The notes beneath the pieces were generated by a model. It was not told where the DNA came from. It saw only the letters and a list, made by a program, of their open reading frames with translations, and made no database searches. Shown one piece after another: positions 1 through 64,000 of a stretch of 64,000 nt of DNA. The translations under genes and the position numbers were made by a program. Where the stretch lies: contig JBDKTA010000043.1 of NCBI GenBank assembly GCA_039680605.1, positions 62,001 to 126,000 on the forward strand. Direction: 5' to 3'. The DNA comes from Planctomycetaceae bacterium. Its GTDB lineage: Bacteria; Planctomycetota; Phycisphaerae; SM23-33. How positions within the stretch are numbered: the first letter of the stretch is position 1; each line of letters opens with the position of its first letter.

Positions 1-1135
1 CCGTGCCCTCCCCCGCGCCGGTTCGGATGAACAGGCCGCACTCCCTGGCCGAGGGCGTTGGGGGCAATGCGATCACGCCTTCGAGAATAATGCCCTCGCT
101 GGTCGGCAGCGTCTCGGCGAGGATCTTGAAGGAATCCATGGCGATCCCCGGCACGCGCGGCGCCGCGGCGCCGCCCGGGGCCGCCCCGCGCGGCGGGGCG
201 ATGTTCAGCGCCTGGGCCTTGAGGGCGTCGTTGCCCGCCCACCACGCCAGGCGCATCGTGCCGTCGGCGTCGAAGACCGCCCGCTTGAGCAGGCCAAAAT
301 ACACCATGCGGTCCAGCGGACCGCTGACCGGCGCCTGGCGCCCAATGGCGTGGTGGTTCACCAGCAGCCCGTCGGGGCTATGAAAGAACCGAGAGAAATA
401 CGTGTGGAGTTTGCCCCAGCCGTTGTTGGTCAGCAAGCCGCTGTTGCGCTGCTGGCGGACGAGCGGACCGCCCGGCGCCTCGGCGGTATAAGCGATCATG
501 CTGCCGTTGACGCCCAGCATGTGATAGTACGTCTCGCCCACGCGGGCCACCCCGCCGTGTTCGCACGGGCTTTCCAGCGGCGGCTCGATCGCCGGCGGCG
601 GCAAAGCCTCCCACGTCGCGCCGTCGGCGGAGCAGCCGTGCCCGACGCCGTGATGCGCGGCGGGGCTGGCGGTCCAGTAGCCCCACAGGCCGCCTTCCTC
701 TCGTGGGCAGGTGAAGATGCAATCCCAGCGCGCGGTGTCGTTGTCGGCAGTTTTATACCAGCGCGTGTCGGGGCGGGTGCAGTACTGCGCCCCCATCGGC
801 CTCCAGTTCACCAGGTCCGTCGACTCGGCCATGCAGATGCGCTGCCCGCCCTGGGAGTACGAGAAGTTCATGAAGAACTTGCCGTCGCGATCGAAGTCCG
901 GGCTGGCCCAGGTCGACCCGGTGCCCATCCAGGCGACGTCGGGTTCCTTGGTCAGCACCGGCCCGTGTTCTTTCCAGTGTACGCCATCGGGGCTGGTGGC
1001 CAGGGAGACGTTGTCCCACATCGCCCCCGAGTTGGCGAGGTAGTACAGGTAGTACGTGCCCTCGTGCCAGTACAGCCAGGTATCCCACATCTTGCCCGTC
1101 GCGGGCATCTGTGGCTGGTAGAACATCTCTCCCAT
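1..1135 (-). CDS. GH43/GH32-like beta-propeller glycoside hydrolase, 3' end outside window
   Basis: Reading leftwards from an ATG at 1135, preceded by a good ribosome site (AGAGGT), the frame stays open to the window edge, so the C-terminus is missing. The protein has the repeated aromatic and acidic pattern of five-bladed propeller glycosidases: WLYWHEGTYYLYYL near residue 20, then SPDFDRDGKFFMNFS near residue 80, then a WRPMG blade end. No signal peptide is visible, which suggests a cytoplasmic enzyme acting on imported oligosaccharides. It lies downstream of a metallophosphoesterase and a sugar isomerase-like gene on the same strand, so a small sugar-use operon is plausible. The family is inferred from motif style; substrate is unknown. 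Confidence 0.7.
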   Translation of the reverse strand, partial: MGEMFYQPQMPATGKMWDTWLYWHEGTYYLYYLANSGAMWDNVSLATSPDGVHWKEHGPVLTKEPDVAWMGTGSTWASPDFDRDGKFFMNFSYSQGGQRICMAESTDLVNWRPMGAQYCTRPDTRWYKTADNDTARWDCIFTCPREEGGLWGYWTASPAAHHGVGHGCSADGATWEALPPPAIEPPLESPCEHGGVARVGETYYHMLGVNGSMIAYTAEAPGGPLVRQQRNSGLLTNNGWGKLHTYFSRFFHSPDGLLVNHHAIGRQAPVSGPLDRMVYFGLLKRAVFDADGTMRLAWWAGNDALKAQALNIAPPRGAAPGGAAAPRVPGIAMDSFKILAETLPTSEGIILEGVIALPPTPSARECGLFIRTGAGEGT

Positions 1136-1150
1136 CGGTTACCTCTTAAT

Positions 1151-1210
1151 AGCTGGAAGATTGGAATGATGGAATGATGGCTTCCAATCTTCCATTATTC
1201 CATTCTTCCG
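1151..1210. repeat. palindromic intergenic element, family H (copy 1)
   Basis: Imperfect inverted repeat built on GGAAGATTGGAATGATGG and its complement. It fills the gap between the phosphoesterase stop and the glycosidase start. A second, shorter copy lies at 30856-30896 inside the pst operon. Confidence 0.6.
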
Positions 1211-1219
1211 TTTTTGCTC

Positions 1220-1996
1220 TTAGGCCCATTTGGCCAGGTCCCATCGCCAGTCGGCGATATCGACGCGGGGGCCTTTGACGCGCACGACGTTGAACACGCG
1301 CCCGAAATCGGGGTCGATGGCGTGATTGCGACAATGCCCGGCGATCAGGTAAGGACGGCCCTTCCACTGATACCGCGACGGACCGAACTTGGTCTGCAGA
1401 TGCGTGTGCCCTGCCGCCATCAGCGCGACGTTGGCCGGGGCGATGGCGGTTTCGAACTCGCTTTCGTTGGGGAGCGTTTCGGGCGTTCCGTGGGAGAAGA
1501 AGACCATCGGCCGCCCCGCGGCGCCCTCGACCTGTCCGGCCAGCCACCGCAGTTGCACCTCGTGCATGGGCGGGACCGTGTCGTAGACGCCGAAGGGGAT
1601 ATACATCGAGACGAACCTGACGCCGCCGGCGTCGAAGGCGTAGTACCGCCCGCCGTGGCGGCAGATGAACCACGTGACCGCGTTGCCGTTGGCCAGGTCG
1701 TGATTGCCCAGCGTCTCGTAGGCGGGCAGGGTGGCTGTTTGCATGGCCGCCTGATAGAGGGCCAGTTCTTCGCCGTTGTTGGGTCCGTCGACGAAATCGC
1801 CGCAGTGCAGCATGAACGCCGGCCGCTCGACGCACCCGCCCAGCGCCGCGGGCCAGGGTTCGCCGTCGAGATGCTCCATCTGGTCCAGGGCCTGGTGGCG
1901 GATATCGGCAGGGCCCTGGCGCGGCTCGTATCCGAAATGGGTATCCGACCAGACCAGGAAGGTTATATCTGCTTTCAAGTTCTTCGCCTCGTTCAC
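1220..1996 (-). CDS. calcineurin-like metallophosphoesterase
   Basis: 258-residue protein from a GTG start at 1996, chosen because GGAGGTG lies directly upstream; a longer open frame to 2176 overlaps the upstream gene and looks non-coding. Metal-binding motifs are complete: SDTHFG (DxH), LHCGDFVDG (GDxxx), TLGNHDLA (GNHD), FFSHGT and AAGHTHLQ (GHxH). It should be a two-metal phosphoesterase of the purple acid phosphatase/3',5'-cAMP phosphodiesterase-like superfamily. It starts about 30 nt after the stop of the sugar isomerase-like gene and is probably cotranscribed with it. Substrate is unknown. No signal peptide is seen. Confidence 0.85.
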   Translation of the reverse strand: MNEAKNLKADITFLVWSDTHFGYEPRQGPADIRHQALDQMEHLDGEPWPAALGGCVERPAFMLHCGDFVDGPNNGEELALYQAAMQTATLPAYETLGNHDLANGNAVTWFICRHGGRYYAFDAGGVRFVSMYIPFGVYDTVPPMHEVQLRWLAGQVEGAAGRPMVFFSHGTPETLPNESEFETAIAPANVALMAAGHTHLQTKFGPSRYQWKGRPYLIAGHCRNHAIDPDFGRVFNVVRVKGPRVDIADWRWDLAKWA

Positions 1997-2025
1997 GCCG
2001 CACCTCCGGGGGGGCTCGCGCCCGG

Positions 2026-2895
2026 TCAGCGCTCCAGGGTCCCCGTCCGCAGCTTCTCTCTCAAACCCGCCAGTTGGGCGACGGTATCTTTCGCGTCGGC
2101 GCCGAACTGGCCGGTCTCGAACATCAGCGGGCCTTTGTACCCGCTGCGCTCCAACTCCGCCAGCAACTGTTCCCAAGGCAACACGCCGCGACCGGGCGCC
2201 CAGTGACGCTCATCGAGACCGTCGTTGTCGGACAGGTGCGTCGTGCAGACGAACCTGCCGATGCGCCTGACGTATTCTATCGGGTCCTGGCCGGCCAGGT
2301 TGATGTGGTTGACGTCCAGGCACAAGCCCGCTCTGCGGCCGTCGAAAAGGTCCGCCATCGCCTCGACTTCGTCGGGGCGGTTGAGCAGTCCCCAGGGCGG
2401 CATGGGCTCGACGGCCAGCACGATCCCCCGCGCGTCATGTCGGCGGCGGCAGAGGGCTTCGAGCTGTTCCACGCACGCCCGCAGGGTGCGGCGGCACAGG
2501 CCCATCGCCTCGCTGCGCCGATCCGCCTGCAGATGGCTGGCGTTGGGGTGAATGATCAGCCGCCGCCCGCCCAGGTCTGCCACCCGCTCGAGGCACCACG
2601 CCACCGCCGCGACGGTTCCCTCGCGGACAGCCGCGTCGGGATGGGCCGGATCGATCAGCCCCGCCTCGGGCACCGTCGCAGCGTAGGGCATGTGGTAGGC
2701 CCAGACGGACAGCCCGCATCCGTCGAGCATTTTCTTGAGCTGCGCCAGGGCCGCCCCGTCGGCCAGCCATGGCCAGTAGCCCAGATTAAGTTCGACGCTG
2801 GTAAAACCGAATCGCTCAAAGAGCGGCAAGTGGCCAGCCGGGTCGATTCCGGCCAGGCAGTGGGTCGAGATTCCAAAATCGTTGTCGATGCTCAT
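2026..2895 (-). CDS. sugar phosphate isomerase/epimerase (xylose isomerase-like TIM barrel)
   Basis: 289 residues, typical for the AP endonuclease 2/xylose isomerase-like TIM-barrel family. Strand-end residues expected for the metal site are visible: VELNLGYW near 35, IHPNASH near 115, VEPMPPWG near 165, CLDVNHINLAG near 195, THLSDNDG near 220 and a late FETGQFG. Members isomerise or epimerise keto-sugars, inositol derivatives or similar compounds; the exact substrate cannot be told. It is the first gene of a minus-strand run with a metallophosphoesterase and a glycosidase. The 203-nt gap upstream separates it from the divergent YXWGXW gene, so promoters for both should lie there. Confidence 0.85.
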   Translation of the reverse strand: MSIDNDFGISTHCLAGIDPAGHLPLFERFGFTSVELNLGYWPWLADGAALAQLKKMLDGCGLSVWAYHMPYAATVPEAGLIDPAHPDAAVREGTVAAVAWCLERVADLGGRRLIIHPNASHLQADRRSEAMGLCRRTLRACVEQLEALCRRRHDARGIVLAVEPMPPWGLLNRPDEVEAMADLFDGRRAGLCLDVNHINLAGQDPIEYVRRIGRFVCTTHLSDNDGLDERHWAPGRGVLPWEQLLAELERSGYKGPLMFETGQFGADAKDTVAQLAGLREKLRTGTLER

Positions 2896-3098
2896 GATTG
2901 CGTAATACCGGCAGCGACGGGGGGATGTCTACCAAATTGTTGCACCGGGGTCCCCTTTGATCGAGCGGCGTGTAACCCATCCCATCGGGGGCGACACCAT
3001 TCCTATAGCCGCAGCGGACCCTGTGCCGCGGGCGTGGCTTTTCATCGGGGTCTGCGGCCTGAACCTAGAATGAATTAAACGGGTGGGAGGACAAGATC

Positions 3099-5969
3099 AT
3101 GAGCCGCCTGAGAATCGCAATCGCCGTGATTGGTGCCGCAGTGGTCATGTACGTCGCATCTCCGCTGTGGGCCCAAATCCAGATCCGCGTTAACCCCAGC
3201 GAGCAGGACCAGAGCCATGTCGAACGGTATTCCGTGATCGAGCCGCTGACGCGCGGGCCCCTGCACGAGGCCATCGCCGAGCCGGTCGTGTTCAATGGCG
3301 AGGCCGCGGGTCTGGTGATCTCCACGCCCCCGCCGGCGCCGATCGATGAACTGCCGCCCGACCAGCAGCCCATTGGCGACAACATCGTGTGGATTCCCGG
3401 CTACTGGTTCTGGGAACCGAGCATGAACAACTTCGTGTGGGTCAGCGGGTGCTGGCGCGAGGCGCCGCCCGCCCGTGCGTGGGTGAGCGGTTACTGGGTG
3501 CGCGTTACGGAAGGATACCGATGGGTGCCGGGCTTCTGGATGGACGCCGCCCTTGAGCAGATTGCCTATCTGCCGGCCCCGCCGGATAGCCTCGAGAGCG
3601 GGCCGCCCGCCCAGCCCCCGACCGACGATGTGGTCTGGGTCCCGGGGGTGTGGACCTGGCAGCAGGACCGGTTCGCGTGGCGGCCGGGCTTCTGGCTGAC
3701 CGCCGTGCCCGACTGGGTGTGGACGCCGGCCCACTATGTCCGCGACCCGTACGGCTATGTGTTCGTCGACGGATACTGGGATTATCCGCTGGAGCGGCGC
3801 GGGGTGGCCTTCCTTCCGGTGTACTACCCTCGCCAATACTACGGCCGCTCGTTCACGCCCTCGCTGGTGCTGGACCTGTCGGTGGTGTTCGAGAGCCTCT
3901 TTTCTGCTCCGCGATACGACCACTACTACTTCGGCGACTACTACGACGCCGGCTATGCCGACGCGGGGATCTACCCCTGGTACGATGTGCAGCCGCGTGT
4001 GTGGTACGACCCGGTGTACTCGCACCGCCACTGGAGTCATCGCCACGAGCCGCGATGGCGGGAGTCGTTGGCGCGCCAGTACAGTGACCGTCAGCGCGAA
4101 CCGCGCTACCGCCCCGCCCCGACCTACCGTGCCCTGCTTGACCAGGTGGCCAGACTCGCCGAAGGCGACCGGGCAGGCCTGTCGCTGGGTGTGACGTTCC
4201 AGCAGTTTGCCCAGAGCCCCGAGCGACCGTTCCGGTTCGAACGCTCCGACCGCCAGTTGTGGACGCAGTCGAGCCGCCGTGTCCAGGAGGAACGGCTCCA
4301 GCGCCGCGACCAGACGCGGTGGCAAGCCGCCCGTACCGCCCCGGCGGTGACCAGCCCGACCCAAACGCAGGCCGCCGAACAGGTTCGCCAAGCCGAACAA
4401 GCCCGCCGTCAGGCGGAACAGGACGTCGAGCGGGTGGAGAATCGCCGGCTGCGAAACGAGCAGGCTCGCCGCCAGAAGCAAGCGGCGCCTGAGAGTGTCG
4501 CGGCCCCGACGGCAGGGCAACCTCCAGCCGAAGACACCCGCCGCCGGCAGGAACTGCAGGCCCGGGAAATCGAGGCTCAGCGCCAAGAGCAGGCACAGCA
4601 AGAGGCGAGGGAACGTGCTCGAATAGCCCGCCAAGCGCAGGAAGCGGCAGAGCGAGACGCTCAGTCCGCACGCACCCAGGAACAGCGACGCCTAGCTGAA
4701 CAACGGGCCCGGGACGCCGCCCAGGCCGCTCAGGAAGCCCAGAGGCAACAGCGCCAGGCGCAGGAACAGCAGCAACGGCTTGAGCAGCAGCGCACGGAGG
4801 AAACGCGCCGCCAGCTCGAACGCCAGCGCCAGGACGCCGCCCGACAGAGCGACGCCCAGCGCCAGGCGAAAGAGGCTGCCGACGCCGCTGCCCAGGCTCA
4901 GCGCCGCGCCGAAGCGGCTGGACCGGTCAAGAACGAGGCTCAGCGAGCCGCCTCGGCCGCTGAAGAGGCCCGTCGTCAGGCCGAACAGGCCGCCCGACAG
5001 GCCAGCGACGAACAATCGCGCCGCCAGGCGACCGAGGCCGCCGACGCGGCGCGCCGGGCTAGAGATCAGGCTCAAAGGGCTGCACGCGAAGACCGCCCGG
5101 GCGAAACGCTTCGCCAGTCGCAGGAAGCCGCCCGCAGCGCACGCCAGGCGAAGGAGAAGGCCCAGCAGGCCCAGGCGCTGGAACAGGAAAACCAGCGCAC
5201 GGTAGAAGAGGCGCGCCGGCAACAGCGCCAAGCCGAAGAGGCACGCCAACAGGACCAGCAAGCCCGACAGCAGGAACAGGCCCGCAAGGAAGCCGCCGAT
5301 CGCGAAAGCCGCCTCAGGAGTCAGGACGCCGCCAAGCAGCCAGACGCCCGGCGGACCCAGGAGCAGCAGGCTCGCCAGGCGCAGGATAACCAGCGCAAGG
5401 CCCAGGATGCGGCCAGGCAGGAAGCTGCCAAGCAGCAAGCGGCCCGGCAGGCCCAGGAACAGCAGGCTCGCCAGGCGCAGGATAACCAGCGCAAGGCCCA
5501 GGACGCGGCCAAACAGGAAGCTGCCAGACAGCAAGCGGCCCGGCAGGCCCAGGAGCAGCAGGCTCGCCAGGCGCAGGAGAATCAGCGTAAAGCTCAGGAC
5601 GCGGCCAAACAGGAAGCCGCCAAGCAGCAAGCCGCCCGACAGGCGCAGGAACAGGCCCGCCAGGCTCAGGAGAACCAGCGCAAGGCTCAGGACGCGGCCA
5701 GGCAGGAAGCCGCCAAGCAGCAAGCCGCCCGGCAGGCGCAGGAACAGGCTCGCCAGGCGCAGGAGAATCAGCGCAAGGCTCAGGACGCGGCCAAGCAGGA
5801 AGCTGCCAAGCAGCAAGCAGCCCGACAGGCCCAGGAACAGGCTCGTCAGGCGCAGGAGGCTGCAAAGGCCCAGGAAGCTCGCAAGCCAGAAGCGGCCCCT
5901 ACGCCGCCTGAGTCAGGCAAGGATGCTGACAAGGGCAAAGGCCAGGGCAAGAACAAGCGGAAGGACTGA
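3099..5969 (+). CDS. secreted YXWGXW-repeat protein with long Gln/Ala/Arg coiled coil
   Basis: 956 residues, ATG preceded by GGGAGGACAAG. Residues 1-27 form a signal peptide ending in ...SPLWAQ. Residues 95-240 carry about seven copies of the YXWGXW motif (WIPGYW, WVSGYW, WVPGFW, WRPGFW), a domain of unknown function common in Planctomycetota and Proteobacteria. Residues 250-320 are Tyr/His-rich. From about 350 to 935 the chain is almost only Q, A, R, E, K and D, predicted as a continuous helix or coiled coil of TolA-like composition, ending in a Lys-rich tail. Five near-identical units of 31-32 residues lie at 5367-5837. A periplasmic or envelope-spanning structural role is an inference. Confidence 0.8.
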   Translation: MSRLRIAIAVIGAAVVMYVASPLWAQIQIRVNPSEQDQSHVERYSVIEPLTRGPLHEAIAEPVVFNGEAAGLVISTPPPAPIDELPPDQQPIGDNIVWIPGYWFWEPSMNNFVWVSGCWREAPPARAWVSGYWVRVTEGYRWVPGFWMDAALEQIAYLPAPPDSLESGPPAQPPTDDVVWVPGVWTWQQDRFAWRPGFWLTAVPDWVWTPAHYVRDPYGYVFVDGYWDYPLERRGVAFLPVYYPRQYYGRSFTPSLVLDLSVVFESLFSAPRYDHYYFGDYYDAGYADAGIYPWYDVQPRVWYDPVYSHRHWSHRHEPRWRESLARQYSDRQREPRYRPAPTYRALLDQVARLAEGDRAGLSLGVTFQQFAQSPERPFRFERSDRQLWTQSSRRVQEERLQRRDQTRWQAARTAPAVTSPTQTQAAEQVRQAEQARRQAEQDVERVENRRLRNEQARRQKQAAPESVAAPTAGQPPAEDTRRRQELQAREIEAQRQEQAQQEARERARIARQAQEAAERDAQSARTQEQRRLAEQRARDAAQAAQEAQRQQRQAQEQQQRLEQQRTEETRRQLERQRQDAARQSDAQRQAKEAADAAAQAQRRAEAAGPVKNEAQRAASAAEEARRQAEQAARQASDEQSRRQATEAADAARRARDQAQRAAREDRPGETLRQSQEAARSARQAKEKAQQAQALEQENQRTVEEARRQQRQAEEARQQDQQARQQEQARKEAADRESRLRSQDAAKQPDARRTQEQQARQAQDNQRKAQDAARQEAAKQQAARQAQEQQARQAQDNQRKAQDAAKQEAARQQAARQAQEQQARQAQENQRKAQDAAKQEAAKQQAARQAQEQARQAQENQRKAQDAARQEAAKQQAARQAQEQARQAQENQRKAQDAAKQEAAKQQAARQAQEQARQAQEAAKAQEARKPEAAPTPPESGKDADKGKGQGKNKRKD
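5367..5837 (+). repeat. five tandem 96/93-bp coding repeats
   Basis: Copies begin at 5367, 5463, 5559, 5652 and 5745. The first three spacings correspond to 32-residue units and the last two to 31-residue units, differing by one Gln codon. Each unit contains NQRKAQDAA followed by QEAA. The DNA identity is high, which indicates recent amplification or gene conversion within the coiled coil. Confidence 0.9.
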
Positions 5970-5992
5970 CGGCGGCAATGGGATTACCGGCG

Positions 5993-6991
5993 TCACCAGT
6001 TCTCGATCTCGCCGACGATTTCTTCGACGAGATCCTTGATGGCGACGATCCCAACATGGCGGGCTTGGGCGTCGGCGACCACGGCCAGGGCGATCCGCTG
6101 GCGCTGCATCCGGTAGAGGGCCTGCGTGATGTTGAGCGACTCGTCGAGCACCAGCGGCGGCGGGGCCAGCGACTGCAGATCGGTCTGGGGCGGGCTGCTC
6201 AGGGCGTGGTAGATATCCAGCACGCCGGCGATGCGTCCGTCGGAGTCTCGCAGGGGCAGGCGGCGATATTCATGGGCTTTCATGATCTCGAAGATGCCCT
6301 CGCGCGTGATGTCGACGGGGGCGGCCACCACGTGCTGCATGGGGATCATCGCCTTCTTGAGCATGACCTGCGAGATGCCCATGACGCGCTGGGCCATGCG
6401 GGTCTGGAAGTCGGTCAGGGCGCCGCTGGCCTGCCCTTCGGCCACAATCGCCGCAACCCCGACGTGCCCCAGGGCCTGCTCGTCGCCGCCGGTGCGCCAG
6501 AATCGCGTCAGCAGCCAGGCGAACCCGAGCACCAGCGGACGCGCCAGCGTGACCGTGAACAGCCACCCCGACAGGCGCACCAGCCACGCCAGGCGGTACA
6601 TGAGCGTTTCCGCCAGGCGCTGGAAGACGTTCTTGGGCAGCGTTTCGCCCAGGACGAACAGAATGCCCGTGCCGACGACGATGGCGTAGAACTCGGCGCG
6701 GCGGCCGGCGCCGCCCAGGATGAACATGGCGCTGACGGCGTAGGTGAAGGCATAGTTGGCGACGTTGTTGCCGATCAGCAGCGTGGCCAGCAGTCGCCGC
6801 GGGTGGGCGAGCTGGTGGTGAATGGTCCGTGCCCCGCGGCGCCGCTGCTCGACGGACAGCTCCAGGCGCACCTTGTTGAGCACGTAGAAGCCCATTTCCA
6901 TGCCCGAGTACAAGGCGCTGAGGCCGACGCCGGCGATCGCGACGATCCAGTAGATCGCCCACTGCATGTTGATGCTCAGGTTATCCAGCAT
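5993..6991 (-). CDS. CNNM/DUF21 and CBS-pair membrane protein
   Basis: 332 residues. The N-terminal 180 residues are a CNNM transmembrane domain (about four hydrophobic segments, with GLSALYSGMEMGFYVLNKVRLEL in the first half given here in pieces: SGMEMG and LNKVRLE). A CBS pair follows: MIPMQHVVAAPVDITREGIF region near 215 and VLDIYHAL near 265. It lacks the C-terminal CorC/HlyC domain present in its neighbour. The start overlaps the end of the upstream paralogue by 11 nt, so the two are translationally coupled. Members are linked to Mg2+/Co2+ or other ion efflux; the two proteins could act as a heteromer, which is inference. Confidence 0.85.
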   Translation of the reverse strand: MLDNLSINMQWAIYWIVAIAGVGLSALYSGMEMGFYVLNKVRLELSVEQRRRGARTIHHQLAHPRRLLATLLIGNNVANYAFTYAVSAMFILGGAGRRAEFYAIVVGTGILFVLGETLPKNVFQRLAETLMYRLAWLVRLSGWLFTVTLARPLVLGFAWLLTRFWRTGGDEQALGHVGVAAIVAEGQASGALTDFQTRMAQRVMGISQVMLKKAMIPMQHVVAAPVDITREGIFEIMKAHEYRRLPLRDSDGRIAGVLDIYHALSSPPQTDLQSLAPPPLVLDESLNITQALYRMQRQRIALAVVADAQARHVGIVAIKDLVEEIVGEIENW

Positions 6992-8309
6992 GGTCGCCCC
7001 CTCGCCGGCCAGCGCCCGCGCTGTCGAGCCCCGGCGCCCGCGTCCGGTCCTGCACCAGCTCCAGCCGCAACTGCCCGATGCGGCGTTTGCGCATGGAGAC
7101 GACGGTGAACTGCAGGTTGCGGAAGGTGACGGTCTCGCCCTCGTGGGGAATCCGCCCCATCAGCGACGTCACGAATCCGCCGATGGTGCTGATGTGCCTG
7201 CCGGAGAGATTCATCTTCAGCGCGTCGGCCAACTCATGCACCGGCAGATTGCCGTCCAGCACGTACGCCCCGTCGCGCTGAGGCTCCACGGCGGCCTCGT
7301 GCGCCGAGAAGGGGTCGGGCAGATCGCCGACGATTTCCTCCAGCACGTCCTGCAGCGTGATCAGCCCGGCGGTGCCGCCGTATTCGTCGACGACGATGGC
7401 CATCTGCATCTTGGTGACGCGAAACTGCAGCAGCACCCGTTCGAGGCGTGCGGCCTCGGGCACAAACGGCACGGGCGTGACGAGTTCCCGCAGAGGCGCC
7501 TGTGGGCGCAGCAGCAGCGTCTTGGCGTGGATCACGCCCAGGATGTTGTCGAGATTGTCGTCATAGACCGGCACCTTTCGCAGATGGGTTCCGGCCAGCA
7601 GGTCGGCAAGGGCGGCCCGCGGGGCGTTGATCTCGAAGGCGACCATGTCCACCCGGGGGACCATGACGTCGCGGGCGCGCAGGTCCGTCAACTCCATGAT
7701 CTCCTGCAGCAGCGAGTGCGCGTCGGTGTCGATGGCGCCGCGCTTGGCCGAAAGGTCCAGCACCGCCGCCAGCTCGTCGGAGGTGATCTCGCGCCGCTCG
7801 GGCGGTCCGCCGCCGGCCAGCAACCGCGTCAGCGGGTTGATCAGCCCCCGCTGGAGAATCCAGAGCACCGGATCGACCGCCCGCAGGAGCATTGCCGCCG
7901 GCCACGCGACCAGCCGTGCCACGCGCTGCGGGTGAGAGACCGCCAGCAGCTTGGGCAGCACCTCGGCCAACAGGATCAGCGCCAGTAGCGGACCTACCGT
8001 CACCAGCAACGCGGCCCAGGCGCCCACGTCGCTCTTGAGAATGTTCAGCGTCAATGCCGCCGCCACGGCCGCAAACGCCACGTTGACCAGCATGTTGCCC
8101 AGCAGCAGCGCCTGCAGGAGGATCGGCGGGCGTCGCAGCAGCGCTGCCGCCAGTCGCCCCGATCGCCCGCTGGCGCGAAGCTGCTGGACCTGCGCCGGCG
8201 AGAGACTGAACAGCGCCGTCTCGGACCCGCTGAAAAAGCCCGAGGCGCACAGCAGCAGAACCAACGTGATCAGGAATCCGGCGTGCTGGAGGAGAAAGCT
8301 GCCGTCCAC
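6981..8309 (-). CDS. CNNM/CorC family (hemolysin-like) ion transport protein
   Basis: 442 residues with the full family order: DUF21 membrane domain (SGFFSGSETALFSL at 24-37), CBS pair (VMVPRVDMVAFE near 208; MQMAIVVDEYGGTAG near 285, then DVLEEIVGDLPD) and a C-terminal CorC/HlyC domain (DGNLPVHEL, then GGFVTSLMGRIPHEGE). Family members mediate Mg2+/Co2+ or Na+-linked divalent cation efflux at the inner membrane. It is first in a two-gene operon with a shorter paralogue. The start codon at 8309 is followed by a clean membrane segment. Confidence 0.9.
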   Translation of the reverse strand: MDGSFLLQHAGFLITLVLLLCASGFFSGSETALFSLSPAQVQQLRASGRSGRLAAALLRRPPILLQALLLGNMLVNVAFAAVAAALTLNILKSDVGAWAALLVTVGPLLALILLAEVLPKLLAVSHPQRVARLVAWPAAMLLRAVDPVLWILQRGLINPLTRLLAGGGPPERREITSDELAAVLDLSAKRGAIDTDAHSLLQEIMELTDLRARDVMVPRVDMVAFEINAPRAALADLLAGTHLRKVPVYDDNLDNILGVIHAKTLLLRPQAPLRELVTPVPFVPEAARLERVLLQFRVTKMQMAIVVDEYGGTAGLITLQDVLEEIVGDLPDPFSAHEAAVEPQRDGAYVLDGNLPVHELADALKMNLSGRHISTIGGFVTSLMGRIPHEGETVTFRNLQFTVVSMRKRRIGQLRLELVQDRTRAPGLDSAGAGRRGGDHAG

Positions 8310-8679
8310 GCTCAGCCCTCCCGCGCGGCAGAGAGCGAGATATCGAGGATCCGGCGGTCAGAGAGGGTCACCGTACGCATACAGAAATTATATCAGAAAA
8401 ATGGAGGTTCGGATTAATCCCCGCCTCGGGTGCCATGGCGGTCGTTTCTCAACTGCTCCATGCTGAAGGAACGCGGCCAGGGAACAGATTACCACAGAGG
8501 CACAGAGGATCAGAGGAAGAAACAGCAAAACTCTTCATTCTTCTTCCTTCTTCCGGTTTTTTCTGCCTCAGTGCTCCTCTGTGCCTCTGTGGTAAATCTC
8601 ACGGCGGCGACAGTCAGAGACATGGCGGCTGGGAAACGGCCGCCATGGCACCCAACGCCGGCCGCCATGGCACTCAATT
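8310..8679. other. 370-nt gap without a gene, holding a composite repeat
   Basis: No open frame here looks coding. Almost all of 8428-8672 is repeat (next entry); 8310-8427 shows nothing recognisable beyond the probable promoter region of the CNNM operon. Confidence 0.6.
8428..8672. repeat. composite palindromic element: family L arms around family A hairpin
   Basis: The outer arms (8428-8450 and 8631-8653) match in inverted orientation around GGTGCCATGGCGG. The inner hairpin A has arms at 8489-8517 and 8571-8597, with a perfect core TTACCACAGAGGCACAGAGG. The module containing GCCGCCATGTC and CTGACTGTCG between L and A recurs in the same order at 62992-63149. Other A copies are at 20917 and 50935. 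Confidence 0.85.
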
Positions 8680-9360
8680 CTAGAGCCACTGGCGCGAGAC
8701 GGTCATGAGGTTGTCGTGACCGGGGATGATCATGTCGGCGACTTCCAGCAGATCGCTGAGGGTGTCCAGTGCCGCATGCATGTCGTTGCAGCCTTCCCAG
8801 ACCTGCCCGCGCAGCACGTGCGCGGAGGTGATCGCCGCGTCGGAGGCGATCAGGATCGTGCTGGTCGCCGGCGTCAGCAGCAGGCCGGTCGTTCCGGGCG
8901 TCGGTCCGGCCAGCGGATACACCTGCGCGGCCGGTCCGAAGTCGCGCGGGGCGGGGCGGACGCGCTGGAGGAGTTTGAGGTCGGCCTCGGCCTCGAGGGC
9001 GTCTTCGCTTCCGGCGCGGCCGTGACTGTCGATCAGGTCGGTCAGGTAGTCGCGGTACCACTGCAGTTCATCGATGCTGGCCCACCAGTTGGCCTTGGGC
9101 ATGTCGGCCAGTCCGCGGCGATGCGCCTGTCGCAGGGTGGTGCAGAAGACGTCGGTGACGTCGGAGAGCATTTTGCCGGTTCGTTCGTTGAATCGCGCGG
9201 CCAGCACGGGTCCGGGCAGCGAGGGGTCGACGAGGATGATGCGGTTGTCGACAAAGACGGCGGTGGTCGTCGCGTGCGCTGTGCGCACGGGCGCCTGCTC
9301 GCCCCAGAGGCGGTTATGACTCAACGTGCCGATGCTGATGACGCTGTATTCGAGGCTCAT
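8680..9360 (-). CDS. MBL-fold protein with degraded metal site
   Basis: 226 residues from ATG 9360 (a GTG at 9402 adds 14 residues; neither has a clear ribosome site). The fold is suggested by VDNRIILVDPSLPG, then PLAGPTPGTTGLLLTP and ILIASDAAITS, ending in IIPGHDNLM. These match the order of metallo-beta-lactamase superfamily motifs, but the HxHxDH motif is replaced by CTTLRQAHRRGL, the usual GHTPG is GPTPG and the GD is SD. Only the last PGHD is intact. It is therefore probably a non-hydrolytic or altered member. It is divergent from the antiporter gene. Confidence 0.6.
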   Translation of the reverse strand: MSLEYSVISIGTLSHNRLWGEQAPVRTAHATTTAVFVDNRIILVDPSLPGPVLAARFNERTGKMLSDVTDVFCTTLRQAHRRGLADMPKANWWASIDELQWYRDYLTDLIDSHGRAGSEDALEAEADLKLLQRVRPAPRDFGPAAQVYPLAGPTPGTTGLLLTPATSTILIASDAAITSAHVLRGQVWEGCNDMHAALDTLSDLLEVADMIIPGHDNLMTVSRQWL

Positions 9361-9475
9361 GGGCGTATTGAACCACACGCGGTCGTCGCCGGCCAGAGAC
9401 ACGGTGACTAAAATACTCCGGCGTCAGAACAATTGTATCTGCCAGTTTCGTTTGTGCTGCAAACGGGGGGACGCG

Positions 9476-10696
9476 ATGAAGACCGTTCTGGTATTTTCCA
9501 TTCTTCTGGTGGCGGGGCTGGTGCTTGCCCAGTGGCTGCCGGCATGGCTGGGCCCTGCCGCCGACGCCGGGCACCTGGTGATCCACCTGCTGACGATGAC
9601 GGCTTTGGCGTACATCATGGTTCACGTGGGGATGGAGTTTCACATCGACAAGACCCGCCTGGGCGAGTACGGGTGGGACTATATCGTGGCGATGACGGCT
9701 GCGGCGGGTCCGTGGCTGCTGGTGGCGCTGTACTTCATCTTCATCCTGGTTCCCTCGAACCAGTGGAGCAACGGACATGTATGGCAGGAATCGCTGCTGG
9801 TGTCGCGATTCGCCGCCCCGACGTCGGCGGGGGTGCTGTTTTCGATGCTGGCCGCCGCCGGGATGCGCCACACCTGGGTCTTCCGCAAGGCCCGCGTGCT
9901 GGCGATTTTCGACGACCTGGACACCGTGCTGCTGATGATCCCGCTGAAGATGATGATGGTGGGGGTGGCGTGGCAACTGGTGGTGATGCTGTTTGTCTTT
10001 GCGGCCATGCTGGCGGCCGCCTGGCGATGGATGCGAAGCATCCGCCTGCCGATGAGTTGGCCGTGGGTGCTGACGTATTCGGCGTTGATCGCCGTGGCCA
10101 GCCAGGGCGTCAGCTATGCCAGCAAGTTGATCGACCGCCAGGTGCCCATCGACATCGAGGTGCTGCTGCCGGCGTTCCTGCTGGGCGTGGCGCTTCGTCC
10201 GCCGCGGGCGCAGGATCGCGACCCTGAGCAACATCATCGCGAGGAGCGCGTCTCGATCTTGATCTCCGGCGTGTTCATGCTCCTGGTCGGGCTGAACATG
10301 CCGCCCATGCTGATGTCGTGGCAACAGGCCGCCGCCGAAAATGCCGCCCAGGAGCAGTCCATCCTCTCACAACTGACCATGCCGCCCTGGCATATCCTGG
10401 CACTGCACGTGGTGATCGTCACCGCCCTGTGCAACCTGGGCAAGATGTTCCCCGCCTTCTGCTACCGGAAGGAGGCCCACTGGCGCCTGCGCACCGGCGT
10501 GGCGGTAGGCATGTGGCCGCGCGGCGAGGTCGGCGCCGGCGTGCTGGTGGTCAGCCTGGGCTACGGCATCGCAGGCCCGGCCATGACCATCGCCGTGCTG
10601 AGCCTGGCGCTGAACCTGGTGCTGACGGGGCTGTTCATCCTGCTGGTCAAGCGGCTCATCGAAGGCCACACGGAGAACGATCAGTCTCAGAACTGA
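9476..10696 (+). CDS. cation:proton antiporter (Na+/H+ exchanger-like)
   Basis: 406 residues from the ATG at 9476; the open frame extends upstream to 9326 but that part is unlike a membrane protein. About 11-12 hydrophobic segments are visible, starting with MKTVLVFSILLVAGLVLA. HVGMEFHIDKTRLGEYGW resembles the first conserved block of CPA-type exchangers, and GMWPRGEVGAGVLVVSLG near residue 345 matches the conserved late block with its acidic residue. It should exchange Na+ or K+ for H+ at the inner membrane. Its 3' end overlaps the convergent VOC gene by 10 nt. Confidence 0.75.
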   Translation: MKTVLVFSILLVAGLVLAQWLPAWLGPAADAGHLVIHLLTMTALAYIMVHVGMEFHIDKTRLGEYGWDYIVAMTAAAGPWLLVALYFIFILVPSNQWSNGHVWQESLLVSRFAAPTSAGVLFSMLAAAGMRHTWVFRKARVLAIFDDLDTVLLMIPLKMMMVGVAWQLVVMLFVFAAMLAAAWRWMRSIRLPMSWPWVLTYSALIAVASQGVSYASKLIDRQVPIDIEVLLPAFLLGVALRPPRAQDRDPEQHHREERVSILISGVFMLLVGLNMPPMLMSWQQAAAENAAQEQSILSQLTMPPWHILALHVVIVTALCNLGKMFPAFCYRKEAHWRLRTGVAVGMWPRGEVGAGVLVVSLGYGIAGPAMTIAVLSLALNLVLTGLFILLVKRLIEGHTENDQSQN

Positions 10697-11079
10697 TCCT
10701 TCCAGCCTTCCATCAGCTCCAGCGTGTTGCCGTCGCGGTCCTGGAAGAAGCACACCCGCATTCCGGGGGTGACCCAGGCGCAGTCGTGGATGGGTCCGGT
10801 GGTCACGCCGTCGGCGTGGAGGGCGGCGAGGGCCTTTTCCAGATCCGGCACTTCAAAGGCCAGGTGCTTGAACCCGACGGTCTGATCGCCGCCGCGGGCG
10901 GCGGTGTCGCCGGACTGGAACAGCTCCAGACACATGCTGCCCGTGCGCAGCATGATGAACTCGCCGCTTTGTCCGGCGTTAAACACCCGCGCGCGGCGGA
11001 ATCCGAAGTGTTTGGTGTAAAAGGCCTCGCTGGCCTTCATGTCGCTGCAGTTGAAACCAATGTGCTGCATGGCTGCCAT
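10687..11079 (-). CDS. VOC family protein (glyoxalase/bleomycin resistance-like)
   Basis: 130 residues, the usual length of a single VOC domain with two beta-alpha-beta-beta-beta modules. MQHIGFNCSDMKASEAFYTKHFGF is the classic opening (read MQHIGFNCSDM and FYTKHFGF), FKHLAFEVPDLEKAL opens the second module, and FFQDRDGNTLELME closes it with the metal-ligand Glu. The first His (QHIG) and the late Glu are present. Substrate is unknown. It is convergent with the antiporter gene and has a short palindromic tail upstream. Confidence 0.85.
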   Translation of the reverse strand: MAAMQHIGFNCSDMKASEAFYTKHFGFRRARVFNAGQSGEFIMLRTGSMCLELFQSGDTAARGGDQTVGFKHLAFEVPDLEKALAALHADGVTTGPIHDCAWVTPGMRVCFFQDRDGNTLELMEGWKDQF

Positions 11080-11137
11080 GGATCGCTCCTGTGGATTTCG
11101 GATTGTGGATTTCGGATTGCGGATTATAGCATGAAAC

Positions 11138-11258
11138 AGATCCTCGATCCTAGGTCCTAGATCCTAGGAAGAGCATCGGCGCTCGGCAAGGACTTTGCGT
11201 AAAACGGAGAGATTTGCGCTTCTGCCCCTAGGATCCAGGACCGAGGACCTAGGATCTG
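11138..11258. repeat. palindromic intergenic element, family E
   Basis: The arms contain GATCCTAGGTCCTAGATCCTAGG (11146-11168) and the complementary CCTAGGATCC...GGACCTAGGATC block at 11231-11256, separated by about 60 nt. It lies just after a single arm of family F (GGATTTCGGATTGCGGATT, 11092-11125). Together they fill the gap between the TPR gene and the VOC gene. Confidence 0.7.
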
Positions 11259-11261
11259 TTG

Positions 11262-12665
11262 TTACAGCGGCATCCAGCGCCAGGCGAAGCCTTCGAACCG
11301 TCGGCCGAGGCGGCCTAGCAGGCCGGTCATGTTGAGCTTCTTGCCCAGTTGGCGGATGGTCTGGTCTTGCGGCGCCAGGGACATCGCCCGCCAGAGATAG
11401 CGCCGCGCGCGGCGGATCGACCCGGTCTGCACGTGCGCCAGGGCGAGGTTGTACAGCGCCTGGGGGTTCTGCGGCTGAAGCTTCAGCGCCCGGCGGCACT
11501 GGCGGATGCCTTCGTCCATCATTTTGAGTTCGAAGTAGCTCACGGCTAGGCTGTGGCGGGCGTCGGGGTCTTCCGGGCGGAGCGTCACCAGGCGCTGGAA
11601 GACGGCATTGGCCTGGCGCGCCATGTGCGCTTCGAGCAGCAATTGGCCCAGTTCGGCCAGCATCACCGCGTCGTCGCCGCAGCGCTTGAGTTCGATGGTC
11701 AGGTGCTTGGCCGCTTCCATGGATTGCCCGCGGGCCAGGCAGACCTGTGCCAGCCGCGCGTGCGCGGCGGCGTAGTTCTGGTCGGCGGCCAGCACGTTCT
11801 GGAAGAAGGCGGCCGCCTCGTCGTAGTTTTTCTGCTGCAGGGCCAGTTCGCCCAGGCAGAAGAACGCGTCGGCGTTATCGCCCAGGGCCAGGGCCCGGCG
11901 GAAGAGCGCGGCGGCGTGGTCGGGGCGGTCCATCTCCATCATCAGCTCGCCCAGGTCGAGCATCGTCTCGACGTCTTCGCCGGCGACGTCGAGTTCCATG
12001 CGGTAGTGCTTGGCGGCCTGGTCGAGTTCGCCCTTGGCCCAGTAGGCCTCGGCGATATGCACGTTGGTCTGGGGATGCTTGGGGTCCAGCCGCAGCACCT
12101 GCTGGAGGCAGTTGATGGCCGCGTCGTATTGGCCGCGGTTATAGAGGCTGGCGGCGATGTTGTAGTAGCACAGGCTGCAGTCGTCCTTGACCTGGCGGGC
12201 CAGGTAGAACATCAGTTCGGCCTGGTCGTGCTGGCCCATCTCGGTGTAGGTGATGATGCGGTTGCAGTAGGACGGTTCGTAGTTGGGGTCGAGTTTCTCG
12301 ATGCTGGCGAAGAAGTTCAGCGCTTCGGCGTACTTGCCCTGGCGGGTCATGTTGACGCCCAGGCAGTTGAGCGTCTCGATGTCGTTGGGCTGCATCTCCA
12401 GCGCCCGGGCGAAGACGGCGCCGGCCCGTTCGTAATCTTCCAGGGCCTCGAGCGTCAGCCCGAGATTGAAATGCCACAGCGGGTTGAGAGGGTTGATGTC
12501 GATGGCCGCTTGAAGTTCGGCCGCCGCCTCAGCCCAGCGGCCTTGCTCGTACAGTACGTGAGCGCGGTCCACTCGTCCTTCGGCGTCTGTCCACTCGTTG
12601 CTCAAGTCATGCTCCGAACGTAGGCGACCAGATGTTTTGCACTGTGTCGGCCGATCCGCATCCAT
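11262..12665 (-). CDS. tetratricopeptide repeat protein
   Basis: 467 residues from ATG 12665; a TTG at 12683 would add six residues and has a somewhat better upstream purine tract. The chain is at least ten TPR units of 34 residues, for example LWHFNLGLTLEALEDYERAG, ALYNLALAHVQTGSIRRAR and CYYNIAASLYNRGQYDAAI. No signal peptide, catalytic domain or membrane segment is seen, so it should be a cytoplasmic scaffold. A short basic tail follows the last repeat (LLGRLGRRFEGFAWRW). Partners are unknown; it does not form an obvious operon. Confidence 0.9.
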   Translation of the reverse strand: MDADRPTQCKTSGRLRSEHDLSNEWTDAEGRVDRAHVLYEQGRWAEAAAELQAAIDINPLNPLWHFNLGLTLEALEDYERAGAVFARALEMQPNDIETLNCLGVNMTRQGKYAEALNFFASIEKLDPNYEPSYCNRIITYTEMGQHDQAELMFYLARQVKDDCSLCYYNIAASLYNRGQYDAAINCLQQVLRLDPKHPQTNVHIAEAYWAKGELDQAAKHYRMELDVAGEDVETMLDLGELMMEMDRPDHAAALFRRALALGDNADAFFCLGELALQQKNYDEAAAFFQNVLAADQNYAAAHARLAQVCLARGQSMEAAKHLTIELKRCGDDAVMLAELGQLLLEAHMARQANAVFQRLVTLRPEDPDARHSLAVSYFELKMMDEGIRQCRRALKLQPQNPQALYNLALAHVQTGSIRRARRYLWRAMSLAPQDQTIRQLGKKLNMTGLLGRLGRRFEGFAWRWMPL

Positions 12666-12770
12666 GACTACCGGCCCGAGCAATCCCCACCACGACTTCT
12701 ATTGTACTGCAAAGGCGCATTTTGACAAGAAGGTAAACCGCCCATCGCGCCCGATTTCACGCCTTGGACG

Positions 12771-13685
12771 TCAGCGAACGGTAATGGTGACCTTGATCGA
12801 TCCGGAATTGTCCAGATAGCTCTGCGGGTCGGAGCTTTCCTCCATTCCCAGTTCCAGTAAGCCATCGGCGGGCATGGCCATGATGAACTGCGAGCCGATC
12901 TTGAACGGCTCGCCGCCGGCGATGCGCCCGCGGAGGTAGCCCTGAATCTTTCCGCCGCCGCTGCCGAAATCGCGCCCGTCCGGCGTGCAACTGCCACGCT
13001 GGGACTGCATGCTCCAGATCCCGCCGGCGCGGAACTCCAGCGACTGGCCCTTCTTGAACTTGCCTGCCGCGTTCCACATGGTCTGGGCGTGGACTTCAAT
13101 GACGCTGGGGCCTGCGGGGGCGTCGGCCGGGGCTGCCGGCTCGGGCTCGGGTTTGGGCGGGTCCTTGGACTCCGGCGGCGGCAGGGGCCCTCCGGCCAGC
13201 GCTTTTTTGACGTCGTCCAGCAGCACCATCGCCTCGATGCGAGCGGCGTCTTTGCGAGCGCGAACGTTCAGGAATCGTTCCAGGAACGCGCGGGCGCGGG
13301 TGAGCATCTCGCCGCGCTCTATGCCGGCCTCGGCCGCCGGCGCCAGGTCGCACAGATACCATTTACCCAGGTCGAAACAGGACGCCGCATCGAGTTCTTC
13401 AAGGTTCTTGCACGCCAGCGGCACCAGGCGCCGCAGCGTCGCGTCGACGCTGACATGGAGGAGCGTGTTGGCCTTTTCGGGCGCGTTCATGCGCACCAGG
13501 CAGAAGCGGATCAATTCGGTCCGGACCTTGACGTCAGTAGGATTATCGATCAGCTTGCGCGTCAGGGTTGAGAGCTCGGCGTTCAGGGCCGCCTGACGTT
13601 TTGCATCCACCGGGCGGCTGGTCGCCTGCCCCCACGCCGCCAGCGGGCCGGCGGCCAAGACCGCTATCACGCTCATTCGCCACAT
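12771..13685 (-). CDS. secreted protein with C-terminal PA-IL-like (LecA) lectin-type domain
   Basis: 304 residues from ATG 13685, preceded by GGGAGGTTGTCC. A far longer open frame upstream is antisense to the mutarotase-like gene and is ignored. Residues 1-22 are a signal peptide ending near AAWGQA. Residues 25-160 are helical. A Pro/Ala-rich linker near 165-190 leads to a beta-rich domain with VEVHAQTMWNAAGKFKKGQ-like opening (VIEVHAQTMW), FRAGGIWSM, LRGRIAGGEPFKIGS, then ADGLLELGMEE and DNSGSIKVTI. This order matches PA-IL/LecA-type galactose-binding domains, in which the last Asp/Asn residues bind Ca2+. Sugar binding is inferred. Confidence 0.7.
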   Translation of the reverse strand: MWRMSVIAVLAAGPLAAWGQATSRPVDAKRQAALNAELSTLTRKLIDNPTDVKVRTELIRFCLVRMNAPEKANTLLHVSVDATLRRLVPLACKNLEELDAASCFDLGKWYLCDLAPAAEAGIERGEMLTRARAFLERFLNVRARKDAARIEAMVLLDDVKKALAGGPLPPPESKDPPKPEPEPAAPADAPAGPSVIEVHAQTMWNAAGKFKKGQSLEFRAGGIWSMQSQRGSCTPDGRDFGSGGGKIQGYLRGRIAGGEPFKIGSQFIMAMPADGLLELGMEESSDPQSYLDNSGSIKVTITVR

Positions 13686-13771
13686 GGACAACCTCCCATC
13701 ATGATCGTTTAGTCTACGCGCGTGGGGCTGCCGACGCAAGAACCCCGCCCGGTCGGTTGCCCAGGGCGGAC

Positions 13772-13800
13772 TTGCGTCGCCTGCATGGCGGTCATAGAGT
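13772..13800 (+). promoter_or_regulatory. sigma70-type promoter for mutarotase-like gene
   Basis: TTGCGT at 13772-13777, exact 17-nt spacer, TAGAGT at 13795-13800, 23 nt before the ATG at 13824. Confidence 0.5.
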
Positions 13801-13823
13801 GTTGACACTGAAAGGGCCTTTCG

Positions 13824-14978
13824 ATGAAACCTATCGTCAAGACGATCGACTCGCAGCCGTCGTGGATCATTCGCACGCCGCAGGTGGAACTGGCCGTGAC
13901 GCAACTGGGTGGGCAACTGGCGCCGGTGACGTTCTGCCGCGACACCTCCGGGCCGGTTCAGCCGTATTGGATCAGCCCCTGGCAGAACGACAAGCGCAAG
14001 ATCGACGTGCCGGTCCTGGTGCCGCTGCGGGGCGATTTCTTCTGCCTGCCCTTCGGCGGCAACGGCACGGCGTTCAAAGGGCAAAAGCACACCGTCCACG
14101 GCGAGACGGCGTCGGCCCGCTGGAGCCTGGCGGGCCTGGAGAAGGCGGGCGCGGCCACCACGCTCACGCTGACCCTGCGCCCGCGCGTCTGTCCGGGCAA
14201 GGTCACCAAGACCCTCACGCTCGTCGAGGGCTCCAACGCGATCTATCAGTGCGACCTGCTGGAGGAGTTCGGACCCTGCGCCATGCCGCTGGGCCATCAC
14301 GCCACGCTGGCCCTGCCCGCCGCGCCGCGGGCTCTGCAGATTTCCACCAGCGCGTACCGCTTCGGCATGACCTGCCCGGTCCCCTTCAGCATCCCCGCCG
14401 AGGGCGGCTACCAGGCCCTGGCCGTCAACGCCCGCTTCGCCAGCCTCTCGCGCGTGCCGACGCTGTGGAAGGACCCGGCCTACGCAGACCTGACCGCCTT
14501 GCCCGACCGCCTGGGCTTCACCGACCTGGCAGCCGTCTTTCATAAGCCCACGCCCGAACCGGCGTGGACAACGGCTGTCAACACCGAGGCCGCTTACCTG
14601 TGGTTCTCGCTCAAAGACCCTGCCGTGCTTCCGGCGATGACGATGTGGATGTCCAACGGCGGCCGCCACGCCGCGCCGTGGGACGGGCACGATCACTGCC
14701 TGGGTCTCGAGGACGGCTGCGGATACTTCGCCGAGGGGCTGGCCGAGTCCGCCCGTCCTAACGCGCTCACCCGCGCCGGCGTGCCGACGGCGATCAAGCT
14801 CTCGCCCCGTCGAGCGACGGCCATCCGCTACATCCAGGGCGCCCTGCGGACGCCGCGCGGATTCGACCGCGTCGCCGGCGTGGCCTTCGCCCCCGGCCAA
14901 GTCACCTTCACCGCCGCCAGCGGCAAGAAGGTCTCCGCCGCGGTGGCGCACGAGTTTCTCAAGAGCGGTCGGGTCTAG
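13824..14978 (+). CDS. galactose mutarotase-like (aldose 1-epimerase superfamily) protein
   Basis: 384 residues. Features of the mutarotase beta-sandwich are present: an opening LAVTQLGGQLAPVTF, a region with FCLPFGGNG and HGETASARW resembling the conserved HG motif of the family, MPLGHHATLALP near residue 155 and a C-terminal HDHCLGLEDGCGYF. Proteins of this kind interconvert anomers or simply bind hexoses; the catalytic His/Glu pair cannot be assigned with certainty. No signal peptide is present. It is divergent from the lectin-domain gene and has a recognisable promoter. Confidence 0.7.
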   Translation: MKPIVKTIDSQPSWIIRTPQVELAVTQLGGQLAPVTFCRDTSGPVQPYWISPWQNDKRKIDVPVLVPLRGDFFCLPFGGNGTAFKGQKHTVHGETASARWSLAGLEKAGAATTLTLTLRPRVCPGKVTKTLTLVEGSNAIYQCDLLEEFGPCAMPLGHHATLALPAAPRALQISTSAYRFGMTCPVPFSIPAEGGYQALAVNARFASLSRVPTLWKDPAYADLTALPDRLGFTDLAAVFHKPTPEPAWTTAVNTEAAYLWFSLKDPAVLPAMTMWMSNGGRHAAPWDGHDHCLGLEDGCGYFAEGLAESARPNALTRAGVPTAIKLSPRRATAIRYIQGALRTPRGFDRVAGVAFAPGQVTFTAASGKKVSAAVAHEFLKSGRV

Positions 14979-14992
14979 AGAATCCGTTAGAT

Positions 14993-15021
14993 TTGACTTA
15001 CCCGCGGGGTGGAAGTAGCAT
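14993..15021 (+). promoter_or_regulatory. strong sigma70-type promoter for phosphoesterase-yidC
   Basis: TTGACT at 14993-14998, 17-nt spacer, TAGCAT at 15016-15021. It starts just after the stop of the mutarotase-like gene and 34 nt before the ATG at 15055. Confidence 0.65.
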
Positions 15022-15054
15022 ACGTTGTTCACGGCCGCGGTGGCCTGGAAAGCG

Positions 15055-15855
15055 ATGCGCATGCTTGCGATTATCAGCGACATTCACTCGAACATCGAGG
15101 CGCTGACGGCGGTGCTGCGGGACATAGAATCCCGTGGCGTGAAACGCATTGTCTGCCTGGGCGACGTCGTCGGGTACGGTCCCAATCCTTGCGAGGCGCT
15201 GGACCTGATCATGCGGCACTGCGAAGTGACGCTGATGGGCAATCACGATTTCGCGGCGTTGTACGAACCCAACAATTTCAACATGGGCGCCGAGGCGGCG
15301 TGCTTCTGGACGCGTCGCAAGTTGGAGAAGGAGCCGGACCTGGAGAAGCGCGGCGCCCGCTGGGACTACCTGGGCGCCCTTCCGGTCAAGCACGTCATCA
15401 GCGGCGAGGCACTGGGCCTGCCCGGGGTGACCGACGTGGCGTTCACGCACGGCAGCCCGCGCCGCCCGATCAACGAATACATCTTCCCCGACGACGTATA
15501 TAACTGTCCGGGCAAGTTCCGCGGGCTCTTCGAGCGGTTCAACCACCTGTGCTTCGTCGGTCATACCCACGTGCCGGGGGTATTCCTCGAAACGCCGGAT
15601 TTTTACAGCCCGGACGAGCTCGACGACGGCGTCTTCGAAGTCTCGTTCCGAAAGGCAATGGTCAACGTCGGGTCGGTCGGTCAGCCGCGCGACCGCGACA
15701 ACCGCGCCAGCTACGCCACATTGGAACCCAACGGCGCCACGGCCTTGGTGCGGTTCGTCCGGGTGCCGTATAACGTCGATGCCACCATGGCCAAGGTCCG
15801 CGCCACGCCCGAACTCGACGACTACCTGGGCAGCCGCCTGAGGGAAGGCCGCTAG
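15055..15855 (+). CDS. metallophosphoesterase (YfcE/MJ0936-like)
   Basis: 266 residues from ATG 15055 with GGAAAG upstream; the frame opens at 15025 but that start would lie within a few bases of the predicted transcription start. All metal motifs of the Metallophos_2 family are present: SDIHSNIEAL (DxH), LGDVVGYGPNP (GDxxGYG), MGNHDFAAL (GNHD), FTHGSPR and VGHTHVPG (GHTH). It is a cytoplasmic phosphodiesterase/phosphatase of the two-metal type. It sits 35 nt upstream of yidC on the same strand and is probably cotranscribed. Confidence 0.9.
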   Translation: MRMLAIISDIHSNIEALTAVLRDIESRGVKRIVCLGDVVGYGPNPCEALDLIMRHCEVTLMGNHDFAALYEPNNFNMGAEAACFWTRRKLEKEPDLEKRGARWDYLGALPVKHVISGEALGLPGVTDVAFTHGSPRRPINEYIFPDDVYNCPGKFRGLFERFNHLCFVGHTHVPGVFLETPDFYSPDELDDGVFEVSFRKAMVNVGSVGQPRDRDNRASYATLEPNGATALVRFVRVPYNVDATMAKVRATPELDDYLGSRLREGR

Positions 15856-15890
15856 TCCTTGGGGATTGCCTGTTTCCAGAGGAGCCGCTT

Positions 15891-18038
15891 GTGAATGTAA
15901 AACGATTTATCGCCGCGTTGGTGGCCGCCGGTGCCGCAGTGGCGCTCTACGCCGTTTGGGCGCACCTGAAAGAACCTGCCTCGCCCGCGCCGGCGACAAA
16001 GCCGGCGGTCCAGGCTCCCGCCCCCGCCGCGGCGCCCGCCGCGGCGCCGGCGGTTGCCGCTGCCGCCCCCGCCGCGGCCACGGCTCCGGCGGCGACGGCG
16101 CCCGTGCCTGCGCCGACTACCCGGCCATCTGCCGGTGCGGCCTGGCGGGGCATGCCGCAGACGCAGCCGGCTTCGATCCACACCATCGGGTCGCTGCAGG
16201 GGCAGGAGCCCGAGAAGTTCCTGATGGCCGTTCAGGTCAGCACCCTCGGCGCCGCCGTCGACACCGTCAAGCTGGCGGACTATTTCGTCAGCGTCGAGGA
16301 CAAACGGCTGCACGAGAAAGATCCCGCCCAATACCAGATCGCCCGCCAGAACGATCCTGAAAAATATCGCGGGCACTACAGCCTGCTAAACCCCGTCTCG
16401 GTCGCCGGCAAGACGGTGCTGCCCCTGGCAACGCGGAGCCTGCGCGTGCAGGCGACCCTCGACGGCCAGCCGCGCGTGCTGTCGCTGGACAATCTCGACC
16501 AGAAGGTCTGGAAACCTCTCAGCGTCACCGCCGACAGCGTCCGCATGGTTTACGAACTGGCCTGGAGCGAGGCCGACGACTGGGCGCAGGCGAAAGACAG
16601 CCTGGTCCTGCGGCTGACCAAGACCATTCAGGTCAAGCGCAACGATTATTCGATTCACGTCACCCTTGAGGTGGAGAATCTTACCGCCGGCGACCTGCAG
16701 ATCAGCCTCGACCAGGCCGGCCCGACGGGCGTGCCTCGCGAGTCGTACAAAGAAGACGATCGCACGATCGCATACATCAAACTCGGCGAGGACAACAAGA
16801 AGCTGATCCCGTACCGCATTCCGCACGCGGACCTGGCCGCGGGCAAGGATGCGCGGTTTGCCAGCGTCGGCGCCCCGGCCGTCGTCGGCACCACGCTCGA
16901 AAAGACGCCCACGCAGTGGATCGGCGTGACCAATGCTTATTTCACGTCGATCATGCTGCCGGAGATGCCCCCCGGCGCGCCGTGGGAAGAGCAGTTCTAT
17001 GTCGCCGCCGTCGACGAAGGCCCTGCCAGCCGCAACTTCCTCACCGGCGTGCAACTGACGGGCGTGACGGTTCGCCCGTCCAAGGCCGGCGAAGGGCGCG
17101 TCTTCAACTTTGACGTCTTCGCCGGGCCCAAGAAGCGAGACGTCTTCACCAACGAGACCAGCCCGTATTTTCGTCAGCGCTATCGCGACCTGAACTACAT
17201 CTCGACGATCGACCTGGGCTCGTGCTTCTGCTCATCGAGCTGGCTGGCGCTGGCGATGATGTGGCTGCTGCAGAAACTCTCCTGGGTTGCCCTGGGCAAC
17301 TATGGCGTGGCGATCATCATCCTGGTGGCCCTGGTGCGCCTCGTGCTGCACCCGCTGACGCGCCGCAGCCAGCTCTCGATGATGAAGATGCAGAAGCTCG
17401 GCCCCAAGATGCAGCAGCTCAAGGAGAAGTACGCCGACGATAAGGACACCCTCCAGAAGGAGATGATGAAGTTCTACAAGGAACAAGGCGCCGGTCCCGT
17501 CGTCGGCTGCCTGCCCATGTTCCTGCAGATGCCCATCTGGATCGCCCTGTGGACCAGCCTCCAGGCCTCGATCGAACTGCGCCACGCGGCGTTCCTGCCG
17601 GTGTGGATCACCGACCTGGCCGCGCCGGATATCATCTTCTCCTGGAGCACGCCGCTGCCCTTCGTGGGCCTGACGAGCTTCCACCTGCTGCCGATCCTGG
17701 TGGCCATCGCCATGTTCCTCCAGACGATGCTCAATCCCCAGGCTGCCGGCGCCGGTCCTGCCGCCACGGCCCAGCAGGCCCAGCAGCAGAAAATGATGAA
17801 GTACCTCATGCCCGGCATGATGCTCTTCATCTTCTACAATATGCCCTCGGGCCTCAACCTCTACATCATGACCTCCACCTTCGCCGGCGTGGCCGAACAG
17901 TACGTCATCAAACGACACGTCCAGGCCAAGGAAGAACTCGAGGCCGCCATGGAAACCACCGTGTCGGTGCCGGGCAAAGGCATGCGTGGGGCCAGGCCCA
18001 AGAAGCCCAAAGGGCCCTTCTGGACCAAACGCGGATAA
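15891..18038 (+). CDS. yidC: membrane protein insertase YidC
   Basis: 715 residues from a GTG start (GAGGAG upstream). An N-terminal membrane anchor (residues 5-25) is followed by an unusually long Ala/Pro-rich linker (about 30-90), then the periplasmic beta-sandwich domain (about 95-400). The conserved Oxa1 core begins near 430 with membrane helices (LALAMMWLLQKL), GVAIIILVALVRLVLHPLTRR with the conserved Arg, MMKMQKLGPKMQQLKEKY, then GCLPMFLQMPIWIALW and YNMPSGLNLYIMTS. The tail is basic (RGARPKKPKGPFWTKRG). It inserts inner-membrane proteins alone or with Sec. At 715 residues it is longer than typical Gram-negative YidC (about 540-620), mainly because of the linker. Confidence 0.97.
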   Translation: MNVKRFIAALVAAGAAVALYAVWAHLKEPASPAPATKPAVQAPAPAAAPAAAPAVAAAAPAAATAPAATAPVPAPTTRPSAGAAWRGMPQTQPASIHTIGSLQGQEPEKFLMAVQVSTLGAAVDTVKLADYFVSVEDKRLHEKDPAQYQIARQNDPEKYRGHYSLLNPVSVAGKTVLPLATRSLRVQATLDGQPRVLSLDNLDQKVWKPLSVTADSVRMVYELAWSEADDWAQAKDSLVLRLTKTIQVKRNDYSIHVTLEVENLTAGDLQISLDQAGPTGVPRESYKEDDRTIAYIKLGEDNKKLIPYRIPHADLAAGKDARFASVGAPAVVGTTLEKTPTQWIGVTNAYFTSIMLPEMPPGAPWEEQFYVAAVDEGPASRNFLTGVQLTGVTVRPSKAGEGRVFNFDVFAGPKKRDVFTNETSPYFRQRYRDLNYISTIDLGSCFCSSSWLALAMMWLLQKLSWVALGNYGVAIIILVALVRLVLHPLTRRSQLSMMKMQKLGPKMQQLKEKYADDKDTLQKEMMKFYKEQGAGPVVGCLPMFLQMPIWIALWTSLQASIELRHAAFLPVWITDLAAPDIIFSWSTPLPFVGLTSFHLLPILVAIAMFLQTMLNPQAAGAGPAATAQQAQQQKMMKYLMPGMMLFIFYNMPSGLNLYIMTSTFAGVAEQYVIKRHVQAKEELEAAMETTVSVPGKGMRGARPKKPKGPFWTKRG

Positions 18039-18039
18039 T

Positions 18040-18147
18040 TATGGAGTGCGGCGGCCAGAGCCGCCGCTTTAGGAGTTCAGATAAGCGGAAGCTCTTCTCT
18101 TGCCCAGAAACTTTCAAAGCGGCAGCTAAGGCTGCCGCACTCCATAA
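18040..18147. repeat. palindromic intergenic element, family B (copy 1)
   Basis: Terminal inverted repeats TTATGGAGTGCGGC[GA]GCC at both ends, with internal GCCGCCGCTTT and AAAGCGGCAGC arms around a loop. It begins 2 nt after the yidC stop, and its right end (AAGGG) seems to supply the ribosome site of the next gene. Copy 2 is at 48735-48826. Confidence 0.85.
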
Positions 18148-18156
18148 GGGTCTATC

Positions 18157-19443
18157 ATGACGTACCAAGATCTGCGCCACGAAATCGAATCCCTCCCCAG
18201 CATCAACGCCCACATCCACCAGGCCGATGTGGCGGCCGAATGGCCGGGGCAGTCGCCCGATCCAATAGCCCTGCTGCGAACGGCGCTGCCGGAGTCTTTC
18301 GCCGACCAGAGCGTGCTCGACGTGCTCAACGGCTCGGCGCCCCATCGCGACAAATGGAAGGCCCTGCTGGCGGTCTGGCCGCTGGTGCGGTGCAGCGGTT
18401 ACGGCCGCGTGGTTGCCGCGCGCCTGCGGGCCCTGGGCGTGGACGACAATCTGACCGAGACCTCGTATGACCAGATCGCTCAACGCCTCGTGCCGTACAC
18501 GCCCGCCGAGGCGGCCGCGGCGTTCGACGCCGTCGGCATCGGCGGATGGGTAAGCAATGTCGTCGGCCATCCGTGCTTTGGATGGGGCGACGGCATCGCG
18601 AAATTCCTGGCCGGCGAGCTGCCGCACGGCAAGAACTTCTTCCCGCTGCTCAACGCCGGGCCCCTGCACGATTTCAGTTCGATGGGCGAACTCGAGGCCG
18701 TCGAGCGCGCTGCCGGGGTGAGCATCGCCAGCCTGGACGACTTGACCGGCGCGGTGGGCAAGATCGTAGACGCCTGCGTGGCCAAAGGCGTTGTCGGCAT
18801 CAAGGACCATCGTGCCTATTCTCGCGGGCTGCTGTTCAAGGCGCCCGTGCGCTCGGCGGCGGCCGCCGAGTTTACCATCGTGCGGGCCAACGGATCGCTG
18901 GCCCCGCACCAGAGCCACCTGTCCGATTACGTTCTCGATGCGATTGTCTCCTGCGCCGGCGACCACAAGCTGCCCGTGGCCATGCACACGGGTCTCTGCG
19001 CCGGCCGCTACGGGCGCTGCGCCCAGCCGCAGAATAACGCGGCGCTGCTGGCGGGCCTGTTGGAGCGCCACGCGGATGTGCAGTTCGATCTGTATCATCT
19101 CAACATGCCCTGGAGCGAGGAGATGCTGGCGCTGATGCAGCGGTTTCCCAACGTGACGGCCAACTGCGTCTGGGCGCAGCACCTTGACGGGGCGGGCATG
19201 GAGGAGTTCCTGCTGCGGGCGCTGCAGGCTCTGCCGGCCGACCGCATTTTGGGCTACGGCAGCGACGGAGGCGGAATGGGTTATATCCTGGCGACGCTGG
19301 GCCTGGCCAAAGACGCCATCGCCGGCGCCCTGTCGCGACTGGTGGATCGCAACTTCATCAGCCGTTCTGCCGCGCTGGCCGTAGCGAGAATCTGGCTCTA
19401 CGAAGCCCCGTGCAAGATCTATAAGCTGCCCCTGCCCCAGTAG
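18157..19443 (+). CDS. amidohydrolase family protein
   Basis: 428 residues. Metal-site motifs of the amidohydrolase TIM barrel appear in order: NAHIHQADV (HxH) near residue 18, KDHRAYSRG (strand 4 Lys) near 215, VAMHTGLCAGRYG (strand 5 His) near 272, DLYHLNMPW (strand 6 His) near 310 and GYGSDGG (strand 8 Asp) near 367. It resembles the glucuronate isomerase/amidohydrolase_2 type, acting on uronate, lactone or other carboxylated substrates; the true substrate is unknown. Its Shine-Dalgarno overlaps the end of a family B palindrome. The stop codon merges with a small GCACGGGCGTCTCGCCCGTG palindrome. Confidence 0.8.
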   Translation: MTYQDLRHEIESLPSINAHIHQADVAAEWPGQSPDPIALLRTALPESFADQSVLDVLNGSAPHRDKWKALLAVWPLVRCSGYGRVVAARLRALGVDDNLTETSYDQIAQRLVPYTPAEAAAAFDAVGIGGWVSNVVGHPCFGWGDGIAKFLAGELPHGKNFFPLLNAGPLHDFSSMGELEAVERAAGVSIASLDDLTGAVGKIVDACVAKGVVGIKDHRAYSRGLLFKAPVRSAAAAEFTIVRANGSLAPHQSHLSDYVLDAIVSCAGDHKLPVAMHTGLCAGRYGRCAQPQNNAALLAGLLERHADVQFDLYHLNMPWSEEMLALMQRFPNVTANCVWAQHLDGAGMEEFLLRALQALPADRILGYGSDGGGMGYILATLGLAKDAIAGALSRLVDRNFISRSAALAVARIWLYEAPCKIYKLPLPQ

Positions 19444-19606
19444 CACGGGCGTCTCGCCCGTGGTTTCTTCACAGGCAAGTCTTAACGCGCTGGAAGGAGT
19501 CGTGGCTGTCGGGCTTGGCCCTCCCGCCACGGCACCCAAGCGCGGCGGCGCACTCAACGAATCCTGGTGCCGTGGCGCGGAGGGGCGAAGCCCCGTAGAG
19601 CCACGA
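19442..19606. repeat. family C palindrome followed by inverted pair of family P elements
   Basis: GCACGGGCGTCTCGCCCGTG at 19443-19462 is the same unit that is inserted in the GH95 gene at 39471. Two copies of family P (CGTGGCT...GGGC...GCCACGGCACC) lie at 19500-19538 and, inverted, at 19567-19606. Another P copy is at 30809-30849. Confidence 0.75.
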
Positions 19607-19621
19607 TTCCTGAACCCTGGA

Positions 19622-20872
19622 TTACACCCGTCGCACGACGATGGCGGTCAGGTCGTCGTCCTGGGGGGCGTTGTGGGTGAAGGCCAGCACCGCCTGGTGG
19701 AGGTGGGCGATGATCTCGGCGGCGGGGCTGTCGCGATGTTGGCGCACACACTCCATCACGCGCTCGATGCCGAACAACTCGCCGTCAGGGGCCGAGGCCT
19801 CAAAGAACCCGTCGGTGGTGATGACCGCCAGGTCGCCTGCCGTAAAGGCGAAGGCCTCGCTGTCAAACTGCGAGTCGTCCAGGATGCCCAGCGGCAGGCC
19901 GGTGGCGGCCACCTGCTGGAAGGCGTCCTCGCCGCGGCGGTAGAAGAGCATCGGTCCGTGTCCGGCGGCGGCGTAGGTGAGCCCCGCGGCGGTGCGGTCG
20001 AGCATGCCCAGGAAACACGTGACGAACCGCCCGCCGTCGAGGTCGGCGCAGAGCAGGCGGTTGGCCGCGGCGAGCATTTCCGGCGGGCGATCCTCGCACA
20101 GGCTCAGCGCCCGCAGCGTCGCGCGGGTCTGGGCGATCACCAACGCCGGTCCGATCCCGTGCCCGCTGGCGTCGGCCAGCAGCAGCAGCCAGCGCCCGTC
20201 GGGCAGGGGCATGAAGTCGTAGATATCGCCGCCGGTGGCGTCGGCGGGCTGGGAGAATCCCGCGACGTCGAAGCCCGCCAGGTCCGGCGGCTGGGTGGGC
20301 AGCAGCCGGCGCTGGATGTCGCGGGCGATGTTCATGTCGCGTTCCATGCGCTGCTTGGCGAGGTAGTGCTCGATCAACTGGGCGCGCTGGAGCATGACGC
20401 CGGCCTGGGCGGCCAGCGCCTGCGCGAGCGTCACATCGTCGTCATCGAAGGGGCGGGCGCGTTTGTTGAGCACCTGGAGCACGCCGACGAGCTGGCTTTG
20501 GTAGTCCTTCAGCGGCAGCGAGAGGATGCTCCGCGTGCGAAAGCCCGTCTGCTTGTCGACGTCGCGGTTGAAGCGGTCGTCGGCATAGGCGTCGGGCACG
20601 TTGACGGTCTGCCCGCTGGTCACCGTTGAGCCGGCGATCCCCGCGCGGGCGGGAATGCGAATCTCGTCCAGTCCCGCGGCGATGCGGCTGACGAGCTCGT
20701 CGGTCGCGGCGTCATAGAGAAACAGCGTCGCCCGCTCGGCGTCGAGCAGGTCCATGGCGCGGTCGATGATCAGGCGCAGCAGCGAGTCCAGGTCGGACGT
20801 GTCGACCATGGCCCGCGTGATATCCAGCACCTTCTGCAGATCGGCGCATCGCTTGGCTTCGAAGGGAATCAT
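19622..20872 (-). CDS. GAF domain-containing PP2C/SpoIIE-type serine phosphatase
   Basis: 416 residues. A GAF sensor domain occupies about 10-165 (MDLLDAERATLFLYD, RAGIAGSTVTSGQ, YDADDRF-like region, SLPLKDYQSQLVGVLQVLNK). A short coiled segment with MERDMNIARDIQRRLLP leads into the SpoIIE phosphatase (200-416), with ATGGDIYDFMPL, LLLADASGHGIGPALV and AVITTDGFFEA carrying the metal-binding Asp residues. Such proteins dephosphorylate anti-anti-sigma factors in partner-switching control. No partner gene is nearby. It is divergent, across a family A palindrome, from a degenerate relative. Confidence 0.9.
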   Translation of the reverse strand: MIPFEAKRCADLQKVLDITRAMVDTSDLDSLLRLIIDRAMDLLDAERATLFLYDAATDELVSRIAAGLDEIRIPARAGIAGSTVTSGQTVNVPDAYADDRFNRDVDKQTGFRTRSILSLPLKDYQSQLVGVLQVLNKRARPFDDDDVTLAQALAAQAGVMLQRAQLIEHYLAKQRMERDMNIARDIQRRLLPTQPPDLAGFDVAGFSQPADATGGDIYDFMPLPDGRWLLLLADASGHGIGPALVIAQTRATLRALSLCEDRPPEMLAAANRLLCADLDGGRFVTCFLGMLDRTAAGLTYAAAGHGPMLFYRRGEDAFQQVAATGLPLGILDDSQFDSEAFAFTAGDLAVITTDGFFEASAPDGELFGIERVMECVRQHRDSPAAEIIAHLHQAVLAFTHNAPQDDDLTAIVVRRV

Positions 20873-20916
20873 CGCCAGCCAGAGTACGCCGCCACCGGTG
20901 ACGGGTCAAAAAAAAA

Positions 20917-21046
20917 GCGTCGCGGAACGACCGGGAAACAGATTATCACAGTGGCTCAGAGGGCTCAGAGGAAGAAACAAGAAGACCCTTCCTGTCGTGT
21001 CTTTGTTTCTACCTCAGTGCTCTCTGTGCCTCTGTGGCAAATGTCT
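20917..21046. repeat. palindromic intergenic element, family A (copy 2)
   Basis: Left arm ATTATCACAGTGGCTCAGAGG, right arm CTCTGTGCCTCTGTGGCAAAT. The left flank GGAACG...GGGAAACAGATTA also matches the flank of the 8.5-kb copy. It separates the two SpoIIE-like genes. Confidence 0.85.
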
Positions 21047-21111
21047 CAATCAAATTTGGCAGCGTATAATTCCCAAGTCGCGGCCGGACGTTTTGTGTGA
21101 GGAGGGCAGCC

Positions 21112-22128
21112 GTGGCGGCACGATCGGGCGATCATGATCGGGGGCGGGGGTCTCGTTGCACCTGCAATGGATGGCGCAACACGGGGTCCAGCCCGGTGGC
21201 GCTGATGATCGGGGTGCTGTTCATCATCGCGGCGCTGCTGGAATGGGCGCGCGGGCACCTCGGGCCCGTGGCGGTGTTTGGCGTCATCGCACTGGTGGCC
21301 GGTGTGACGTTCATGCGATGGCTGGCGCCGCGCCTCTTGCGGCAGGCCAAGGCCTCTGCCGCTGCCGACGCGGTGCAGCCGTTGCGCGGCGACGACGGCG
21401 AACTGACCTATGGCACAGCGAGTTCGACGATGGTCCGCCAGATGGATCTGCCGGGTCTGCGCATCGTGCTGGCGGCCGCCTCCGGCCAGGCCGACACGGC
21501 GATGATGCTTCGGCACCAATCCGGCGACGACCGCTGCGCGTTTGTGCTGTCGCCGCATTCAGCCGACGCGACGGCGGTACATGGGATGCTGCGGGCGGCG
21601 CACGAGGGAGAGCCTGAACTACAGGCGACCGCCGTCGAGATCCTGCGGCTCTGGCAAGAGGCGTACGCCGGCGCGGAGGTGCTGGTAGGGTGCTGGGAGG
21701 CGTCGACGCGCAAGCTGGCGTATTTCAGCGTGGGGTTCGAAACGCCCTCGATCATCAACCACGGCTGGCCTCACCGGACGCAGACGCCCATCGACGCCGA
21801 TGGCGCCATCCGCCAGGCGATGACGTTCGGAGTTCATCAACTCTCCGGCGCCGAGCGGTGGCTGCTGTTCACGCGGCCTCTGGTCGACGTGGGCGATCCG
21901 CATCGCCAGCCCTTCAACGAGGTGGGCCTGGTCCAGTATGCCCACGATGCGGTGGCGATGGAACCCACCGCCTGGGTGCGCTACCTGCTGCAACAGGCTC
22001 TCGAGGCCCATCACGGCGACCTGCCTGCCGGGGCCATGCTGGTCTCGCTGATGTCCTTCAGCAGCGCAGCGCCCGAAAAGCGCCCGCTCCGGCGCATTGC
22101 CATACCCGTCCATGACGACGACGGTTAG
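21112..22128 (+). CDS. membrane protein with degenerate SpoIIE phosphatase-like domain
   Basis: 338 residues from GTG 21112, chosen for the GAGGAGG tract 7 nt upstream. Residues 30-75 hold two membrane segments (ALMIGVLFIIAALLEW; VAVFGVIALVAGVTFM). The rest aligns by order with SpoIIE phosphatases: SGDDRCAFVLSPHSADATAVHGMLRAA, read as the two pieces SGDDRCAFVLS and SADATAVHGMLRAA, replaces the GGDxxD and D-S/A-SGHG motifs, EASTRKLAYFSVGFE matches the strand before the loop, and WLLFTRPLVD replaces the TDG motif. All expected metal Asp residues are missing. It may be a pseudophosphatase; this assignment is inference. Confidence 0.55.
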   Translation: MAARSGDHDRGRGSRCTCNGWRNTGSSPVALMIGVLFIIAALLEWARGHLGPVAVFGVIALVAGVTFMRWLAPRLLRQAKASAAADAVQPLRGDDGELTYGTASSTMVRQMDLPGLRIVLAAASGQADTAMMLRHQSGDDRCAFVLSPHSADATAVHGMLRAAHEGEPELQATAVEILRLWQEAYAGAEVLVGCWEASTRKLAYFSVGFETPSIINHGWPHRTQTPIDADGAIRQAMTFGVHQLSGAERWLLFTRPLVDVGDPHRQPFNEVGLVQYAHDAVAMEPTAWVRYLLQQALEAHHGDLPAGAMLVSLMSFSSAAPEKRPLRRIAIPVHDDDG

Positions 22129-22262
22129 CCCGGATATTTCACCGCAGTCGAACATGAACCTCCGCTGTACCCGGAAACCTCGCGTGGCAGGGTCAATTCC
22201 GCGTCCCGCAGAGACGCCAGGACGTTCTCCGGAGGCTTACGCCTCGGGCTAAATCCTGGAGC
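22126..22262. repeat. possible weak palindromic element
   Basis: TTAGCCCGGA next to the upstream stop codon pairs with TCGGGCTAAA near 22250, and CCTCCGGAGG-like self-complementary sequence lies inside. No second copy was found, so this is tentative. Confidence 0.3.
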
Positions 22263-22409
22263 CTCTTCGAGGCTCATTCTCTGAGCAGAGATCGCAGAGA
22301 CCCGCAACCAAAGACAGCTTCGTAATTTGCCTTGGCGCGGGCATATGAGACTCTATCTAATACTTCCCCGGCCGTCGGCGAGCCTGGCGGCGGTGGGCTA
22401 AGAAAGGAA

Positions 22410-22682
22410 ATGATGATGACTCAACAGCAACCGCACGTGATTCTGGCGGTCCACGTGACCGATCGGGTGAAGAAAGCCTCTGCCGTTCAGGCCCTGCTGG
22501 GCAAGAACGGCGGGATCGTCCGCACGCGCCTGGGTCTGCACGACACCGGCGAAGGCGCCGGTTCGCCCTCAGGGGTGATCCTGCTGGAGTTGATCGGGCC
22601 GGCAGCCGCCGGCCGCGCGCTGGCCGCCAAGCTCGCCGCCATCGCCGGCGTCGAGGTCAAGCGCATCGCCTTCTCGCACTGA
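22410..22682 (+). CDS. TM1266-like small ACT-type regulator
   Basis: 90 residues from ATG 22410 with AAAGGAA upstream. The order VILAVHVTDRVKKASAVQ, LLGKNGGIVRTRLGLHD, SGVILLELIGP and KLAAIAGVEVKRIAFSH fits the beta-alpha-beta-beta-alpha-beta ACT-like fold of the TM1266 (iron-only hydrogenase system putative regulator) family. No hydrogenase maturation gene is nearby, so the hydrogenase link of the family does not apply visibly here. It stands alone, upstream of a long non-coding stretch. Confidence 0.65.
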   Translation: MMMTQQQPHVILAVHVTDRVKKASAVQALLGKNGGIVRTRLGLHDTGEGAGSPSGVILLELIGPAAAGRALAAKLAAIAGVEVKRIAFSH

Positions 22683-22856
22683 CGGCGCGTAATAGAACGA
22701 CCGGCGTCGGGGCAACAACACGCGACGGCATGAAACAACAACGCCGTCCCGAGCCGACTCTGTCGGAGGTCCCCCCCGATGTGGAAGAAACCATATCGCC
22801 GGCTGGGAGACCATGACATGTTTGGGTTTTTCGTGGGCCTGCCTGCCGCTGCCAGC

Positions 22857-22894
22857 CATGGCGACCCGCTGAACAACGCGTGTCGCCATGCCAC
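22857..22894. repeat. palindromic element, family K (copy 1)
   Basis: CATGGCGACCCGC and GCGTGTCGCCATG arms around AACAAC. The second copy is at 37061-37105. Confidence 0.75.
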
Positions 22895-22986
22895 CCCGCC
22901 GATAAGGTGGGACGATGAGCTGGGACAGTCAGCCATTCTGCGGTCGTGGAACATTGCCTGATCCTTCAGCGCAGTGGCCTGGTCAT

Positions 22987-23052
22987 CCCCCGTCGCCGCA
23001 AGGCGACCCTGGAGTGCGGTGGCACCGACACCGCCCTCGATGTTGTTGGGCG
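22987..23052 (+). repeat. family Q element, left copy
   Basis: About 65 nt containing AAGGCGACCCTGGAGTGCGG and then CCGCCCTCG..TGTTGTT. An inverted copy at 25421-25490 brackets the islet between them. Confidence 0.8.
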
Positions 23053-23088
23053 TAGCATGATGACAGGGGTCAAAAGGGGACGGGCTAC

Positions 23089-23245
23089 TTTACGGGGCTG
23101 GTCTTTGGATGCAGTTCCTTTGTTCTGGGGCGGCCTCGGGGGCGGAGGGTGTGGGCCAAGGCCCAGGGCGGCCGCCGTCCGCTTGATCCATGACGGGTCG
23201 CTCAGCGGCGTGCCGCGGGCGCTGGAACCACGCCGGTTCGCCTCT
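23089..23245 (-). pseudogene. C-terminal remnant of RAYT (REP-associated tyrosine transposase)
   Basis: On the minus strand this encodes PSWIKRTAAALGLG followed by a Pro-rich tail ending in NKGTASKDQPRK, nearly the same as the C-terminus of the larger remnant at 24836. The EPAWFQRP block is joined directly to RGTPL-type sequence in another frame, so there is an internal deletion of about 70 nt plus a frameshift. Only about 50 residues remain. Confidence 0.75.
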
Positions 23246-23370
23246 TGTGGCCGCCGGGTACGACGCGATACAATAACTCCGCCGAGACTGGGGCTGGGGC
23301 GTTGAAGACCCGTGCCTATGAAGAGGCGGCCGCACATGGCAGAAGCCTGCAACGAACCTGTGTCGAAAAT

Positions 23371-23401
23371 GGGGACTGTCCCGCGGTTTGGGACTGTCCC
23401 C
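23371..23401. repeat. GGGGACTGTCCC palindromic element, family O
   Basis: GGGGACTGTCCC at 23371-23382 and GGGACTGTCCCC at 23390-23401 are direct near-copies that are also partly self-complementary (GGGAC...GTCCC). Confidence 0.6.
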
Positions 23402-23545
23402 AGTAGTCCCCGTTCCCTCCGCCCCGGCGCCGTCCGCGAAAGACACGAAAAGGTTCCTGACCCCGTTGTTCCATCCGTGTAACAAATAGTGGCTTCCAGA
23501 CATTCCAGTTCACATGGCCATAGCGGGTAGTGAAAGGGAAACGAG

Positions 23546-24673
23546 ATGAAGAATATCTGGTGCTGGCGGTGTCGCAAGATGGTCCCCATGTTGGACGAGC
23601 ATGAATATGCGGAGGTTGAATCGACCCTGAAGAAGTACCAAGCCCTTTTTCCTTCGGTCCGAGATGATCAGAAGGAGTACAATCGAATGCTTCGTGAGAT
23701 GGAGGACAAGCTTGAAGACATCCATAGGCGGATAATCGGAAAGCGCCCAAAAGATACAGACACAGTTATACACCATCGCGCTTCGATATATGGCCCCCCA
23801 TGCCCCTCCTGTGGCAAAGAATTGCGTACGCCGGCGGCATCGCGGTGCTTCGAGTGCGGGTGGAAGAAAGAACAGGATCCAAGCACCCAGCCTTCTTCAA
23901 GCAATGCGATCTACACCGCCTCCGATGTCGAGCGATGGCAGCAGGTGCTTAGGGAGAGTCTTCCAAAAGCCCTTGCCGACTGCCGTAGCGGCCAGCCCGG
24001 TCCTTGGGGCGACTATGGACTGAGCCGCTTGAGCCTGCAGTACAAAGATGTCGCCTTCACTGCCGCCGCACAGGGGCAGTGGTCCAAGGCCATGGGATAC
24101 TTCGCCGCCAGTTGCTCCGTTATGGCAGTGCTATACGAGCAGTTCGCCTCAGGTAAGAACATCGATCCAGAATATCTGAGCATGGCCAATTGGACTTTTC
24201 TGCTTCAGGCTCATGCGGCCAATAGCCCCTCAGTGGCCGCACGATTTGCCCAGGTGTTCGATCTGAAGTACGCCAGTGATAAGCGGACCATGAGTACGGA
24301 AGGCGCCATCTACCTGGGCACAGCGCTGAGGTATTTGAGTGAAGGACAGGTTGACGCGGCCCGAGCAGCCTTGGGCAAGAAGCCGCCCAAGGGCAGCACC
24401 TTGGACCTGGCCATCATCGCCTGCCTGGCCGCCATTGCGCGATTGGACGAGGCAGCCTTTGCCTCCGACTTGGCTCGCGCGGCATTGGCATGGCAAAATC
24501 ATGCCCGGGAACATTGGCGCGGCCAGCCGGCATCCGTCTGCTTTGACGGCGGGGTGGGCTTGGTGCGCCTAGCCGAACGCGTTTGGAAGAAAGCCGTTCT
24601 GCCGAATATTGCCGGCATTCCTGACGAAATGCTCGGCGACTGCCGGCCTGAACCGATTGCCACAGGTTTGTAA
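23546..24673 (+). CDS. orphan protein with two CxxC zinc-ribbon halves and helical C-terminal domain
   Basis: 375 residues, ATG preceded by AAAGGGAAACGAG. Residues 6-9 (CWRC) start a motif WCWRCRKMVPMLDEHEYAEV that I associate with small hypothetical proteins in several phyla. A coiled segment follows (40-65), then CPSC and CFEC near 86 and 102, likely a zinc ribbon. From 130 to 350 the chain is mainly helical, with TPR- or Imm49-like repeats such as AAQGQWSKAMGYFAAS and LDLAIIACLAAIARLDEAAF. Base composition is visibly less GC-rich than its neighbours, and it is bracketed by transposase remnants and inverted repeats, which points to transfer. Function is unknown; an immunity-type role is speculation. 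Confidence 0.8.
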   Translation: MKNIWCWRCRKMVPMLDEHEYAEVESTLKKYQALFPSVRDDQKEYNRMLREMEDKLEDIHRRIIGKRPKDTDTVIHHRASIYGPPCPSCGKELRTPAASRCFECGWKKEQDPSTQPSSSNAIYTASDVERWQQVLRESLPKALADCRSGQPGPWGDYGLSRLSLQYKDVAFTAAAQGQWSKAMGYFAASCSVMAVLYEQFASGKNIDPEYLSMANWTFLLQAHAANSPSVAARFAQVFDLKYASDKRTMSTEGAIYLGTALRYLSEGQVDAARAALGKKPPKGSTLDLAIIACLAAIARLDEAAFASDLARAALAWQNHAREHWRGQPASVCFDGGVGLVRLAERVWKKAVLPNIAGIPDEMLGDCRPEPIATGL

Positions 24674-24835
24674 AGGCGGCTGAAGGGGACAGCAGCGGGA
24701 TGGTCTTTGCGGACAGTTCCAATATGTTTGCGAAAGTGGATCGGCAAGGGAGTCAATCGATGAACCGCGATAAGGCTGCCAGGACGTTGAGGCAAATACC
24801 GAAAAGTGAACTGGAAGTCAGGTTGCAGCAGGACC

Positions 24836-25390
24836 TTTACGGGGCTGGTCTTTGGATGTAGTTCCTTTGTTCTGGGGCGGCCTCGGGGGTGGAGGGTGTG
24901 ATCCAGGCCCAGGGCTGCGGCCGTCCGTTTGATCCATGACGGCTCGCCCAGCGGCGTGCCGCGGGCGATGCTGTGGCGCACGGCCGCCAGTTCCGCTTCG
25001 CTCTGCACGGCCGCCACTTGGTCCAGCCAGTCTCGGGGTCGCTGGAACCACGCTGGCTCGTTCCATCCGCCGGCGCCGCCGGCGGCCCAACGATGCAGGC
25101 TTGACCATCGCCAGTTCTCCGCCTGCCGCACCAGGCCCGCCCGCAGCGGGTTGCGTTCGACGTATCGCACCACCTTCCAGATCGAATCGCCTTTCTCGAT
25201 CATCCCGGCGGCTCGCTCGTCGGCCGAGGGGCGGCGGTGCTGGATCGGAAAGCTCTTGAACCGCCCCTGCCACACGTGCCCGCTGCTGGCGTAGCGGCGA
25301 TGGTGCCGCCGCACGTGCGGGGAGGAGCACAGGCGCAGTGGAGGGATAGACGTCGCCGATGACCTGACCGCATACGAGTGGTTGCCGTGG
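24836..25390 (-). pseudogene. REP-associated tyrosine transposase (RAYT/TnpA_REP), decayed
   Basis: The minus strand encodes the C-terminal two-thirds of a RAYT: HVRRHHRRYASSGHVWQGRFK, given in parts as HVRRHHRRY and GHVWQGRFKSFPIQ, then VVRYVERNPLRAGLVRQAE, WRWSSLHRW and PSWIKRTAAALGLD. The catalytic Tyr region and HUH motif should precede this. At about 25370-25390 the expected MPNHxH appears as GHGNHSYAV, with the second His lost, and no start codon or N-terminal domain is found. It therefore looks inactive. An upstream open frame continues to 25524 but is unrelated. It overlaps no other gene. Confidence 0.8.
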
Positions 25391-25668
25391 CCGGGGTTTC
25401 CGCAGACTCGACGCTTCACTGCCCTGAAACAACAGCCAGGGCGGCGTCGCGGCCGCCGCACTCCAGGGTCGCCTTCTGGCGACGGGGGAGACTGCTCACG
25501 TGCCCACTGAGAACGCGCCGGCAAGCCCCGCCGCTAACGGAGGCGGCGGAGCGCTCTGCTCGTGCGCTGTGGTTGGGGTGAACCGAGGGTTCATGTTCGA
25601 CTGAGGCCCAACCAGATAAACCTTGTCGGTCGCGATACAATTAGTGTCTCAACTACCGGGAGGGGTCC
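25324..25668. other. 345-nt gap: decayed transposase 5' part and family Q repeat
   Basis: No intact gene. The first 70 nt hold the eroded HUH region of the transposase remnant, 25421-25490 is the inverted family Q element, and 25500-25668 leads to the transporter with GGGAGGGG at its end. Confidence 0.55.
25421..25490 (-). repeat. family Q element, right inverted copy
   Basis: Reverse complement matches 22987-23052 over about 60 nt, including CCCCGTCGCC, AAGGCGACCCTGGAGTGCGG and a TGTTGTT end. Confidence 0.8.
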
Positions 25669-28077
25669 TTGTTCACACGACTGGCGAACTTCTTGACGCG
25701 GCACTGGGTGCTGGTGCTGGTGCTCTGGGCGGCGGGGGCGGCGGCAGCGATCTTGACCGCCCCGTCGCGGCAGGAGGTCGCCGGCAGCGGGGAGAACGCG
25801 TACCTTCCGGCATGGGTGCCCAGCCGCCAGGCCGATGAGGTCATCGCCAGGCATTTCGAGCGTTCTTCGGACGTTTCCTCCGCGGTCATCATCGTCGAGC
25901 GCGCCGGCGGTCTGAGCGGGCTGGGCGAAGCAGGGCAGGCCCAACCGGCGCCGCCCCGCAGCGACTGGGCCTTCCTGTCGCGCCTGACCGCGGCGCTGCA
26001 AGAGCGCGCTTCGGCGATGTCGTGGAATGTGGCCTCGCCTGCCGATCCGAATCTGCCGCTGGTGCAGACGCTGCTCGTCAGTCCGAAAAAAAACGCGGCC
26101 GTGATCGTGATAGGCCTGCCCCACAACTTTCTCTCCGGTGAGGCCGGCGCGGCGGTTGCGAAGATCGAGTCGATCATGGCTTCGGCGCAGCCGCCGGGCG
26201 GCCTGACGGTGACGATTACCGGCTCGGCGGGCTTTGGGCGCGACTATACCAATGCCATCGAGCTGAGCCTTCACCGGACCACGTGGGTGGCGGCGGCGGC
26301 GGTGGTTCTGATCCTGCTGATCCTGTACCGCGCCTTGCCGGTGGTGATCGTCGTGATGGTTGTCGTCGCCCTGGCGGTTGCGGTGGCGGTGTCGATCATC
26401 CTGATCGTGGCCCGCTACGGATGGTCGGTGTCGACGATGGTGGAATTGTTCGCCATCATCGTCGGCTTCGGCGGCGGCGTGGACTTCTCGCTGTTCTTTC
26501 TGTCGCGCTACCACGAGGAACTGGCGCACCTGAGCCCCTCGATCAGCCGCGCCGAGCGGCGGGCCCTGGTCGCGCGAGTGATGGCGGGAACAGGACCGGC
26601 GATCCTCGCCTCGGCCGCCACCGTCGCCGCGGCGCTGAGCCTGATGTACGTGGCGACGTTTCCGCTGTTTCATACCTCCGGGCCCTCCGTGGCTATCAGC
26701 GTGGCCGTGACGTGCCTGGCCAGTCTGACCCTCACGCCGGTGGTGGCGTACCTTCTGGGGCGGGGGCTGTTCTGGCCGCGGCGGGTGGACCTGGACTCAG
26801 TGCGGACGCTGGCCGGCGCGGGGCTGTGGGATCGCGTCGCTTCCTTCACGGTGCGCCGGCACGTGGTGATCCTGGTGGCGACGCTGGCGGTGCTGGCGCC
26901 GCTGTCGGTCGGCGGATGGCGCCAGGAAGTGATCTATAACACGCTGGCCGATCTGCCCGCCTCTGACCAGTCTGTGCTGGGTTGGGAGATATTCAAACGG
27001 CATTTCCCCACCGGGGAAATGGCGCCGCTCCAGGTGGTGGTGGAACTCGATAAACCGCTGGACGAAGCCGCCTGGGCGGCGCTGGCCATGACGGTCGACG
27101 CGCAGATGGCGGCCATGCCCCAGGTGCGGCAGGTGCGCAGCGTGGCCCACCCGCTGGGGGTTGGGCGGCTGGAGATCGCGCCGCAGTTGGCGTCGGTGCT
27201 GATGGCGCAGGCTGCCCCGGCGACCGCCCCGGCCGCCACGCCCCCGCCGGCGGCGGGCATCCTGCCGCAACTGTCCACGGCGATCGAGCAACAGGCGCGC
27301 GATCTGCGAGAGTCGGCCCATCGCTATCGCAGCGAGGTCCTGCCGCGATACCTCGCCCGAGACCGCCATGCCGCCCTGTGGTACGTCGCCCTGCCCTGGC
27401 AACCCTATGACAACCAGGCCATGGATGCCCTGCCCCCGCTGGCCCAGGCCGTTGAAGAGGCTGTCAGAACCCACCCCGCGGCTGCGGGCGCGAACCCGCG
27501 GGTGCTCATCGCCGGCGACACGGCTTTGATGCGGGACCTGCGATCGGTCACCGACCGGGACTTTCTGTTGGTGGGCATCATGGCGGTGGTGGTCATCATC
27601 GTCATCGTCACGCTGCTGATCCACGACCTGCTGGTGGCGCTGTTCGTCATGCTGGCGACGGTCCTGACGTACGGAACGGCCCTGGCGCTGACGGCCTGGA
27701 CGTTCCAGTTTTTGGCCGACTCGCACGGACTGGACTGGAAGATCAACTTCTTCCTGTTCGTGATCCTGGTGGCCGTCGGGCAGGACTACAACCTGTTCAT
27801 GCTCACGCGGATCATGGAAGAGCGCCGCAACCATCCGCTCCGGACGGCGGTGCATCATGCCATCGCCCGAACGGGATCGACCATCAGCTTCTGCGGGCTG
27901 GTGATGGCCGCGACGCTGGGGTCGCTGTCGAGTTCGCCCCTGCGGCTGTTGCAGCAACTGGGCATGGCGTTCATCGTGGGCATTCTGGTCGACACGTTTC
28001 TGGTCCGCCCGCTGATGGTGCCGGCGTTTATCCTGGCGTTCAACCGCATGAAGAATCATGCCCTACATAAGACCTGA
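25669..28077 (+). CDS. MMPL/RND family transporter
   Basis: 802 residues from a TTG start chosen for the GGGAGGGG tract 5 nt upstream. The layout is that of MMPL proteins: one N-terminal membrane helix, an external domain (35-195), five to six helices (200-390, with IVGFGGGVDFSLFFLSRYHEEL as VGFGGGVDFSLFFLSRY), a second helix and external domain (405-620) and a last membrane block (630-795, with VGQDYNLFMLTRIMEERR). The GGGVDF and GQDYN acidic motifs match the proton-relay positions of MMPL exporters. Family members export lipids, hopanoids or small compounds. It is a lone gene with no periplasmic adaptor or outer-membrane partner nearby. Confidence 0.9.
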   Translation: MFTRLANFLTRHWVLVLVLWAAGAAAAILTAPSRQEVAGSGENAYLPAWVPSRQADEVIARHFERSSDVSSAVIIVERAGGLSGLGEAGQAQPAPPRSDWAFLSRLTAALQERASAMSWNVASPADPNLPLVQTLLVSPKKNAAVIVIGLPHNFLSGEAGAAVAKIESIMASAQPPGGLTVTITGSAGFGRDYTNAIELSLHRTTWVAAAAVVLILLILYRALPVVIVVMVVVALAVAVAVSIILIVARYGWSVSTMVELFAIIVGFGGGVDFSLFFLSRYHEELAHLSPSISRAERRALVARVMAGTGPAILASAATVAAALSLMYVATFPLFHTSGPSVAISVAVTCLASLTLTPVVAYLLGRGLFWPRRVDLDSVRTLAGAGLWDRVASFTVRRHVVILVATLAVLAPLSVGGWRQEVIYNTLADLPASDQSVLGWEIFKRHFPTGEMAPLQVVVELDKPLDEAAWAALAMTVDAQMAAMPQVRQVRSVAHPLGVGRLEIAPQLASVLMAQAAPATAPAATPPPAAGILPQLSTAIEQQARDLRESAHRYRSEVLPRYLARDRHAALWYVALPWQPYDNQAMDALPPLAQAVEEAVRTHPAAAGANPRVLIAGDTALMRDLRSVTDRDFLLVGIMAVVVIIVIVTLLIHDLLVALFVMLATVLTYGTALALTAWTFQFLADSHGLDWKINFFLFVILVAVGQDYNLFMLTRIMEERRNHPLRTAVHHAIARTGSTISFCGLVMAATLGSLSSSPLRLLQQLGMAFIVGILVDTFLVRPLMVPAFILAFNRMKNHALHKT

Positions 28078-28242
28078 AAGATCTGAAATATAACAAAGAT
28101 AATGGCGAATCCGCTTCCCTTCCCTGTAAAGTGCTGTGAAAAGTACAACAAAGTGCAAGTAAGTGCAATAGTGGGATGAGGCGGGCAGGTTTTGCCGGTT
28201 GCGGCCTCGACGCCCCGGCGCGGACCACTGACCAACTCTTTC

Positions 28243-28914
28243 TCACCTCGGGATCTGGGGGTGTCGGACGTCCTGGCCTTTGACCATGTAGATGACGTCT
28301 TCGGCGATGTTGGTGGCGTGGTCACCGACGCGTTCGAGGGTCTGGGCGATAAGCATCAGGGCCATCGCCCGCTCGATGGACTGCGGGTCGGCGATCATGT
28401 AGGTGAACAGCTCTCGCAGGACCTGGTCGCGCAGGTCGTCGACCTTGTCGTCGGTCATGCGCACGGTCTGGGCCAGCAGGATGTCGCCGCTCTGGAAGGC
28501 CTTGACGCTGTCGCGCACCATGCCGCGGGCCAGGTCGGCCATTCGCGGGATGTCGATGAGCGGCTTGAGCGGCGGGACCGTCAGCAGGAAGTCGACCTTG
28601 GTGGAGATGTTCACCGCCAGGTCGCCGATGCGTTCGAGTTCGGCGTTGATCTTCATGGCCGCGACGATGGCCCGCAGGTCGTTGGCCACCGGTTGGCGGG
28701 TCGCCAGCAGCGTCAAGGCTTTGTCGTCGATGGCGATCTGCAGGCGGTTGATCTTCTCCTCCTGCTGGGGGATCCCATCGGCCAGCGACCTGTTACGGCT
28801 GGCCAGTTCTTCCACCGCCCGGTCGACGACCTGCTCGGCCAGTTCGGCCATGCCGATGAGGCTGCCCTTGAGGTCGCTCAGTTCGCGGTCCAGTTGTCGC
28901 TTGTGCGTGTCCAT
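28243..28914 (-). CDS. phoU: phosphate transport system regulator PhoU
   Basis: 223 residues, the usual size, made of two three-helix PhoU repeats. Motifs include RELSDLKGSLIGMAELAEQ near the start, NDLRAIVAAMKINAELERIGDLAVNI in the first metal-binding repeat (E/DxxxD-type ERIGD) and LERVGDHATNIAEDVIYMV in the second. PhoU restrains the PhoR kinase and Pst transport when phosphate is ample. It is the last gene of the pst operon. No phoB/phoR pair lies in the window. Confidence 0.95.
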   Translation of the reverse strand: MDTHKRQLDRELSDLKGSLIGMAELAEQVVDRAVEELASRNRSLADGIPQQEEKINRLQIAIDDKALTLLATRQPVANDLRAIVAAMKINAELERIGDLAVNISTKVDFLLTVPPLKPLIDIPRMADLARGMVRDSVKAFQSGDILLAQTVRMTDDKVDDLRDQVLRELFTYMIADPQSIERAMALMLIAQTLERVGDHATNIAEDVIYMVKGQDVRHPQIPR

Positions 28915-28956
28915 TCAACAAAACCCTCATCAGCAGCGTCGCACGGCGGCGCTGAA

Positions 28957-29033
28957 TCGTCCTCGTCCTCGTCGTCGTCCTCGGCTTCCAACGTCAGGGA
29001 AGAAACCGACGACGAGGACGAGGACGACGACGA
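28957..29033. repeat. imperfect inverted repeat (family M) inside pst operon
   Basis: CGTCCTCGTCCTCGTCGTCG-type left arm (28957-28984) and a GACGACGAGGACGAGGACG-type right arm (29006-29033), imperfectly complementary. It fills the gap between phoU and the second pstB. Confidence 0.65.
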
Positions 29034-29042
29034 GCACGAAGC

Positions 29043-29798
29043 CTATCCATATCTTCCGGTAATGTAATCGGCCGTTCGGTTGTCGCTGGGCGCAGTGAAA
29101 ATCTCCGGCGTCTTTCCCATCTCGATCATTTCGCCCAGGAGCATGAATGCCGTCATGCTCGAGACGCGGGCAGCCTGCTGCATATTGTGCGTAACGATGA
29201 CGATGGTATACCGCTCCGCCAGGCGGCGCATGAGGTCCTCGATGTGGTCGGTGGCGATGGGGTCCAGCGCCGAGCAGGGCTCGTCCATCAGGATGACCTC
29301 CGGCTCGACCGCCAGCGTCCGCGAGATGCACAAGCGCTGCTGCTGCTCGGGCGAAAGCTGCAGCGCCGGTTCGTCCAGGCGGTCCTTGAGGTCCTCCCAC
29401 AGGGCGGTGGCCTCGAGGCTGGCCTGCACCAGGTCGCGCATGGCCGCCGACCCGTTGCCGCCATGCACCCGCGGACCGAAGACCACGTTCTCGTAGACCG
29501 ACAGCGGAAACGGATTGGGCCGCTGGAACACCATGCCCACGCGCTTGCGGAGCTGGGGCAGGTTGGTCCCGCCGGAGTGAATGTTCACGCCGTCCAGGAG
29601 AATCTCGCCCTCAACCCGCGCTGTCGGGATCAGATCGTTCATCCGGTTGAAGCATCGCAGCAGCGTGCTCTTGCCGCAGCCCGAAGGGCCGATGATGGCC
29701 GTGATCGCCCGAGGCGGCACCGACATCGTCACATTCTTCAGCGCATGGAAATGGCCGTAGAAGAGATTCAGGTTTACTGTCTCGAGTTTCTTATCCAT
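29043..29798 (-). CDS. pstB: phosphate ABC transporter ATPase PstB, second copy (degenerate signature)
   Basis: 251 residues from ATG 29798; an upstream extension is repeat-derived. It keeps canonical Walker A ([13 protein letters not shown]), Q-loop ([11 protein letters not shown]), Walker B ([12 protein letters not shown]) and H-loop ([10 protein letters not shown]). The ABC signature, normally LSGGQQQ, is LSPEQQQ. The C-terminus DYITGRYG is typical. It lies between phoU and the other pstB. Read with its neighbour, it supplies the nucleotide-binding half of a canonical ATP site and the signature half of a degenerate one. Confidence 0.93.
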
Positions 29799-29810
29799 CA
29801 GCACTCTCAG

Positions 29811-29965
29811 AAACAAATCCGAAACAGCAAATCCGAAATCCGAAACAAAGGACAAAAAGCAAACAACAATAAGACTCGCGACGGATAGCGGTCGGTTCCA
29901 TTATTGCTTCTTGTTGTTTGTTGTAGTTTGCTTCGGATTTCGACATTCGAATTTCGAATTTGTTC
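29811..29965. repeat. long imperfect inverted repeat, family F, between the two pstB genes
   Basis: AAATCCGAAATCCGAAAC with AAGCAAACAACAATAA on the left pairs with TTATTGCTTCTTGTTGTTTG and CTTCGGATTTCG on the right. Single F arms also occur at 11092, 37127, 52088 and 57335, and a full F pair at 58401. Confidence 0.75.
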
Positions 29966-29966
29966 T

Positions 29967-30773
29967 TCATCCAAAGTTTCCCGTCAAGTAATCGTTCGTC
30001 CGCGAGTGGTCCGGGGCGGTGAAGACCTTCGCCGTGGGGCCGACTTCGATCAGCTCGCCCATCAGGAAGAACGCCGTGCGGTCGCTGGCGCGGGCGGCCT
30101 GCTTGGTGTTGTTGGTCACCAGCACGATCGTGTAGCGGCTCTTGAGTTCGTAAAGGGCCTCTTCGATCCGGGCCGTCGAGATCGGGTCCAGGCCCGAGCA
30201 CGGTTCGTCCAGCAGCAGCACCTCGGGCTCCAGCGCCAGCACGCGCGCCAGGCACACGCGCTGCTGCTGTCCGCCGGAAAGATTCGTCGCCGGCTCCTGC
30301 AGGCGGTCTTTGAGTTCGTCCCAGATGTACGCGCTGGCCAGGCTGCTCTCGACGGCGGCATCGAGTTTCTCGCGCGAGCGCACGCCCGCCAGTCGCAGGC
30401 CGTAGACGATGTTGTCGTAGATCGACCACGGCAGGGGCGTGGGCGTGGCGTAGACCATCCCCAGGCGGCGGCGCAGGGCGGTCACGTCCATCTTGGGATC
30501 GTAGATGTCCTGCCCGTCGAGCAGGATGTGCCCGGAGTGGCTGGCCCGCTCGTCCAGGTCGTTGAGACGGTTGAGGCTCCGCAGCAGCGTGGTCTTGCCG
30601 CTTCGGGCCGGGCCGATGATCGCCAGGCGCTCGTTGGCGAGTATCTCCAGGCTCACCCCGCGCAGGGCGGCCTGGTCGCCGTACAGGACGCTGAAGTCGT
30701 CGATGACGATCTTGGCCTTGGGCCCCTGCCCGGTCGCCGGGGCCTGAGACACATTTTGAGTCTGCTCATTCAT
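29967..30773 (-). CDS. pstB: phosphate ABC transporter ATPase PstB, first copy (degenerate ATP-binding half)
   Basis: 268 residues from ATG 30773. The signature is canonical (NLSGGQQQRVCLARVL) and Walker B intact (VLLLDEPCSGLD), but Walker A is GPARSGKTTLLRS, the Q-loop Gln is replaced (GMVYATPTPLPWS) and the H-loop His is Asn (VLVTNNTKQAA). The protein is otherwise a clear PstB (SIYDNIVYGLRL, TNDYLTGNFG). These changes are the mirror image of those in the downstream copy. It follows pstA across a gap with two palindromes. Confidence 0.93.
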   Translation of the reverse strand: MNEQTQNVSQAPATGQGPKAKIVIDDFSVLYGDQAALRGVSLEILANERLAIIGPARSGKTTLLRSLNRLNDLDERASHSGHILLDGQDIYDPKMDVTALRRRLGMVYATPTPLPWSIYDNIVYGLRLAGVRSREKLDAAVESSLASAYIWDELKDRLQEPATNLSGGQQQRVCLARVLALEPEVLLLDEPCSGLDPISTARIEEALYELKSRYTIVLVTNNTKQAARASDRTAFFLMGELIEVGPTAKVFTAPDHSRTNDYLTGNFG

Positions 30774-30808
30774 AATCGGCAAGACAGCCACGCCCGGCTG
30801 GGGCAGAT

Positions 30809-30896
30809 CGTGGCTCTCCGGGCCTGCGGCCCTGCGCGCCACGGCACCCAGCTACCCTTCCATCCTTCCAGTATTCCACCATTCCATTCTTCCGCT
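30809..30896. repeat. family P and family H palindromes between pstA and pstB
   Basis: CGTGGCTCTCC...CGCCACGGCACC (30809-30849) matches 19500-19538. TTCCATCCTTCCAGTATTCC and ATTCCATTCTTCC (30856-30896) match the arms at 1151-1210. Confidence 0.7.
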
Positions 30897-30898
30897 TT

Positions 30899-31735
30899 TC
30901 ACGCAGCCTTGGCGATAAACCGGCTCATCAGCCAGTACGCCGCGATATTGATCAGGAGGATCGATATTATCAGGATAGCCGCCGTCGCGTAGGCATTGTC
31001 CATGCTGATGCCCTCGCGCGACAGGATGTAAAAATGCACCGACAGCGTGCGCGAGCTTTCCATCAGCGACTGCGGCATGCGCAGGGCCGAACCTGCCGTC
31101 AGGATCAACGCCGCCGTCTCGCTGATGCTGCGCCCGATTGACAGCACGATGCCCGTCGAGATGCCCGGCAGAGCTGACCGCAGTACGACGTTGGTGACCG
31201 TCTGCCAGCGCGTGCCCCCCAGGCCCAGGCTCACCTCGCGAAAGGCCGCCGGCACGGCGCGAATGGCTTCTTCGCTGGTGCGGATGATCGTCGGCAACAC
31301 CATGATCGCCAGCGTCAACCCGCCCGCCAAAATCGACAGGCCCATCTTCAGCGTGATGGCAAAAAACACGAACCCGAACAGACCGAAGATGATCGACGGG
31401 ATGCCCGCCAGGCAGTCGGCCCCGAAACGGATCACGGCCGTCAGCTTGCCCTCACGCGTGTATTCGGTCAGGAAGATGGCCGTGACAACTCCCACCGGCG
31501 CGGCGATCAGAACGGCCAGCGCCGTCACCGCCAGTGTTCCGACGATCATGGGGCCGATGCCGCCGGCCTTGCCCATCTCGCGCGGATGATCGCTCAGGAA
31601 GGTCCAGGTCACGTGCGGCAGGCCTTTGACCAGCACATACACCACGATAAACAGCAGCACCGCGACCGTCAAAGCCGCCAGGGCCCACAGGCCTGTCACC
31701 ACCGCCTTCTGTCGCAGGGCTGGAGAGAGCGTCAT
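30899..31735 (-). CDS. pstA: phosphate ABC transporter permease PstA
   Basis: 278 residues with six predicted membrane helices (for example ALAALTVAVLLFIVVYVLV and VTALAVLIAAPVGVVTAIFL) and the permease EAA-like loop AAFREVSLGLGGTRWQTVTNVVL, read in parts as AAFREVSLGLGGTRW and VTNVVLRSALPGI. IPSIIFGLFGFVFFAI is typical of PstA/PstC. The start overlaps the end of pstC by 4 nt (ATGA), so translation is coupled. Confidence 0.95.
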   Translation of the reverse strand: MTLSPALRQKAVVTGLWALAALTVAVLLFIVVYVLVKGLPHVTWTFLSDHPREMGKAGGIGPMIVGTLAVTALAVLIAAPVGVVTAIFLTEYTREGKLTAVIRFGADCLAGIPSIIFGLFGFVFFAITLKMGLSILAGGLTLAIMVLPTIIRTSEEAIRAVPAAFREVSLGLGGTRWQTVTNVVLRSALPGISTGIVLSIGRSISETAALILTAGSALRMPQSLMESSRTLSVHFYILSREGISMDNAYATAAILIISILLINIAAYWLMSRFIAKAA

Positions 31736-32592
31736 ACCTTGGGCACCCTCCGCGCCCGCTGCCGCGAAACAGTCAAGGCGATCGAGTTAAGGACCATGAT
31801 GATGACGAACAGCGTCACGCCGGTGGCGAACAGCGCCTGGCGGTGCTCGCCGGTGGCGTAGCCCATCTCCAGGGCAATGTTGCTCGTCAGGGTGCGCACC
31901 GAATCCAGAACGCTGGTCGGCAACGCCAGGCTGTTGCCGGCGACCATGATGACGGCCATCGTCTCGCCGACGGCCCGACCCATGCCCAGGATGAACGCGG
32001 TGACCAGGCCCGAGCGGGCGGCCTTGAGCACGACCATGCGCGTCGCCTGCCAGCGGGTGGCGCCCAGAGCGATGGCGCCCTCGCGATAGCTTCGCGGAAC
32101 CGCCCGCAGGGCGTCGACCGAGATGCTCGTGACCGTCGGAAGCACCATGATGCCCAGGATGATCGAAGCCGCCAACGCCGACAGGCCCGGACCGCCGAGG
32201 TACTGGCGGATGATCGGCACCAGGATCACCACGCCCATGAACCCGTACACGACCGACGGAATGCCCGCCAGCAATTCAATCGCCGGCTTGACGAACGTCG
32301 CCAGGCGACGCGGGGCGAACTCCGTCAGCACGATGGCGCAGCCCAGACCGAAGATCAGCCCGATCACCATCGCCCCGGCTGTCACCACCAGCGAACCGAT
32401 GATCATCGGGAAGATCCCGAACTGTCCCTGCCCCGGACGCCACTGGCTGGACAGGAAGAAGTCGCTGAACCCCACGCGGAAGATCAGCGGCAGCCCTTCC
32501 TTGAAGATAAAGACGGCGATGAGCGCCAAGGCCCCGATGGCCGTCAGCGCCACGCTCATGAGAATCCACTGGATGATCTTGTCCTGCCTCAT
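31732..32592 (-). CDS. pstC: phosphate ABC transporter permease PstC
   Basis: 286 residues with six membrane helices, the conserved AGIPSVVYGFMGVVILVP block, and the EAA loop RSYREGAIALGATRWQATRMVVL, in parts SYREGAIALGATRWQ and MVVLKAARSG. It pairs with PstA to form the phosphate channel in the inner membrane. Starts and stops overlap by 4 nt with both pstS upstream and pstA downstream. Confidence 0.95.
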   Translation of the reverse strand: MRQDKIIQWILMSVALTAIGALALIAVFIFKEGLPLIFRVGFSDFFLSSQWRPGQGQFGIFPMIIGSLVVTAGAMVIGLIFGLGCAIVLTEFAPRRLATFVKPAIELLAGIPSVVYGFMGVVILVPIIRQYLGGPGLSALAASIILGIMVLPTVTSISVDALRAVPRSYREGAIALGATRWQATRMVVLKAARSGLVTAFILGMGRAVGETMAVIMVAGNSLALPTSVLDSVRTLTSNIALEMGYATGEHRQALFATGVTLFVIIMVLNSIALTVSRQRARRVPKV

Positions 32593-33524
32593 TGAGCCGA
32601 CACCAATCCCTGACTTTCCAGCACCGCCTGGCCCGGCGGGCTCAGAACGTACTGAATGAAGGTTCCAGCCTGGGGCGTAAGCCCCGCCGCCCCCGCCAGC
32701 GGCGAGTTCGCCTGAGTCGAGGCCGTCGCCGCCCCGACGGCGCGATGCACCACGAACAGGAACGGCCGCACCAGCGTGTACGAACCGTTGCGCACATTCT
32801 CCACCGACGCCTCGACGCCGTTGATCTTGAGCGACTTGACCTCCGTACCGACCAGGCCCAGGGACATGTATCCCACGGCGGCCGGGTCCGTCCGGACGAG
32901 TTCCTTGACGGCCCCGTTGGACTCCTGCACCAGCGCCCGCAGGGCGGTCTCCCGGCCGTGCATCACCAGGTGCATGAAGGCCTCTCGCGTTCCCGAGCCT
33001 TCCTCGCGCATGATGAGGTTAACGGGGCGGTCGGGCCCGCCCAGTTGCTTCCAGTTGGTCACGTCGCCGGCAAAGAGGCTCCGAATCTGTTCTTGGGTCA
33101 GCGAGTCGATGGGGTTGGACTCGTTGACGATCACCGCCAGGCCGTCGCGGGCGATGACGATGGGCATCATCGTCTGTTGCTCCTGGCGGCTGAGGCTTCG
33201 CGAGCACATGCCGATATCGGCCAGACCGCTGGCCAGGGCCTGGATGCCGGCTGTCGAGCCGCCGCCTTGAACCTCGACGCTGATATCGCCGTGGCGCTGG
33301 TCGAAGTTCTCGGCCAGCAGTTCCGCGAAGGGCTCGACCGAGGTCGATCCGATCAGGGTGACCATCTTGCCCCGCGTCTTGCGAAAGCCGCCGGCCCCCC
33401 AGATCAGACCCAGCGTCAGCAGCAGCAACAAGATCGCCGTCAGCGCAGCAGCCACGGGCACCTTGCGACGTGGACGGTAGTGTTGTGGCGCCGGCGGCGC
33501 CTGCGTCATCCTGACAGCCATCAT
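32589..33524 (-). CDS. pstS: phosphate-binding protein PstS, membrane-anchored
   Basis: 311 residues from ATG 33524, with AGGAAGTC upstream. A basic N-terminus and one membrane helix (about 23-45, VAAALTAILLLLLTLGLIWG) replace a cleavable signal, so it may stay tethered. Phosphate-binding loops are present: GSTSVEPFAELLAE, QGGGSTAGIQALASGLADIG in pieces (GGGSTAGIQAL, ADIGMCSR) and REEGSGTREAF. It captures periplasmic phosphate for PstCAB. It is the first gene of the operon; no clear Pho box was found in the 141-nt gap upstream. Confidence 0.93.
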   Translation of the reverse strand: MMAVRMTQAPPAPQHYRPRRKVPVAAALTAILLLLLTLGLIWGAGGFRKTRGKMVTLIGSTSVEPFAELLAENFDQRHGDISVEVQGGGSTAGIQALASGLADIGMCSRSLSRQEQQTMMPIVIARDGLAVIVNESNPIDSLTQEQIRSLFAGDVTNWKQLGGPDRPVNLIMREEGSGTREAFMHLVMHGRETALRALVQESNGAVKELVRTDPAAVGYMSLGLVGTEVKSLKINGVEASVENVRNGSYTLVRPFLFVVHRAVGAATASTQANSPLAGAAGLTPQAGTFIQYVLSPPGQAVLESQGLVSAQ

Positions 33525-33665
33525 GACTTCCTGTGTCGAGCCTTGTCCAATCGGGCGTCATTGTAACCACCTGACCGTCCCAGGCAAGTTTTTGTGCAGC
33601 GGCGAAACCCCGAGTCCGGCCGGCGGTTATGTTCTGGGGAATAAAACTGATCACAGGAGACACCC

Positions 33666-35117
33666 ATGAGCGCACGTGTAATGTTGTGGACTGTGGTGGC
33701 GGCTGTGGCGTTGCTGGCCGGATCGACCGTGGCCAACGCCAAGACCAAGGTGGCCGTCGCCGGCGATAGCCTGGCGACCAACTCTGAAGTTCCCTGGCCG
33801 GCCGTGCTGGGCAAGCTCCTGGGCGACGAATATGAAGTGCAGACTTTCGGCGCCAATGGGCTGAGCGTGCTGACCAACACATACCGCTCCATTTGGGTGC
33901 GTTACGAGCATGCCAAGGCCGCCGAGTATCGCGGCGACATCACGATCCTGGCCTTTGGCGCCAACGATGCCAAGCCCGGCAACTGGGCCCGCAAACGTGA
34001 ATGGGTCGGCCTGTACAAGCGCCTCATCGGCATGTACAAGGGCGAGAATCGCAAGATCTACATCGTCCTGCCACCGCCGCCAACGTCCGAGGCGCCGTAC
34101 GGCATCGACAAGAAGATCCTCCAGGAGGAACTCATCCCGACTCTGAAGAAGATCGCTGAGGAAACCGGCTGCACCATCATCGACACCAACACGCCCCTGC
34201 AGGGGCGCGACGACACCATCGGCGGCGACCACCTCTACCCCACGCTGGTCGGGCACGAGATCATTGGCAAGGTCGTCTACATGGCCCTGACGGGTAAGAC
34301 CGTCGACCTGCCCGCTCCGCCTAAACCCAAGTCCAAAGAAGAAGTCGTCGCCGAGAATGCGGCCAAGGCCGTCACCGCCGCCCACGTCAAGACCATGAAC
34401 GTCGGCGACGTGGCCGAACTGACGCCCGAATACGTCCAGAACGAAAAAGGCGACGGACCCGACGGCAAGGGCAACACCGAAGACGACACCTGGCAGTTCT
34501 GGTTCGAACTGGCCCACGCCATCAAGAGCTTCCACCGCCTGAGCCTGGCCACCAAGACCATGCCCGCTGACCAGCGGCTAAACGGCATCTTCGATCCCAA
34601 GAGCCGCCCCGGCCACCAGAAGAAAGTCACCGGTCCCATTGGCGGCAGCACGCCAAACCCCAAGGACACCGAAGGCTGGATCTTCATGACCGACTGGGAC
34701 GGCCGCAACGAAGGCTGGTGGGGCGACCTCAAGGCCAAGCAGGTGCTGGCGCACCCGTTCGTCGAGAAGAACAGCCACTGCTGTGTGGCGGTGAGCTTCC
34801 GCGTCCCAGCCGACGGCGCCTACGACGTCACTGGCACGCTGACGGACCTGATGGTCGCCAAGATACCGCAGTTGACGGGCATTACCTGGCGCGTCGAGGT
34901 GGCCAAGGAGTGGAAGGGCAACGAGAGCCCTGCTCCCGACACGATCGCCGCCAAGGGCGGACCCATCGGCGACGGCAAAGGCCCCGACAGCGCGCCCTTT
35001 GAAGCCAAGAGCGTCCAGTGCAAGAAAGGCGAGTTGATCCGCCTGGTCATCGATCCAAACAACAACTGGGGCACCGATATGACCAAGGTCGAGCTGAAGA
35101 TCAAACGCGTCCAGTAG
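33666..35117 (+). CDS. secreted SGNH/GDSL-type hydrolase
   Basis: 483 residues with a signal peptide (1-25, ending TVANA). The SGNH catalytic blocks are visible: VAVAGDSLA (Ser), FGANGLS (Gly), LAFGANDAKPG (Asn) and GGDHLYPTLVGHEII (Asp-x-x-His type, H near 199). Residues 220-480 form an additional domain with many Lys and a beta-rich C-terminus that may bind carbohydrate. Related enzymes deacetylate sugars or cleave esters in polysaccharides, which fits the nearby glycosidase and esterase genes. Start ATG 33666 follows ACAGGAGA. Confidence 0.85.
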   Translation: MSARVMLWTVVAAVALLAGSTVANAKTKVAVAGDSLATNSEVPWPAVLGKLLGDEYEVQTFGANGLSVLTNTYRSIWVRYEHAKAAEYRGDITILAFGANDAKPGNWARKREWVGLYKRLIGMYKGENRKIYIVLPPPPTSEAPYGIDKKILQEELIPTLKKIAEETGCTIIDTNTPLQGRDDTIGGDHLYPTLVGHEIIGKVVYMALTGKTVDLPAPPKPKSKEEVVAENAAKAVTAAHVKTMNVGDVAELTPEYVQNEKGDGPDGKGNTEDDTWQFWFELAHAIKSFHRLSLATKTMPADQRLNGIFDPKSRPGHQKKVTGPIGGSTPNPKDTEGWIFMTDWDGRNEGWWGDLKAKQVLAHPFVEKNSHCCVAVSFRVPADGAYDVTGTLTDLMVAKIPQLTGITWRVEVAKEWKGNESPAPDTIAAKGGPIGDGKGPDSAPFEAKSVQCKKGELIRLVIDPNNNWGTDMTKVELKIKRVQ

Positions 35118-35123
35118 CGTTTT

Positions 35124-35177
35124 GGTGGCACAGGCTTTCCAGCCTGTGACTGCACAGCCTGGAAAGGCTGTGCCACC
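35124..35177. repeat. palindromic element, family D (copy 1)
   Basis: GGTGGCACAGGCTTTCCAGC and GCTGGAAAGGCTGTGCCACC-like arms (AGCCTGGAAAGGCTGTGCCACC). It starts 7 nt after the SGNH stop. Copy 2 is at 39347-39376. Confidence 0.85.
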
Positions 35178-35275
35178 GACCCGTGAAAGCGTATCCGCCT
35201 CCAAACGCCCCGGCATTGCAATGCCGGGGCGTTTGCTGTACACAGGCGTTAGACCCTGTTGAAAGGATTGAACCC

Positions 35276-36820
35276 ATGATGCGATATTCGCTCTGTGCAT
35301 CCATCCTGCTGCTGGCCACTGCCGCCTCCGCCGCCGACGACGCCAAAGGCCCGCAGCTCAACGCCGTCAAGGCGACCTTCAAGTACAGCTCCGACGAGGG
35401 CAAGACCTACGCCCTCGATGCCTTGCCGGATCTGCCCTCCGCCGGCCGTGTGTCGGTCTTCGGCCGCGCCGAGATCACCGTCGATGACCCGGCGAAAATC
35501 GGCATGCTCTGGCTGACGACGGTGCGCGACAGCGGCGGGCTGTGCCCGGTCAACGACCGCGCGATCGGGCCCAAGTACGTCTGCAACTCGCCGGTGCTGC
35601 TCAACGCCAAGGTGCAGCTCAACGGCAAAGACGTCCCGCCTCAACTGCCCGACATGCTGGTGCTTCGCTGGGCGATCGACCCGGCGCTGCTTGTCAAAGG
35701 CCCCAACGTCATCACCTTCAGCGGCCAGGGATGGAACGCCCTGGTCAACTGCGGTTCAAGCGAGAAAGTCCCGCTGGCCTTTCGGCTCCAGTCCACCGCG
35801 CCCGACGCCCCAGCCCTGCGATCCGGTCCGGCGCTGGGACCGCTGGGCGATGAGTATTTCACGCTGGCGGCCCGAACGTGGATCCCCTGCGAAATGAAAG
35901 TCACCGTCACGCCGACCGAACCGGCCGGAGCAGCGGCGACGCACACCGGCCCGCGGGAGATTCTGCACAAGCTGCGAATCCCTCTGCCCAAGGGTACCAG
36001 GAAGTTCACGTATGCCATCGAGGCAGGCGCCTCCAAAGCCGGGCCGTGGACTGTGCGCGTCCCTGACGAGAAGACCCTGCGATTCGTCGTGCTCGGTCAG
36101 ACCGCCACCGGCTCGGGCGTGGCCGGACTGCTCAAGGCCAAGGCCGCCCTGGAAAAGGTCGATCCGGATTTTATCGTCCACACCGGATCACTGGTGCTGA
36201 TGTCGTACTGGGACTTCGCCTGGGATGACTGCCTCTTCGCCCCGTGGGGCGACTTGCTGGCCCACGTGCCGATGGTCGGCGTGCCCGCCTACCGGGACCT
36301 CTACTCCAGTGCCTTCCTCAATTTTCTTTACCATCCCAGCGCCGATGGAAACTGGGCGCAGTGGACCTGGACGGCAGGACCCGTGCGGTTCATCGGCCTG
36401 GACGGCTGGTCTGCTGCCGCCAACGCCGCCGCGACCGCCAAGTGGGTCGAGGACGTGCTCAAGGACGCCAAGGAACCGTACGTCTTCGACATCACGTCGT
36501 ATCCAGCGTATACGACCAACGCCTTCGGGCGCGGGATCGCCGGCCATAACTACGACAAGGAGACCGTCCAGCCGCTGCTGGCCAAGTACAAGGCCACCGC
36601 CTCTCTGGGCTGCACGGGCAAGTACGAGTACATCCCCGCGCCCAACGCCAACGCGGTAGACACGCTGATCACCGGCGGCGTCGGCGCCCCGATGGCCCCG
36701 GGCTGGAACAAGTACAACTACGTGATCTTCCAGATCAAAGACGGCAAGTGCAGCGTGCAAGCCGTGGCGTACGAAACCGGCGAAGTGCTCGACCGCCGGA
36801 CGTTCGAACCGAGAAAGTGA
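35276..36820 (+). CDS. secreted metallophosphoesterase-like protein lacking metal ligands
   Basis: 514 residues from ATG 35276 (GAAAGGATTG upstream), signal peptide 1-18 (MMRYSLCASILLLATAAS). Residues 20-280 are beta-rich, like the fibronectin-type domain of purple acid phosphatases. From 290 the phosphoesterase order is recognisable but altered: RFVVLGQTATG for VxxGDxG, PDFIVHTGSLV for HTGDLV, PMVGVPAYRDL for GNHD/E, DITSYPAYTTN for HHPPY and GCTGKYEYIPA for GHTHxYER. Every usual ligand is replaced. It may bind rather than cleave its ligand. The repeat-derived sequence between 35183 and 35275 is not coding. Confidence 0.7.
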   Translation: MMRYSLCASILLLATAASAADDAKGPQLNAVKATFKYSSDEGKTYALDALPDLPSAGRVSVFGRAEITVDDPAKIGMLWLTTVRDSGGLCPVNDRAIGPKYVCNSPVLLNAKVQLNGKDVPPQLPDMLVLRWAIDPALLVKGPNVITFSGQGWNALVNCGSSEKVPLAFRLQSTAPDAPALRSGPALGPLGDEYFTLAARTWIPCEMKVTVTPTEPAGAAATHTGPREILHKLRIPLPKGTRKFTYAIEAGASKAGPWTVRVPDEKTLRFVVLGQTATGSGVAGLLKAKAALEKVDPDFIVHTGSLVLMSYWDFAWDDCLFAPWGDLLAHVPMVGVPAYRDLYSSAFLNFLYHPSADGNWAQWTWTAGPVRFIGLDGWSAAANAAATAKWVEDVLKDAKEPYVFDITSYPAYTTNAFGRGIAGHNYDKETVQPLLAKYKATASLGCTGKYEYIPAPNANAVDTLITGGVGAPMAPGWNKYNYVIFQIKDGKCSVQAVAYETGEVLDRRTFEPRK

Positions 36821-36842
36821 ATTGCGGGATTAGCAGGCCCCT

Positions 36843-37035
36843 ATGGAAATACAGGCAGACTTCAAAGAGTTGCTCGCGTTGTTCAACGCACACGGCGTTG
36901 AGTACGTTATTGTCGGCGGCTACGCCATGGCGTTCCACGGCGCCCCGCGAGCCACCGGCGACATCCCCGGCCAATGCTCAGCGAGTATCGGACGCCCTTA
37001 AAGACTTCGGATTTGGCTCACGACAAGAGCCGTAG
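36843..37035 (+). pseudogene. truncated AbiEii-like nucleotidyltransferase gene
   Basis: From ATG 36843 the frame reads MEIQADFKELLALFNAHGVEYVIVGG in pieces FKELLALFNAHGVEY and VIVGGYAMAFHGAPRATGDI, the start of a nucleotidyltransferase with its GGY/GxxRxTxD motif. It then shifts frame and stops. The lost frame resumes as SPANAQRVSDALKDFGFG at about 36970-37020, showing an internal deletion of the catalytic Asp strand. The remaining 100-150 residues of the family are absent. A family K palindrome follows. Confidence 0.7.
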
Positions 37036-37060
37036 TTCCACATCATCATCGCAATAAAAG

Positions 37061-37158
37061 ACATGGCGACCCGCGAGAAACAACAACGCGTGTCGCCATG
37101 CCACCCGGAAACGCCCGGGCAAGTAATCCGCAATCCGAAATCCACAAATCCGAAATCG
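37061..37158. repeat. family K (copy 2) and family F arm
   Basis: CATGGCGACCCGCG and CGCGTGTCGCCATG arms (37061-37105) match 22857-22894. A family F arm (AATCCGCAATCCGAAATCC) follows at 37127-37158, just before the oxidoreductase stop. Confidence 0.75.
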
Positions 37159-37160
37159 GA

Positions 37161-38273
37161 TCAATCCTTCATCGCCACCGGGTCGCCGCGGAGGATGGGC
37201 AGCGGGTGCGGGCGCACCAGGATGCCGCCCTGCTCAAACGACTCCATTGTCGCCCAGGTGTATTCGAGAACGGCCAGGGCGTCGCGCCCGCTGGCGCGGA
37301 GCTTTTCCTTGGGGACGCCGTTGGTGATGTCTTCCAGGAAAGCGTGAATGCGATTAGGGAACGTCGCGCCGAAATCGCTCGTGCCGGATTCGAAGACCTC
37401 GCTCGATGCGGTCTGGCCCATCATGCTGCCGCCGGTGGGCGTCGGGGCCGGCCAGAACGTCATCTTCTCGATGCAGTTCTCGATGCAGAACGTCCCGCGC
37501 GTGCCTGCCACTTCCACGCTCCACCAGCCGCCCAGGCCGTACGCCACGTCGCCGCGCTGGCTGAGCAGGTAACCTACCGCGCCGTTCTCGAAGCGGCAGT
37601 GGATGCTCGCGATCGACAGCATCGCGTCGCCGGCGTGGCGGCGCAGGCCCGTCTTGTCGACGAACGCCTGCAGGTGCGTGATGTCGCCGCAGAAGTAACG
37701 CATCACGCTGAAGGGATGCGTCAGGAACGCCTTGAGGTGAGCGTACTTGAACCCGCCGAACCGCGAGCCCTGGTTGGGGTTGTACGTCTCCTCGCCGCCG
37801 TTGAAGCCCATCTTGTGCAGGCAGTACACCAACTCGCCCACGTGACCGTCGGTCATGTGCTGGCGGGCCTTCTCGGCCGTCGGCGTGAAGTAGTGGTTCA
37901 GGTTGCAGCCGAGGTACACGTTCTTCTCGTACGCCTTGGCGACCATCTCCCGCGCGCAGACGATGTCGTTGGAGATGGGCTTTTCGACCAGCACGTGCTT
38001 GCCGGCATCCATCGCTTCCATGGCCGGCTCATAGTGCCAGCTTCCGTTCTCGTACCCGCCGGTGCTGACGTCGACGATGTCCAGATCCTCGTTGGCCAGC
38101 ATGTCCTTGAGGCTGTAGTACTTTTTGACGTTGTACTTGGCAGCCAGGTCGTCCGCGCGGTCCTTATGCACGTCGCAGACGGCCACGAGCTTGGCCAGGG
38201 GGTTCTTCGAGTAGCAATCGGTATGCGACGAGCCGATTCCGCGCAGTCCTACGACACCAACTTTGAGAGCCAT
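37161..38273 (-). CDS. Gfo/Idh/MocA family NAD(P)-dependent oxidoreductase
   Basis: 370 residues, ATG preceded by AGGAGG. The Rossmann fold opens with KVGVVGLRGIGSSHTDCY and the second strand KLVAVCDVHKDRADDLA. The signature GKHVLVEKPISND (Lys of EKP) lies near residue 93. The C-terminal sheet has HPFSVMRYFCGD with the catalytic-type His. The family oxidises or reduces sugars, inositols and related polyols; substrate is unknown. It is oriented away from the metallophosphoesterase-like gene and shares a 218-nt divergent gap with the PEP-CTERM protease gene. Confidence 0.93.
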   Translation of the reverse strand: MALKVGVVGLRGIGSSHTDCYSKNPLAKLVAVCDVHKDRADDLAAKYNVKKYYSLKDMLANEDLDIVDVSTGGYENGSWHYEPAMEAMDAGKHVLVEKPISNDIVCAREMVAKAYEKNVYLGCNLNHYFTPTAEKARQHMTDGHVGELVYCLHKMGFNGGEETYNPNQGSRFGGFKYAHLKAFLTHPFSVMRYFCGDITHLQAFVDKTGLRRHAGDAMLSIASIHCRFENGAVGYLLSQRGDVAYGLGGWWSVEVAGTRGTFCIENCIEKMTFWPAPTPTGGSMMGQTASSEVFESGTSDFGATFPNRIHAFLEDITNGVPKEKLRASGRDALAVLEYTWATMESFEQGGILVRPHPLPILRGDPVAMKD

Positions 38274-38491
38274 GTGGGCGGCCTCCTAAAAAGGTTCCTT
38301 TAGTTTACACATTTTCGACCCCGGACGATACGACTGGGCTCCCCGCGCGTCAAGAGGATGATTTGATAAGACTTTTACCGTTTTGCGCCGCGGGCGTGAA
38401 GTGGGAGCGAGGTCGTCGCTAGAATTCGTCTTACATCCGCGGCACTCCTGCGGACACGCCTATACGGGGTTAGGAAAGGGGGGACGTTGTC

Positions 38492-39322
38492 ATGGGAAAC
38501 CACTCTAAATTTGTTCTGTCTTCTGTCATCGTGCTACTGATAGGCCGGGTGCTTCTGTCCGATGCTTCAGCGGCCCTGCTCGTGCAGGGATACAATGCCG
38601 CTCGCAACGACCGCTTCTATGTCGGCGTCGACAAGGCATTCGTGGGAGACCCGTACGACTGGTCGGGGGTGGGGCGCCTGGTCGGCAGCGAGACGTGGGC
38701 GACGATGATCTCGCCCAGCTACTTCCTCAGCGCCGTGCATTACCATCCCGGCGCCGGTTCCACGATCCGCTTCTATGCCACCAACGATCCGGCCGGGCCG
38801 TACGAGGATCACGTGGTGGCGTCGGGGGTTCAGATCGGAACCTCCGACGTCTGGGTGGGCAAACTGACAGCGCCGGCCAGTTCGGCCGTCGCGACCTACC
38901 CGCTCTTTGTCCCCGGCGACCCGGTGGACCTGGCGGGAATGGCGATGGAGATTATCGGCAGGAGCAATCTCTCGAGCACGCAGACCAACATCCGGATGGG
39001 GCGCAACGTCATCAACGTCGTCAGCAGCCAGCATCTGTGGTGGACGTACGACACGCCCGGCCTGGGCGACGACGAGGCCCAGACTGCCAATGGCGATTCC
39101 GGGGCCACCAGCTTTGTCGTCTGGAACGGTCAGCCTGGCGTGGTGGGCATCCACCACTACATAAACGGCGATTCCATGCCCTCGTACTACGTTCAGCAGA
39201 TCCGCGATGCTATGGGCAGCGAAATGCTCCGAATCATTCCCGAGCCTGCCACCATGAGCCTGCTGCTGGGCGGGGCTGCGATGCTGCTCCTGCGAAAACG
39301 ACGAACCGGCGCTGGTCGCTAA
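38492..39322 (+). CDS. PEP-CTERM trypsin-like serine protease family protein
   Basis: 276 residues, signal peptide 1-28. Trypsin-fold landmarks are present in order: TMISPSYFLSAVHYHP (catalytic His in SAVH), SDVWVGKLTAP (Asp), and TANGDSGATSFVVWNG (GDSG with catalytic Ser), followed by PGVVGIHHY, the usual late strand. The C-terminus has the PEP-CTERM signal: IIPEPATMSLLLGGA, a hydrophobic helix and a basic tail. It should be an exported protease sorted by an exosortase system. A GGAAAGGGGGGA tract precedes the ATG. Confidence 0.75.
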   Translation: MGNHSKFVLSSVIVLLIGRVLLSDASAALLVQGYNAARNDRFYVGVDKAFVGDPYDWSGVGRLVGSETWATMISPSYFLSAVHYHPGAGSTIRFYATNDPAGPYEDHVVASGVQIGTSDVWVGKLTAPASSAVATYPLFVPGDPVDLAGMAMEIIGRSNLSSTQTNIRMGRNVINVVSSQHLWWTYDTPGLGDDEAQTANGDSGATSFVVWNGQPGVVGIHHYINGDSMPSYYVQQIRDAMGSEMLRIIPEPATMSLLLGGAAMLLLRKRRTGAGR

Positions 39323-39346
39323 AGTAGAAATGCGGATCGGACGGAG

Positions 39347-39376
39347 GGTGGCACAGCCTTTCCAGGCTGTGCCACC
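39347..39376. repeat. palindromic element, family D (copy 2)
   Basis: Near-perfect hairpin GGTGGCACAGCCT / AGGCTGTGCCACC with a 4-nt loop, between convergent genes. It could also act as a transcription stop, though no T-tract follows. Confidence 0.85.
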
Positions 39377-39383
39377 CGAGGTA

Positions 39384-41750
39384 TCAGTCCCGGCCGGGCG
39401 TCAGTTCATAGCTGGCGCCCGGCCGGGTGGGGAAGACGAAGCACCCGCGCGCGTCGGCAGCAAGCTGCACCATGGCACGGGCGTCCCGCCCGTGAGTAGC
39501 ATGGGCGTCTCGCCCATGCTCTTCCCCTGTGGCATGGGCGTCTCGCCCATGCTCCCCGGCGCAGGAAACCAGCACGGCCCGACCCGTGCCGAACGGATCG
39601 GCCAGCGTGCATGGCCCGCCCTTCTCGCTGACAATGCAGACTCGCTGCGTAGCCCCCTGGCACCGCCGGGCCGACACCAGGAACGCTCCGGTTGCGCGAA
39701 GGGCGGCGAATGACACATCGCCCCAGTTCGCAGGCACGGCTGGAAATACGCGAATCACACCATCGAGACTTTGCAGCAGCATCTCATTGACCGCGTTGGC
39801 CAGGGCGGTGGTAGCCTCGATCTGCATGACGCCGGAGGTCACGTCGCCGCTGCGGTAATGCGGCACCGATCGCAGCAGGTGCAGACCGTTCTCCAGCACC
39901 GTGCTATCGAGATAATCAGTGAGCAGCGCCGCTGCCTCGTCGCCCAGGCCCAGATGCGCCGCCGCGGCGGCGCACCAGGTCATCAGGTGGCCGGCGCCCT
40001 TGAACCGCGTCACAACCGCCCGATAGATTTCCTCAGCCGTCGCTCGCTGGGCGTCGCTGCTGCCCAGACCGACCTGGCCGCCCGGGTACAGCGGAGCCAT
40101 CGTGACGGGCATGGGCCTGCACGCGGCCCAGCGGTCGCCTTCGAGATCGAGCAGTCGCCCCTGCGCGTCGGTCGGACAGGGCGCCAGATGGTCGAGGATC
40201 GCGATCCATCGCCGGCGGTCCGCCTCGTCGACGCCCAGCACCTCGGCGGCCTCGACCAGCCCCTCGAAGAGGATGCGGACGAAGGCCAGGTCGCCGGTGG
40301 GGTTGCGGCCCCAGGCCATCATCAAATACCCGCGCGTGTCGGGCATCTCCGGGGCATAGCTGGGAAAAAGATTGTACGTGCCGGCCTCGTCCTTCTGCAG
40401 CAGGTCCTCGTAGAACAGGCTCAGTTCCTTCAGGAACGGGTATGCCTGGGCGAGGAACTCTTCGTCCCGCGAGTACAGCCAGTGCCAGCGGAAGCCCTGG
40501 GCGATCCACGCCCCGGCGCCCGGCCAAGCCCACGGGGCGGCCAGCTCGTGCCCGTGCGGGCCGGCGGCGATGGGATAGTACAGCCCGCGGCGGCGGAAGA
40601 ACTCTTTGGCCGCGCGGCGGGCTTCGTCGCGCATCTCGACGGCGAAGAGCCGGTAGTACGGCTCGGTCAGCTCCAGATGATTGGCCGCGTAGAGCGGCCA
40701 GAAGATCATCTGGGTGTTCATGTCCGTGTGGTAGTCGGTGTGCCACGTCGGACGGTTATACTTGTTCCAGATGCCCTGCAGGCCCGGCGCTTTGCGCCCG
40801 GGGCGGCTGCTGCAACCGAGCACGTACAGCCCGACGCGCCAGTGACGCTCGAGTCGGGCATCGGGCAGGGCGATGTTCGATCGGGACCAGAAATCGCCCC
40901 ACCAAGAGCGGTGAGTCTTGGCCAGTCGCTCCGGCGAGCGAATATCGTGACTCGCCAATCGATCACTCGCGGCTTCGCGCGTGGACTGCCCCGGCACGTC
41001 GAACGAACTGACCACCGTCGCCAGCAGCACAACCGGTCCGGTGCAGACATCGATGGCGAAGATCGCCTCGTCGCCGGCGAGCGACCACCCGCCGCGAGCC
41101 CCCAGCACGCGAACGGCCAAGGTGAACGTCACGCTGTTGGCGATGGTCATGTTCAATCCGGCGATGTCGCCGGCCTGCCAGGCGGTCGGCTGATCGTAGT
41201 CCAGGCTCTGCGGCCGCCAGAGGCGCAGCTTGCCCCAGAGCTTCCGCTCGTCGGGCGAGAGGGCAATAGTCACCGGGATCACGCCCTGCCGCGCCGGTAC
41301 GAACGTCTCGACGCTCAGGCTCTGCCTGCCCTCGCGATATTCCGTGCTGTCGCTGCTGACGCGGGCTGTGGCCGTCGCCAGATCCAGCTCCTGCGAAAAC
41401 TGCACCACGCGCTCGCCGGCCAGCAGCGACAGGTCCAGTTGCCCGCAAGAGATCATGCTCGGGCGCGAGCAGTTCTCGGCCGCCAGCCAATTCTTGAAGA
41501 TGCGGTTGTAGCTTTCAAAGTCCTCCCGCTGGGCGATGGCCACCATCTCATCGAACGTCAGCCCCTCCGGCAGCCCCTGCCCGGGCGCGACGCGATAATC
41601 CCACACGTCGGACTTGTTGAACGCCAGCGTCAGTTGCTCGGGGCCGCCGTAGAGCATCATGCCAATGTCGCCATTGCCCATGGGCAACCCCTCGACCCAC
41701 TGGGGCGTCGCGTGATCGAGGACGATCTTTGTTGTCTGCTCAGTGCTCAT
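39384..41750 (-). CDS. GH95-family (alpha-L-fucosidase type) glycoside hydrolase with in-frame repeat insertion
   Basis: 788 residues, close to the usual length. The N-terminal beta-domain opens with WVEGLPMGNGDIGMMLYGG, the family hallmark. The catalytic (alpha/alpha)6 barrel has GLQGIWNKYNRPTWHTDYH near 310 and DMNTQMIFWPLYAANHLEL, then AAPWAWPGAGAW and PSYAPEMPDTRG with the likely acid Glu. The first Asn of the family's catalytic Asn pair appears as Asp here. No signal peptide is seen. The last 110 residues contain an insertion, HGRDAHAT repeated, encoded by a palindromic element (39471-39554). The paralogue next door lacks it. Confidence 0.88.
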   Translation of the reverse strand: MSTEQTTKIVLDHATPQWVEGLPMGNGDIGMMLYGGPEQLTLAFNKSDVWDYRVAPGQGLPEGLTFDEMVAIAQREDFESYNRIFKNWLAAENCSRPSMISCGQLDLSLLAGERVVQFSQELDLATATARVSSDSTEYREGRQSLSVETFVPARQGVIPVTIALSPDERKLWGKLRLWRPQSLDYDQPTAWQAGDIAGLNMTIANSVTFTLAVRVLGARGGWSLAGDEAIFAIDVCTGPVVLLATVVSSFDVPGQSTREAASDRLASHDIRSPERLAKTHRSWWGDFWSRSNIALPDARLERHWRVGLYVLGCSSRPGRKAPGLQGIWNKYNRPTWHTDYHTDMNTQMIFWPLYAANHLELTEPYYRLFAVEMRDEARRAAKEFFRRRGLYYPIAAGPHGHELAAPWAWPGAGAWIAQGFRWHWLYSRDEEFLAQAYPFLKELSLFYEDLLQKDEAGTYNLFPSYAPEMPDTRGYLMMAWGRNPTGDLAFVRILFEGLVEAAEVLGVDEADRRRWIAILDHLAPCPTDAQGRLLDLEGDRWAACRPMPVTMAPLYPGGQVGLGSSDAQRATAEEIYRAVVTRFKGAGHLMTWCAAAAAHLGLGDEAAALLTDYLDSTVLENGLHLLRSVPHYRSGDVTSGVMQIEATTALANAVNEMLLQSLDGVIRVFPAVPANWGDVSFAALRATGAFLVSARRCQGATQRVCIVSEKGGPCTLADPFGTGRAVLVSCAGEHGRDAHATGEEHGRDAHATHGRDARAMVQLAADARGCFVFPTRPGASYELTPGRD
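39471..39554. repeat. family C palindromes inserted in frame inside GH95 gene
   Basis: Three tandem units of CATGGGCGTCTCGCCCATG type (the first CACGGGCGTCCCGCCCGTG), 84 nt in all, equal to 28 codons. On the coding strand they read HGRDAHAT, EHGRDAHAT and HGRDARA. The same unit stands alone at 19443-19462. Confidence 0.85.
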
Positions 41751-41830
41751 TTTTGTTGTTGCTGAAAGTAGCCCACGGTGGAGCGGTCCGACGCAGGCGG
41801 ACCGCGGAGCCGTGGGTATGATTCATTTGA

Positions 41831-44074
41831 TCATTTGGAGCCCCCGGAGGGGGTGACTGAATACGATTGCCCGGATTGCGTCTCGAATCGGAAACAGCCG
41901 TCTGCGTCGGTCGTCAACTCCACATTCTTTCCGGAGGAAGACAGCACCGCCCGGCCAGCGCCGAACGGATCGGCCACGACGCACAGACCGCCCTTCTCGC
42001 TGTCGATGCGAACCCGCGTGGTCTTGCCGCTCTCGCGCTGGGCCGAGACCAGGAACGCTCCCACCGCGCGCAGCGTCTGGAACGATGCGTCCTTCCAGCT
42101 CTCCGGCACGGCCGGGAACACGCGGATGACGCCCTTGAGGCTCTGCAGCAGCAGGTGCGCCACAGCCGCGGCCGTGCCGTAGCAGGGGTCCAACTGCATC
42201 ATGTCATTCATGCCGTTATCGCGGCGGTGGTCGGTGCACTTGTGGATCGAGGCGACGGCATCGCCACCCTTGCCCAGTTGGGCGGCCGCACACGCCAGCC
42301 AGATCGAGCAGTGGTTTCCGCCGTCGTAGTGCCCGCGGATGCGCTTGAACGTGTTCCACGCCACCTGTTGCACCGATGGCGGGCTGGCGACGTCGACCTC
42401 GGCCGCCGGCCAGAGCGGACCGATCCGCGGGATCGACGGCTCAAGCACGAGGTATTCCTCATTCTCGACATCGAGCCAGTACCCCAGCTTTTCGGGATAC
42501 GGCGGCAGATGTTCGAGTATCTCGCTCCAGCGGGTGCGGTCGCCCTCGTCCACGCCGAGCACGCGCGAGCTTTCGATCAAGGCCGTCAGCAGCACGCGCA
42601 GCATCGCCAAATCCATCGTGACGTTCTTGCCCCAGCACATCATCAGCCACGCGCGCCAGTCGATCATCTCCGGCGAAAACGACGGGCCCAGATCGTACAG
42701 GCCGCGGTCGTTCTTGCTCAGGAAGCCTTCGTAGAACAGGCTCAGTTCCTTCAGGAATGGATACGCCCATCGCAAGAACTCGGTGTCCTGGCTGTACAGA
42801 TAATGCCACCAGAAGTACTGGGCGACCCACGCCCCCGCGCCCGGCCAGGCCCACGGCGCCGCCAGCTCGTGCCCGTGCGGGCCTCCGGCCATCGGGATGT
42901 ACAGCCCGCGGCGGTTGAAATATTCCTTGGCCGCCCGCCGCGTTTCGTCGCGCATCTCGACGGCGTAAAGGCGGTATAGCGGTTCGAGCAGCTCCAGATG
43001 ATTGTTGGTGTACGCGCACTGGTGCAGGATCTCGACGTTGCCATCGGCGTGGTAGTCGGTATGCCAGGCGGGGCGATTGTACAGATTCCAGATCCCCTGC
43101 AGCCCCGGGGCCTGGCAGCCCGGCTGGCTGCTCGACCCGAAAAGGTACATCCCCCACCGCCAGCCCTTCTGCAGCGCCGCGTCCGGCACGTTCACGCTCG
43201 AGGCCGACCAGAACTTCTGCCACCACGCGCGATGTGGGTCTTCCAGTTCCGCCGGCGCATCGGGCGTAAGACCGCACAAGCGCGCGACGGCCGCCGAACG
43301 GGTGTCGTGATCGTCACGCGACGTGACGATCGTCACCAGCAGCACGAGCTTGCCCAGCTCCGGCGCGATCGTCAGCACCGCCTCGCTGGCCGAGGCCTCC
43401 CACGAGCACCGCCCGCCGACGACGCGCACGGCCAATGTGTAGTCGATGCTCTCCGGGATCGACACGTCGATGCCGGCGATGTCACCATCGACCCACGCGC
43501 TGCCGCCGGGGCAGTCCAGCGACTGCTGCCTCCACAGCCGCGCCTTGCCGAAGAGTTTCTTGTCAGGCACGTTGTAGATCGTGACGGGAATGACCTTGTC
43601 GCGAGCGGGCACGAACGTCTCGATGGTGAAAGCCTGCTTGTGCTCGCGATACTCGCTGCACGGGCAATGCACCCGCGCCATCGCGGTCTCCAGGTCCAAC
43701 TCCTGGCGAAAGCCCAGTGACCGCTCGCCCGGCAGCAGGTTCAGGTCAAGCTGCCCGCACGGCTGAAGCGAAGGCCCCGACGAGTTCTCGCGCTCGAGCC
43801 AGTCCTTATAGATGGTGTCGCACCAGGCCCAGTCGCCAGCCCCTGCGCGTTTGACGAGCTCGTTAAACGTCGTCTTGTCTTCCGGCAGGCCCTGCCCCGG
43901 ACTGATTCGATAATCCCAGACCGTGGACTTGTTGAACCCCAGCGTCACCTGCTGCGGCGAGCCATGGACGACAACGCCCATGTCGCCATTGCCCAGCGGC
44001 AGCCCCTCCACCCACTTCGGCGTGGGGTGATCGAGAACGATTCGTGTTTCGCCCGTGGGATCCGTCCTGCTCAT
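41831..44074 (-). CDS. GH95-family glycoside hydrolase, tandem paralogue
   Basis: 747 residues, clearly homologous along its length to the upstream-numbered neighbour: WVEGLPLGNGDMGVVVHGS, GLQGIWNLYNRPAWHTDYH, DGNVEILHQCAYTNNHLEL, AAPWAWPGAGAW and PSFSPEMIDWRAWLMM. The Asn-pair position reads ADGN, again without the first Asn. The C-terminal beta-domain is uninterrupted (DPFGAGRAVLSSSGKNVEL). Transcribed before the 788-residue copy, about 80 nt apart, so the two form an operon for fucose- or galactose-type side chains. Exact linkage is unknown. Confidence 0.88.
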   Translation of the reverse strand: MSRTDPTGETRIVLDHPTPKWVEGLPLGNGDMGVVVHGSPQQVTLGFNKSTVWDYRISPGQGLPEDKTTFNELVKRAGAGDWAWCDTIYKDWLERENSSGPSLQPCGQLDLNLLPGERSLGFRQELDLETAMARVHCPCSEYREHKQAFTIETFVPARDKVIPVTIYNVPDKKLFGKARLWRQQSLDCPGGSAWVDGDIAGIDVSIPESIDYTLAVRVVGGRCSWEASASEAVLTIAPELGKLVLLVTIVTSRDDHDTRSAAVARLCGLTPDAPAELEDPHRAWWQKFWSASSVNVPDAALQKGWRWGMYLFGSSSQPGCQAPGLQGIWNLYNRPAWHTDYHADGNVEILHQCAYTNNHLELLEPLYRLYAVEMRDETRRAAKEYFNRRGLYIPMAGGPHGHELAAPWAWPGAGAWVAQYFWWHYLYSQDTEFLRWAYPFLKELSLFYEGFLSKNDRGLYDLGPSFSPEMIDWRAWLMMCWGKNVTMDLAMLRVLLTALIESSRVLGVDEGDRTRWSEILEHLPPYPEKLGYWLDVENEEYLVLEPSIPRIGPLWPAAEVDVASPPSVQQVAWNTFKRIRGHYDGGNHCSIWLACAAAQLGKGGDAVASIHKCTDHRRDNGMNDMMQLDPCYGTAAAVAHLLLQSLKGVIRVFPAVPESWKDASFQTLRAVGAFLVSAQRESGKTTRVRIDSEKGGLCVVADPFGAGRAVLSSSGKNVELTTDADGCFRFETQSGQSYSVTPSGGSK

Positions 44075-44246
44075 TGCGGCTCCTGTGCCAGCCGATCAGC
44101 CGTGTACGACTGCGGCATGATGAACATTGTTCTACGCATGGATTAATCATCAGCGATTCCTGCGAATAAATCCATGACCTCCATGGGGAACATTGCGATG
44201 ATAAAACTCTGTGGCGTGGGCGAGATCCATGCCCATGCCAGGACCC

Positions 44247-46811
44247 ATGCCAGATACTTTCTTTGATATCGACGCGATCACCGGCCTGACCGACGAGCAG
44301 GCGCAGGACCGCCTCGCGCGCGAGGGGTACAACGAACTGCCTTCCACGCGGCGGCGCGGGCTGGGGTCGATTGCCCTGAGCGTCATCAAGGAGCCGATGT
44401 TCCTGCTGCTGGTGGCCTGCGGGGCGGTGTACATGGGCGTGGGCGATTTCCAGGAAGCCCTGATGCTGCTGGGGTTCGTCGCGGTCATCATGGGCATTAC
44501 CATCGTGCAGGAGCGTCGCACCGAGCGGGCGCTGGAGGCGCTGCGCGATCTGTCCAGCCCCCGCGCGCTGGTCGTCCGCAGCGGCAGGCAGCAGCGCATC
44601 CCCGGACGCGAGGTCGCCCGCGGCGACATGATCATCCTCACCGAAGGCGACCGCGTGCCCGCCGACGCCATCGTGCGGCAGTGCATGGGGCTGACGGCCG
44701 ACGAGTCGCTGCTGACGGGCGAGTCGGTTCCGGTACACAAGACCGCCCGCGCCGCCGGCGACGAGTTCGACCGCCCCGGCGGCGAGGGGCTGGCCGGCGT
44801 CTTCTGCGGCAGCTTGATCACCGGCGGCCAAGGGGCGGCGCAGGTTGTGGCAACGGGCATGGCCACGCAGATGGGGCAGATCGGCAAGGCCCTGCAGACC
44901 ATCGAGCAGCAGCGCTCGCCCCTGCAGCGCCAGACCGCCCGCCTGGTGCGCACGCTGGCGGCAGTGGGGCTGACGCTCTGCGCGGCGGTGGTGTTGGTCT
45001 ACGCCCTGATGCGCGGTGGCGGCGCCCTGGAGTGGAAGAACGCCGTGCTGGCCGGGCTGACGCTGGCGATGGCCACGCTGCCCGAAGAGTTCCCCGTCGT
45101 GCTGACGATCTTTCTGGCGATGGGCGCGTGGCGCATCTCGCGCAGGGGCGTGCTGACGCGCCGCACCGCCGCGGTCGAGACCCTCGGGGCCACCACCGTC
45201 CTGTGCGTCGACAAGACCGGAACGCTGACGCAGAACCGCATGTCGATCAGCAAGCTCTGGACCGGCGACGACATCTTCAACCTGGCCACGCCCCACGATC
45301 GCCTGCCCGAGCGGTTTCACCGCCTGCTGGAGTTCGGCGTTTTGGCCAGCAAGAAAGACCCCTTCGACCCGATGGACCGCGCCCTCAAGGCCCTGGGGCG
45401 CGAGTACCTCGCCAGCACCGAGCACCTCCACGAGAGCTGGACCCTCGTGCATGAGTACCCGCTCTCGGGCGAACTGCTGGCGCTGTCGCACGTGTGGGTC
45501 TCGCCCGACGGCAAACGCGCGATGATCGCCGCCAAGGGCGCCCCCGAGGCCGTCGCCGACCTGTGCCACATGAACGACCCCCAGCGCCGCCGCCTCGTCG
45601 AGAAAGTTGCCGCCATGGCCGACGAGGGGCTGCGCGTCCTGGGCGTGGCTCGCGGCCTGCCCGCCGGACCCGACGACCTGCCCGGACGCCAGCATGACTT
45701 CGATTTCGAGTTCCTGGGCCTGGTGGGCCTGGCCGACCCCGTGCGCCCCGCGGTCAAGGCCGCCATCGAACAGTGCCACAGCGCCGGCATCCGCGTGATC
45801 ATGATCACCGGCGACTATCCCGGCACGGCTGCCAACATCGCGAGGCAGATCGGGATGGACCCCGGCGGGATCCTCACCGGCTCGGACCTTGACGCGATGA
45901 GCGACGCTGACCTGCAGCAGCGTATCGCCGACACGAATGTGGTCGCCCGAGTCGTGCCCCAGCAGAAGCTGCGCATCGTCAACGCCCTCAAGGCCGGCGG
46001 CGAAGTCGTCGCCATGACCGGCGACGGCGTTAACGACGCCCCCGCCCTCAAGGCCGCCCATATCGGCCTGGCCATGGGCGGGCGCGGCACGGATGTAGCC
46101 CGCGAGGCGGCGAGCCTGGTCCTGCTCGACGACGACTTTTCCTCCATCGTTCAGGCCGTGCGCCTCGGGCGGCGGATCTTCGACAACATCAAAAAGGCCG
46201 TCGCCTACATCTTCGCCATCCATGTGCCCATCGCCGGTCTGTCGCTGGTCCCGGTGTTCTTCACCGGCCTGGACGATCTGATCCTGCAGCCGGTACACAT
46301 CCTCTTTCTGGAGCTGATCATCGACCCGTCCTGCACGATGATTTTCGAAGCCGAGCCCGCCGAGGCCGACGTGATGTCCCGCCGCCCGCGAAACCCCGCC
46401 GAGCCGCTCTATTCGCTGCCGGTGCTGGCGTTGAGCTTGCTGCAGGGCCTGGTCGTGCTGGCGATTACGCTGGGCGTCTTCATCATCGCCCGCCGCAACG
46501 GGCACAGCGAAGACAATGCCCGCGGCCTGACCTTCGCCTCGCTGGTGGTGGCCAACCTGGCGCTGATCCTCACCAATCGCTCCTGGACGCAAACGGTCTG
46601 GGCAATGTTCAAAGTGCGCAACCGCGCCGTCTGGTTTGTCCTCGGCGGGGCCGCAACCTGCCTGGCGCTGGTGCTCTTCGTGCCGCCGCTGCAGCAACTG
46701 TTTCACTTCGCCCCGCTGCACGCCAACGACCTGCTGATCTGCCTGGCCGCCGGCGCTCTGAGCATCCTTTGGTTCGAAGTGCTCAAGATCCTCCGCCGAC
46801 GCAAAGGTTAG
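44247..46811 (+). CDS. cation-translocating P-type ATPase
   Basis: 854 residues from ATG 44247 (AGGA upstream; GTG 44211 would add 12 residues). The N-terminal cation ATPase domain has GLTDEQAQDRLAREGYNEL. Then come LTADESLLTGESVPVHK (actuator TGES), MATLPEEFPVVLTIFLAMGAWR (transport helix M4 with PEEFP), VLCVDKTGTLTQNRM (phosphorylated Asp), FLGLVGLADPVRP, MITGDYPGTA and MTGDGVNDAPALKAA (hinge). About eight to ten membrane helices end in the C-terminal cation ATPase block. The ion is likely Ca2+ or another divalent; PEEFP distinguishes it from heavy-metal CPx pumps. Confidence 0.93.
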   Translation: MPDTFFDIDAITGLTDEQAQDRLAREGYNELPSTRRRGLGSIALSVIKEPMFLLLVACGAVYMGVGDFQEALMLLGFVAVIMGITIVQERRTERALEALRDLSSPRALVVRSGRQQRIPGREVARGDMIILTEGDRVPADAIVRQCMGLTADESLLTGESVPVHKTARAAGDEFDRPGGEGLAGVFCGSLITGGQGAAQVVATGMATQMGQIGKALQTIEQQRSPLQRQTARLVRTLAAVGLTLCAAVVLVYALMRGGGALEWKNAVLAGLTLAMATLPEEFPVVLTIFLAMGAWRISRRGVLTRRTAAVETLGATTVLCVDKTGTLTQNRMSISKLWTGDDIFNLATPHDRLPERFHRLLEFGVLASKKDPFDPMDRALKALGREYLASTEHLHESWTLVHEYPLSGELLALSHVWVSPDGKRAMIAAKGAPEAVADLCHMNDPQRRRLVEKVAAMADEGLRVLGVARGLPAGPDDLPGRQHDFDFEFLGLVGLADPVRPAVKAAIEQCHSAGIRVIMITGDYPGTAANIARQIGMDPGGILTGSDLDAMSDADLQQRIADTNVVARVVPQQKLRIVNALKAGGEVVAMTGDGVNDAPALKAAHIGLAMGGRGTDVAREAASLVLLDDDFSSIVQAVRLGRRIFDNIKKAVAYIFAIHVPIAGLSLVPVFFTGLDDLILQPVHILFLELIIDPSCTMIFEAEPAEADVMSRRPRNPAEPLYSLPVLALSLLQGLVVLAITLGVFIIARRNGHSEDNARGLTFASLVVANLALILTNRSWTQTVWAMFKVRNRAVWFVLGGAATCLALVLFVPPLQQLFHFAPLHANDLLICLAAGALSILWFEVLKILRRRKG

Positions 46812-46893
46812 CGGTCGAGCTTGCTCGACGTGGTTTTTGCTCCGGCGAAGGCGAGCGATCGGAGAAATAACCGCGTCGAGCAAGCTCGACCGT
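46812..46893. repeat. palindromic intergenic element, family J
   Basis: CGGTCGAGCTTGCTCGACG on the left and CGTCGAGCAAGCTCGACCG on the right, almost perfectly complementary over 22 nt, starting directly at the ATPase stop codon. Confidence 0.85.
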
Positions 46894-46967
46894 AACATGC
46901 CTCGAGTGCCTCTGACCTTGGTACTAACGCCCTTGTTCCCTGCCCTCTTGAACGTTAATGTTCAGGC

Positions 46968-47861
46968 ATGCATTACGACATCACCTTTATCGGCCACATG
47001 TGTTACGACGAGATCACCGCCTACCAGGGCACGCCGCACGTCGCGCCGGGCAGCGCCGTGCTGTGCGGGGCGATGGCGGCCGTCGGCGCGGGGGCGACCG
47101 TCGCCGTCGTCGCCAAAATGGCCCCGGCCGACGCGCATATCCTGGCGCCCATGACCGACCGCGGCGTCACAGCGTTCGTCATCCCCGCCCAGGAGACCAC
47201 ATACAGCCGCGTGATTCACGAAAGCCCCGACCCGGACGTGCGGCGGCTGATCCTGGCCAAGAGCGCCGGATTCATCGCCCTTGACGAAGTGCCTGGGCTC
47301 GATTCGTCGTTCGTACACCTGGCGGGCATCAGCAACGAAGAGTTCACGATGGAACTGATGGCCGCCCTGAAGGCGCGCGGCTACAGCCTCTCGACCGACA
47401 TGCAGAGCTTTGTGCGACAGGTGGACCCGCTCACGCGCGAGATCGCCTTCGCCGACGTGGCGGCCAAGAAGGACATCGCCGCCCTGATGGACCGCCTCAA
47501 GCTCGACGTCGTCGAGGCGAAGATCCTTACCGGCACCGACGATCTGGAAAAAGCCGCCCTGATCGTTGAGAGCTGGGGCTGCCCCGAGGTGCTCATCACC
47601 CGCCAGGATGGCGTCCTCGTGCGGGCCGGCGGGCAAACGCGCTTCGAGAAATTCAGCAACGCCAGCATCGTCGGCCGCACCGGCCGAGGCGATACCACCT
47701 TCGCCGCATACATGGCCTGGCGGCTGAATCACGCACCGGCCGAAAGCATCCGCTTCGCCGCCGCGCTGGTGTCGATCAAGATGGAAACAAAAGGCCCCTT
47801 CACCGGCACGCTGGATGCGGTACTGCAACGGATGACCCGCTCGCATGGAGCTAAACAATGA
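46968..47861 (+). CDS. PfkB family carbohydrate kinase
   Basis: 297 residues. The opening DITFIGHMCYDEI and the GSAVLCGAMAAVGAGATVAVVAKM block (in parts GSAVLCGAMAAVGAG) match the PfkB/ribokinase N-terminal glycine motif. The C-terminal signature NASIVGRTGRGDTTFAAYMA carries the catalytic Asp of GxGD. It should phosphorylate a sugar or nucleoside; substrate is unknown. The 3' end overlaps the start of the esterase gene by 4 nt (ATGA). Confidence 0.9.
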   Translation: MHYDITFIGHMCYDEITAYQGTPHVAPGSAVLCGAMAAVGAGATVAVVAKMAPADAHILAPMTDRGVTAFVIPAQETTYSRVIHESPDPDVRRLILAKSAGFIALDEVPGLDSSFVHLAGISNEEFTMELMAALKARGYSLSTDMQSFVRQVDPLTREIAFADVAAKKDIAALMDRLKLDVVEAKILTGTDDLEKAALIVESWGCPEVLITRQDGVLVRAGGQTRFEKFSNASIVGRTGRGDTTFAAYMAWRLNHAPAESIRFAAALVSIKMETKGPFTGTLDAVLQRMTRSHGAKQ

Positions 47862-48730
47862 AGGCATTTGTTGCGGTCCTGAGTTCGGCATTTCTCCTGC
47901 TGCTGACTGCCTGCGGGCAACAATCACAAATGAAACCTGAAGCTGCTCACAACACGGACGGGCAACAAACCGTCAAAGTCTTCATCCTGGCCGGCCAATC
48001 GAACATGGGCGGGGCGGGCAACGTCGCCGAACTGTTCGAGCAGCAGCGCAAGATCCCGCCCAGCATCCGCCTCTGGGAAGGAGGGCAGTTCCGCGAGTTG
48101 GTATGGAACAAGAGCTTCGGGCCCGAGGTCGGCTTTGCCGACGGCCTGCTCAAGGCCGGCGTGGCCGGCCCGGTGGTGCTCGTCAAGCTCGGGCCCGGCG
48201 GCACGCACCTCTATGGCGACTGGGCCCCCGACGGCAAGGCCGACGCCAACGGGCGCGGCGGGCTCTACGCCAAGCTGATGGCCGAAGTGGCCGCGGCGAC
48301 CCAGGCCATCGAAGCCCAGGGCAAACACGCCCGGATCGCCGGCATGTGCTGGATGCAGGGCGAACGCGACGCGCGCGACAAAGTCATGGGCGAATCGTAC
48401 CGTGCCAACCTCAAGGCCTTCGTCGCCCGCCTCCGCAAGGACACGGCCGTGGCCGACATGCCCGTGGTCATTGCGCGCATCAGCCCCCGCAAGATCGTCG
48501 TCGATCTGGGCCCGGCCTTCCAGGTGCAGCCGTATCGCCAGGCGGTGCGAGAGGCGCAGGAAAAAGTCGCCCGCGACGACGGCCGCGCCGCCTGGATCGA
48601 CGCCGACGACCTACCGCAGTTCGACAACCTGCACTACGACGCCGCCGGCCAATTGATGCTAGGCCGCCGCTTCGCCAGCGCCATGCTCAAGCTGATGGGC
48701 GTATCCGGCTGGGACAAGATCGTCCCATAG
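47858..48730 (+). CDS. sialate O-acetylesterase-like (SASA/DUF303) carbohydrate esterase
   Basis: 290 residues with a lipoprotein-like or cleaved signal (LLLLTACGQQ near 15-24, possible lipobox LTAC). The SASA motifs are FILAGQSNMGGAGN (catalytic Ser), GMCWMQGERDARD and DNLHYDAAGQLMLG (Asp-His). Such enzymes remove O-acetyl groups from sialic acids or plant xylans. Coupling to the PfkB kinase suggests a deacetylate-then-phosphorylate step in use of a sugar. The lipobox suggests an envelope location. Confidence 0.88.
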   Translation: MKAFVAVLSSAFLLLLTACGQQSQMKPEAAHNTDGQQTVKVFILAGQSNMGGAGNVAELFEQQRKIPPSIRLWEGGQFRELVWNKSFGPEVGFADGLLKAGVAGPVVLVKLGPGGTHLYGDWAPDGKADANGRGGLYAKLMAEVAAATQAIEAQGKHARIAGMCWMQGERDARDKVMGESYRANLKAFVARLRKDTAVADMPVVIARISPRKIVVDLGPAFQVQPYRQAVREAQEKVARDDGRAAWIDADDLPQFDNLHYDAAGQLMLGRRFASAMLKLMGVSGWDKIVP

Positions 48731-48734
48731 CGAA

Positions 48735-48826
48735 ATACGGAGTGCGGCAGCCATAGCTGCCGCTTTGGCAGTTGTTCGGCGATCAACAACTCCAAAAGCG
48801 GCAGCTAAGGCTGCCGCACTCCATAT
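48735..48826. repeat. palindromic intergenic element, family B (copy 2)
   Basis: GGAGTGCGGCAGCCATAGCT...GCCGCTTT and AAAGCGGCAGC...GCCGCACTCC arms as in copy 1 at 18040. It begins 5 nt after the esterase stop. Confidence 0.85.
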
Positions 48827-48843
48827 GACCCAAAGGAATGATT

Positions 48844-49659
48844 ATGCGATGCCTTCAACAGACCCTCTGCCGCTCGGACTTTGATATCAGCTTCTCGCCG
48901 GACCTGAGACCGGCCTGCCGGGTGCTGCTGCCCGAGCATGTTTCAGCCCAGGGACTGGAGAACGCTCCCGCGGTGGTCCATGCCGTCGGCGGCGCGTGGC
49001 GCGTCGCCGGCGATGTTATCGAAGGTTCGTTCCGGCCGACAGACGAGATCGAAATCGGCGTGACGCTTGGCGACGGCGGCGACGCGGCGCTGGTCACAAT
49101 TGCATTCCGCAATCTCGGCAAGAACACGTGGCGCGACCTGCAGTCCAACGTCTGCGTAGCGATGAACCACCTGCCCGGCAGCGGCGGGCACCACTGGGCC
49201 AATGGCGACTTCATCCCCGAGAGCCTGCCGCTGGATCGGAGCGAGCACGGCCGTTATTGGTACTCCAGACTCGCCCCGCAGAACTACAAGGGCCTCTCAG
49301 CCGGCGGCTGGGTGACGCTGCATCCGGATGCGGACGACCCTCGCTGCGACAAGGTTCAGCCCTACCCGCACCTGATCGGCGAGGCCCGCGACGTCATCGC
49401 CTGCGCGGTCAAGGCCCCTGGGCAGGACCTGTTCCTGTTCCAGACCTGGGATGCCCCGTGCCGCCGCCACAGCCCCTTCTGGGGCAACGCCTGCACGCAC
49501 CTGCAGCAGTGCGTCGCGCCGATGGTTGCGCCGGGCGAGACCGCCGTCCTGGCAGGGCGTATCGGACTCTTTCGCGGTGACTGGAGCGGCCTGGCGGAAC
49601 ACATCTCGCGAGGGCAATGGGCGTGGGAGAACGCCAAGCCCTGGTCGGGAGCCCTGTAA
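48844..49659 (+). CDS. hypothetical protein, beta-rich, sugar-context
   Basis: 271 residues from ATG 48844 with AAAGGAATG upstream. No family is recognised. The chain is rich in beta-type segments (IEIGVTLGDGGDAALVTIAF), has several Trp/Tyr residues, and ends in a segment LAEHISRGQWAWENAKPW. No signal peptide or membrane helix. Cys residues (RCLQQTLC, CRRHSPFWGNACTHLQQC) may bind metal or form disulfides. It follows the PfkB-esterase pair, so it could belong to the same sugar pathway. It does not look like an enzyme I can name. Confidence 0.75.
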   Translation: MRCLQQTLCRSDFDISFSPDLRPACRVLLPEHVSAQGLENAPAVVHAVGGAWRVAGDVIEGSFRPTDEIEIGVTLGDGGDAALVTIAFRNLGKNTWRDLQSNVCVAMNHLPGSGGHHWANGDFIPESLPLDRSEHGRYWYSRLAPQNYKGLSAGGWVTLHPDADDPRCDKVQPYPHLIGEARDVIACAVKAPGQDLFLFQTWDAPCRRHSPFWGNACTHLQQCVAPMVAPGETAVLAGRIGLFRGDWSGLAEHISRGQWAWENAKPWSGAL

Positions 49660-49685
49660 ACCTCCGGTCTCCTCGTCATCGAACG

Positions 49686-50825
49686 TCAGGCCACTTGGCG
49701 GCGGCGAAGCATAATCGTGACGCCGCCCATCGCCAGCAGGACCAGCGTCGCCGGCTCGGGCACTTGCTGATGAGTGCTGCCTTCGGCGGGGATGCTGGCC
49801 TGTACGTGAACGTTCGAAGCGATCCACAGATTCCCGGCGGCGTAAATCGAGCCCTCGATCACCGTCCCGCTGCCGACATTGAACGTCTGACCGAAATTGA
49901 AGATCGTGGCGGCAACCTGGCCGTTACTGCCGATCTCGACGTCGCCGCCGGCCTTGAGCGTCACGGCGTTGGACCCGACGCGGGAGAAGTCCAGGCCGCT
50001 GACGGCGCAGAAGTCCTCTTGAATGTTGATGACGATCTCTCCAGAATCCGCCTGGGCGACGATGCGGACATTACCGCCGAGGTTCAGCGACTGAAAGTTA
50101 TAGGTCCCGGCTTGCGTGAGGTAGATGGTGGAGCCGCTGCCAAAATCGAAACGTCCGTAATCGCCGCTGGCTAGCGAGGTGACCGAGTTGCTGTTGTACC
50201 ACCGGTAAGCCCCTTGGGAACCCAGTGTGGAGGTGGCCAGCGCCTCGGTCGTCCAGGTATCCGGGGCGGCAGCGCCTCCGCGTCGCGCCTGGCCATCGAC
50301 GACGGCCTTGCTGTTCTTGCTGTACTTGCCCCCATAGATGACGTCGCCGTAGACGTGCGACTTGCTCGCCAGCGAAACGTCCGAGGCGCTCTGCACCGAA
50401 CCGTTGACCTGTGAACTGGAACTGACGGTCACGCCGCCCACGGCACGGATGCCGGCCGTGGTCACGCCAGACCCAAATGACACCTCCCCGCCGGCGTCGA
50501 TAGCCCCGACGGTGCTGTTCTTGTTGATCCAGACATCGCCCGCCGAGACGATCCGCCCGCTGACGGACATGTTCTGGTCCATGCCAACTGCCCCGCCGCC
50601 GTAGACGTTTGCGGAGATCGTGCTGTCGTTGTCGATCCAGATGTCTCCGCCGGCCGCCAGCGAGCCTGAAATCACGATGCCTGATCCCGTGTTGAGTTCC
50701 CCGCCGGCGTAGACGGCCAGGGCGCTGCGATTGACGGTGATGACTTCGGCCACGCCAGCGTGCGACAAAAACAGCACAAGCCCTGCCGCCAGGGCGATCC
50801 GGGTTGTCTTGCAGGTTCCTCTCAT
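49686..50825 (-). CDS. PEP-CTERM protein with bactofilin-like beta-helix repeats
   Basis: 379 residues from ATG 50825 (GGAAGGGACC upstream), signal peptide 1-26. Repeated short strands of the form SGSLAAGGDIWIDNDSTISAN, in parts GDIWIDNDST, GDVWINKNST and GNLWIASNVHV, alternate with AGGxV turns, as in polymer-forming bactofilin or beta-helix proteins. The C-terminus is a PEP-CTERM sorting signal (QVPEPATLVLLAMGG, hydrophobic helix, RRRQ). Likely an exported surface or matrix protein sorted by an exosortase not encoded here. Confidence 0.85.
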   Translation of the reverse strand: MRGTCKTTRIALAAGLVLFLSHAGVAEVITVNRSALAVYAGGELNTGSGIVISGSLAAGGDIWIDNDSTISANVYGGGAVGMDQNMSVSGRIVSAGDVWINKNSTVGAIDAGGEVSFGSGVTTAGIRAVGGVTVSSSSQVNGSVQSASDVSLASKSHVYGDVIYGGKYSKNSKAVVDGQARRGGAAAPDTWTTEALATSTLGSQGAYRWYNSNSVTSLASGDYGRFDFGSGSTIYLTQAGTYNFQSLNLGGNVRIVAQADSGEIVINIQEDFCAVSGLDFSRVGSNAVTLKAGGDVEIGSNGQVAATIFNFGQTFNVGSGTVIEGSIYAAGNLWIASNVHVQASIPAEGSTHQQVPEPATLVLLAMGGVTIMLRRRQVA

Positions 50826-50934
50826 GGTCCCTTCCGTTTCATATATCCGCGGCCGACGCACCAATGCCCGCCGCGATAGAGTCGTTACATACCGACCGTA
50901 GAATTCACACGAGGGGCAGGCGAAAGAATCAGAG

Positions 50935-51064
50935 AAAAAACTGACCGCAGAGGCTCAGAGGAGGATGAGTGAGAGGAAAGACGGGCAAACATGGAAGAAA
51001 ACAAAACACAATCGCAAAGGATCCCCGGCCCCAACTCGTTTTTCTCCGTGCCTCTGTGGTAATC
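50935..51064. repeat. palindromic intergenic element, family A (copy 3)
   Basis: CTGACCGCAGAGGCTCAGAGG on the left and TTCTCCGTGCCTCTGTGGTAA on the right, at the end of the phosphatidyltransferase gene. Confidence 0.8.
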
Positions 51065-51070
51065 CCCGTT

Positions 51071-51877
51071 TTACCGGAAGATTTGGAAGTCGCCTTTGAA
51101 GAGGTCGAAGGGTTGGACGGGGGCGAAGATCAGCCAGGCGATATTGAGCCCGGTCACCAGATCGTATGGCACGCTCATGCGCGGCCAGCGCCACAGGCGC
51201 AGCCTCTGCCACCACGAGCCCTGGCGCACATCGGTCTGCGGGGTGCGCCCTGAAAGCACGGCATGCGTGTAGCTGATGCGTCGCAGCACCGTCAGCAGCG
51301 GCAAGGCGGCCTGCTGGAGCACCATCGCGGGGATATTGTACGCCAGCGTTCCGATCAGGATGGCCGCCGACCGCTCGCCGCGCTGCCAGTAGCCCACGGT
51401 GCATTTGTCGATGATGTCTTCGGCCCGAGCGCGCGAGTAGGAGATCATGAAGGCGTTGAAGAACGCTATCATCGCCAGCAGCACGAAGGTGGCGTTGGGC
51501 GTGCCCTGGCGGGCGTAGTACACGGCGATCCCGGCGAAGACCATGAAGTCGCTGTAGCGGTCGAGCGTGCTGTCCAGGAACGCGCCGAACCGCGTCGCCT
51601 TGCCGCCCGTGCGGGCCACCGCGCCATCGAGCATGTCGCACGCCGACGCCAGGTACATCATCGCTCCGGCCAGCAGCAGCCACGCGCTGGGTCCGCCCGC
51701 GCCCAGTCGCCAGGCGTAACCGTGCCCGGCGCCCAGGGCGTAGCACGCCCCGGCGGCGGCTGTCACGACCATGCCGGCGAAGGTCAGCATGTTGGGCGTG
51801 ACGCCCAGGCGAACGAGAAACCGTGCGATGGCGTCGCGCTGGACGATAAAGAACCGAGCTATTCCTTTTCCGACCAT
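51071..51877 (-). CDS. CDP-alcohol phosphatidyltransferase family protein
   Basis: 268 residues from ATG 51877 (an upstream ATG at 51931 would add 18 residues of low-quality sequence). The family motif DGxxARxxxxxxxxGxxxDxxxD appears at about 92-115 as DMLDGAVARTGGKATRFGAF then LDSTLDRYSD, with all catalytic Asp residues. About six membrane helices are predicted. It transfers a CDP-linked headgroup to an alcohol such as glycerol phosphate or inositol; the product is unknown. It lies divergent to the moxR operon. Confidence 0.9.
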   Translation of the reverse strand: MVGKGIARFFIVQRDAIARFLVRLGVTPNMLTFAGMVVTAAAGACYALGAGHGYAWRLGAGGPSAWLLLAGAMMYLASACDMLDGAVARTGGKATRFGAFLDSTLDRYSDFMVFAGIAVYYARQGTPNATFVLLAMIAFFNAFMISYSRARAEDIIDKCTVGYWQRGERSAAILIGTLAYNIPAMVLQQAALPLLTVLRRISYTHAVLSGRTPQTDVRQGSWWQRLRLWRWPRMSVPYDLVTGLNIAWLIFAPVQPFDLFKGDFQIFR

Positions 51878-51982
51878 GGGAGCTCTCAACTCTGGGCTTT
51901 GGGCTGTCAGTAATAGATACTCATACTCCACTGCGCCGCGGCAGGCAAGGCGTCGGACAATGATAGGATGCTCGCACGGTCA

Positions 51983-52011
51983 TTGTGGGGAGGGGGGTGC
52001 GGGCGTAGAAT
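51983..52011 (+). promoter_or_regulatory. sigma70-type promoter for moxR operon
   Basis: TTGTGG at 51983-51988, 17-nt spacer, TAGAAT at 52006-52011, about 116 nt upstream of the moxR ATG. Confidence 0.45.
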
Positions 52012-52127
52012 AGCACCATATTATTCAGAGGGTTGGTTGCGGCGAAGGCAGACGACGCCAAGCCGCAAGCGGCGGGCCCCGAGCCTGGCAGCTATCCGAA
52101 ATCCGAAATCAAGAACGGGAAGGTCGT

Positions 52128-53074
<947 letters not shown>

Positions 53075-53078
<4 letters not shown>

Positions 53079-54325
53079 GTGCCCCCCGCTCCAACCTGCG
53101 GCGACTCCTGCTGCGGTCGTGGCGGTTCGACCTCACCAGCGGCGGGCGCACGCTCGTGGCCGCCATCCTTATCTCCGGCGTGGCCGGTTCGGTCACCGTG
53201 ATGGTCCCGGTCTACTGCATCTTCATCGCCATGCTCATCCTCTATGTGGCCGCGGGGTCGGTTTCGCTGGCTTTGCGCCCGCGGCTTCGCATCGAGGGCC
53301 CCCTGCCGGACCATGCAGCCGCAGGGCACCGCCTGCAGGCGCGCCTGACGGTCGTCAACGATTCCCCGCGCCGGCGGGCGTTTGACGTGGGGCTGGGGCT
53401 GTTCAATCTGCCCAGGGCGCTCGAGCAACTTAACGTCACCGACAGTATCGCCAGCCTGGGCGCGGGGCAGACGGCCGCCTTGACGGTGGATCTGCTGGCC
53501 CGACGGCGCGGGCAGTACGACATGGGCGTGCTGACGGCGTACAGCAGCTTTCCGTTCAACCTGGTCCGCCGCATGGGCGGCACACGCGCCGCGGGACGCT
53601 TGACGGTCGTCCCGGACTTCACGCCGCTGGAGCGGCTCGAACTGCCCATGACGCAGCGCCACCAGCCCGGCGGCATCGCCTTCAGCTCGCGCGTCGGCGA
53701 GAGCCCGGAGTATTACGGCAGCCGCGACTTCCGCCCCGGCGACTCGACGCGCCACATCGATTTCCGCTCCTGGGCGCGCCTGGCCGCCCCGGCCGTCAAA
53801 GAATTCCAGGAGGAATATTACTCGCGCGTCGCCCTGGTGCTCGACACGTACATGCCCGCGTCGCTGCCGCTGTCGACGCGTCCCGCCGAGGCGCTTGAGG
53901 CGGCCGTCTCCCTGACGGCGGCGGTGGCCGAAGTGCTCAGCCGCGGGGAGTATATCGTCGATATTTTCGCCGCCGGACCGGAGCTTTACACGTTCCGAAC
54001 GGGGCGGCACACGACGGCTTTCGAGAGCATTCTGGATGTGCTGGCGTGCGTGGGCCCGTGCCGCGCGAATCCGTTCGTGAAGCTCACGCCTGAGCTGGTG
54101 AACATCCTGACGAATGTTTCGGCGATGGTGTGCGTGCTGCTGGAGTGGGACGCTCCCCGCCTGGAGTTGATCCGCGCCGCGGCGCAGTCGGGCTGCAACG
54201 TAAAAGTGGCCCTCGTCAGCGACCGCCCAGTGCCGCCGGAGTTGCAAGGGGACGAACCCTGGATGACGTCGGTGCGCGTCTGCACTGCCGCCGACGTGCG
54301 GGAAGGGAGGGTGCTGAGCCTGTGA
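53075..54325 (+). CDS. DUF58 domain protein
   Basis: 416 residues from GTG 53075. Two membrane helices near 25-65 (VAAILISGVAGSVTVMVPVY; FIAMLILYVAAG) are followed by a beta-rich part. The DUF58 core is at about 210-250: ESPEYYGSRDFRPGDSTRHID, split here as YYGSRDFRPGDS and RHIDFRSWAR. A VWA-like region (VALVLDTYMP) follows. It is the standard partner of MoxR and precedes the transglutaminase, overlapping both by 4 nt. Such modules act in envelope or cell-surface protein maturation. Confidence 0.93.
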
Positions 54326-56403
54326 CCGCCCAACGCGCCATGGCGATGCTGATGCTGACGCTGTCGGTGACGGCGCTGGCGCTGATGTCGGGCCGATGGG
54401 TAGTTCCGGCGATCTTGTGGGTGGTGTCGCTGGCGAGCCTGATCCGGCGATTCAGGGTGCCGTTGCGATGGTCGCGGCGGCTGATCCTGCGGCTGCTGCT
54501 GGCGGTGGCATTTGCGGCGGTCTCGCAGGTTCTGCAGCGGGACTTCGGCAGCTTGGCCTTGTCGGCGCTGTCGATGCTTTACATCACGCCGCTGTACTTC
54601 CTGACGCTGATGACGCTGGAGCTCTTCCTGCAGCGCGAAGGCCCGCTGCCCTCGGCGATGGTGCTCTACGCGACGATCGTCATGATCTTCGCCGGCGGGC
54701 TCTCCCTCGAACAAGGCGCCGTGTCCTATCTGGAATCCGGCAGGTTGTTCCTGGGCTTCGCGCTGGCCTTGGCGGGTATGGCCATGGCATACCTTTCCGC
54801 CGCTCGCCGTAGTGTGGGTCTGCCTGCCGGACGCGCCGGCGTGCGCAATGTGGCGGCCGGCGTCACGCTGGTGGTGGCGTTGGCAGCGGCCGCGGGGGCC
54901 TCGGAGCTGGTGAGCCACTACAAGAAGGAAATTTATGAAAAGCTGACCCTGTGGGCGGCGCTGGTGCGTGGAGGCCGCCAGGTGGGCTTTGACGAGCAGA
55001 GTCGCCTGCGGTCGATGACGAACATCCGCACGTACAACGGCCAGGAGGTCGCCCTGCGCGTGCAGTCGCCGGGGGCGCCGGGCTATCTGCGTGGTCGAGC
55101 GTACGTGCTGTTCAACAAGGACCGATGGAGCAACCCCGACGACTGGCGCACGCTCCTGCCCTGGCCCAACGTCGCCGGCGTGGAACGCCCCAGTGAGAAC
55201 TGGAACCTCTTCATGATTCGCCGCGACCCGCAGGGACCGTGGAGCACGATGACGGTGCATCCTGCCGCCCTGCGAACGGCGGCGGTCTTCATGCCGCTGG
55301 GGACGCAGGTGGCCGTCGTGCCGACGCAGAAGCTGCGCGAGGACCCCGGCCAGTCGCTCAGTGCCTCGGATATTCTGGAAGGTTCGCCGTACGTGCTCTA
55401 CCGCCCCCAGAGCGATCCGCCGCATCGCTCGCTCTCGCCGCAGGAGCGGAAGGACTGCCTGGCGTTGCCCGACGACATGGACGTGCGCGTCCGAATCGAA
55501 AGCCGCCTGGTCCTCAAGGACTGCCGCACTACGACCGAGGCCCTGCGGACGATCGAACGGTATTTCGAGACCAACTTCCAGTACCACCTGGGCGTGAGCA
55601 TCCCCGACAAGGAAGATCCGTTGGGCTACTTCCTCTCGGAGAAACCGCCCGCGCACTGCGAGATGTTTGCCTCGGCCGCGGCGATCATGCTCCGCTGCCA
55701 CGGTATTCCGACGCGCTACGTGACGGGCTTTGTCGCCAGCGAACGCAACCCCTACAGCGACTACTGGGTCGCCCGCAACGCCGACGCCCACGCCTGGGTC
55801 GAGGCCTGGGACGCTCAGCGCGGCTGGGTTCTGGTCGAGCCCACGCCGCCGGCGGGCGTTCCGGGGTTGCGGCAGGAGCACGGGGCGTTGGCCTACTTCT
55901 GGGATATCCTGGGATTCCACGTCTCGCGGCTGCTGGCGATGGTGCAACTGGAAGGGCTCCGCGGATTGCTGGTCTGGGTGGTCGACATGCTCATGCGCCT
56001 GCTGTCGAGCCTGCTGACCAGGCAGGGGCTCACGTCCGTCGGGGGGCTGGTTATCTTGATCGCCATCTGGAGGGCCCTGGTGCGCCACCGCTCGCGGCAG
56101 AACACCGGGTGGCGACGCGCCCGCACGGAACTCGACGCGGTGCTGGCCGCTGCCGATCGCCGCGTCAAGCGGTTGGGGCTGCGCCGGCGGCATGATGAAA
56201 CTCTCGCGCGATTCGTCAAGCGGCTGCAACGCACAGCCGCGCATATACCTCCCGGGAAGACCCGCCAGGCGGCGCTGGCGCGCTGGGCCGTCGGCTGGTA
56301 CAACCTCTATCAAAAAGCCCGCTACAGCGGCACGCCCTCCCGTGATGAAATTCAGATCCTCCGCTCGCAGATTCCCCGACGGTTCTCCACCGCCAGGACT
56401 TGA
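54322..56403 (+). CDS. TgpA-like membrane transglutaminase
   Basis: 693 residues from GTG 54322. Four to six N-terminal membrane helices (about 5-180) precede a large periplasmic part. The transglutaminase core lies near 445-515: PPAHCEMFASAAAIMLRCHG (catalytic Cys), RYVTGFVASE, and NADAHAWVEAWDAQRGWVLVEPTPP in parts NADAHAWVEAWD (His) and GWVLVEPTPP (Asp). A further membrane helix at about 575 and a C-terminal helical tail with a DUF4129-like part follow. It is the third gene of the moxR-DUF58-transglutaminase unit. No signal suggests transfer. Confidence 0.92.
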   Translation: MTAQRAMAMLMLTLSVTALALMSGRWVVPAILWVVSLASLIRRFRVPLRWSRRLILRLLLAVAFAAVSQVLQRDFGSLALSALSMLYITPLYFLTLMTLELFLQREGPLPSAMVLYATIVMIFAGGLSLEQGAVSYLESGRLFLGFALALAGMAMAYLSAARRSVGLPAGRAGVRNVAAGVTLVVALAAAAGASELVSHYKKEIYEKLTLWAALVRGGRQVGFDEQSRLRSMTNIRTYNGQEVALRVQSPGAPGYLRGRAYVLFNKDRWSNPDDWRTLLPWPNVAGVERPSENWNLFMIRRDPQGPWSTMTVHPAALRTAAVFMPLGTQVAVVPTQKLREDPGQSLSASDILEGSPYVLYRPQSDPPHRSLSPQERKDCLALPDDMDVRVRIESRLVLKDCRTTTEALRTIERYFETNFQYHLGVSIPDKEDPLGYFLSEKPPAHCEMFASAAAIMLRCHGIPTRYVTGFVASERNPYSDYWVARNADAHAWVEAWDAQRGWVLVEPTPPAGVPGLRQEHGALAYFWDILGFHVSRLLAMVQLEGLRGLLVWVVDMLMRLLSSLLTRQGLTSVGGLVILIAIWRALVRHRSRQNTGWRRARTELDAVLAAADRRVKRLGLRRRHDETLARFVKRLQRTAAHIPPGKTRQAALARWAVGWYNLYQKARYSGTPSRDEIQILRSQIPRRFSTART

Positions 56404-56528
56404 ACGGTCAGCCCATCGGCCGACGCCGCCCGGGAGCACATTTTCCGATTCAGACCCGCGCCCACTGCATAAAATTACAGTGATCCGGGTGCGGGCCGGT
56501 TCCGCTGCCGCAGCGGATGGAGGCGACA

Positions 56529-56729
56529 ATGCAGTTGGTGGTCAAGACAATCCGGCTGCAGGACGGGGAGTATCAGGCCATTTGTCCCTGCCTGCCCTAC
56601 TGCGTCAGCCGCGGTCGCACGCACGATGAGGTGATCAGCAAGCACCGCGAAACGGTTCGCGGATACATGGCCGCGCTGACCAACTTCGTGCCCGACCGGT
56701 TGGAGTTCAGCGTAGTGGACGAACCGTGA
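56529..56729 (+). CDS. HicB-like small protein
   Basis: 66 residues from ATG 56529, chosen for GGAGG five nt upstream (an ATG at 56517 is also open). The order QLVVKTIRLQDGEYQAICP, LPYCVSRGRTHDEVISKHRE and VRGYMAALTNF fits the HicB/UPF0150 fold used by antitoxins that counter HicA. No HicA-like gene or C-terminal DNA-binding domain is present, so a toxin-antitoxin role is doubtful. Confidence 0.65.
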   Translation: MQLVVKTIRLQDGEYQAICPCLPYCVSRGRTHDEVISKHRETVRGYMAALTNFVPDRLEFSVVDEP

Positions 56730-56965
56730 CGCCTCGCGCCGCGCATTCCCACAAACCAACTGTCCACTGTGGAATCCCTCATCTTCCTGACAACGCCGCT
56801 CTGGCGGCGCAACATAATGAATCGAAGCCAGTTATGTAGCCCCTCACCCTTACGCGTCTTTGGCCCTTGGCAGAAATACCGCCGGCGGGAATAATCAAGC
56901 GGCACATGCGTTGAACTCTTGGAATCGCAATCCTTTTTTCGCCGGTTTTCAATGGGAGAAAAACC

Positions 56966-57304
56966 ATGGCAGAAATGACCCCCGAACGACGCGGCATCCG
57001 TCGCGACAAGGTGCGCTGTCCTGTCCGGCTCAGAGACCCGGAGCGGCCTGGGACGGTGGAGTCGATCTGCCGCGATCTTTCCAGCGCCGGAGCTCTTCTG
57101 GAGGTGCCCGCCCGGTTGTTGCCCCACGTGGCCGCCAGGCTCAGCGTGACGGTCTACGTCCCCCGCGCCGCTCTGACGGCGTTGCCGCATTTCTCCGGCG
57201 ACTACACCACCGCCGCCCGAGTCCTGCGATGGCAAGGCGACGTTGAGCAGGATATCGCCTTGGTCGCCGTGGCCTTCGATCGCCCCCTCTGGCCAACCAC
57301 ATAA
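56966..57304 (+). CDS. PilZ domain protein
   Basis: 112 residues, ATG preceded by GGGAGAAAAACC. The PilZ c-di-GMP motif is split as usual: RRGIRRDKVRCPVRLR (RxxxR) near 8-23 and CRDLSSAGALLEV (D/NxSxxG) near 35-47. The remainder is a small beta-barrel ending in VAVAFDRP. A stand-alone PilZ protein should respond to c-di-GMP. No diguanylate cyclase lies in the window. Confidence 0.85.
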   Translation: MAEMTPERRGIRRDKVRCPVRLRDPERPGTVESICRDLSSAGALLEVPARLLPHVAARLSVTVYVPRAALTALPHFSGDYTTAARVLRWQGDVEQDIALVAVAFDRPLWPTT

Positions 57305-57381
57305 AACCTCGCAGGCTCGCGGTACGGTTTTCATTTCGAAATCGGAAATCGGGAAATTGGAAATTGCCCTACAATGGGTCC

Positions 57382-57924
57382 GTGACTCGCGACGAATACC
57401 TCTTGCTCGATGACGATGCGCTGATCGCCCAGTGCGACTTCCACGCCTACCGCGCTTCGGGCCCCGGCGGGCAACGGCGCAACAAGGTCTCCACAGCCGT
57501 GCGACTGACACACCGCCCGACCGGCATCGAGGCCCACGCCGAAGAGGCCCGCTACCAGGCCGATAACCGCCGCCACGCCGTTGCCCGCCTGCGGATGCAC
57601 ATCGCCTGCAGCCTGCGACAACCCATCGAACCCGGCGACGTGAGCGTTCCGGCGACGGTGAAGGAATGCCTCTTCGTCGCCCGCGGCGGGCAGGCGGCCG
57701 GCACCGCCCGCCTCGACGTCGGGCGACGCGACAAACGCTTCTGGCTCGTCGCCGCCTTCCTGCTGGACCTGCTCGAGGCCGCCGACGCCCGAGCGTCCGA
57801 CGCTGCCGCCCGCATCGATATCTCCACCGCCAACTTCACCCGGCTGCTGTGCGAAGACAAGTCGCTGCTCTCAGTCGCCAACGACATCCGCCGCAGACAC
57901 AACCTCAAGCCGCTGACGCCGTAA
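57382..57924 (+). CDS. stand-alone release factor-like GGQ protein
   Basis: 180 residues from GTG 57382 (a TTG at 57364 is possible; no strong ribosome site at either). The RF-1 domain begins almost at once, with RASGPGGQRRNKVSTAVRL carrying the catalytic GGQ, then THRPTGIEAHA and HAVARLRMHI. The codon-recognition domains of true release factors are absent. The C-terminal half (90-180) differs from ArfB's basic tail and is helix-rich, with FWLVAAFLLDLLEAADA. It probably hydrolyses peptidyl-tRNA on stalled ribosomes; this role is inferred. It precedes rpmE and prfA. Confidence 0.85.
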   Translation: MTRDEYLLLDDDALIAQCDFHAYRASGPGGQRRNKVSTAVRLTHRPTGIEAHAEEARYQADNRRHAVARLRMHIACSLRQPIEPGDVSVPATVKECLFVARGGQAAGTARLDVGRRDKRFWLVAAFLLDLLEAADARASDAAARIDISTANFTRLLCEDKSLLSVANDIRRRHNLKPLTP

Positions 57925-58029
57925 TACAGCTATCGGTTGTCAGCAGGACCTGAGGTCCCCCAGGCGATACGGCTTTCCAGGACTCTCCGGCTGGTAGGCG
58001 TAAGCTGAAAACGGAGGGGCAGAAACCGC

Positions 58030-58058
58030 TTGACGCCTGTCGCCTCCGTCAGTACAGT
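58030..58058 (+). promoter_or_regulatory. sigma70-type promoter for rpmE
   Basis: TTGACG at 58030-58035, 17-nt spacer, TACAGT at 58053-58058, about 36 nt before the rpmE ATG. Confidence 0.6.
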
Positions 58059-58094
58059 ATGTGGCTTCGCACGGAACACTAATACGAGGTTGCC

Positions 58095-58334
58095 ATGAAG
58101 GCAGATATTCATCCCAAGTACGTAGACATCAACGTCCGCTGCGCCTGCGGCGCGACGTTCAAGACCCGTTCTTGCGTCGGACGCGACGTGCAGGTAGACA
58201 TCTGCTCCAAGTGCCACCCGTTCTACACCGGCAAGCAGAAGTACGTCGACACCGCCGGCCGCGTCGAGAAGTTCCAGAAGAAGTTCGGCGGCGACTACTT
58301 CAAGAAGCCCGTCGAAAAGAAAACCAAGAAGTAG
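58095..58334 (+). CDS. rpmE: 50S ribosomal protein L31
   Basis: 79 residues. [21 protein letters not shown] opens the protein (read [12 protein letters not shown] and CACGATF), and the second Cys pair is in [16 protein letters not shown]. The two CxC/CxxC pairs form the zinc site of the C+ type of L31. A terminator follows at once, and prfA comes next, a common rpmE-prfA order in bacteria. Confidence 0.97.
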
Positions 58335-58346
58335 CTGCGATACATT

Positions 58347-58386
58347 AAAAGCGCCGACGCGGACAGACTGTCCCTCGGCGCTTTTT
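58347..58386 (+). terminator. Rho-independent terminator after rpmE
   Basis: AAAAGCGCCGA and TCGGCGCTTTTT form an 11-bp stem with a 17-nt loop and a T-tract. Confidence 0.85.
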
Positions 58387-58400
58387 GTATGGACGCGTTA

Positions 58401-58492
58401 GATTGCGGATTGGGATTTCGGATTGCGGATTAGAGAGACGCATCCGACGGGGTTCCCCAATCTGCAATCCGAAATCAGAAATCCGCAATCGG
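58401..58492. repeat. family F inverted repeat directly upstream of prfA
   Basis: GATTGCGGATTGGGATTTCGG-type left arm and AATCCGAAATCAGAAATCCG-type right arm. The element ends 4 nt before the prfA start codon. Confidence 0.85.
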
Positions 58493-58496
58493 GAAC

Positions 58497-59600
58497 ATGG
58501 CCAACAACGACACCACACTGCTGCAGAAGCTCGCCGACCTCGACCAGTTGTATTCCGGTCTGGAGGCACAGATGAACGACCCGACGGTCGCCTCGTCGGG
58601 TGCGCGCATCGTCGAGCTGTCCAAGGAATACTCGCGCCTGGGGCGGCTGGTGTTACCGTATCGCCGCTACCTCAAGCTGGCCGGCGACCGCGACCAGGCC
58701 CGGGCTATCCTGGACGACCCCGCCTCCGACGCCGACATGCGCGAGCTCGCCCAAGCCGAACTGGACGAGCTTGCCGCCGGGGCCGAGGCGGCGCTGGAAG
58801 ACGTCAAGGGTCTGCTCGTCATGAGCGACGACGACGAGATCAACTCGGTCATGCTCGAAATCCGGGCCGGCACCGGCGGTGACGAAGCCGCCCTCTTCGC
58901 CCGCGATCTGCTGGACATGTACCGCCGCTACGCCGAACGCCGCGGGTGGAAGTTCGAGACGCTCTCGTTCAGCCCCAGCGAGATGGGCGGGCTGCGCGAG
59001 GTCGTCGTCAACGTCAAGGGCGACGGCGTCTGGAGCCGCCTGGGCTACGAAGGCGGCGGACACCGCGTGCAGCGCGTCCCGGTCACCGAAGCCCAGGGTC
59101 GCATCCACACCTCGGCGGCCACCGTGGCCGTGCTGCCCGAGCCGGAAGAGATCGACATCAAGATCGACTGGGACAAGGACGTCAACGAGTACGTCAGCCG
59201 CGCCGGCGGTCCGGGCGGGCAGAACGTCAACAAGGTCGAATCGGCCGTCAAGCTCGAACACAAGGAGACGGGCATCACCGTCTCGATGCGCGACGAGCAG
59301 TCGCAGCACAAGAACCGCGCCAAGGCCCGGCGAATCCTCACCGCCCGCCTCTACGAGCACTTCATCAGCGCCCAGGCGGCCGAGCAGGCCTCGACGCGCA
59401 AGACCATGATCGGCTCGGGCGACCGCAGCCAGCGCGTCCGCACGTACAACTTCCCCCAGAACCGCTGCACCGACCATCGCCTCAAAGGCGAGGGGGGCGG
59501 CGCCAACTACAACCTCGACCGTATCATCGCCGGCGACCTGGACGAAATCGTCGACGCCCTCATGACCCACGACAAGGCCCAAAGGCTGGCCAACCTCTAA
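58497..59600 (+). CDS. prfA: peptide chain release factor 1
   Basis: 367 residues, usual RF1 length. The N-terminal helical domain (LEAQMNDPTVASSGAR) is followed by the codon-recognition and RF-1 domains, with EIRAGTGGDEAALFARDLL near 122, HRVQRVPVTEAQGRIHTS near 190 and SRAGGPGGQNVNKVESAVKL with the GGQ motif near 238, then NFPQNRCTDHR near 320. The PVT-type tripeptide region points to UAA/UAG reading (RF1). Its start codon lies 4 nt after a repeat, so its ribosome site (GGGAA) is weak. The prmC methyltransferase usually found next is missing; a GH29 gene follows instead. Confidence 0.97.
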   Translation: MANNDTTLLQKLADLDQLYSGLEAQMNDPTVASSGARIVELSKEYSRLGRLVLPYRRYLKLAGDRDQARAILDDPASDADMRELAQAELDELAAGAEAALEDVKGLLVMSDDDEINSVMLEIRAGTGGDEAALFARDLLDMYRRYAERRGWKFETLSFSPSEMGGLREVVVNVKGDGVWSRLGYEGGGHRVQRVPVTEAQGRIHTSAATVAVLPEPEEIDIKIDWDKDVNEYVSRAGGPGGQNVNKVESAVKLEHKETGITVSMRDEQSQHKNRAKARRILTARLYEHFISAQAAEQASTRKTMIGSGDRSQRVRTYNFPQNRCTDHRLKGEGGGANYNLDRIIAGDLDEIVDALMTHDKAQRLANL

Positions 59601-59710
59601 AAATTCCAATTTCCAATTTTCAATTTCCAATTTATAACAACCTGTTCCTTCGCGTTGTGAGGTATCGTTGTCTTCATTCAATTGGAAATTGCCAATTGGA
59701 AATTGGAAAT
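59601..59710. repeat. palindromic intergenic element, family G
   Basis: CCAATTTCCAATTTTCAATT-type left arm (59607-59632) and AATTGGAAATTGCCAATTGG-type right arm (59679-59710), between prfA and the fucosidase gene. Confidence 0.8.
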
Positions 59711-59734
59711 GCATGCCAGTGAGGAGCCCCGGTA

Positions 59735-61033
59735 ATGAAGAAGACCACTACCGCCAAGTACCCCTTTGACGCCGCCCACGAACGCCGCATCGCCTGGTGG
59801 CGCGACGCGCGGTTTGGCATGTTCATCCACTGGGGCACCTACGCCGTGCATGGGCGCGGCGAGTGGGCCATGAACGTCGAACAGATCCCGCTCAAGGAAT
59901 ACGAAAAGTACGCCGACGCCTTCAAGCCCAAGCCCAACGCCCCACGCGCCTGGGCCAAGCTCGCCGCCGAGGCGGGCATGAAGTACATGGTCATGACGGC
60001 CAAGCACCACGAAGGCTACTGCCTGTGGAATTCCAAGCTGACCGACTTCAACTCCGTCAAACGCGGACCGCGCCGCGACTTGGTGGCCGAGTACGTGGCG
60101 GCCGCCCGCGAGTACGGCATGAAGGTCGGCCTGTACTACTCGCTGATGGACTGGCATCATCCCGATGGCGCCCGCTGCATCGAGAACAAGGGCGCCTACA
60201 AGCGGTTCATCGACTTCACGCACGGCTGCGTGCGCGAGCTGATGAGCAACTACGGCAAGATCGACATCCTCTGGTACGACCTGAGCTGGCCGTTCATGAA
60301 GATCGAGGAATGGCAGAGCGTCAAGCTCAACGCGATGGTCCGCAAGCTCCAGCCCGAGATCCTGATCAACGACCGCTCGCTGACGCCGGAAGACTTCGAC
60401 ACCGGCTCGGAAGGGCACGTCAAGGGCGGTCTGCCGCAAGGGCGCGACTGGGAGGCCTGCATGACCACCACCGGCTCCTGGGGCTTTGCCGCCCGGGCCA
60501 AACCCTCGCAGTACAGCACGCCGGCGGGCATCCTGGGCACGCTGCGGGCGGTGACGGCCGGGGCTGGCAACCTGCTGCTGAACATCGGTCCCGACGCCAA
60601 GGGCAACGTGCCCGCTCCGGCGGAAAAATCGCTGCGTGACGTCGGCGCGTGGATGAAGAAGTATGGCCCGGAGGTGGTCTACGGCCACGTCGACCGCGTG
60701 CAGGGCACGGGCCTGCGCGACTCGTACACCCGCAAGGGCGACTGCCACTATATGTGGCTGTTCAACTGGACGCCCTTCGAGCGATCCATCGGGCGCATCC
60801 GCACGAAGGTCAAAGATATCACGCTGATCCCGGGCAACAAGAAGCTGCCCTTCACTCAGACGTACGACCGGCTTCTGATCAAGGGCCTGCCCGAGAAGAA
60901 CCCCGACGAAACGGTGGGCGTGCCGCTGCTGAAGATCCGATTTGCCGGAAACCCGCGACAGGACTTTGCCATCGGACTCAAGACAATGGCGTTCGAGCGC
61001 AAGGCCGCCAAGGCGGCGGCGAAGAAGAAATAG
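59735..61033 (+). CDS. GH29 alpha-L-fucosidase
   Basis: 432 residues, no signal peptide. The family opening WWRDARFGMFIHWGTYAVHG is at 24-43 (given in part as FGMFIHWGTYAV), then MKYMVMTAKHHEGYCLWNS and KIDILWYDLSWPF with the nucleophile Asp near 180. The C-terminal beta-domain (from 350) follows. It should cleave terminal alpha-L-fucose from oligosaccharides in the cytoplasm. The WYDL motif varies from the usual WFDG/WNDM. It is encoded after prfA across a repeat, with GAGGAG upstream. Confidence 0.92.
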   Translation: MKKTTTAKYPFDAAHERRIAWWRDARFGMFIHWGTYAVHGRGEWAMNVEQIPLKEYEKYADAFKPKPNAPRAWAKLAAEAGMKYMVMTAKHHEGYCLWNSKLTDFNSVKRGPRRDLVAEYVAAAREYGMKVGLYYSLMDWHHPDGARCIENKGAYKRFIDFTHGCVRELMSNYGKIDILWYDLSWPFMKIEEWQSVKLNAMVRKLQPEILINDRSLTPEDFDTGSEGHVKGGLPQGRDWEACMTTTGSWGFAARAKPSQYSTPAGILGTLRAVTAGAGNLLLNIGPDAKGNVPAPAEKSLRDVGAWMKKYGPEVVYGHVDRVQGTGLRDSYTRKGDCHYMWLFNWTPFERSIGRIRTKVKDITLIPGNKKLPFTQTYDRLLIKGLPEKNPDETVGVPLLKIRFAGNPRQDFAIGLKTMAFERKAAKAAAKKK

Positions 61034-61168
61034 AGCGGGGAGAGCGGGATTACGCGGATTTACCGGATTAAGAGGATTGAGAAGAACCGATTGGAAACAA
61101 CAAGAAGTGCGATTTTCTTGCCGGCCTTCCTCTTAATCTTCTTAATCCCGCTAATCCCGCTCTCCCCG
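61034..61168. repeat. palindromic intergenic element, family I
   Basis: GAGCGGGATTACGCGGATTT with ATTAAGAGGATT on the left, and CTTAATCTTCTTAATCCCG with CTAATCCCGCTCTCCCC on the right. It begins at the fucosidase stop. Confidence 0.8.
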
Positions 61169-61188
61169 TCTTCGACCCGGAGTTCAAC

Positions 61189-62391
61189 ATGAACAAGACC
61201 GCAACGATCCTGACGTGTCTGCTCGGTGTGATCTTCTTGTCGGCGCTTGTCGTCGCAAAACCGCCGCGCGCAGCGGTGAAGTATCCTCCCGGCAAGTGGG
61301 CCTCCTCGCGGCCGAGCAGTTGCCCGTTCGAGCCTTCCAAGGACATCACCGGCCTGGAGTGGACCGGGCGCATGCAGACCTACACCGACGCCGACACGTG
61401 GTACCCGTCGTGGGCCGCCGACGGCAATCTGTATTCGCCGTGGACGGACGGCGTCGTCAACGGCGTGCGGTGCTACTCAGTGCCGGGCCCGCTCAAGACC
61501 GGCAACGCCATCATCACCGGCGAGGACCCGATGAAGCTGACCGTCACGCCGCTGGGCGTGATCAAGGCGCTGGCTGATCCATACCAGGCCCGCTACCCCT
61601 GCGGCAGCCTGGTCTACAAGGGCGTGTGGTATTACGCCACGTACGCCCTCGACAAGACGACCTACCAGTGGGACACGCTGGGGCCGATGGTTGGGTTTCG
61701 CGTCTCGAAAGATTTCGGCAAGACCTGGACCGAGACCCCGCTGACGCCCGCCAAGCCGCTCTTTGGTGAGTCGAGCAAAAACGGCGGCAAGATCAAGATG
61801 GGTACGCCGCACGTGGTGGATTTCGGCCGCGACATGCAGCACAGCCCCGACGGCAAGATGTACCTCGTCGGCCACGGCACGACGCGCAAGGACGCGCCGT
61901 GTACGTGGGTCAGCGGCGACCAGATCTACATGGCGCGCGTGACGCCCACGCCGGAGAACGTTAACGACGTGACAAAGTACGAGTTCTTCGTCGGCCACGA
62001 CGCCAAGGGCCAGCCGGTCTGGGCGAAGGATTTCGCGGCGATCAAACCGCTGCTGGAGTGGAACGAGCGGCTGGGCTGCGTGACGATCACCTACAACGCC
62101 CCGCTGAAGAAGTTCATGCTCTGCACCACCAACGGCGGGATTACCGGCGAGGGTACATTCGACACGACGATCCTCGAATCCGACGCGATCACGGGTCCCT
62201 ACCGCCTGATCGCCCACCTGCCGGCCTTCGGCGCCCAAGCGTACTTCCTGAACTTCCCCAGCAAGTTCATCAGCCCCGACGGGCGCACGGTTTGGCTATG
62301 GTACTCGGCCAACTGGCAGCACAAGCTGCCCGCCGACCCGCCCGGTTCGCGCTACGCTCTGTGCGTGGTGGAACTGAAGCTGCTGAAGTAG
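61189..62391 (+). CDS. secreted glycosidase-like beta-propeller protein
   Basis: 400 residues with a signal peptide (1-24, LLGVIFLSALVVAK). Propeller-type blades are suggested by repeated W/Y-D motifs: DADTWYPSWAADGNLYSPW, WYYATYALDKTTYQW (in part CGSLVYKGVWYYATY), GFRVSKDFGKTWTETPL and TVWLWYSANWQHKLPA near the end. The pattern is like sialidase/GH43-type or DUF4185-type exported proteins. It follows the GH29 gene and may act on the same glycans outside the cytoplasm. Specificity is unknown. Confidence 0.65.
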   Translation: MNKTATILTCLLGVIFLSALVVAKPPRAAVKYPPGKWASSRPSSCPFEPSKDITGLEWTGRMQTYTDADTWYPSWAADGNLYSPWTDGVVNGVRCYSVPGPLKTGNAIITGEDPMKLTVTPLGVIKALADPYQARYPCGSLVYKGVWYYATYALDKTTYQWDTLGPMVGFRVSKDFGKTWTETPLTPAKPLFGESSKNGGKIKMGTPHVVDFGRDMQHSPDGKMYLVGHGTTRKDAPCTWVSGDQIYMARVTPTPENVNDVTKYEFFVGHDAKGQPVWAKDFAAIKPLLEWNERLGCVTITYNAPLKKFMLCTTNGGITGEGTFDTTILESDAITGPYRLIAHLPAFGAQAYFLNFPSKFISPDGRTVWLWYSANWQHKLPADPPGSRYALCVVELKLLK

Positions 62392-62392
62392 A

Positions 62393-62971
62393 TCAGTTCT
62401 GCTTACCTTCAATGACGCACAGCAGGATGCCGGCGGCGATGGCCAAGCCCGGTTCGATGCGGCCTTTCGCTTCGGGGGCGAAATCCAGGCCGATCTTCAT
62501 CACGAAGGGATTGAAGTTCTGCTTGAAGGTCATCACGTGGTCGTCGCCGATGGTGCCGCGGTATTTCTGCGGCAGGATCATCGCCGCAAAATCGACCGCG
62601 CGGCGAATCAGCGCCAGGGCGGTGCTGTCCTCGACGATCTTGCCGACCTCGTTGTCCTGAGCGTCGAGGATCTGCCACTCGTCACGCATGATGCTCTTGA
62701 GCCCGCGGCGGCGCAGGGCGCCGAGCTTGCGCCCGCTGGCCGACTCGACCACGTCATAGGCGCTGGAGAAGTCGATGATCTTCCGCGCCTTGATCTGCAT
62801 CAGCTCGTCGGCCCGCTGCTCGTCGCGGTAGACGCGGATGTCTTCCTTGAGCTTAAAGGCCTTCACATGCACGAAAGCCGCCAGAACGCCCTGTTCGTCG
62901 GTCACGTGTACCTTGGCGCCGGCGAACGTCAGCACCTTCCTGCGAAGCTGATACCCGCTGTACTCGAACAT
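62393..62971 (-). CDS. LURP-one/scramblase-related (tubby-like fold) protein
   Basis: 192 residues, usual size of bacterial LURP-one-related proteins. It opens with MFEYSGYQLRRKVLTFAGAK and contains YRDEQRADELMQIKARKIIDF (in parts YRDEQRADELMQIK and ARKIIDFSSAYDV), then GLKSIMRDEWQILDAQDNEVG with a conserved D-A-x-G-x-x-x-G pattern and a hydrophobic C-terminal stretch IEPGLAIAAGILLCVIEG. This fits the tubby C-terminal/scramblase fold. Function in bacteria is unknown. It converges on the secreted propeller gene with a 1-nt gap. Confidence 0.75.
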   Translation of the reverse strand: MFEYSGYQLRRKVLTFAGAKVHVTDEQGVLAAFVHVKAFKLKEDIRVYRDEQRADELMQIKARKIIDFSSAYDVVESASGRKLGALRRRGLKSIMRDEWQILDAQDNEVGKIVEDSTALALIRRAVDFAAMILPQKYRGTIGDDHVMTFKQNFNPFVMKIGLDFAPEAKGRIEPGLAIAAGILLCVIEGKQN

Positions 62972-62991
62972 GCGATATCTCCTTTTGTACC

Positions 62992-63149
62992 GGGTGCCAT
63001 GGCGGGCGTTTCTCAGCCGCCATGTCCCTGACTGTCGGTCAAAAACGAAAACCTGCCACAGAGATCACAAAGACCACAAAGAAACAAGAGGCATAGAGTC
63101 TCGTCTTCTTCGCCTTATCTTCGTGTTCTTAGTGCCCTTTGTGGCAAAG
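62992..63149. repeat. composite palindromic element L plus A (copy 4 of A)
   Basis: GGGTGCCATGGCGGGCGTTT, GCCGCCATGTCCCTGACTGT (62992-63037), then a family A-type hairpin (CCACAGAGATCACAAAGACC ... TTAGTGCCCTTTGTGGCAAA). It repeats the L-then-A order of 8428-8672 in inverse orientation. Confidence 0.85.
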
Positions 63150-63152
63150 TTT

Positions 63153-64000
63153 TTACACGTCGCGCGGGTCGGCGATGTGTCCGGCGACCGCGCTGGCGGC
63201 GGCGGTCAACGGGCTGGCGAGATACACGCCCGCTTCCTTATGGCCCATGCGGCCGGGGAAATTGCGGTTGGTCGTCGCCACCACGGTGATCGGCTCGTTG
63301 GCCCGCCCGAAGGTGTCGCTGGGCCCGCCCAGGCACGCGGCGCAGCCGGCCTGTCCGATGTTACACCCGGCGGCTGCGAAGATCTCTCGCAGCGTCTTGT
63401 TGCCCACTTTGCAGCGGTCGAGGTCCTGGTCGGTCTCGATGGTCGCCGGCACGATGAACGTGGGCACCTTGACCTTGCGTCCGGCCAGCACGCCGGCGGC
63501 GGCCATGAAGTCGGCGATCTTGCCGCCGGTGCATGAGCCGATGTACGAGCGGTCGATCTTGACGGACGAGACCTCTCGCGCCAGCGCTCGCTTGTCGGGC
63601 GAGTGCGGACACGCCACGGTGGGCTCGAGTTTGTCGGCGTCGAGTTCCATCACCGAGGCGTACTTGGCGCCGGAGTCGCTTATGACAGCCTGGAAGGGCT
63701 TGTCGGTGCGACCCTTGACGAAGGCGGTGGTCTTCTTGTCGGCGGCGATGATCCCGTTCTTGCCGCCGGCCTCGATGGCCATGTTGCAGATCGTGCAGCG
63801 TTCGTCGATGTCCAGGGCCTCGATGGCCGAGCCGGCGAACTCCATCGCGCAGTAGTTGGCGCCGTCAACGCCGATGCGCCCGATGATGTCGAGGATCAGG
63901 TCCTTGGCCATGCAGTATGCCGGCAGCGTGCCATGCACGACGAACTTCATGCTCGCGGGCACCTTGAGCCAGAGCTTGCCCGTGCCCATCACGAATCCGG
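63153..64000 (-). CDS. leuC: 3-isopropylmalate dehydratase large subunit/aconitase family, 5' part outside window
   Basis: The frame is open to the right edge, so about the C-terminal 280 residues are present. Motifs of LeuC/HacA: VMGTGKLWLKVP, CTICNMAIEAGGKNGI (CxxCNM-like iron-sulfur region), SYIGSCTGGKIADF (Cys), and AGCAACLGGPSDTF plus NRNFPGRMGHKEA with the remaining cluster Cys pair. It should bind a 4Fe-4S cluster and isomerise isopropylmalate or homoaconitate. Its small-subunit partner leuD is not in the window. leuC is assigned by family; a homoaconitase-like role is also possible. Confidence 0.88.
   Translation of the reverse strand, partial: GFVMGTGKLWLKVPASMKFVVHGTLPAYCMAKDLILDIIGRIGVDGANYCAMEFAGSAIEALDIDERCTICNMAIEAGGKNGIIAADKKTTAFVKGRTDKPFQAVISDSGAKYASVMELDADKLEPTVACPHSPDKRALAREVSSVKIDRSYIGSCTGGKIADFMAAAGVLAGRKVKVPTFIVPATIETDQDLDRCKVGNKTLREIFAAAGCNIGQAGCAACLGGPSDTFGRANEPITVVATTNRNFPGRMGHKEAGVYLASPLTAAASAVAGHIADPRDV

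Follow-up and report, generated by a model that had tools for sequence, protein, structure and literature searches.

REPs inserted in frame in a GH95 gene of a planctomycete, and a candidate REP transposase lineage embedded in frame in housekeeping enzymes

The window analysed here, a 64,000-nt stretch of DNA from a Planctomycetaceae bacterium, contains a gene for a GH95-type glycoside hydrolase whose C-terminal domain is interrupted by three short palindromes. It is quite likely that this insert is an in-frame trimer of a GTAG-class REP, that the best candidate for its mover is a RAYT (REP-associated tyrosine transposase) which itself lies in frame in etfB, and that the lineage of this RAYT commonly resides in this way. 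Comparison of sequences is sufficient to establish the anatomy and copy number of the REP, the insertion relative to homologues, the presence of the element in frame in several genes and a RAYT with the same REPs in etfB, as well as the same RAYT arrangement, with conserved catalytic residues, in many other genomes. The features of the GH95 locus are:

39384-41750, minus strand: GH95-type glycoside hydrolase, 788 aa (Pfam PF22124 and PF21307), with the insert in its C-terminal domain
39474-39554, minus strand: inserted segment, 81 nt or 27 codons net, residues 733-759, lacking in five homologues
39472-39494, plus strand: REP unit 1, tag ATGG followed by CACGGGCGTCCCGCCCGTG, core at 39476-39494
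39496-39518, plus strand: REP unit 2, tag GTAG followed by CATGGGCGTCTCGCCCATG, core at 39500-39518
39529-39551, plus strand: REP unit 3, tag GTGG followed by CATGGGCGTCTCGCCCATG, core at 39533-39551
41831-44074, minus strand: tandem GH95 paralogue, 747 aa, with no interruption at the site

Both tandem proteins, which share 55% identity, were assigned to GH95 by Pfam (PF22124 matches the 788-aa protein at 8.5e-53). On the minus strand the three palindromes are translated as EHGRDAHATGEEHGRDAHATHGRDARA, and an earlier note on this DNA had correctly described HGRDAHAT-type repeats encoded by palindromes in this ORF. The sequence around the insert reads GRAVLVSCAGEHGRDAHATGEEHGRDAHATHGRDARAMVQLAADARGCF, and the paralogue, as had also been noted, runs without interruption through the corresponding place (GRAVLSSSGKNVELTTDADGCF). 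The three units are indeed in frame, but the length given for them, 84 nt or 28 codons, has to be corrected: the net excess over the paralogue is 81 nt (27 codons), its boundaries being uncertain by one or two codons. PF21307, the Pfam profile for the C-terminal domain of GH95, is matched over 94 of its 94 positions in the paralogue but only over positions 1-58 of 94 in the 788-aa protein, where the match ends immediately ahead of the insert. By sequence comparison, neither the paralogue nor four GH95 homologues in other genomes of the class (L048-L051) contain the 27-residue segment. No protein closer than the tandem paralogue was found among 100 genomes searched, and a homologue search of the named genomes found no relatives of the GH95 protein. 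Since five homologues are without the segment and the family profile breaks there, the comparison identifies it as an insertion in one GH95 gene rather than an old feature. An AlphaFold model of the GH95 pair is poor (mean pLDDT 37) and suggests coil for residues 732-757, with strands at 724-730 and 760-764 on either side.

The trimer is arranged head to tail, with spacings of 24 nt between units 1 and 2 and 33 nt between units 2 and 3, and is not a REPIN. The linker of the 24-nt dimer, AGTAG/AGTGG, recurs at two unrelated loci (L054:862 and L066:17011). As both spacings and this linker also occur at unrelated loci, the GH95 block resembles blocks circulating in the genome. Close by, a perfect palindrome (GGTGGCACAGCCTTTCCAGGCTGTGCCACC, window 39347-39376) lies between convergent ORFs; it has one exact copy genome-wide and is probably a terminator.

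In the 5.23-Mb genome the palindrome was found 403 times (204 + 199 matches) and the reversed-pattern control 0 times, which excludes a chance origin. Details were sampled from 463 kb of the genome, containing 98 copies in 39 clusters. The unit is 23 nt long and the GH95 trimer spans about 80 nt. The 5' tetranucleotide is GTGG in 57 and GTAG in 25 of the sampled copies, GT coming first in 96 of the 98, and the stems show compensatory variants (CATGGGC/GCCCATG, CACGGGC/GCCCGTG and CGCGGGC/GCCCGCG). Inverted neighbours have their tags outward ('+-') in 14 of 14 cases, as in REPINs, and a spacing of 33 nt is dominant among direct neighbours (22 of 45). On the basis of the GTRG tags, compensatory stems, outward-tag inverted pairs and 33-nt direct spacing, the palindrome belongs to the GTAG class of REPs defined in PMC3733652. 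It agrees with that class in consisting of a palindrome within 20-40 nt that carries an unpaired tetranucleotide of GTAG type at one end, in being dispersed, high in copy number and mainly extragenic (30 of the 39 clusters do not have coding sequence to both sides in the same strand), and in flanking a RAYT gene (L040, see below). Its distribution among 150 relatives is patchy, with 0 to 503 copies per genome and controls near zero. A free-standing copy lies in the window beside a gene:

18157-19443, plus strand: amidohydrolase-like ORF (PF04909), ending on the REP tag
19440-19462, plus strand: free-standing REP, tag GTAG followed by CACGGGCGTCTCGCCCGTG, core at 19444-19462

The existence of this copy had been recognized before, at 19443-19462; its core starts one nucleotide later, at 19444, and together with the tag it extends from 19440. 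The GTAG tag supplies the stop codon (TAG, 19441-19443) of the ORF.

Two candidate properties of the element were rejected. REPs seemed to be built open in all six frames (57 of 57 GTGG copies, with GTAG copies open in five frames), but so are 46% of random 23-mers from the window, leaving at most a weak effect. The guide rule of PMC8266576, by which GTAG goes with CT and GTGG with CC, was not matched, CT being found after 43 of the 57 GTGG copies versus 6 of the 25 GTAG copies; this is probably a matter of subfamily structure. A separate observation is an array of eight REPs with a 33-nt period (L063:8442-8768; G000:C9, about 148442-148768), flanked on the same strand by coding stretches in different frames, so that it is either intergenic or has broken a gene.

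As judged from the sequences, the GH95 insert is one among at least nine in-frame REP insertions. A coding-potential test scored nine of the 39 sampled clusters as inside an ORF and in frame, or eight after removal by hand of pyruvate kinase (L065:11601), in which the supposed REP is native sequence (VMLSGETAVGR). The eight hosts are etfB and the genes for KsgA, a DUF4129 protein, a GH3 enzyme, a Ser/Thr kinase, a GT9 glycosyltransferase, a DUF255 protein and an ABC transporter; the domain profiles of KsgA and of the kinase are each split in two by the insert. The reading frames used across the insertions differ (HGRDAHAT, MGETPMP and MGVSPM). In a separate classification, restricted to clusters directly bordered by coding sequence at both ends and again omitting pyruvate kinase, a single open frame was retained in 7 of 8, as compared with an expectation of one third (binomial p about 0.003). 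The comparison with homologues and the presence of the same units in frame in other genes thus favour the proposal of the earlier note that these elements move or expand into genes, and the 7 of 8 clusters remaining in a single open frame agree with its suggestion that they are tolerated when the frame is kept. In the Ser/Thr kinase gene (L059:11474-13066), REP pairs lie in frame between the DFGLAK and APE motifs, i.e. in the activation segment. In most of the intragenic clusters (L053-L072 and window 39472-39551), the majority of the REP tags are on the strand opposite the gene.

That earlier reading had missed the likely mover, a RAYT that lies within etfB. The genome (G000) contains 16 loci with an IS200-like (Y1) transposase domain, and only L040 is flanked by this REP; two copies lie to one side and three, oppositely oriented, to the other:

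L040:847-2472 (G000:C4:18785-20410), minus strand: REPs-RAYT-REPs unit inside etfB, in one 542-aa open frame

The frame consists of the N-terminal 108 residues of EtfB, a REP peptide, the RAYT, a second REP peptide and the remainder of EtfB. It matches both the ETF and the Y1_Tnp profiles, EtfB being split at residue 108, and the part between the EtfB halves scores 73 bits with REP_Tyr_transpos (NF047646; cut-off 80). The RAYT is thus not a stand-alone gene, having EtfB on both sides. By way of control, the other 15 Y1 loci lie in open frames of 96-262 codons, as compared with the 545-codon frame at L040. In 17 relatives etfB is uninterrupted, most of them at 62-72% identity, and the only other etfB-like gene detected in this genome is a 46% paralogue without insert. 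The translation places etfA directly after the interrupted gene. The HUH motif of this RAYT is intact, and the tyrosine column is filled in all copies listed. Because it is the only one of the 16 Y1_Tnp loci flanked by these REPs, the RAYT at G000:C4:18785-20410 is probably the best candidate for their mover.

A search of the 150 relatives with this RAYT gave homologues in 39 genomes, the closest being mostly in open frames of 900 to 1480 codons in which a host enzyme can be read on both sides. In the named genomes the search gave 80 loci, of which about 52 are embedded in frame, as counted by reading and by clustering of the flanks; a few are cut by a contig end. The hosts are:

ValS, 18 cases: one common site in L106, L107, L109, L112, L122, L125, L138, L142, L144, L146, L152, L153 and others
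Restriction-modification and other DNA methylase genes, about 12 cases
LeuS, 4 cases: L145, L147, L164 and L183
MetH, 4 cases
MenF, 3 cases: L115, L120 and L123
DinG-type helicase, 3 cases
DUF5107 proteins, 3 cases
AlaS, 2 cases: L169 and L174
Single cases: IspG (L156), Sua5 (L149) and a FabA-like protein (L177)

ValS, LeuS, AlaS, MetH, IspG, MenF, Sua5, the DinG-type helicase, the FabA-like protein and EtfB were confirmed as hosts by Pfam or NCBIfam, and the remaining names, including the DNA methylases, were given by eye from the sequence. DNA methylase genes, including those of restriction-modification, are a frequent host class by this reading (L092-L095, L113, L127, L133, L135, L139, L150, L151, L157, L159, L167, L075, L091, L098, L099 and L108). 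Two inverted matches to the Acido-Lenti-1 RNA family (L156:7114-7159 and 7268-7313) lie downstream of the gene for the IspG-RAYT fusion, which belongs to a genome of the Verrucomicrobiales.

The common ValS site, found in many Phycisphaerae-type genomes, is between YLRYPL and TVATTRPET; in L087 (G006) the RAYT is at a second ValS site. At the start of the editing domain, 286 residues of L112 take the place of 5 in Thermus ValRS (1gax). In a model of the ValS fragment with its insert, built from 14 sequences (mean pLDDT 55), blocks of the RAYT core (residues 241-385) are predicted at about 63-82 and most of the editing domain at 70-88, with the flanking REP-encoded stretches below 50, a pattern to be expected for a folded RAYT domain on loose linkers. 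The HUH motif is kept in 53 of the 53 embedded RAYTs examined, and NF047646 scores are 73-84 bits (cut-off 80). The host parts of the ValS, LeuS, MetH and IspG fusions pass NCBIfam equivalog cut-offs. In G015, G020 and G038 (90-96% complete) no ValS other than the RAYT-bearing one was found; ValS is continuous across the site (one match) in our own genome, G005, G010, G014 and G017. Since the cultured isolate Roseibacillus persicicus KCTC 12988 also has such a fusion, in the only MetH found in its genome (L181:2598-6137), errors of metagenome assembly are not the explanation. Nothing able to remove the RAYT insert was found, as Pfam scans of ten fusions gave no intein family and eight loci searched with Rfam at gathering cut-offs gave no group I or II intron.

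In favour of the RAYT as disperser of the REPs, genomes in which the embedded RAYT has this REP at its flanks contain more copies of it than genomes in which a related RAYT lacks such flanks (p 0.004). In the RAYT tree, 17 of the 18 ValS-embedded copies group together (SH-aLRT 92), and a single clade of all 18 is not rejected (p-AU 0.725). RAYT distances correlate only weakly with those of the ValS flanks (0.15-0.38, versus 0.56-0.75 between the flanks). Since the ValS-embedded RAYTs group together and yet their distances follow ValS weakly, vertical descent and homing are both possible.

Several other explanations have to be weighed. It is scarcely credible that the 27 residues are an old feature of a GH95 subfamily resembling the repeat by coincidence: a segment of this kind was looked for and was present in neither the paralogue nor L048-L051, the Pfam GH95_C profile is interrupted exactly there, and no point in its support was found. 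Slippage or recombination acting in place on a chance palindrome, with no mobile element, is very improbable as the source of the repeats. Local amplification after a first arrival is plausible, units 2 and 3 being head to tail at the 33-nt spacing of tandem arrays elsewhere, but the 19-nt core with its GTRG tag occurs about 400 times genome-wide and the dimer linker AGTAG/AGTGG is common to the unrelated loci L054:862 and L066:17011. The copy number and the shared linker indicate that the repeat sequence came from elsewhere in the genome, and an origin in place of the unit itself is already refuted.

The interrupted genes might also be dead, the GH95 copy and the RAYT-bearing enzymes being pseudogenes that have not yet acquired stops. 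This reading is improbable. The GH95 copy, with an intact paralogue next to it, could be dispensable, but in G015, G020 and G038 the sole detected ValS bears the RAYT, and in R. persicicus the same is true of MetH; equivalog cut-offs are passed by the host parts (ValS, LeuS, MetH and IspG), and the frame is open across 900 to 1480 codons in many independent genomes. Only slightly less improbable is a domesticated RAYT domain that serves the host enzyme, e.g. in DNA or RNA binding, and is no parasite. Long residence at one site would fit the grouping of 17 of the 18 ValS-embedded RAYTs (SH-aLRT 92; p-AU 0.725 for one clade), but the host enzymes are functionally unrelated, the insert is patchy within a single family (ValS is continuous in our own genome, G005, G010, G014 and G017) and REP copies are spread in the same genomes.

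We therefore return to the reading of the GH95 insert as a REP trimer, for which the following course may be proposed. REPs of this family would be dispersed as single-stranded hairpins by the REP-associated tyrosine (HUH, Y1) transposase, and insertions into genes would persist where length and frame permit. One head-to-tail trimer would have entered a loop in the C-terminal domain of one of two tandem GH95 paralogues and survived there, its net length being a multiple of three with no stop in the frame used; the GH95 enzyme presumably still works. The RAYT unit would spread, or be inherited, in the same way as the REPs, and its lineage would live as a translated, unspliced domain in housekeeping enzymes, with the REP peptides as flexible linkers, the fusions being made whole and functional. 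Certain observations stand against this account. Any of the 15 other Y1_Tnp loci in the genome might act on these REPs, and no close homologue of this RAYT was found in the REP-rich genomes G122 and G035. Units 2 and 3 could have come from tandem amplification of a unit already present, and the predicted loop placement of the GH95 insert is weak, as it comes from a poor model (mean pLDDT 37). For the wider proposal we have a modest preference: that this RAYT lineage, in Planctomycetota, Verrucomicrobiota and other phyla, consists of translated, unspliced, in-frame domains in single-copy housekeeping enzymes (ValS, LeuS, AlaS, MetH, IspG, EtfB and others), intein-like but without splicing, whose REP progeny act as stop-free linkers and seed insertions like that in GH95 across the proteome.

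Lists of intragenic REPs have existed for years, but with no view of their mode of arrival or of the reason for their tolerance. Here one genome presents together the element, the enzymes in which it has inserted in frame and the transposase that probably moves it. The transposase appears to use the same in-frame trick at a larger scale, in enzymes that are hard to lose and in which a frameshift or a deletion would come at a high cost. Many bacteria would have a transposase domain in essential enzymes if the fusions are translated in full. This would bear on annotation, in which long 'fusion' proteins are thrown out as errors, on the evolution of proteins through insertions and on the long persistence of single-copy REP/RAYT systems. 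In-frame REP insertion as such is already known, both from PMC3733652 and from the Rickettsia palindromic elements (RPE; PMC10969869). The new part is a transposase living in frame inside housekeeping enzymes, of which we found no description in the open-licence PMC literature, and the claim of novelty is provisional.

Among known systems, RPEs are about 150 bp long and occur in frame in many unrelated protein genes (PMC10969869). The present elements are like them in being palindromic repeats lying in frame in protein genes and apparently tolerated, but the unit is far shorter (23 nt), the host is a planctomycete and not Rickettsia, and a candidate transposase can be named. The fusions share with inteins and IStrons (PMC4227781) the presence of a mobile element within conserved genes that are not abolished by it, and differ from both in containing neither an intein domain (Pfam) nor a group I or II intron (Rfam). 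The closest counterparts of the palindromes are the GTAG-tagged REPs, whose tags give stop codons to neighbouring ORFs and some copies of which lie inside ORFs (Di Nocera, De Gregorio and Rocco 2013, PMC3733652). The two have in common a short, GTRG-tagged palindrome of high copy number, a mostly extragenic location, dimers, stop-giving tags, intragenic copies and a REP-flanked RAYT elsewhere in the genome; the available part of that paper neither names the present REP family nor describes a RAYT gene that is itself in frame in a housekeeping gene. In single-stranded DNA, known RAYTs bind the hairpin together with its GTAG tag and cut nearby (PMC8266576), and a survey of the superfamily discarded unexpectedly long proteins as fusions or annotation errors (PMC6006769). 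With the REPtrons and TnpAREP of E. coli, Stenotrophomonas and Marinomonas (PMC8266576, PMC6006769; structure 4er8), the RAYT described here shares the HUH and tyrosine motifs, flanking REPs with a GTAG-type guide sequence and the NCBIfam family REP_Tyr_transpos, but whereas the known REPtrons are free-standing genes, this RAYT is embedded in the frame of its host.
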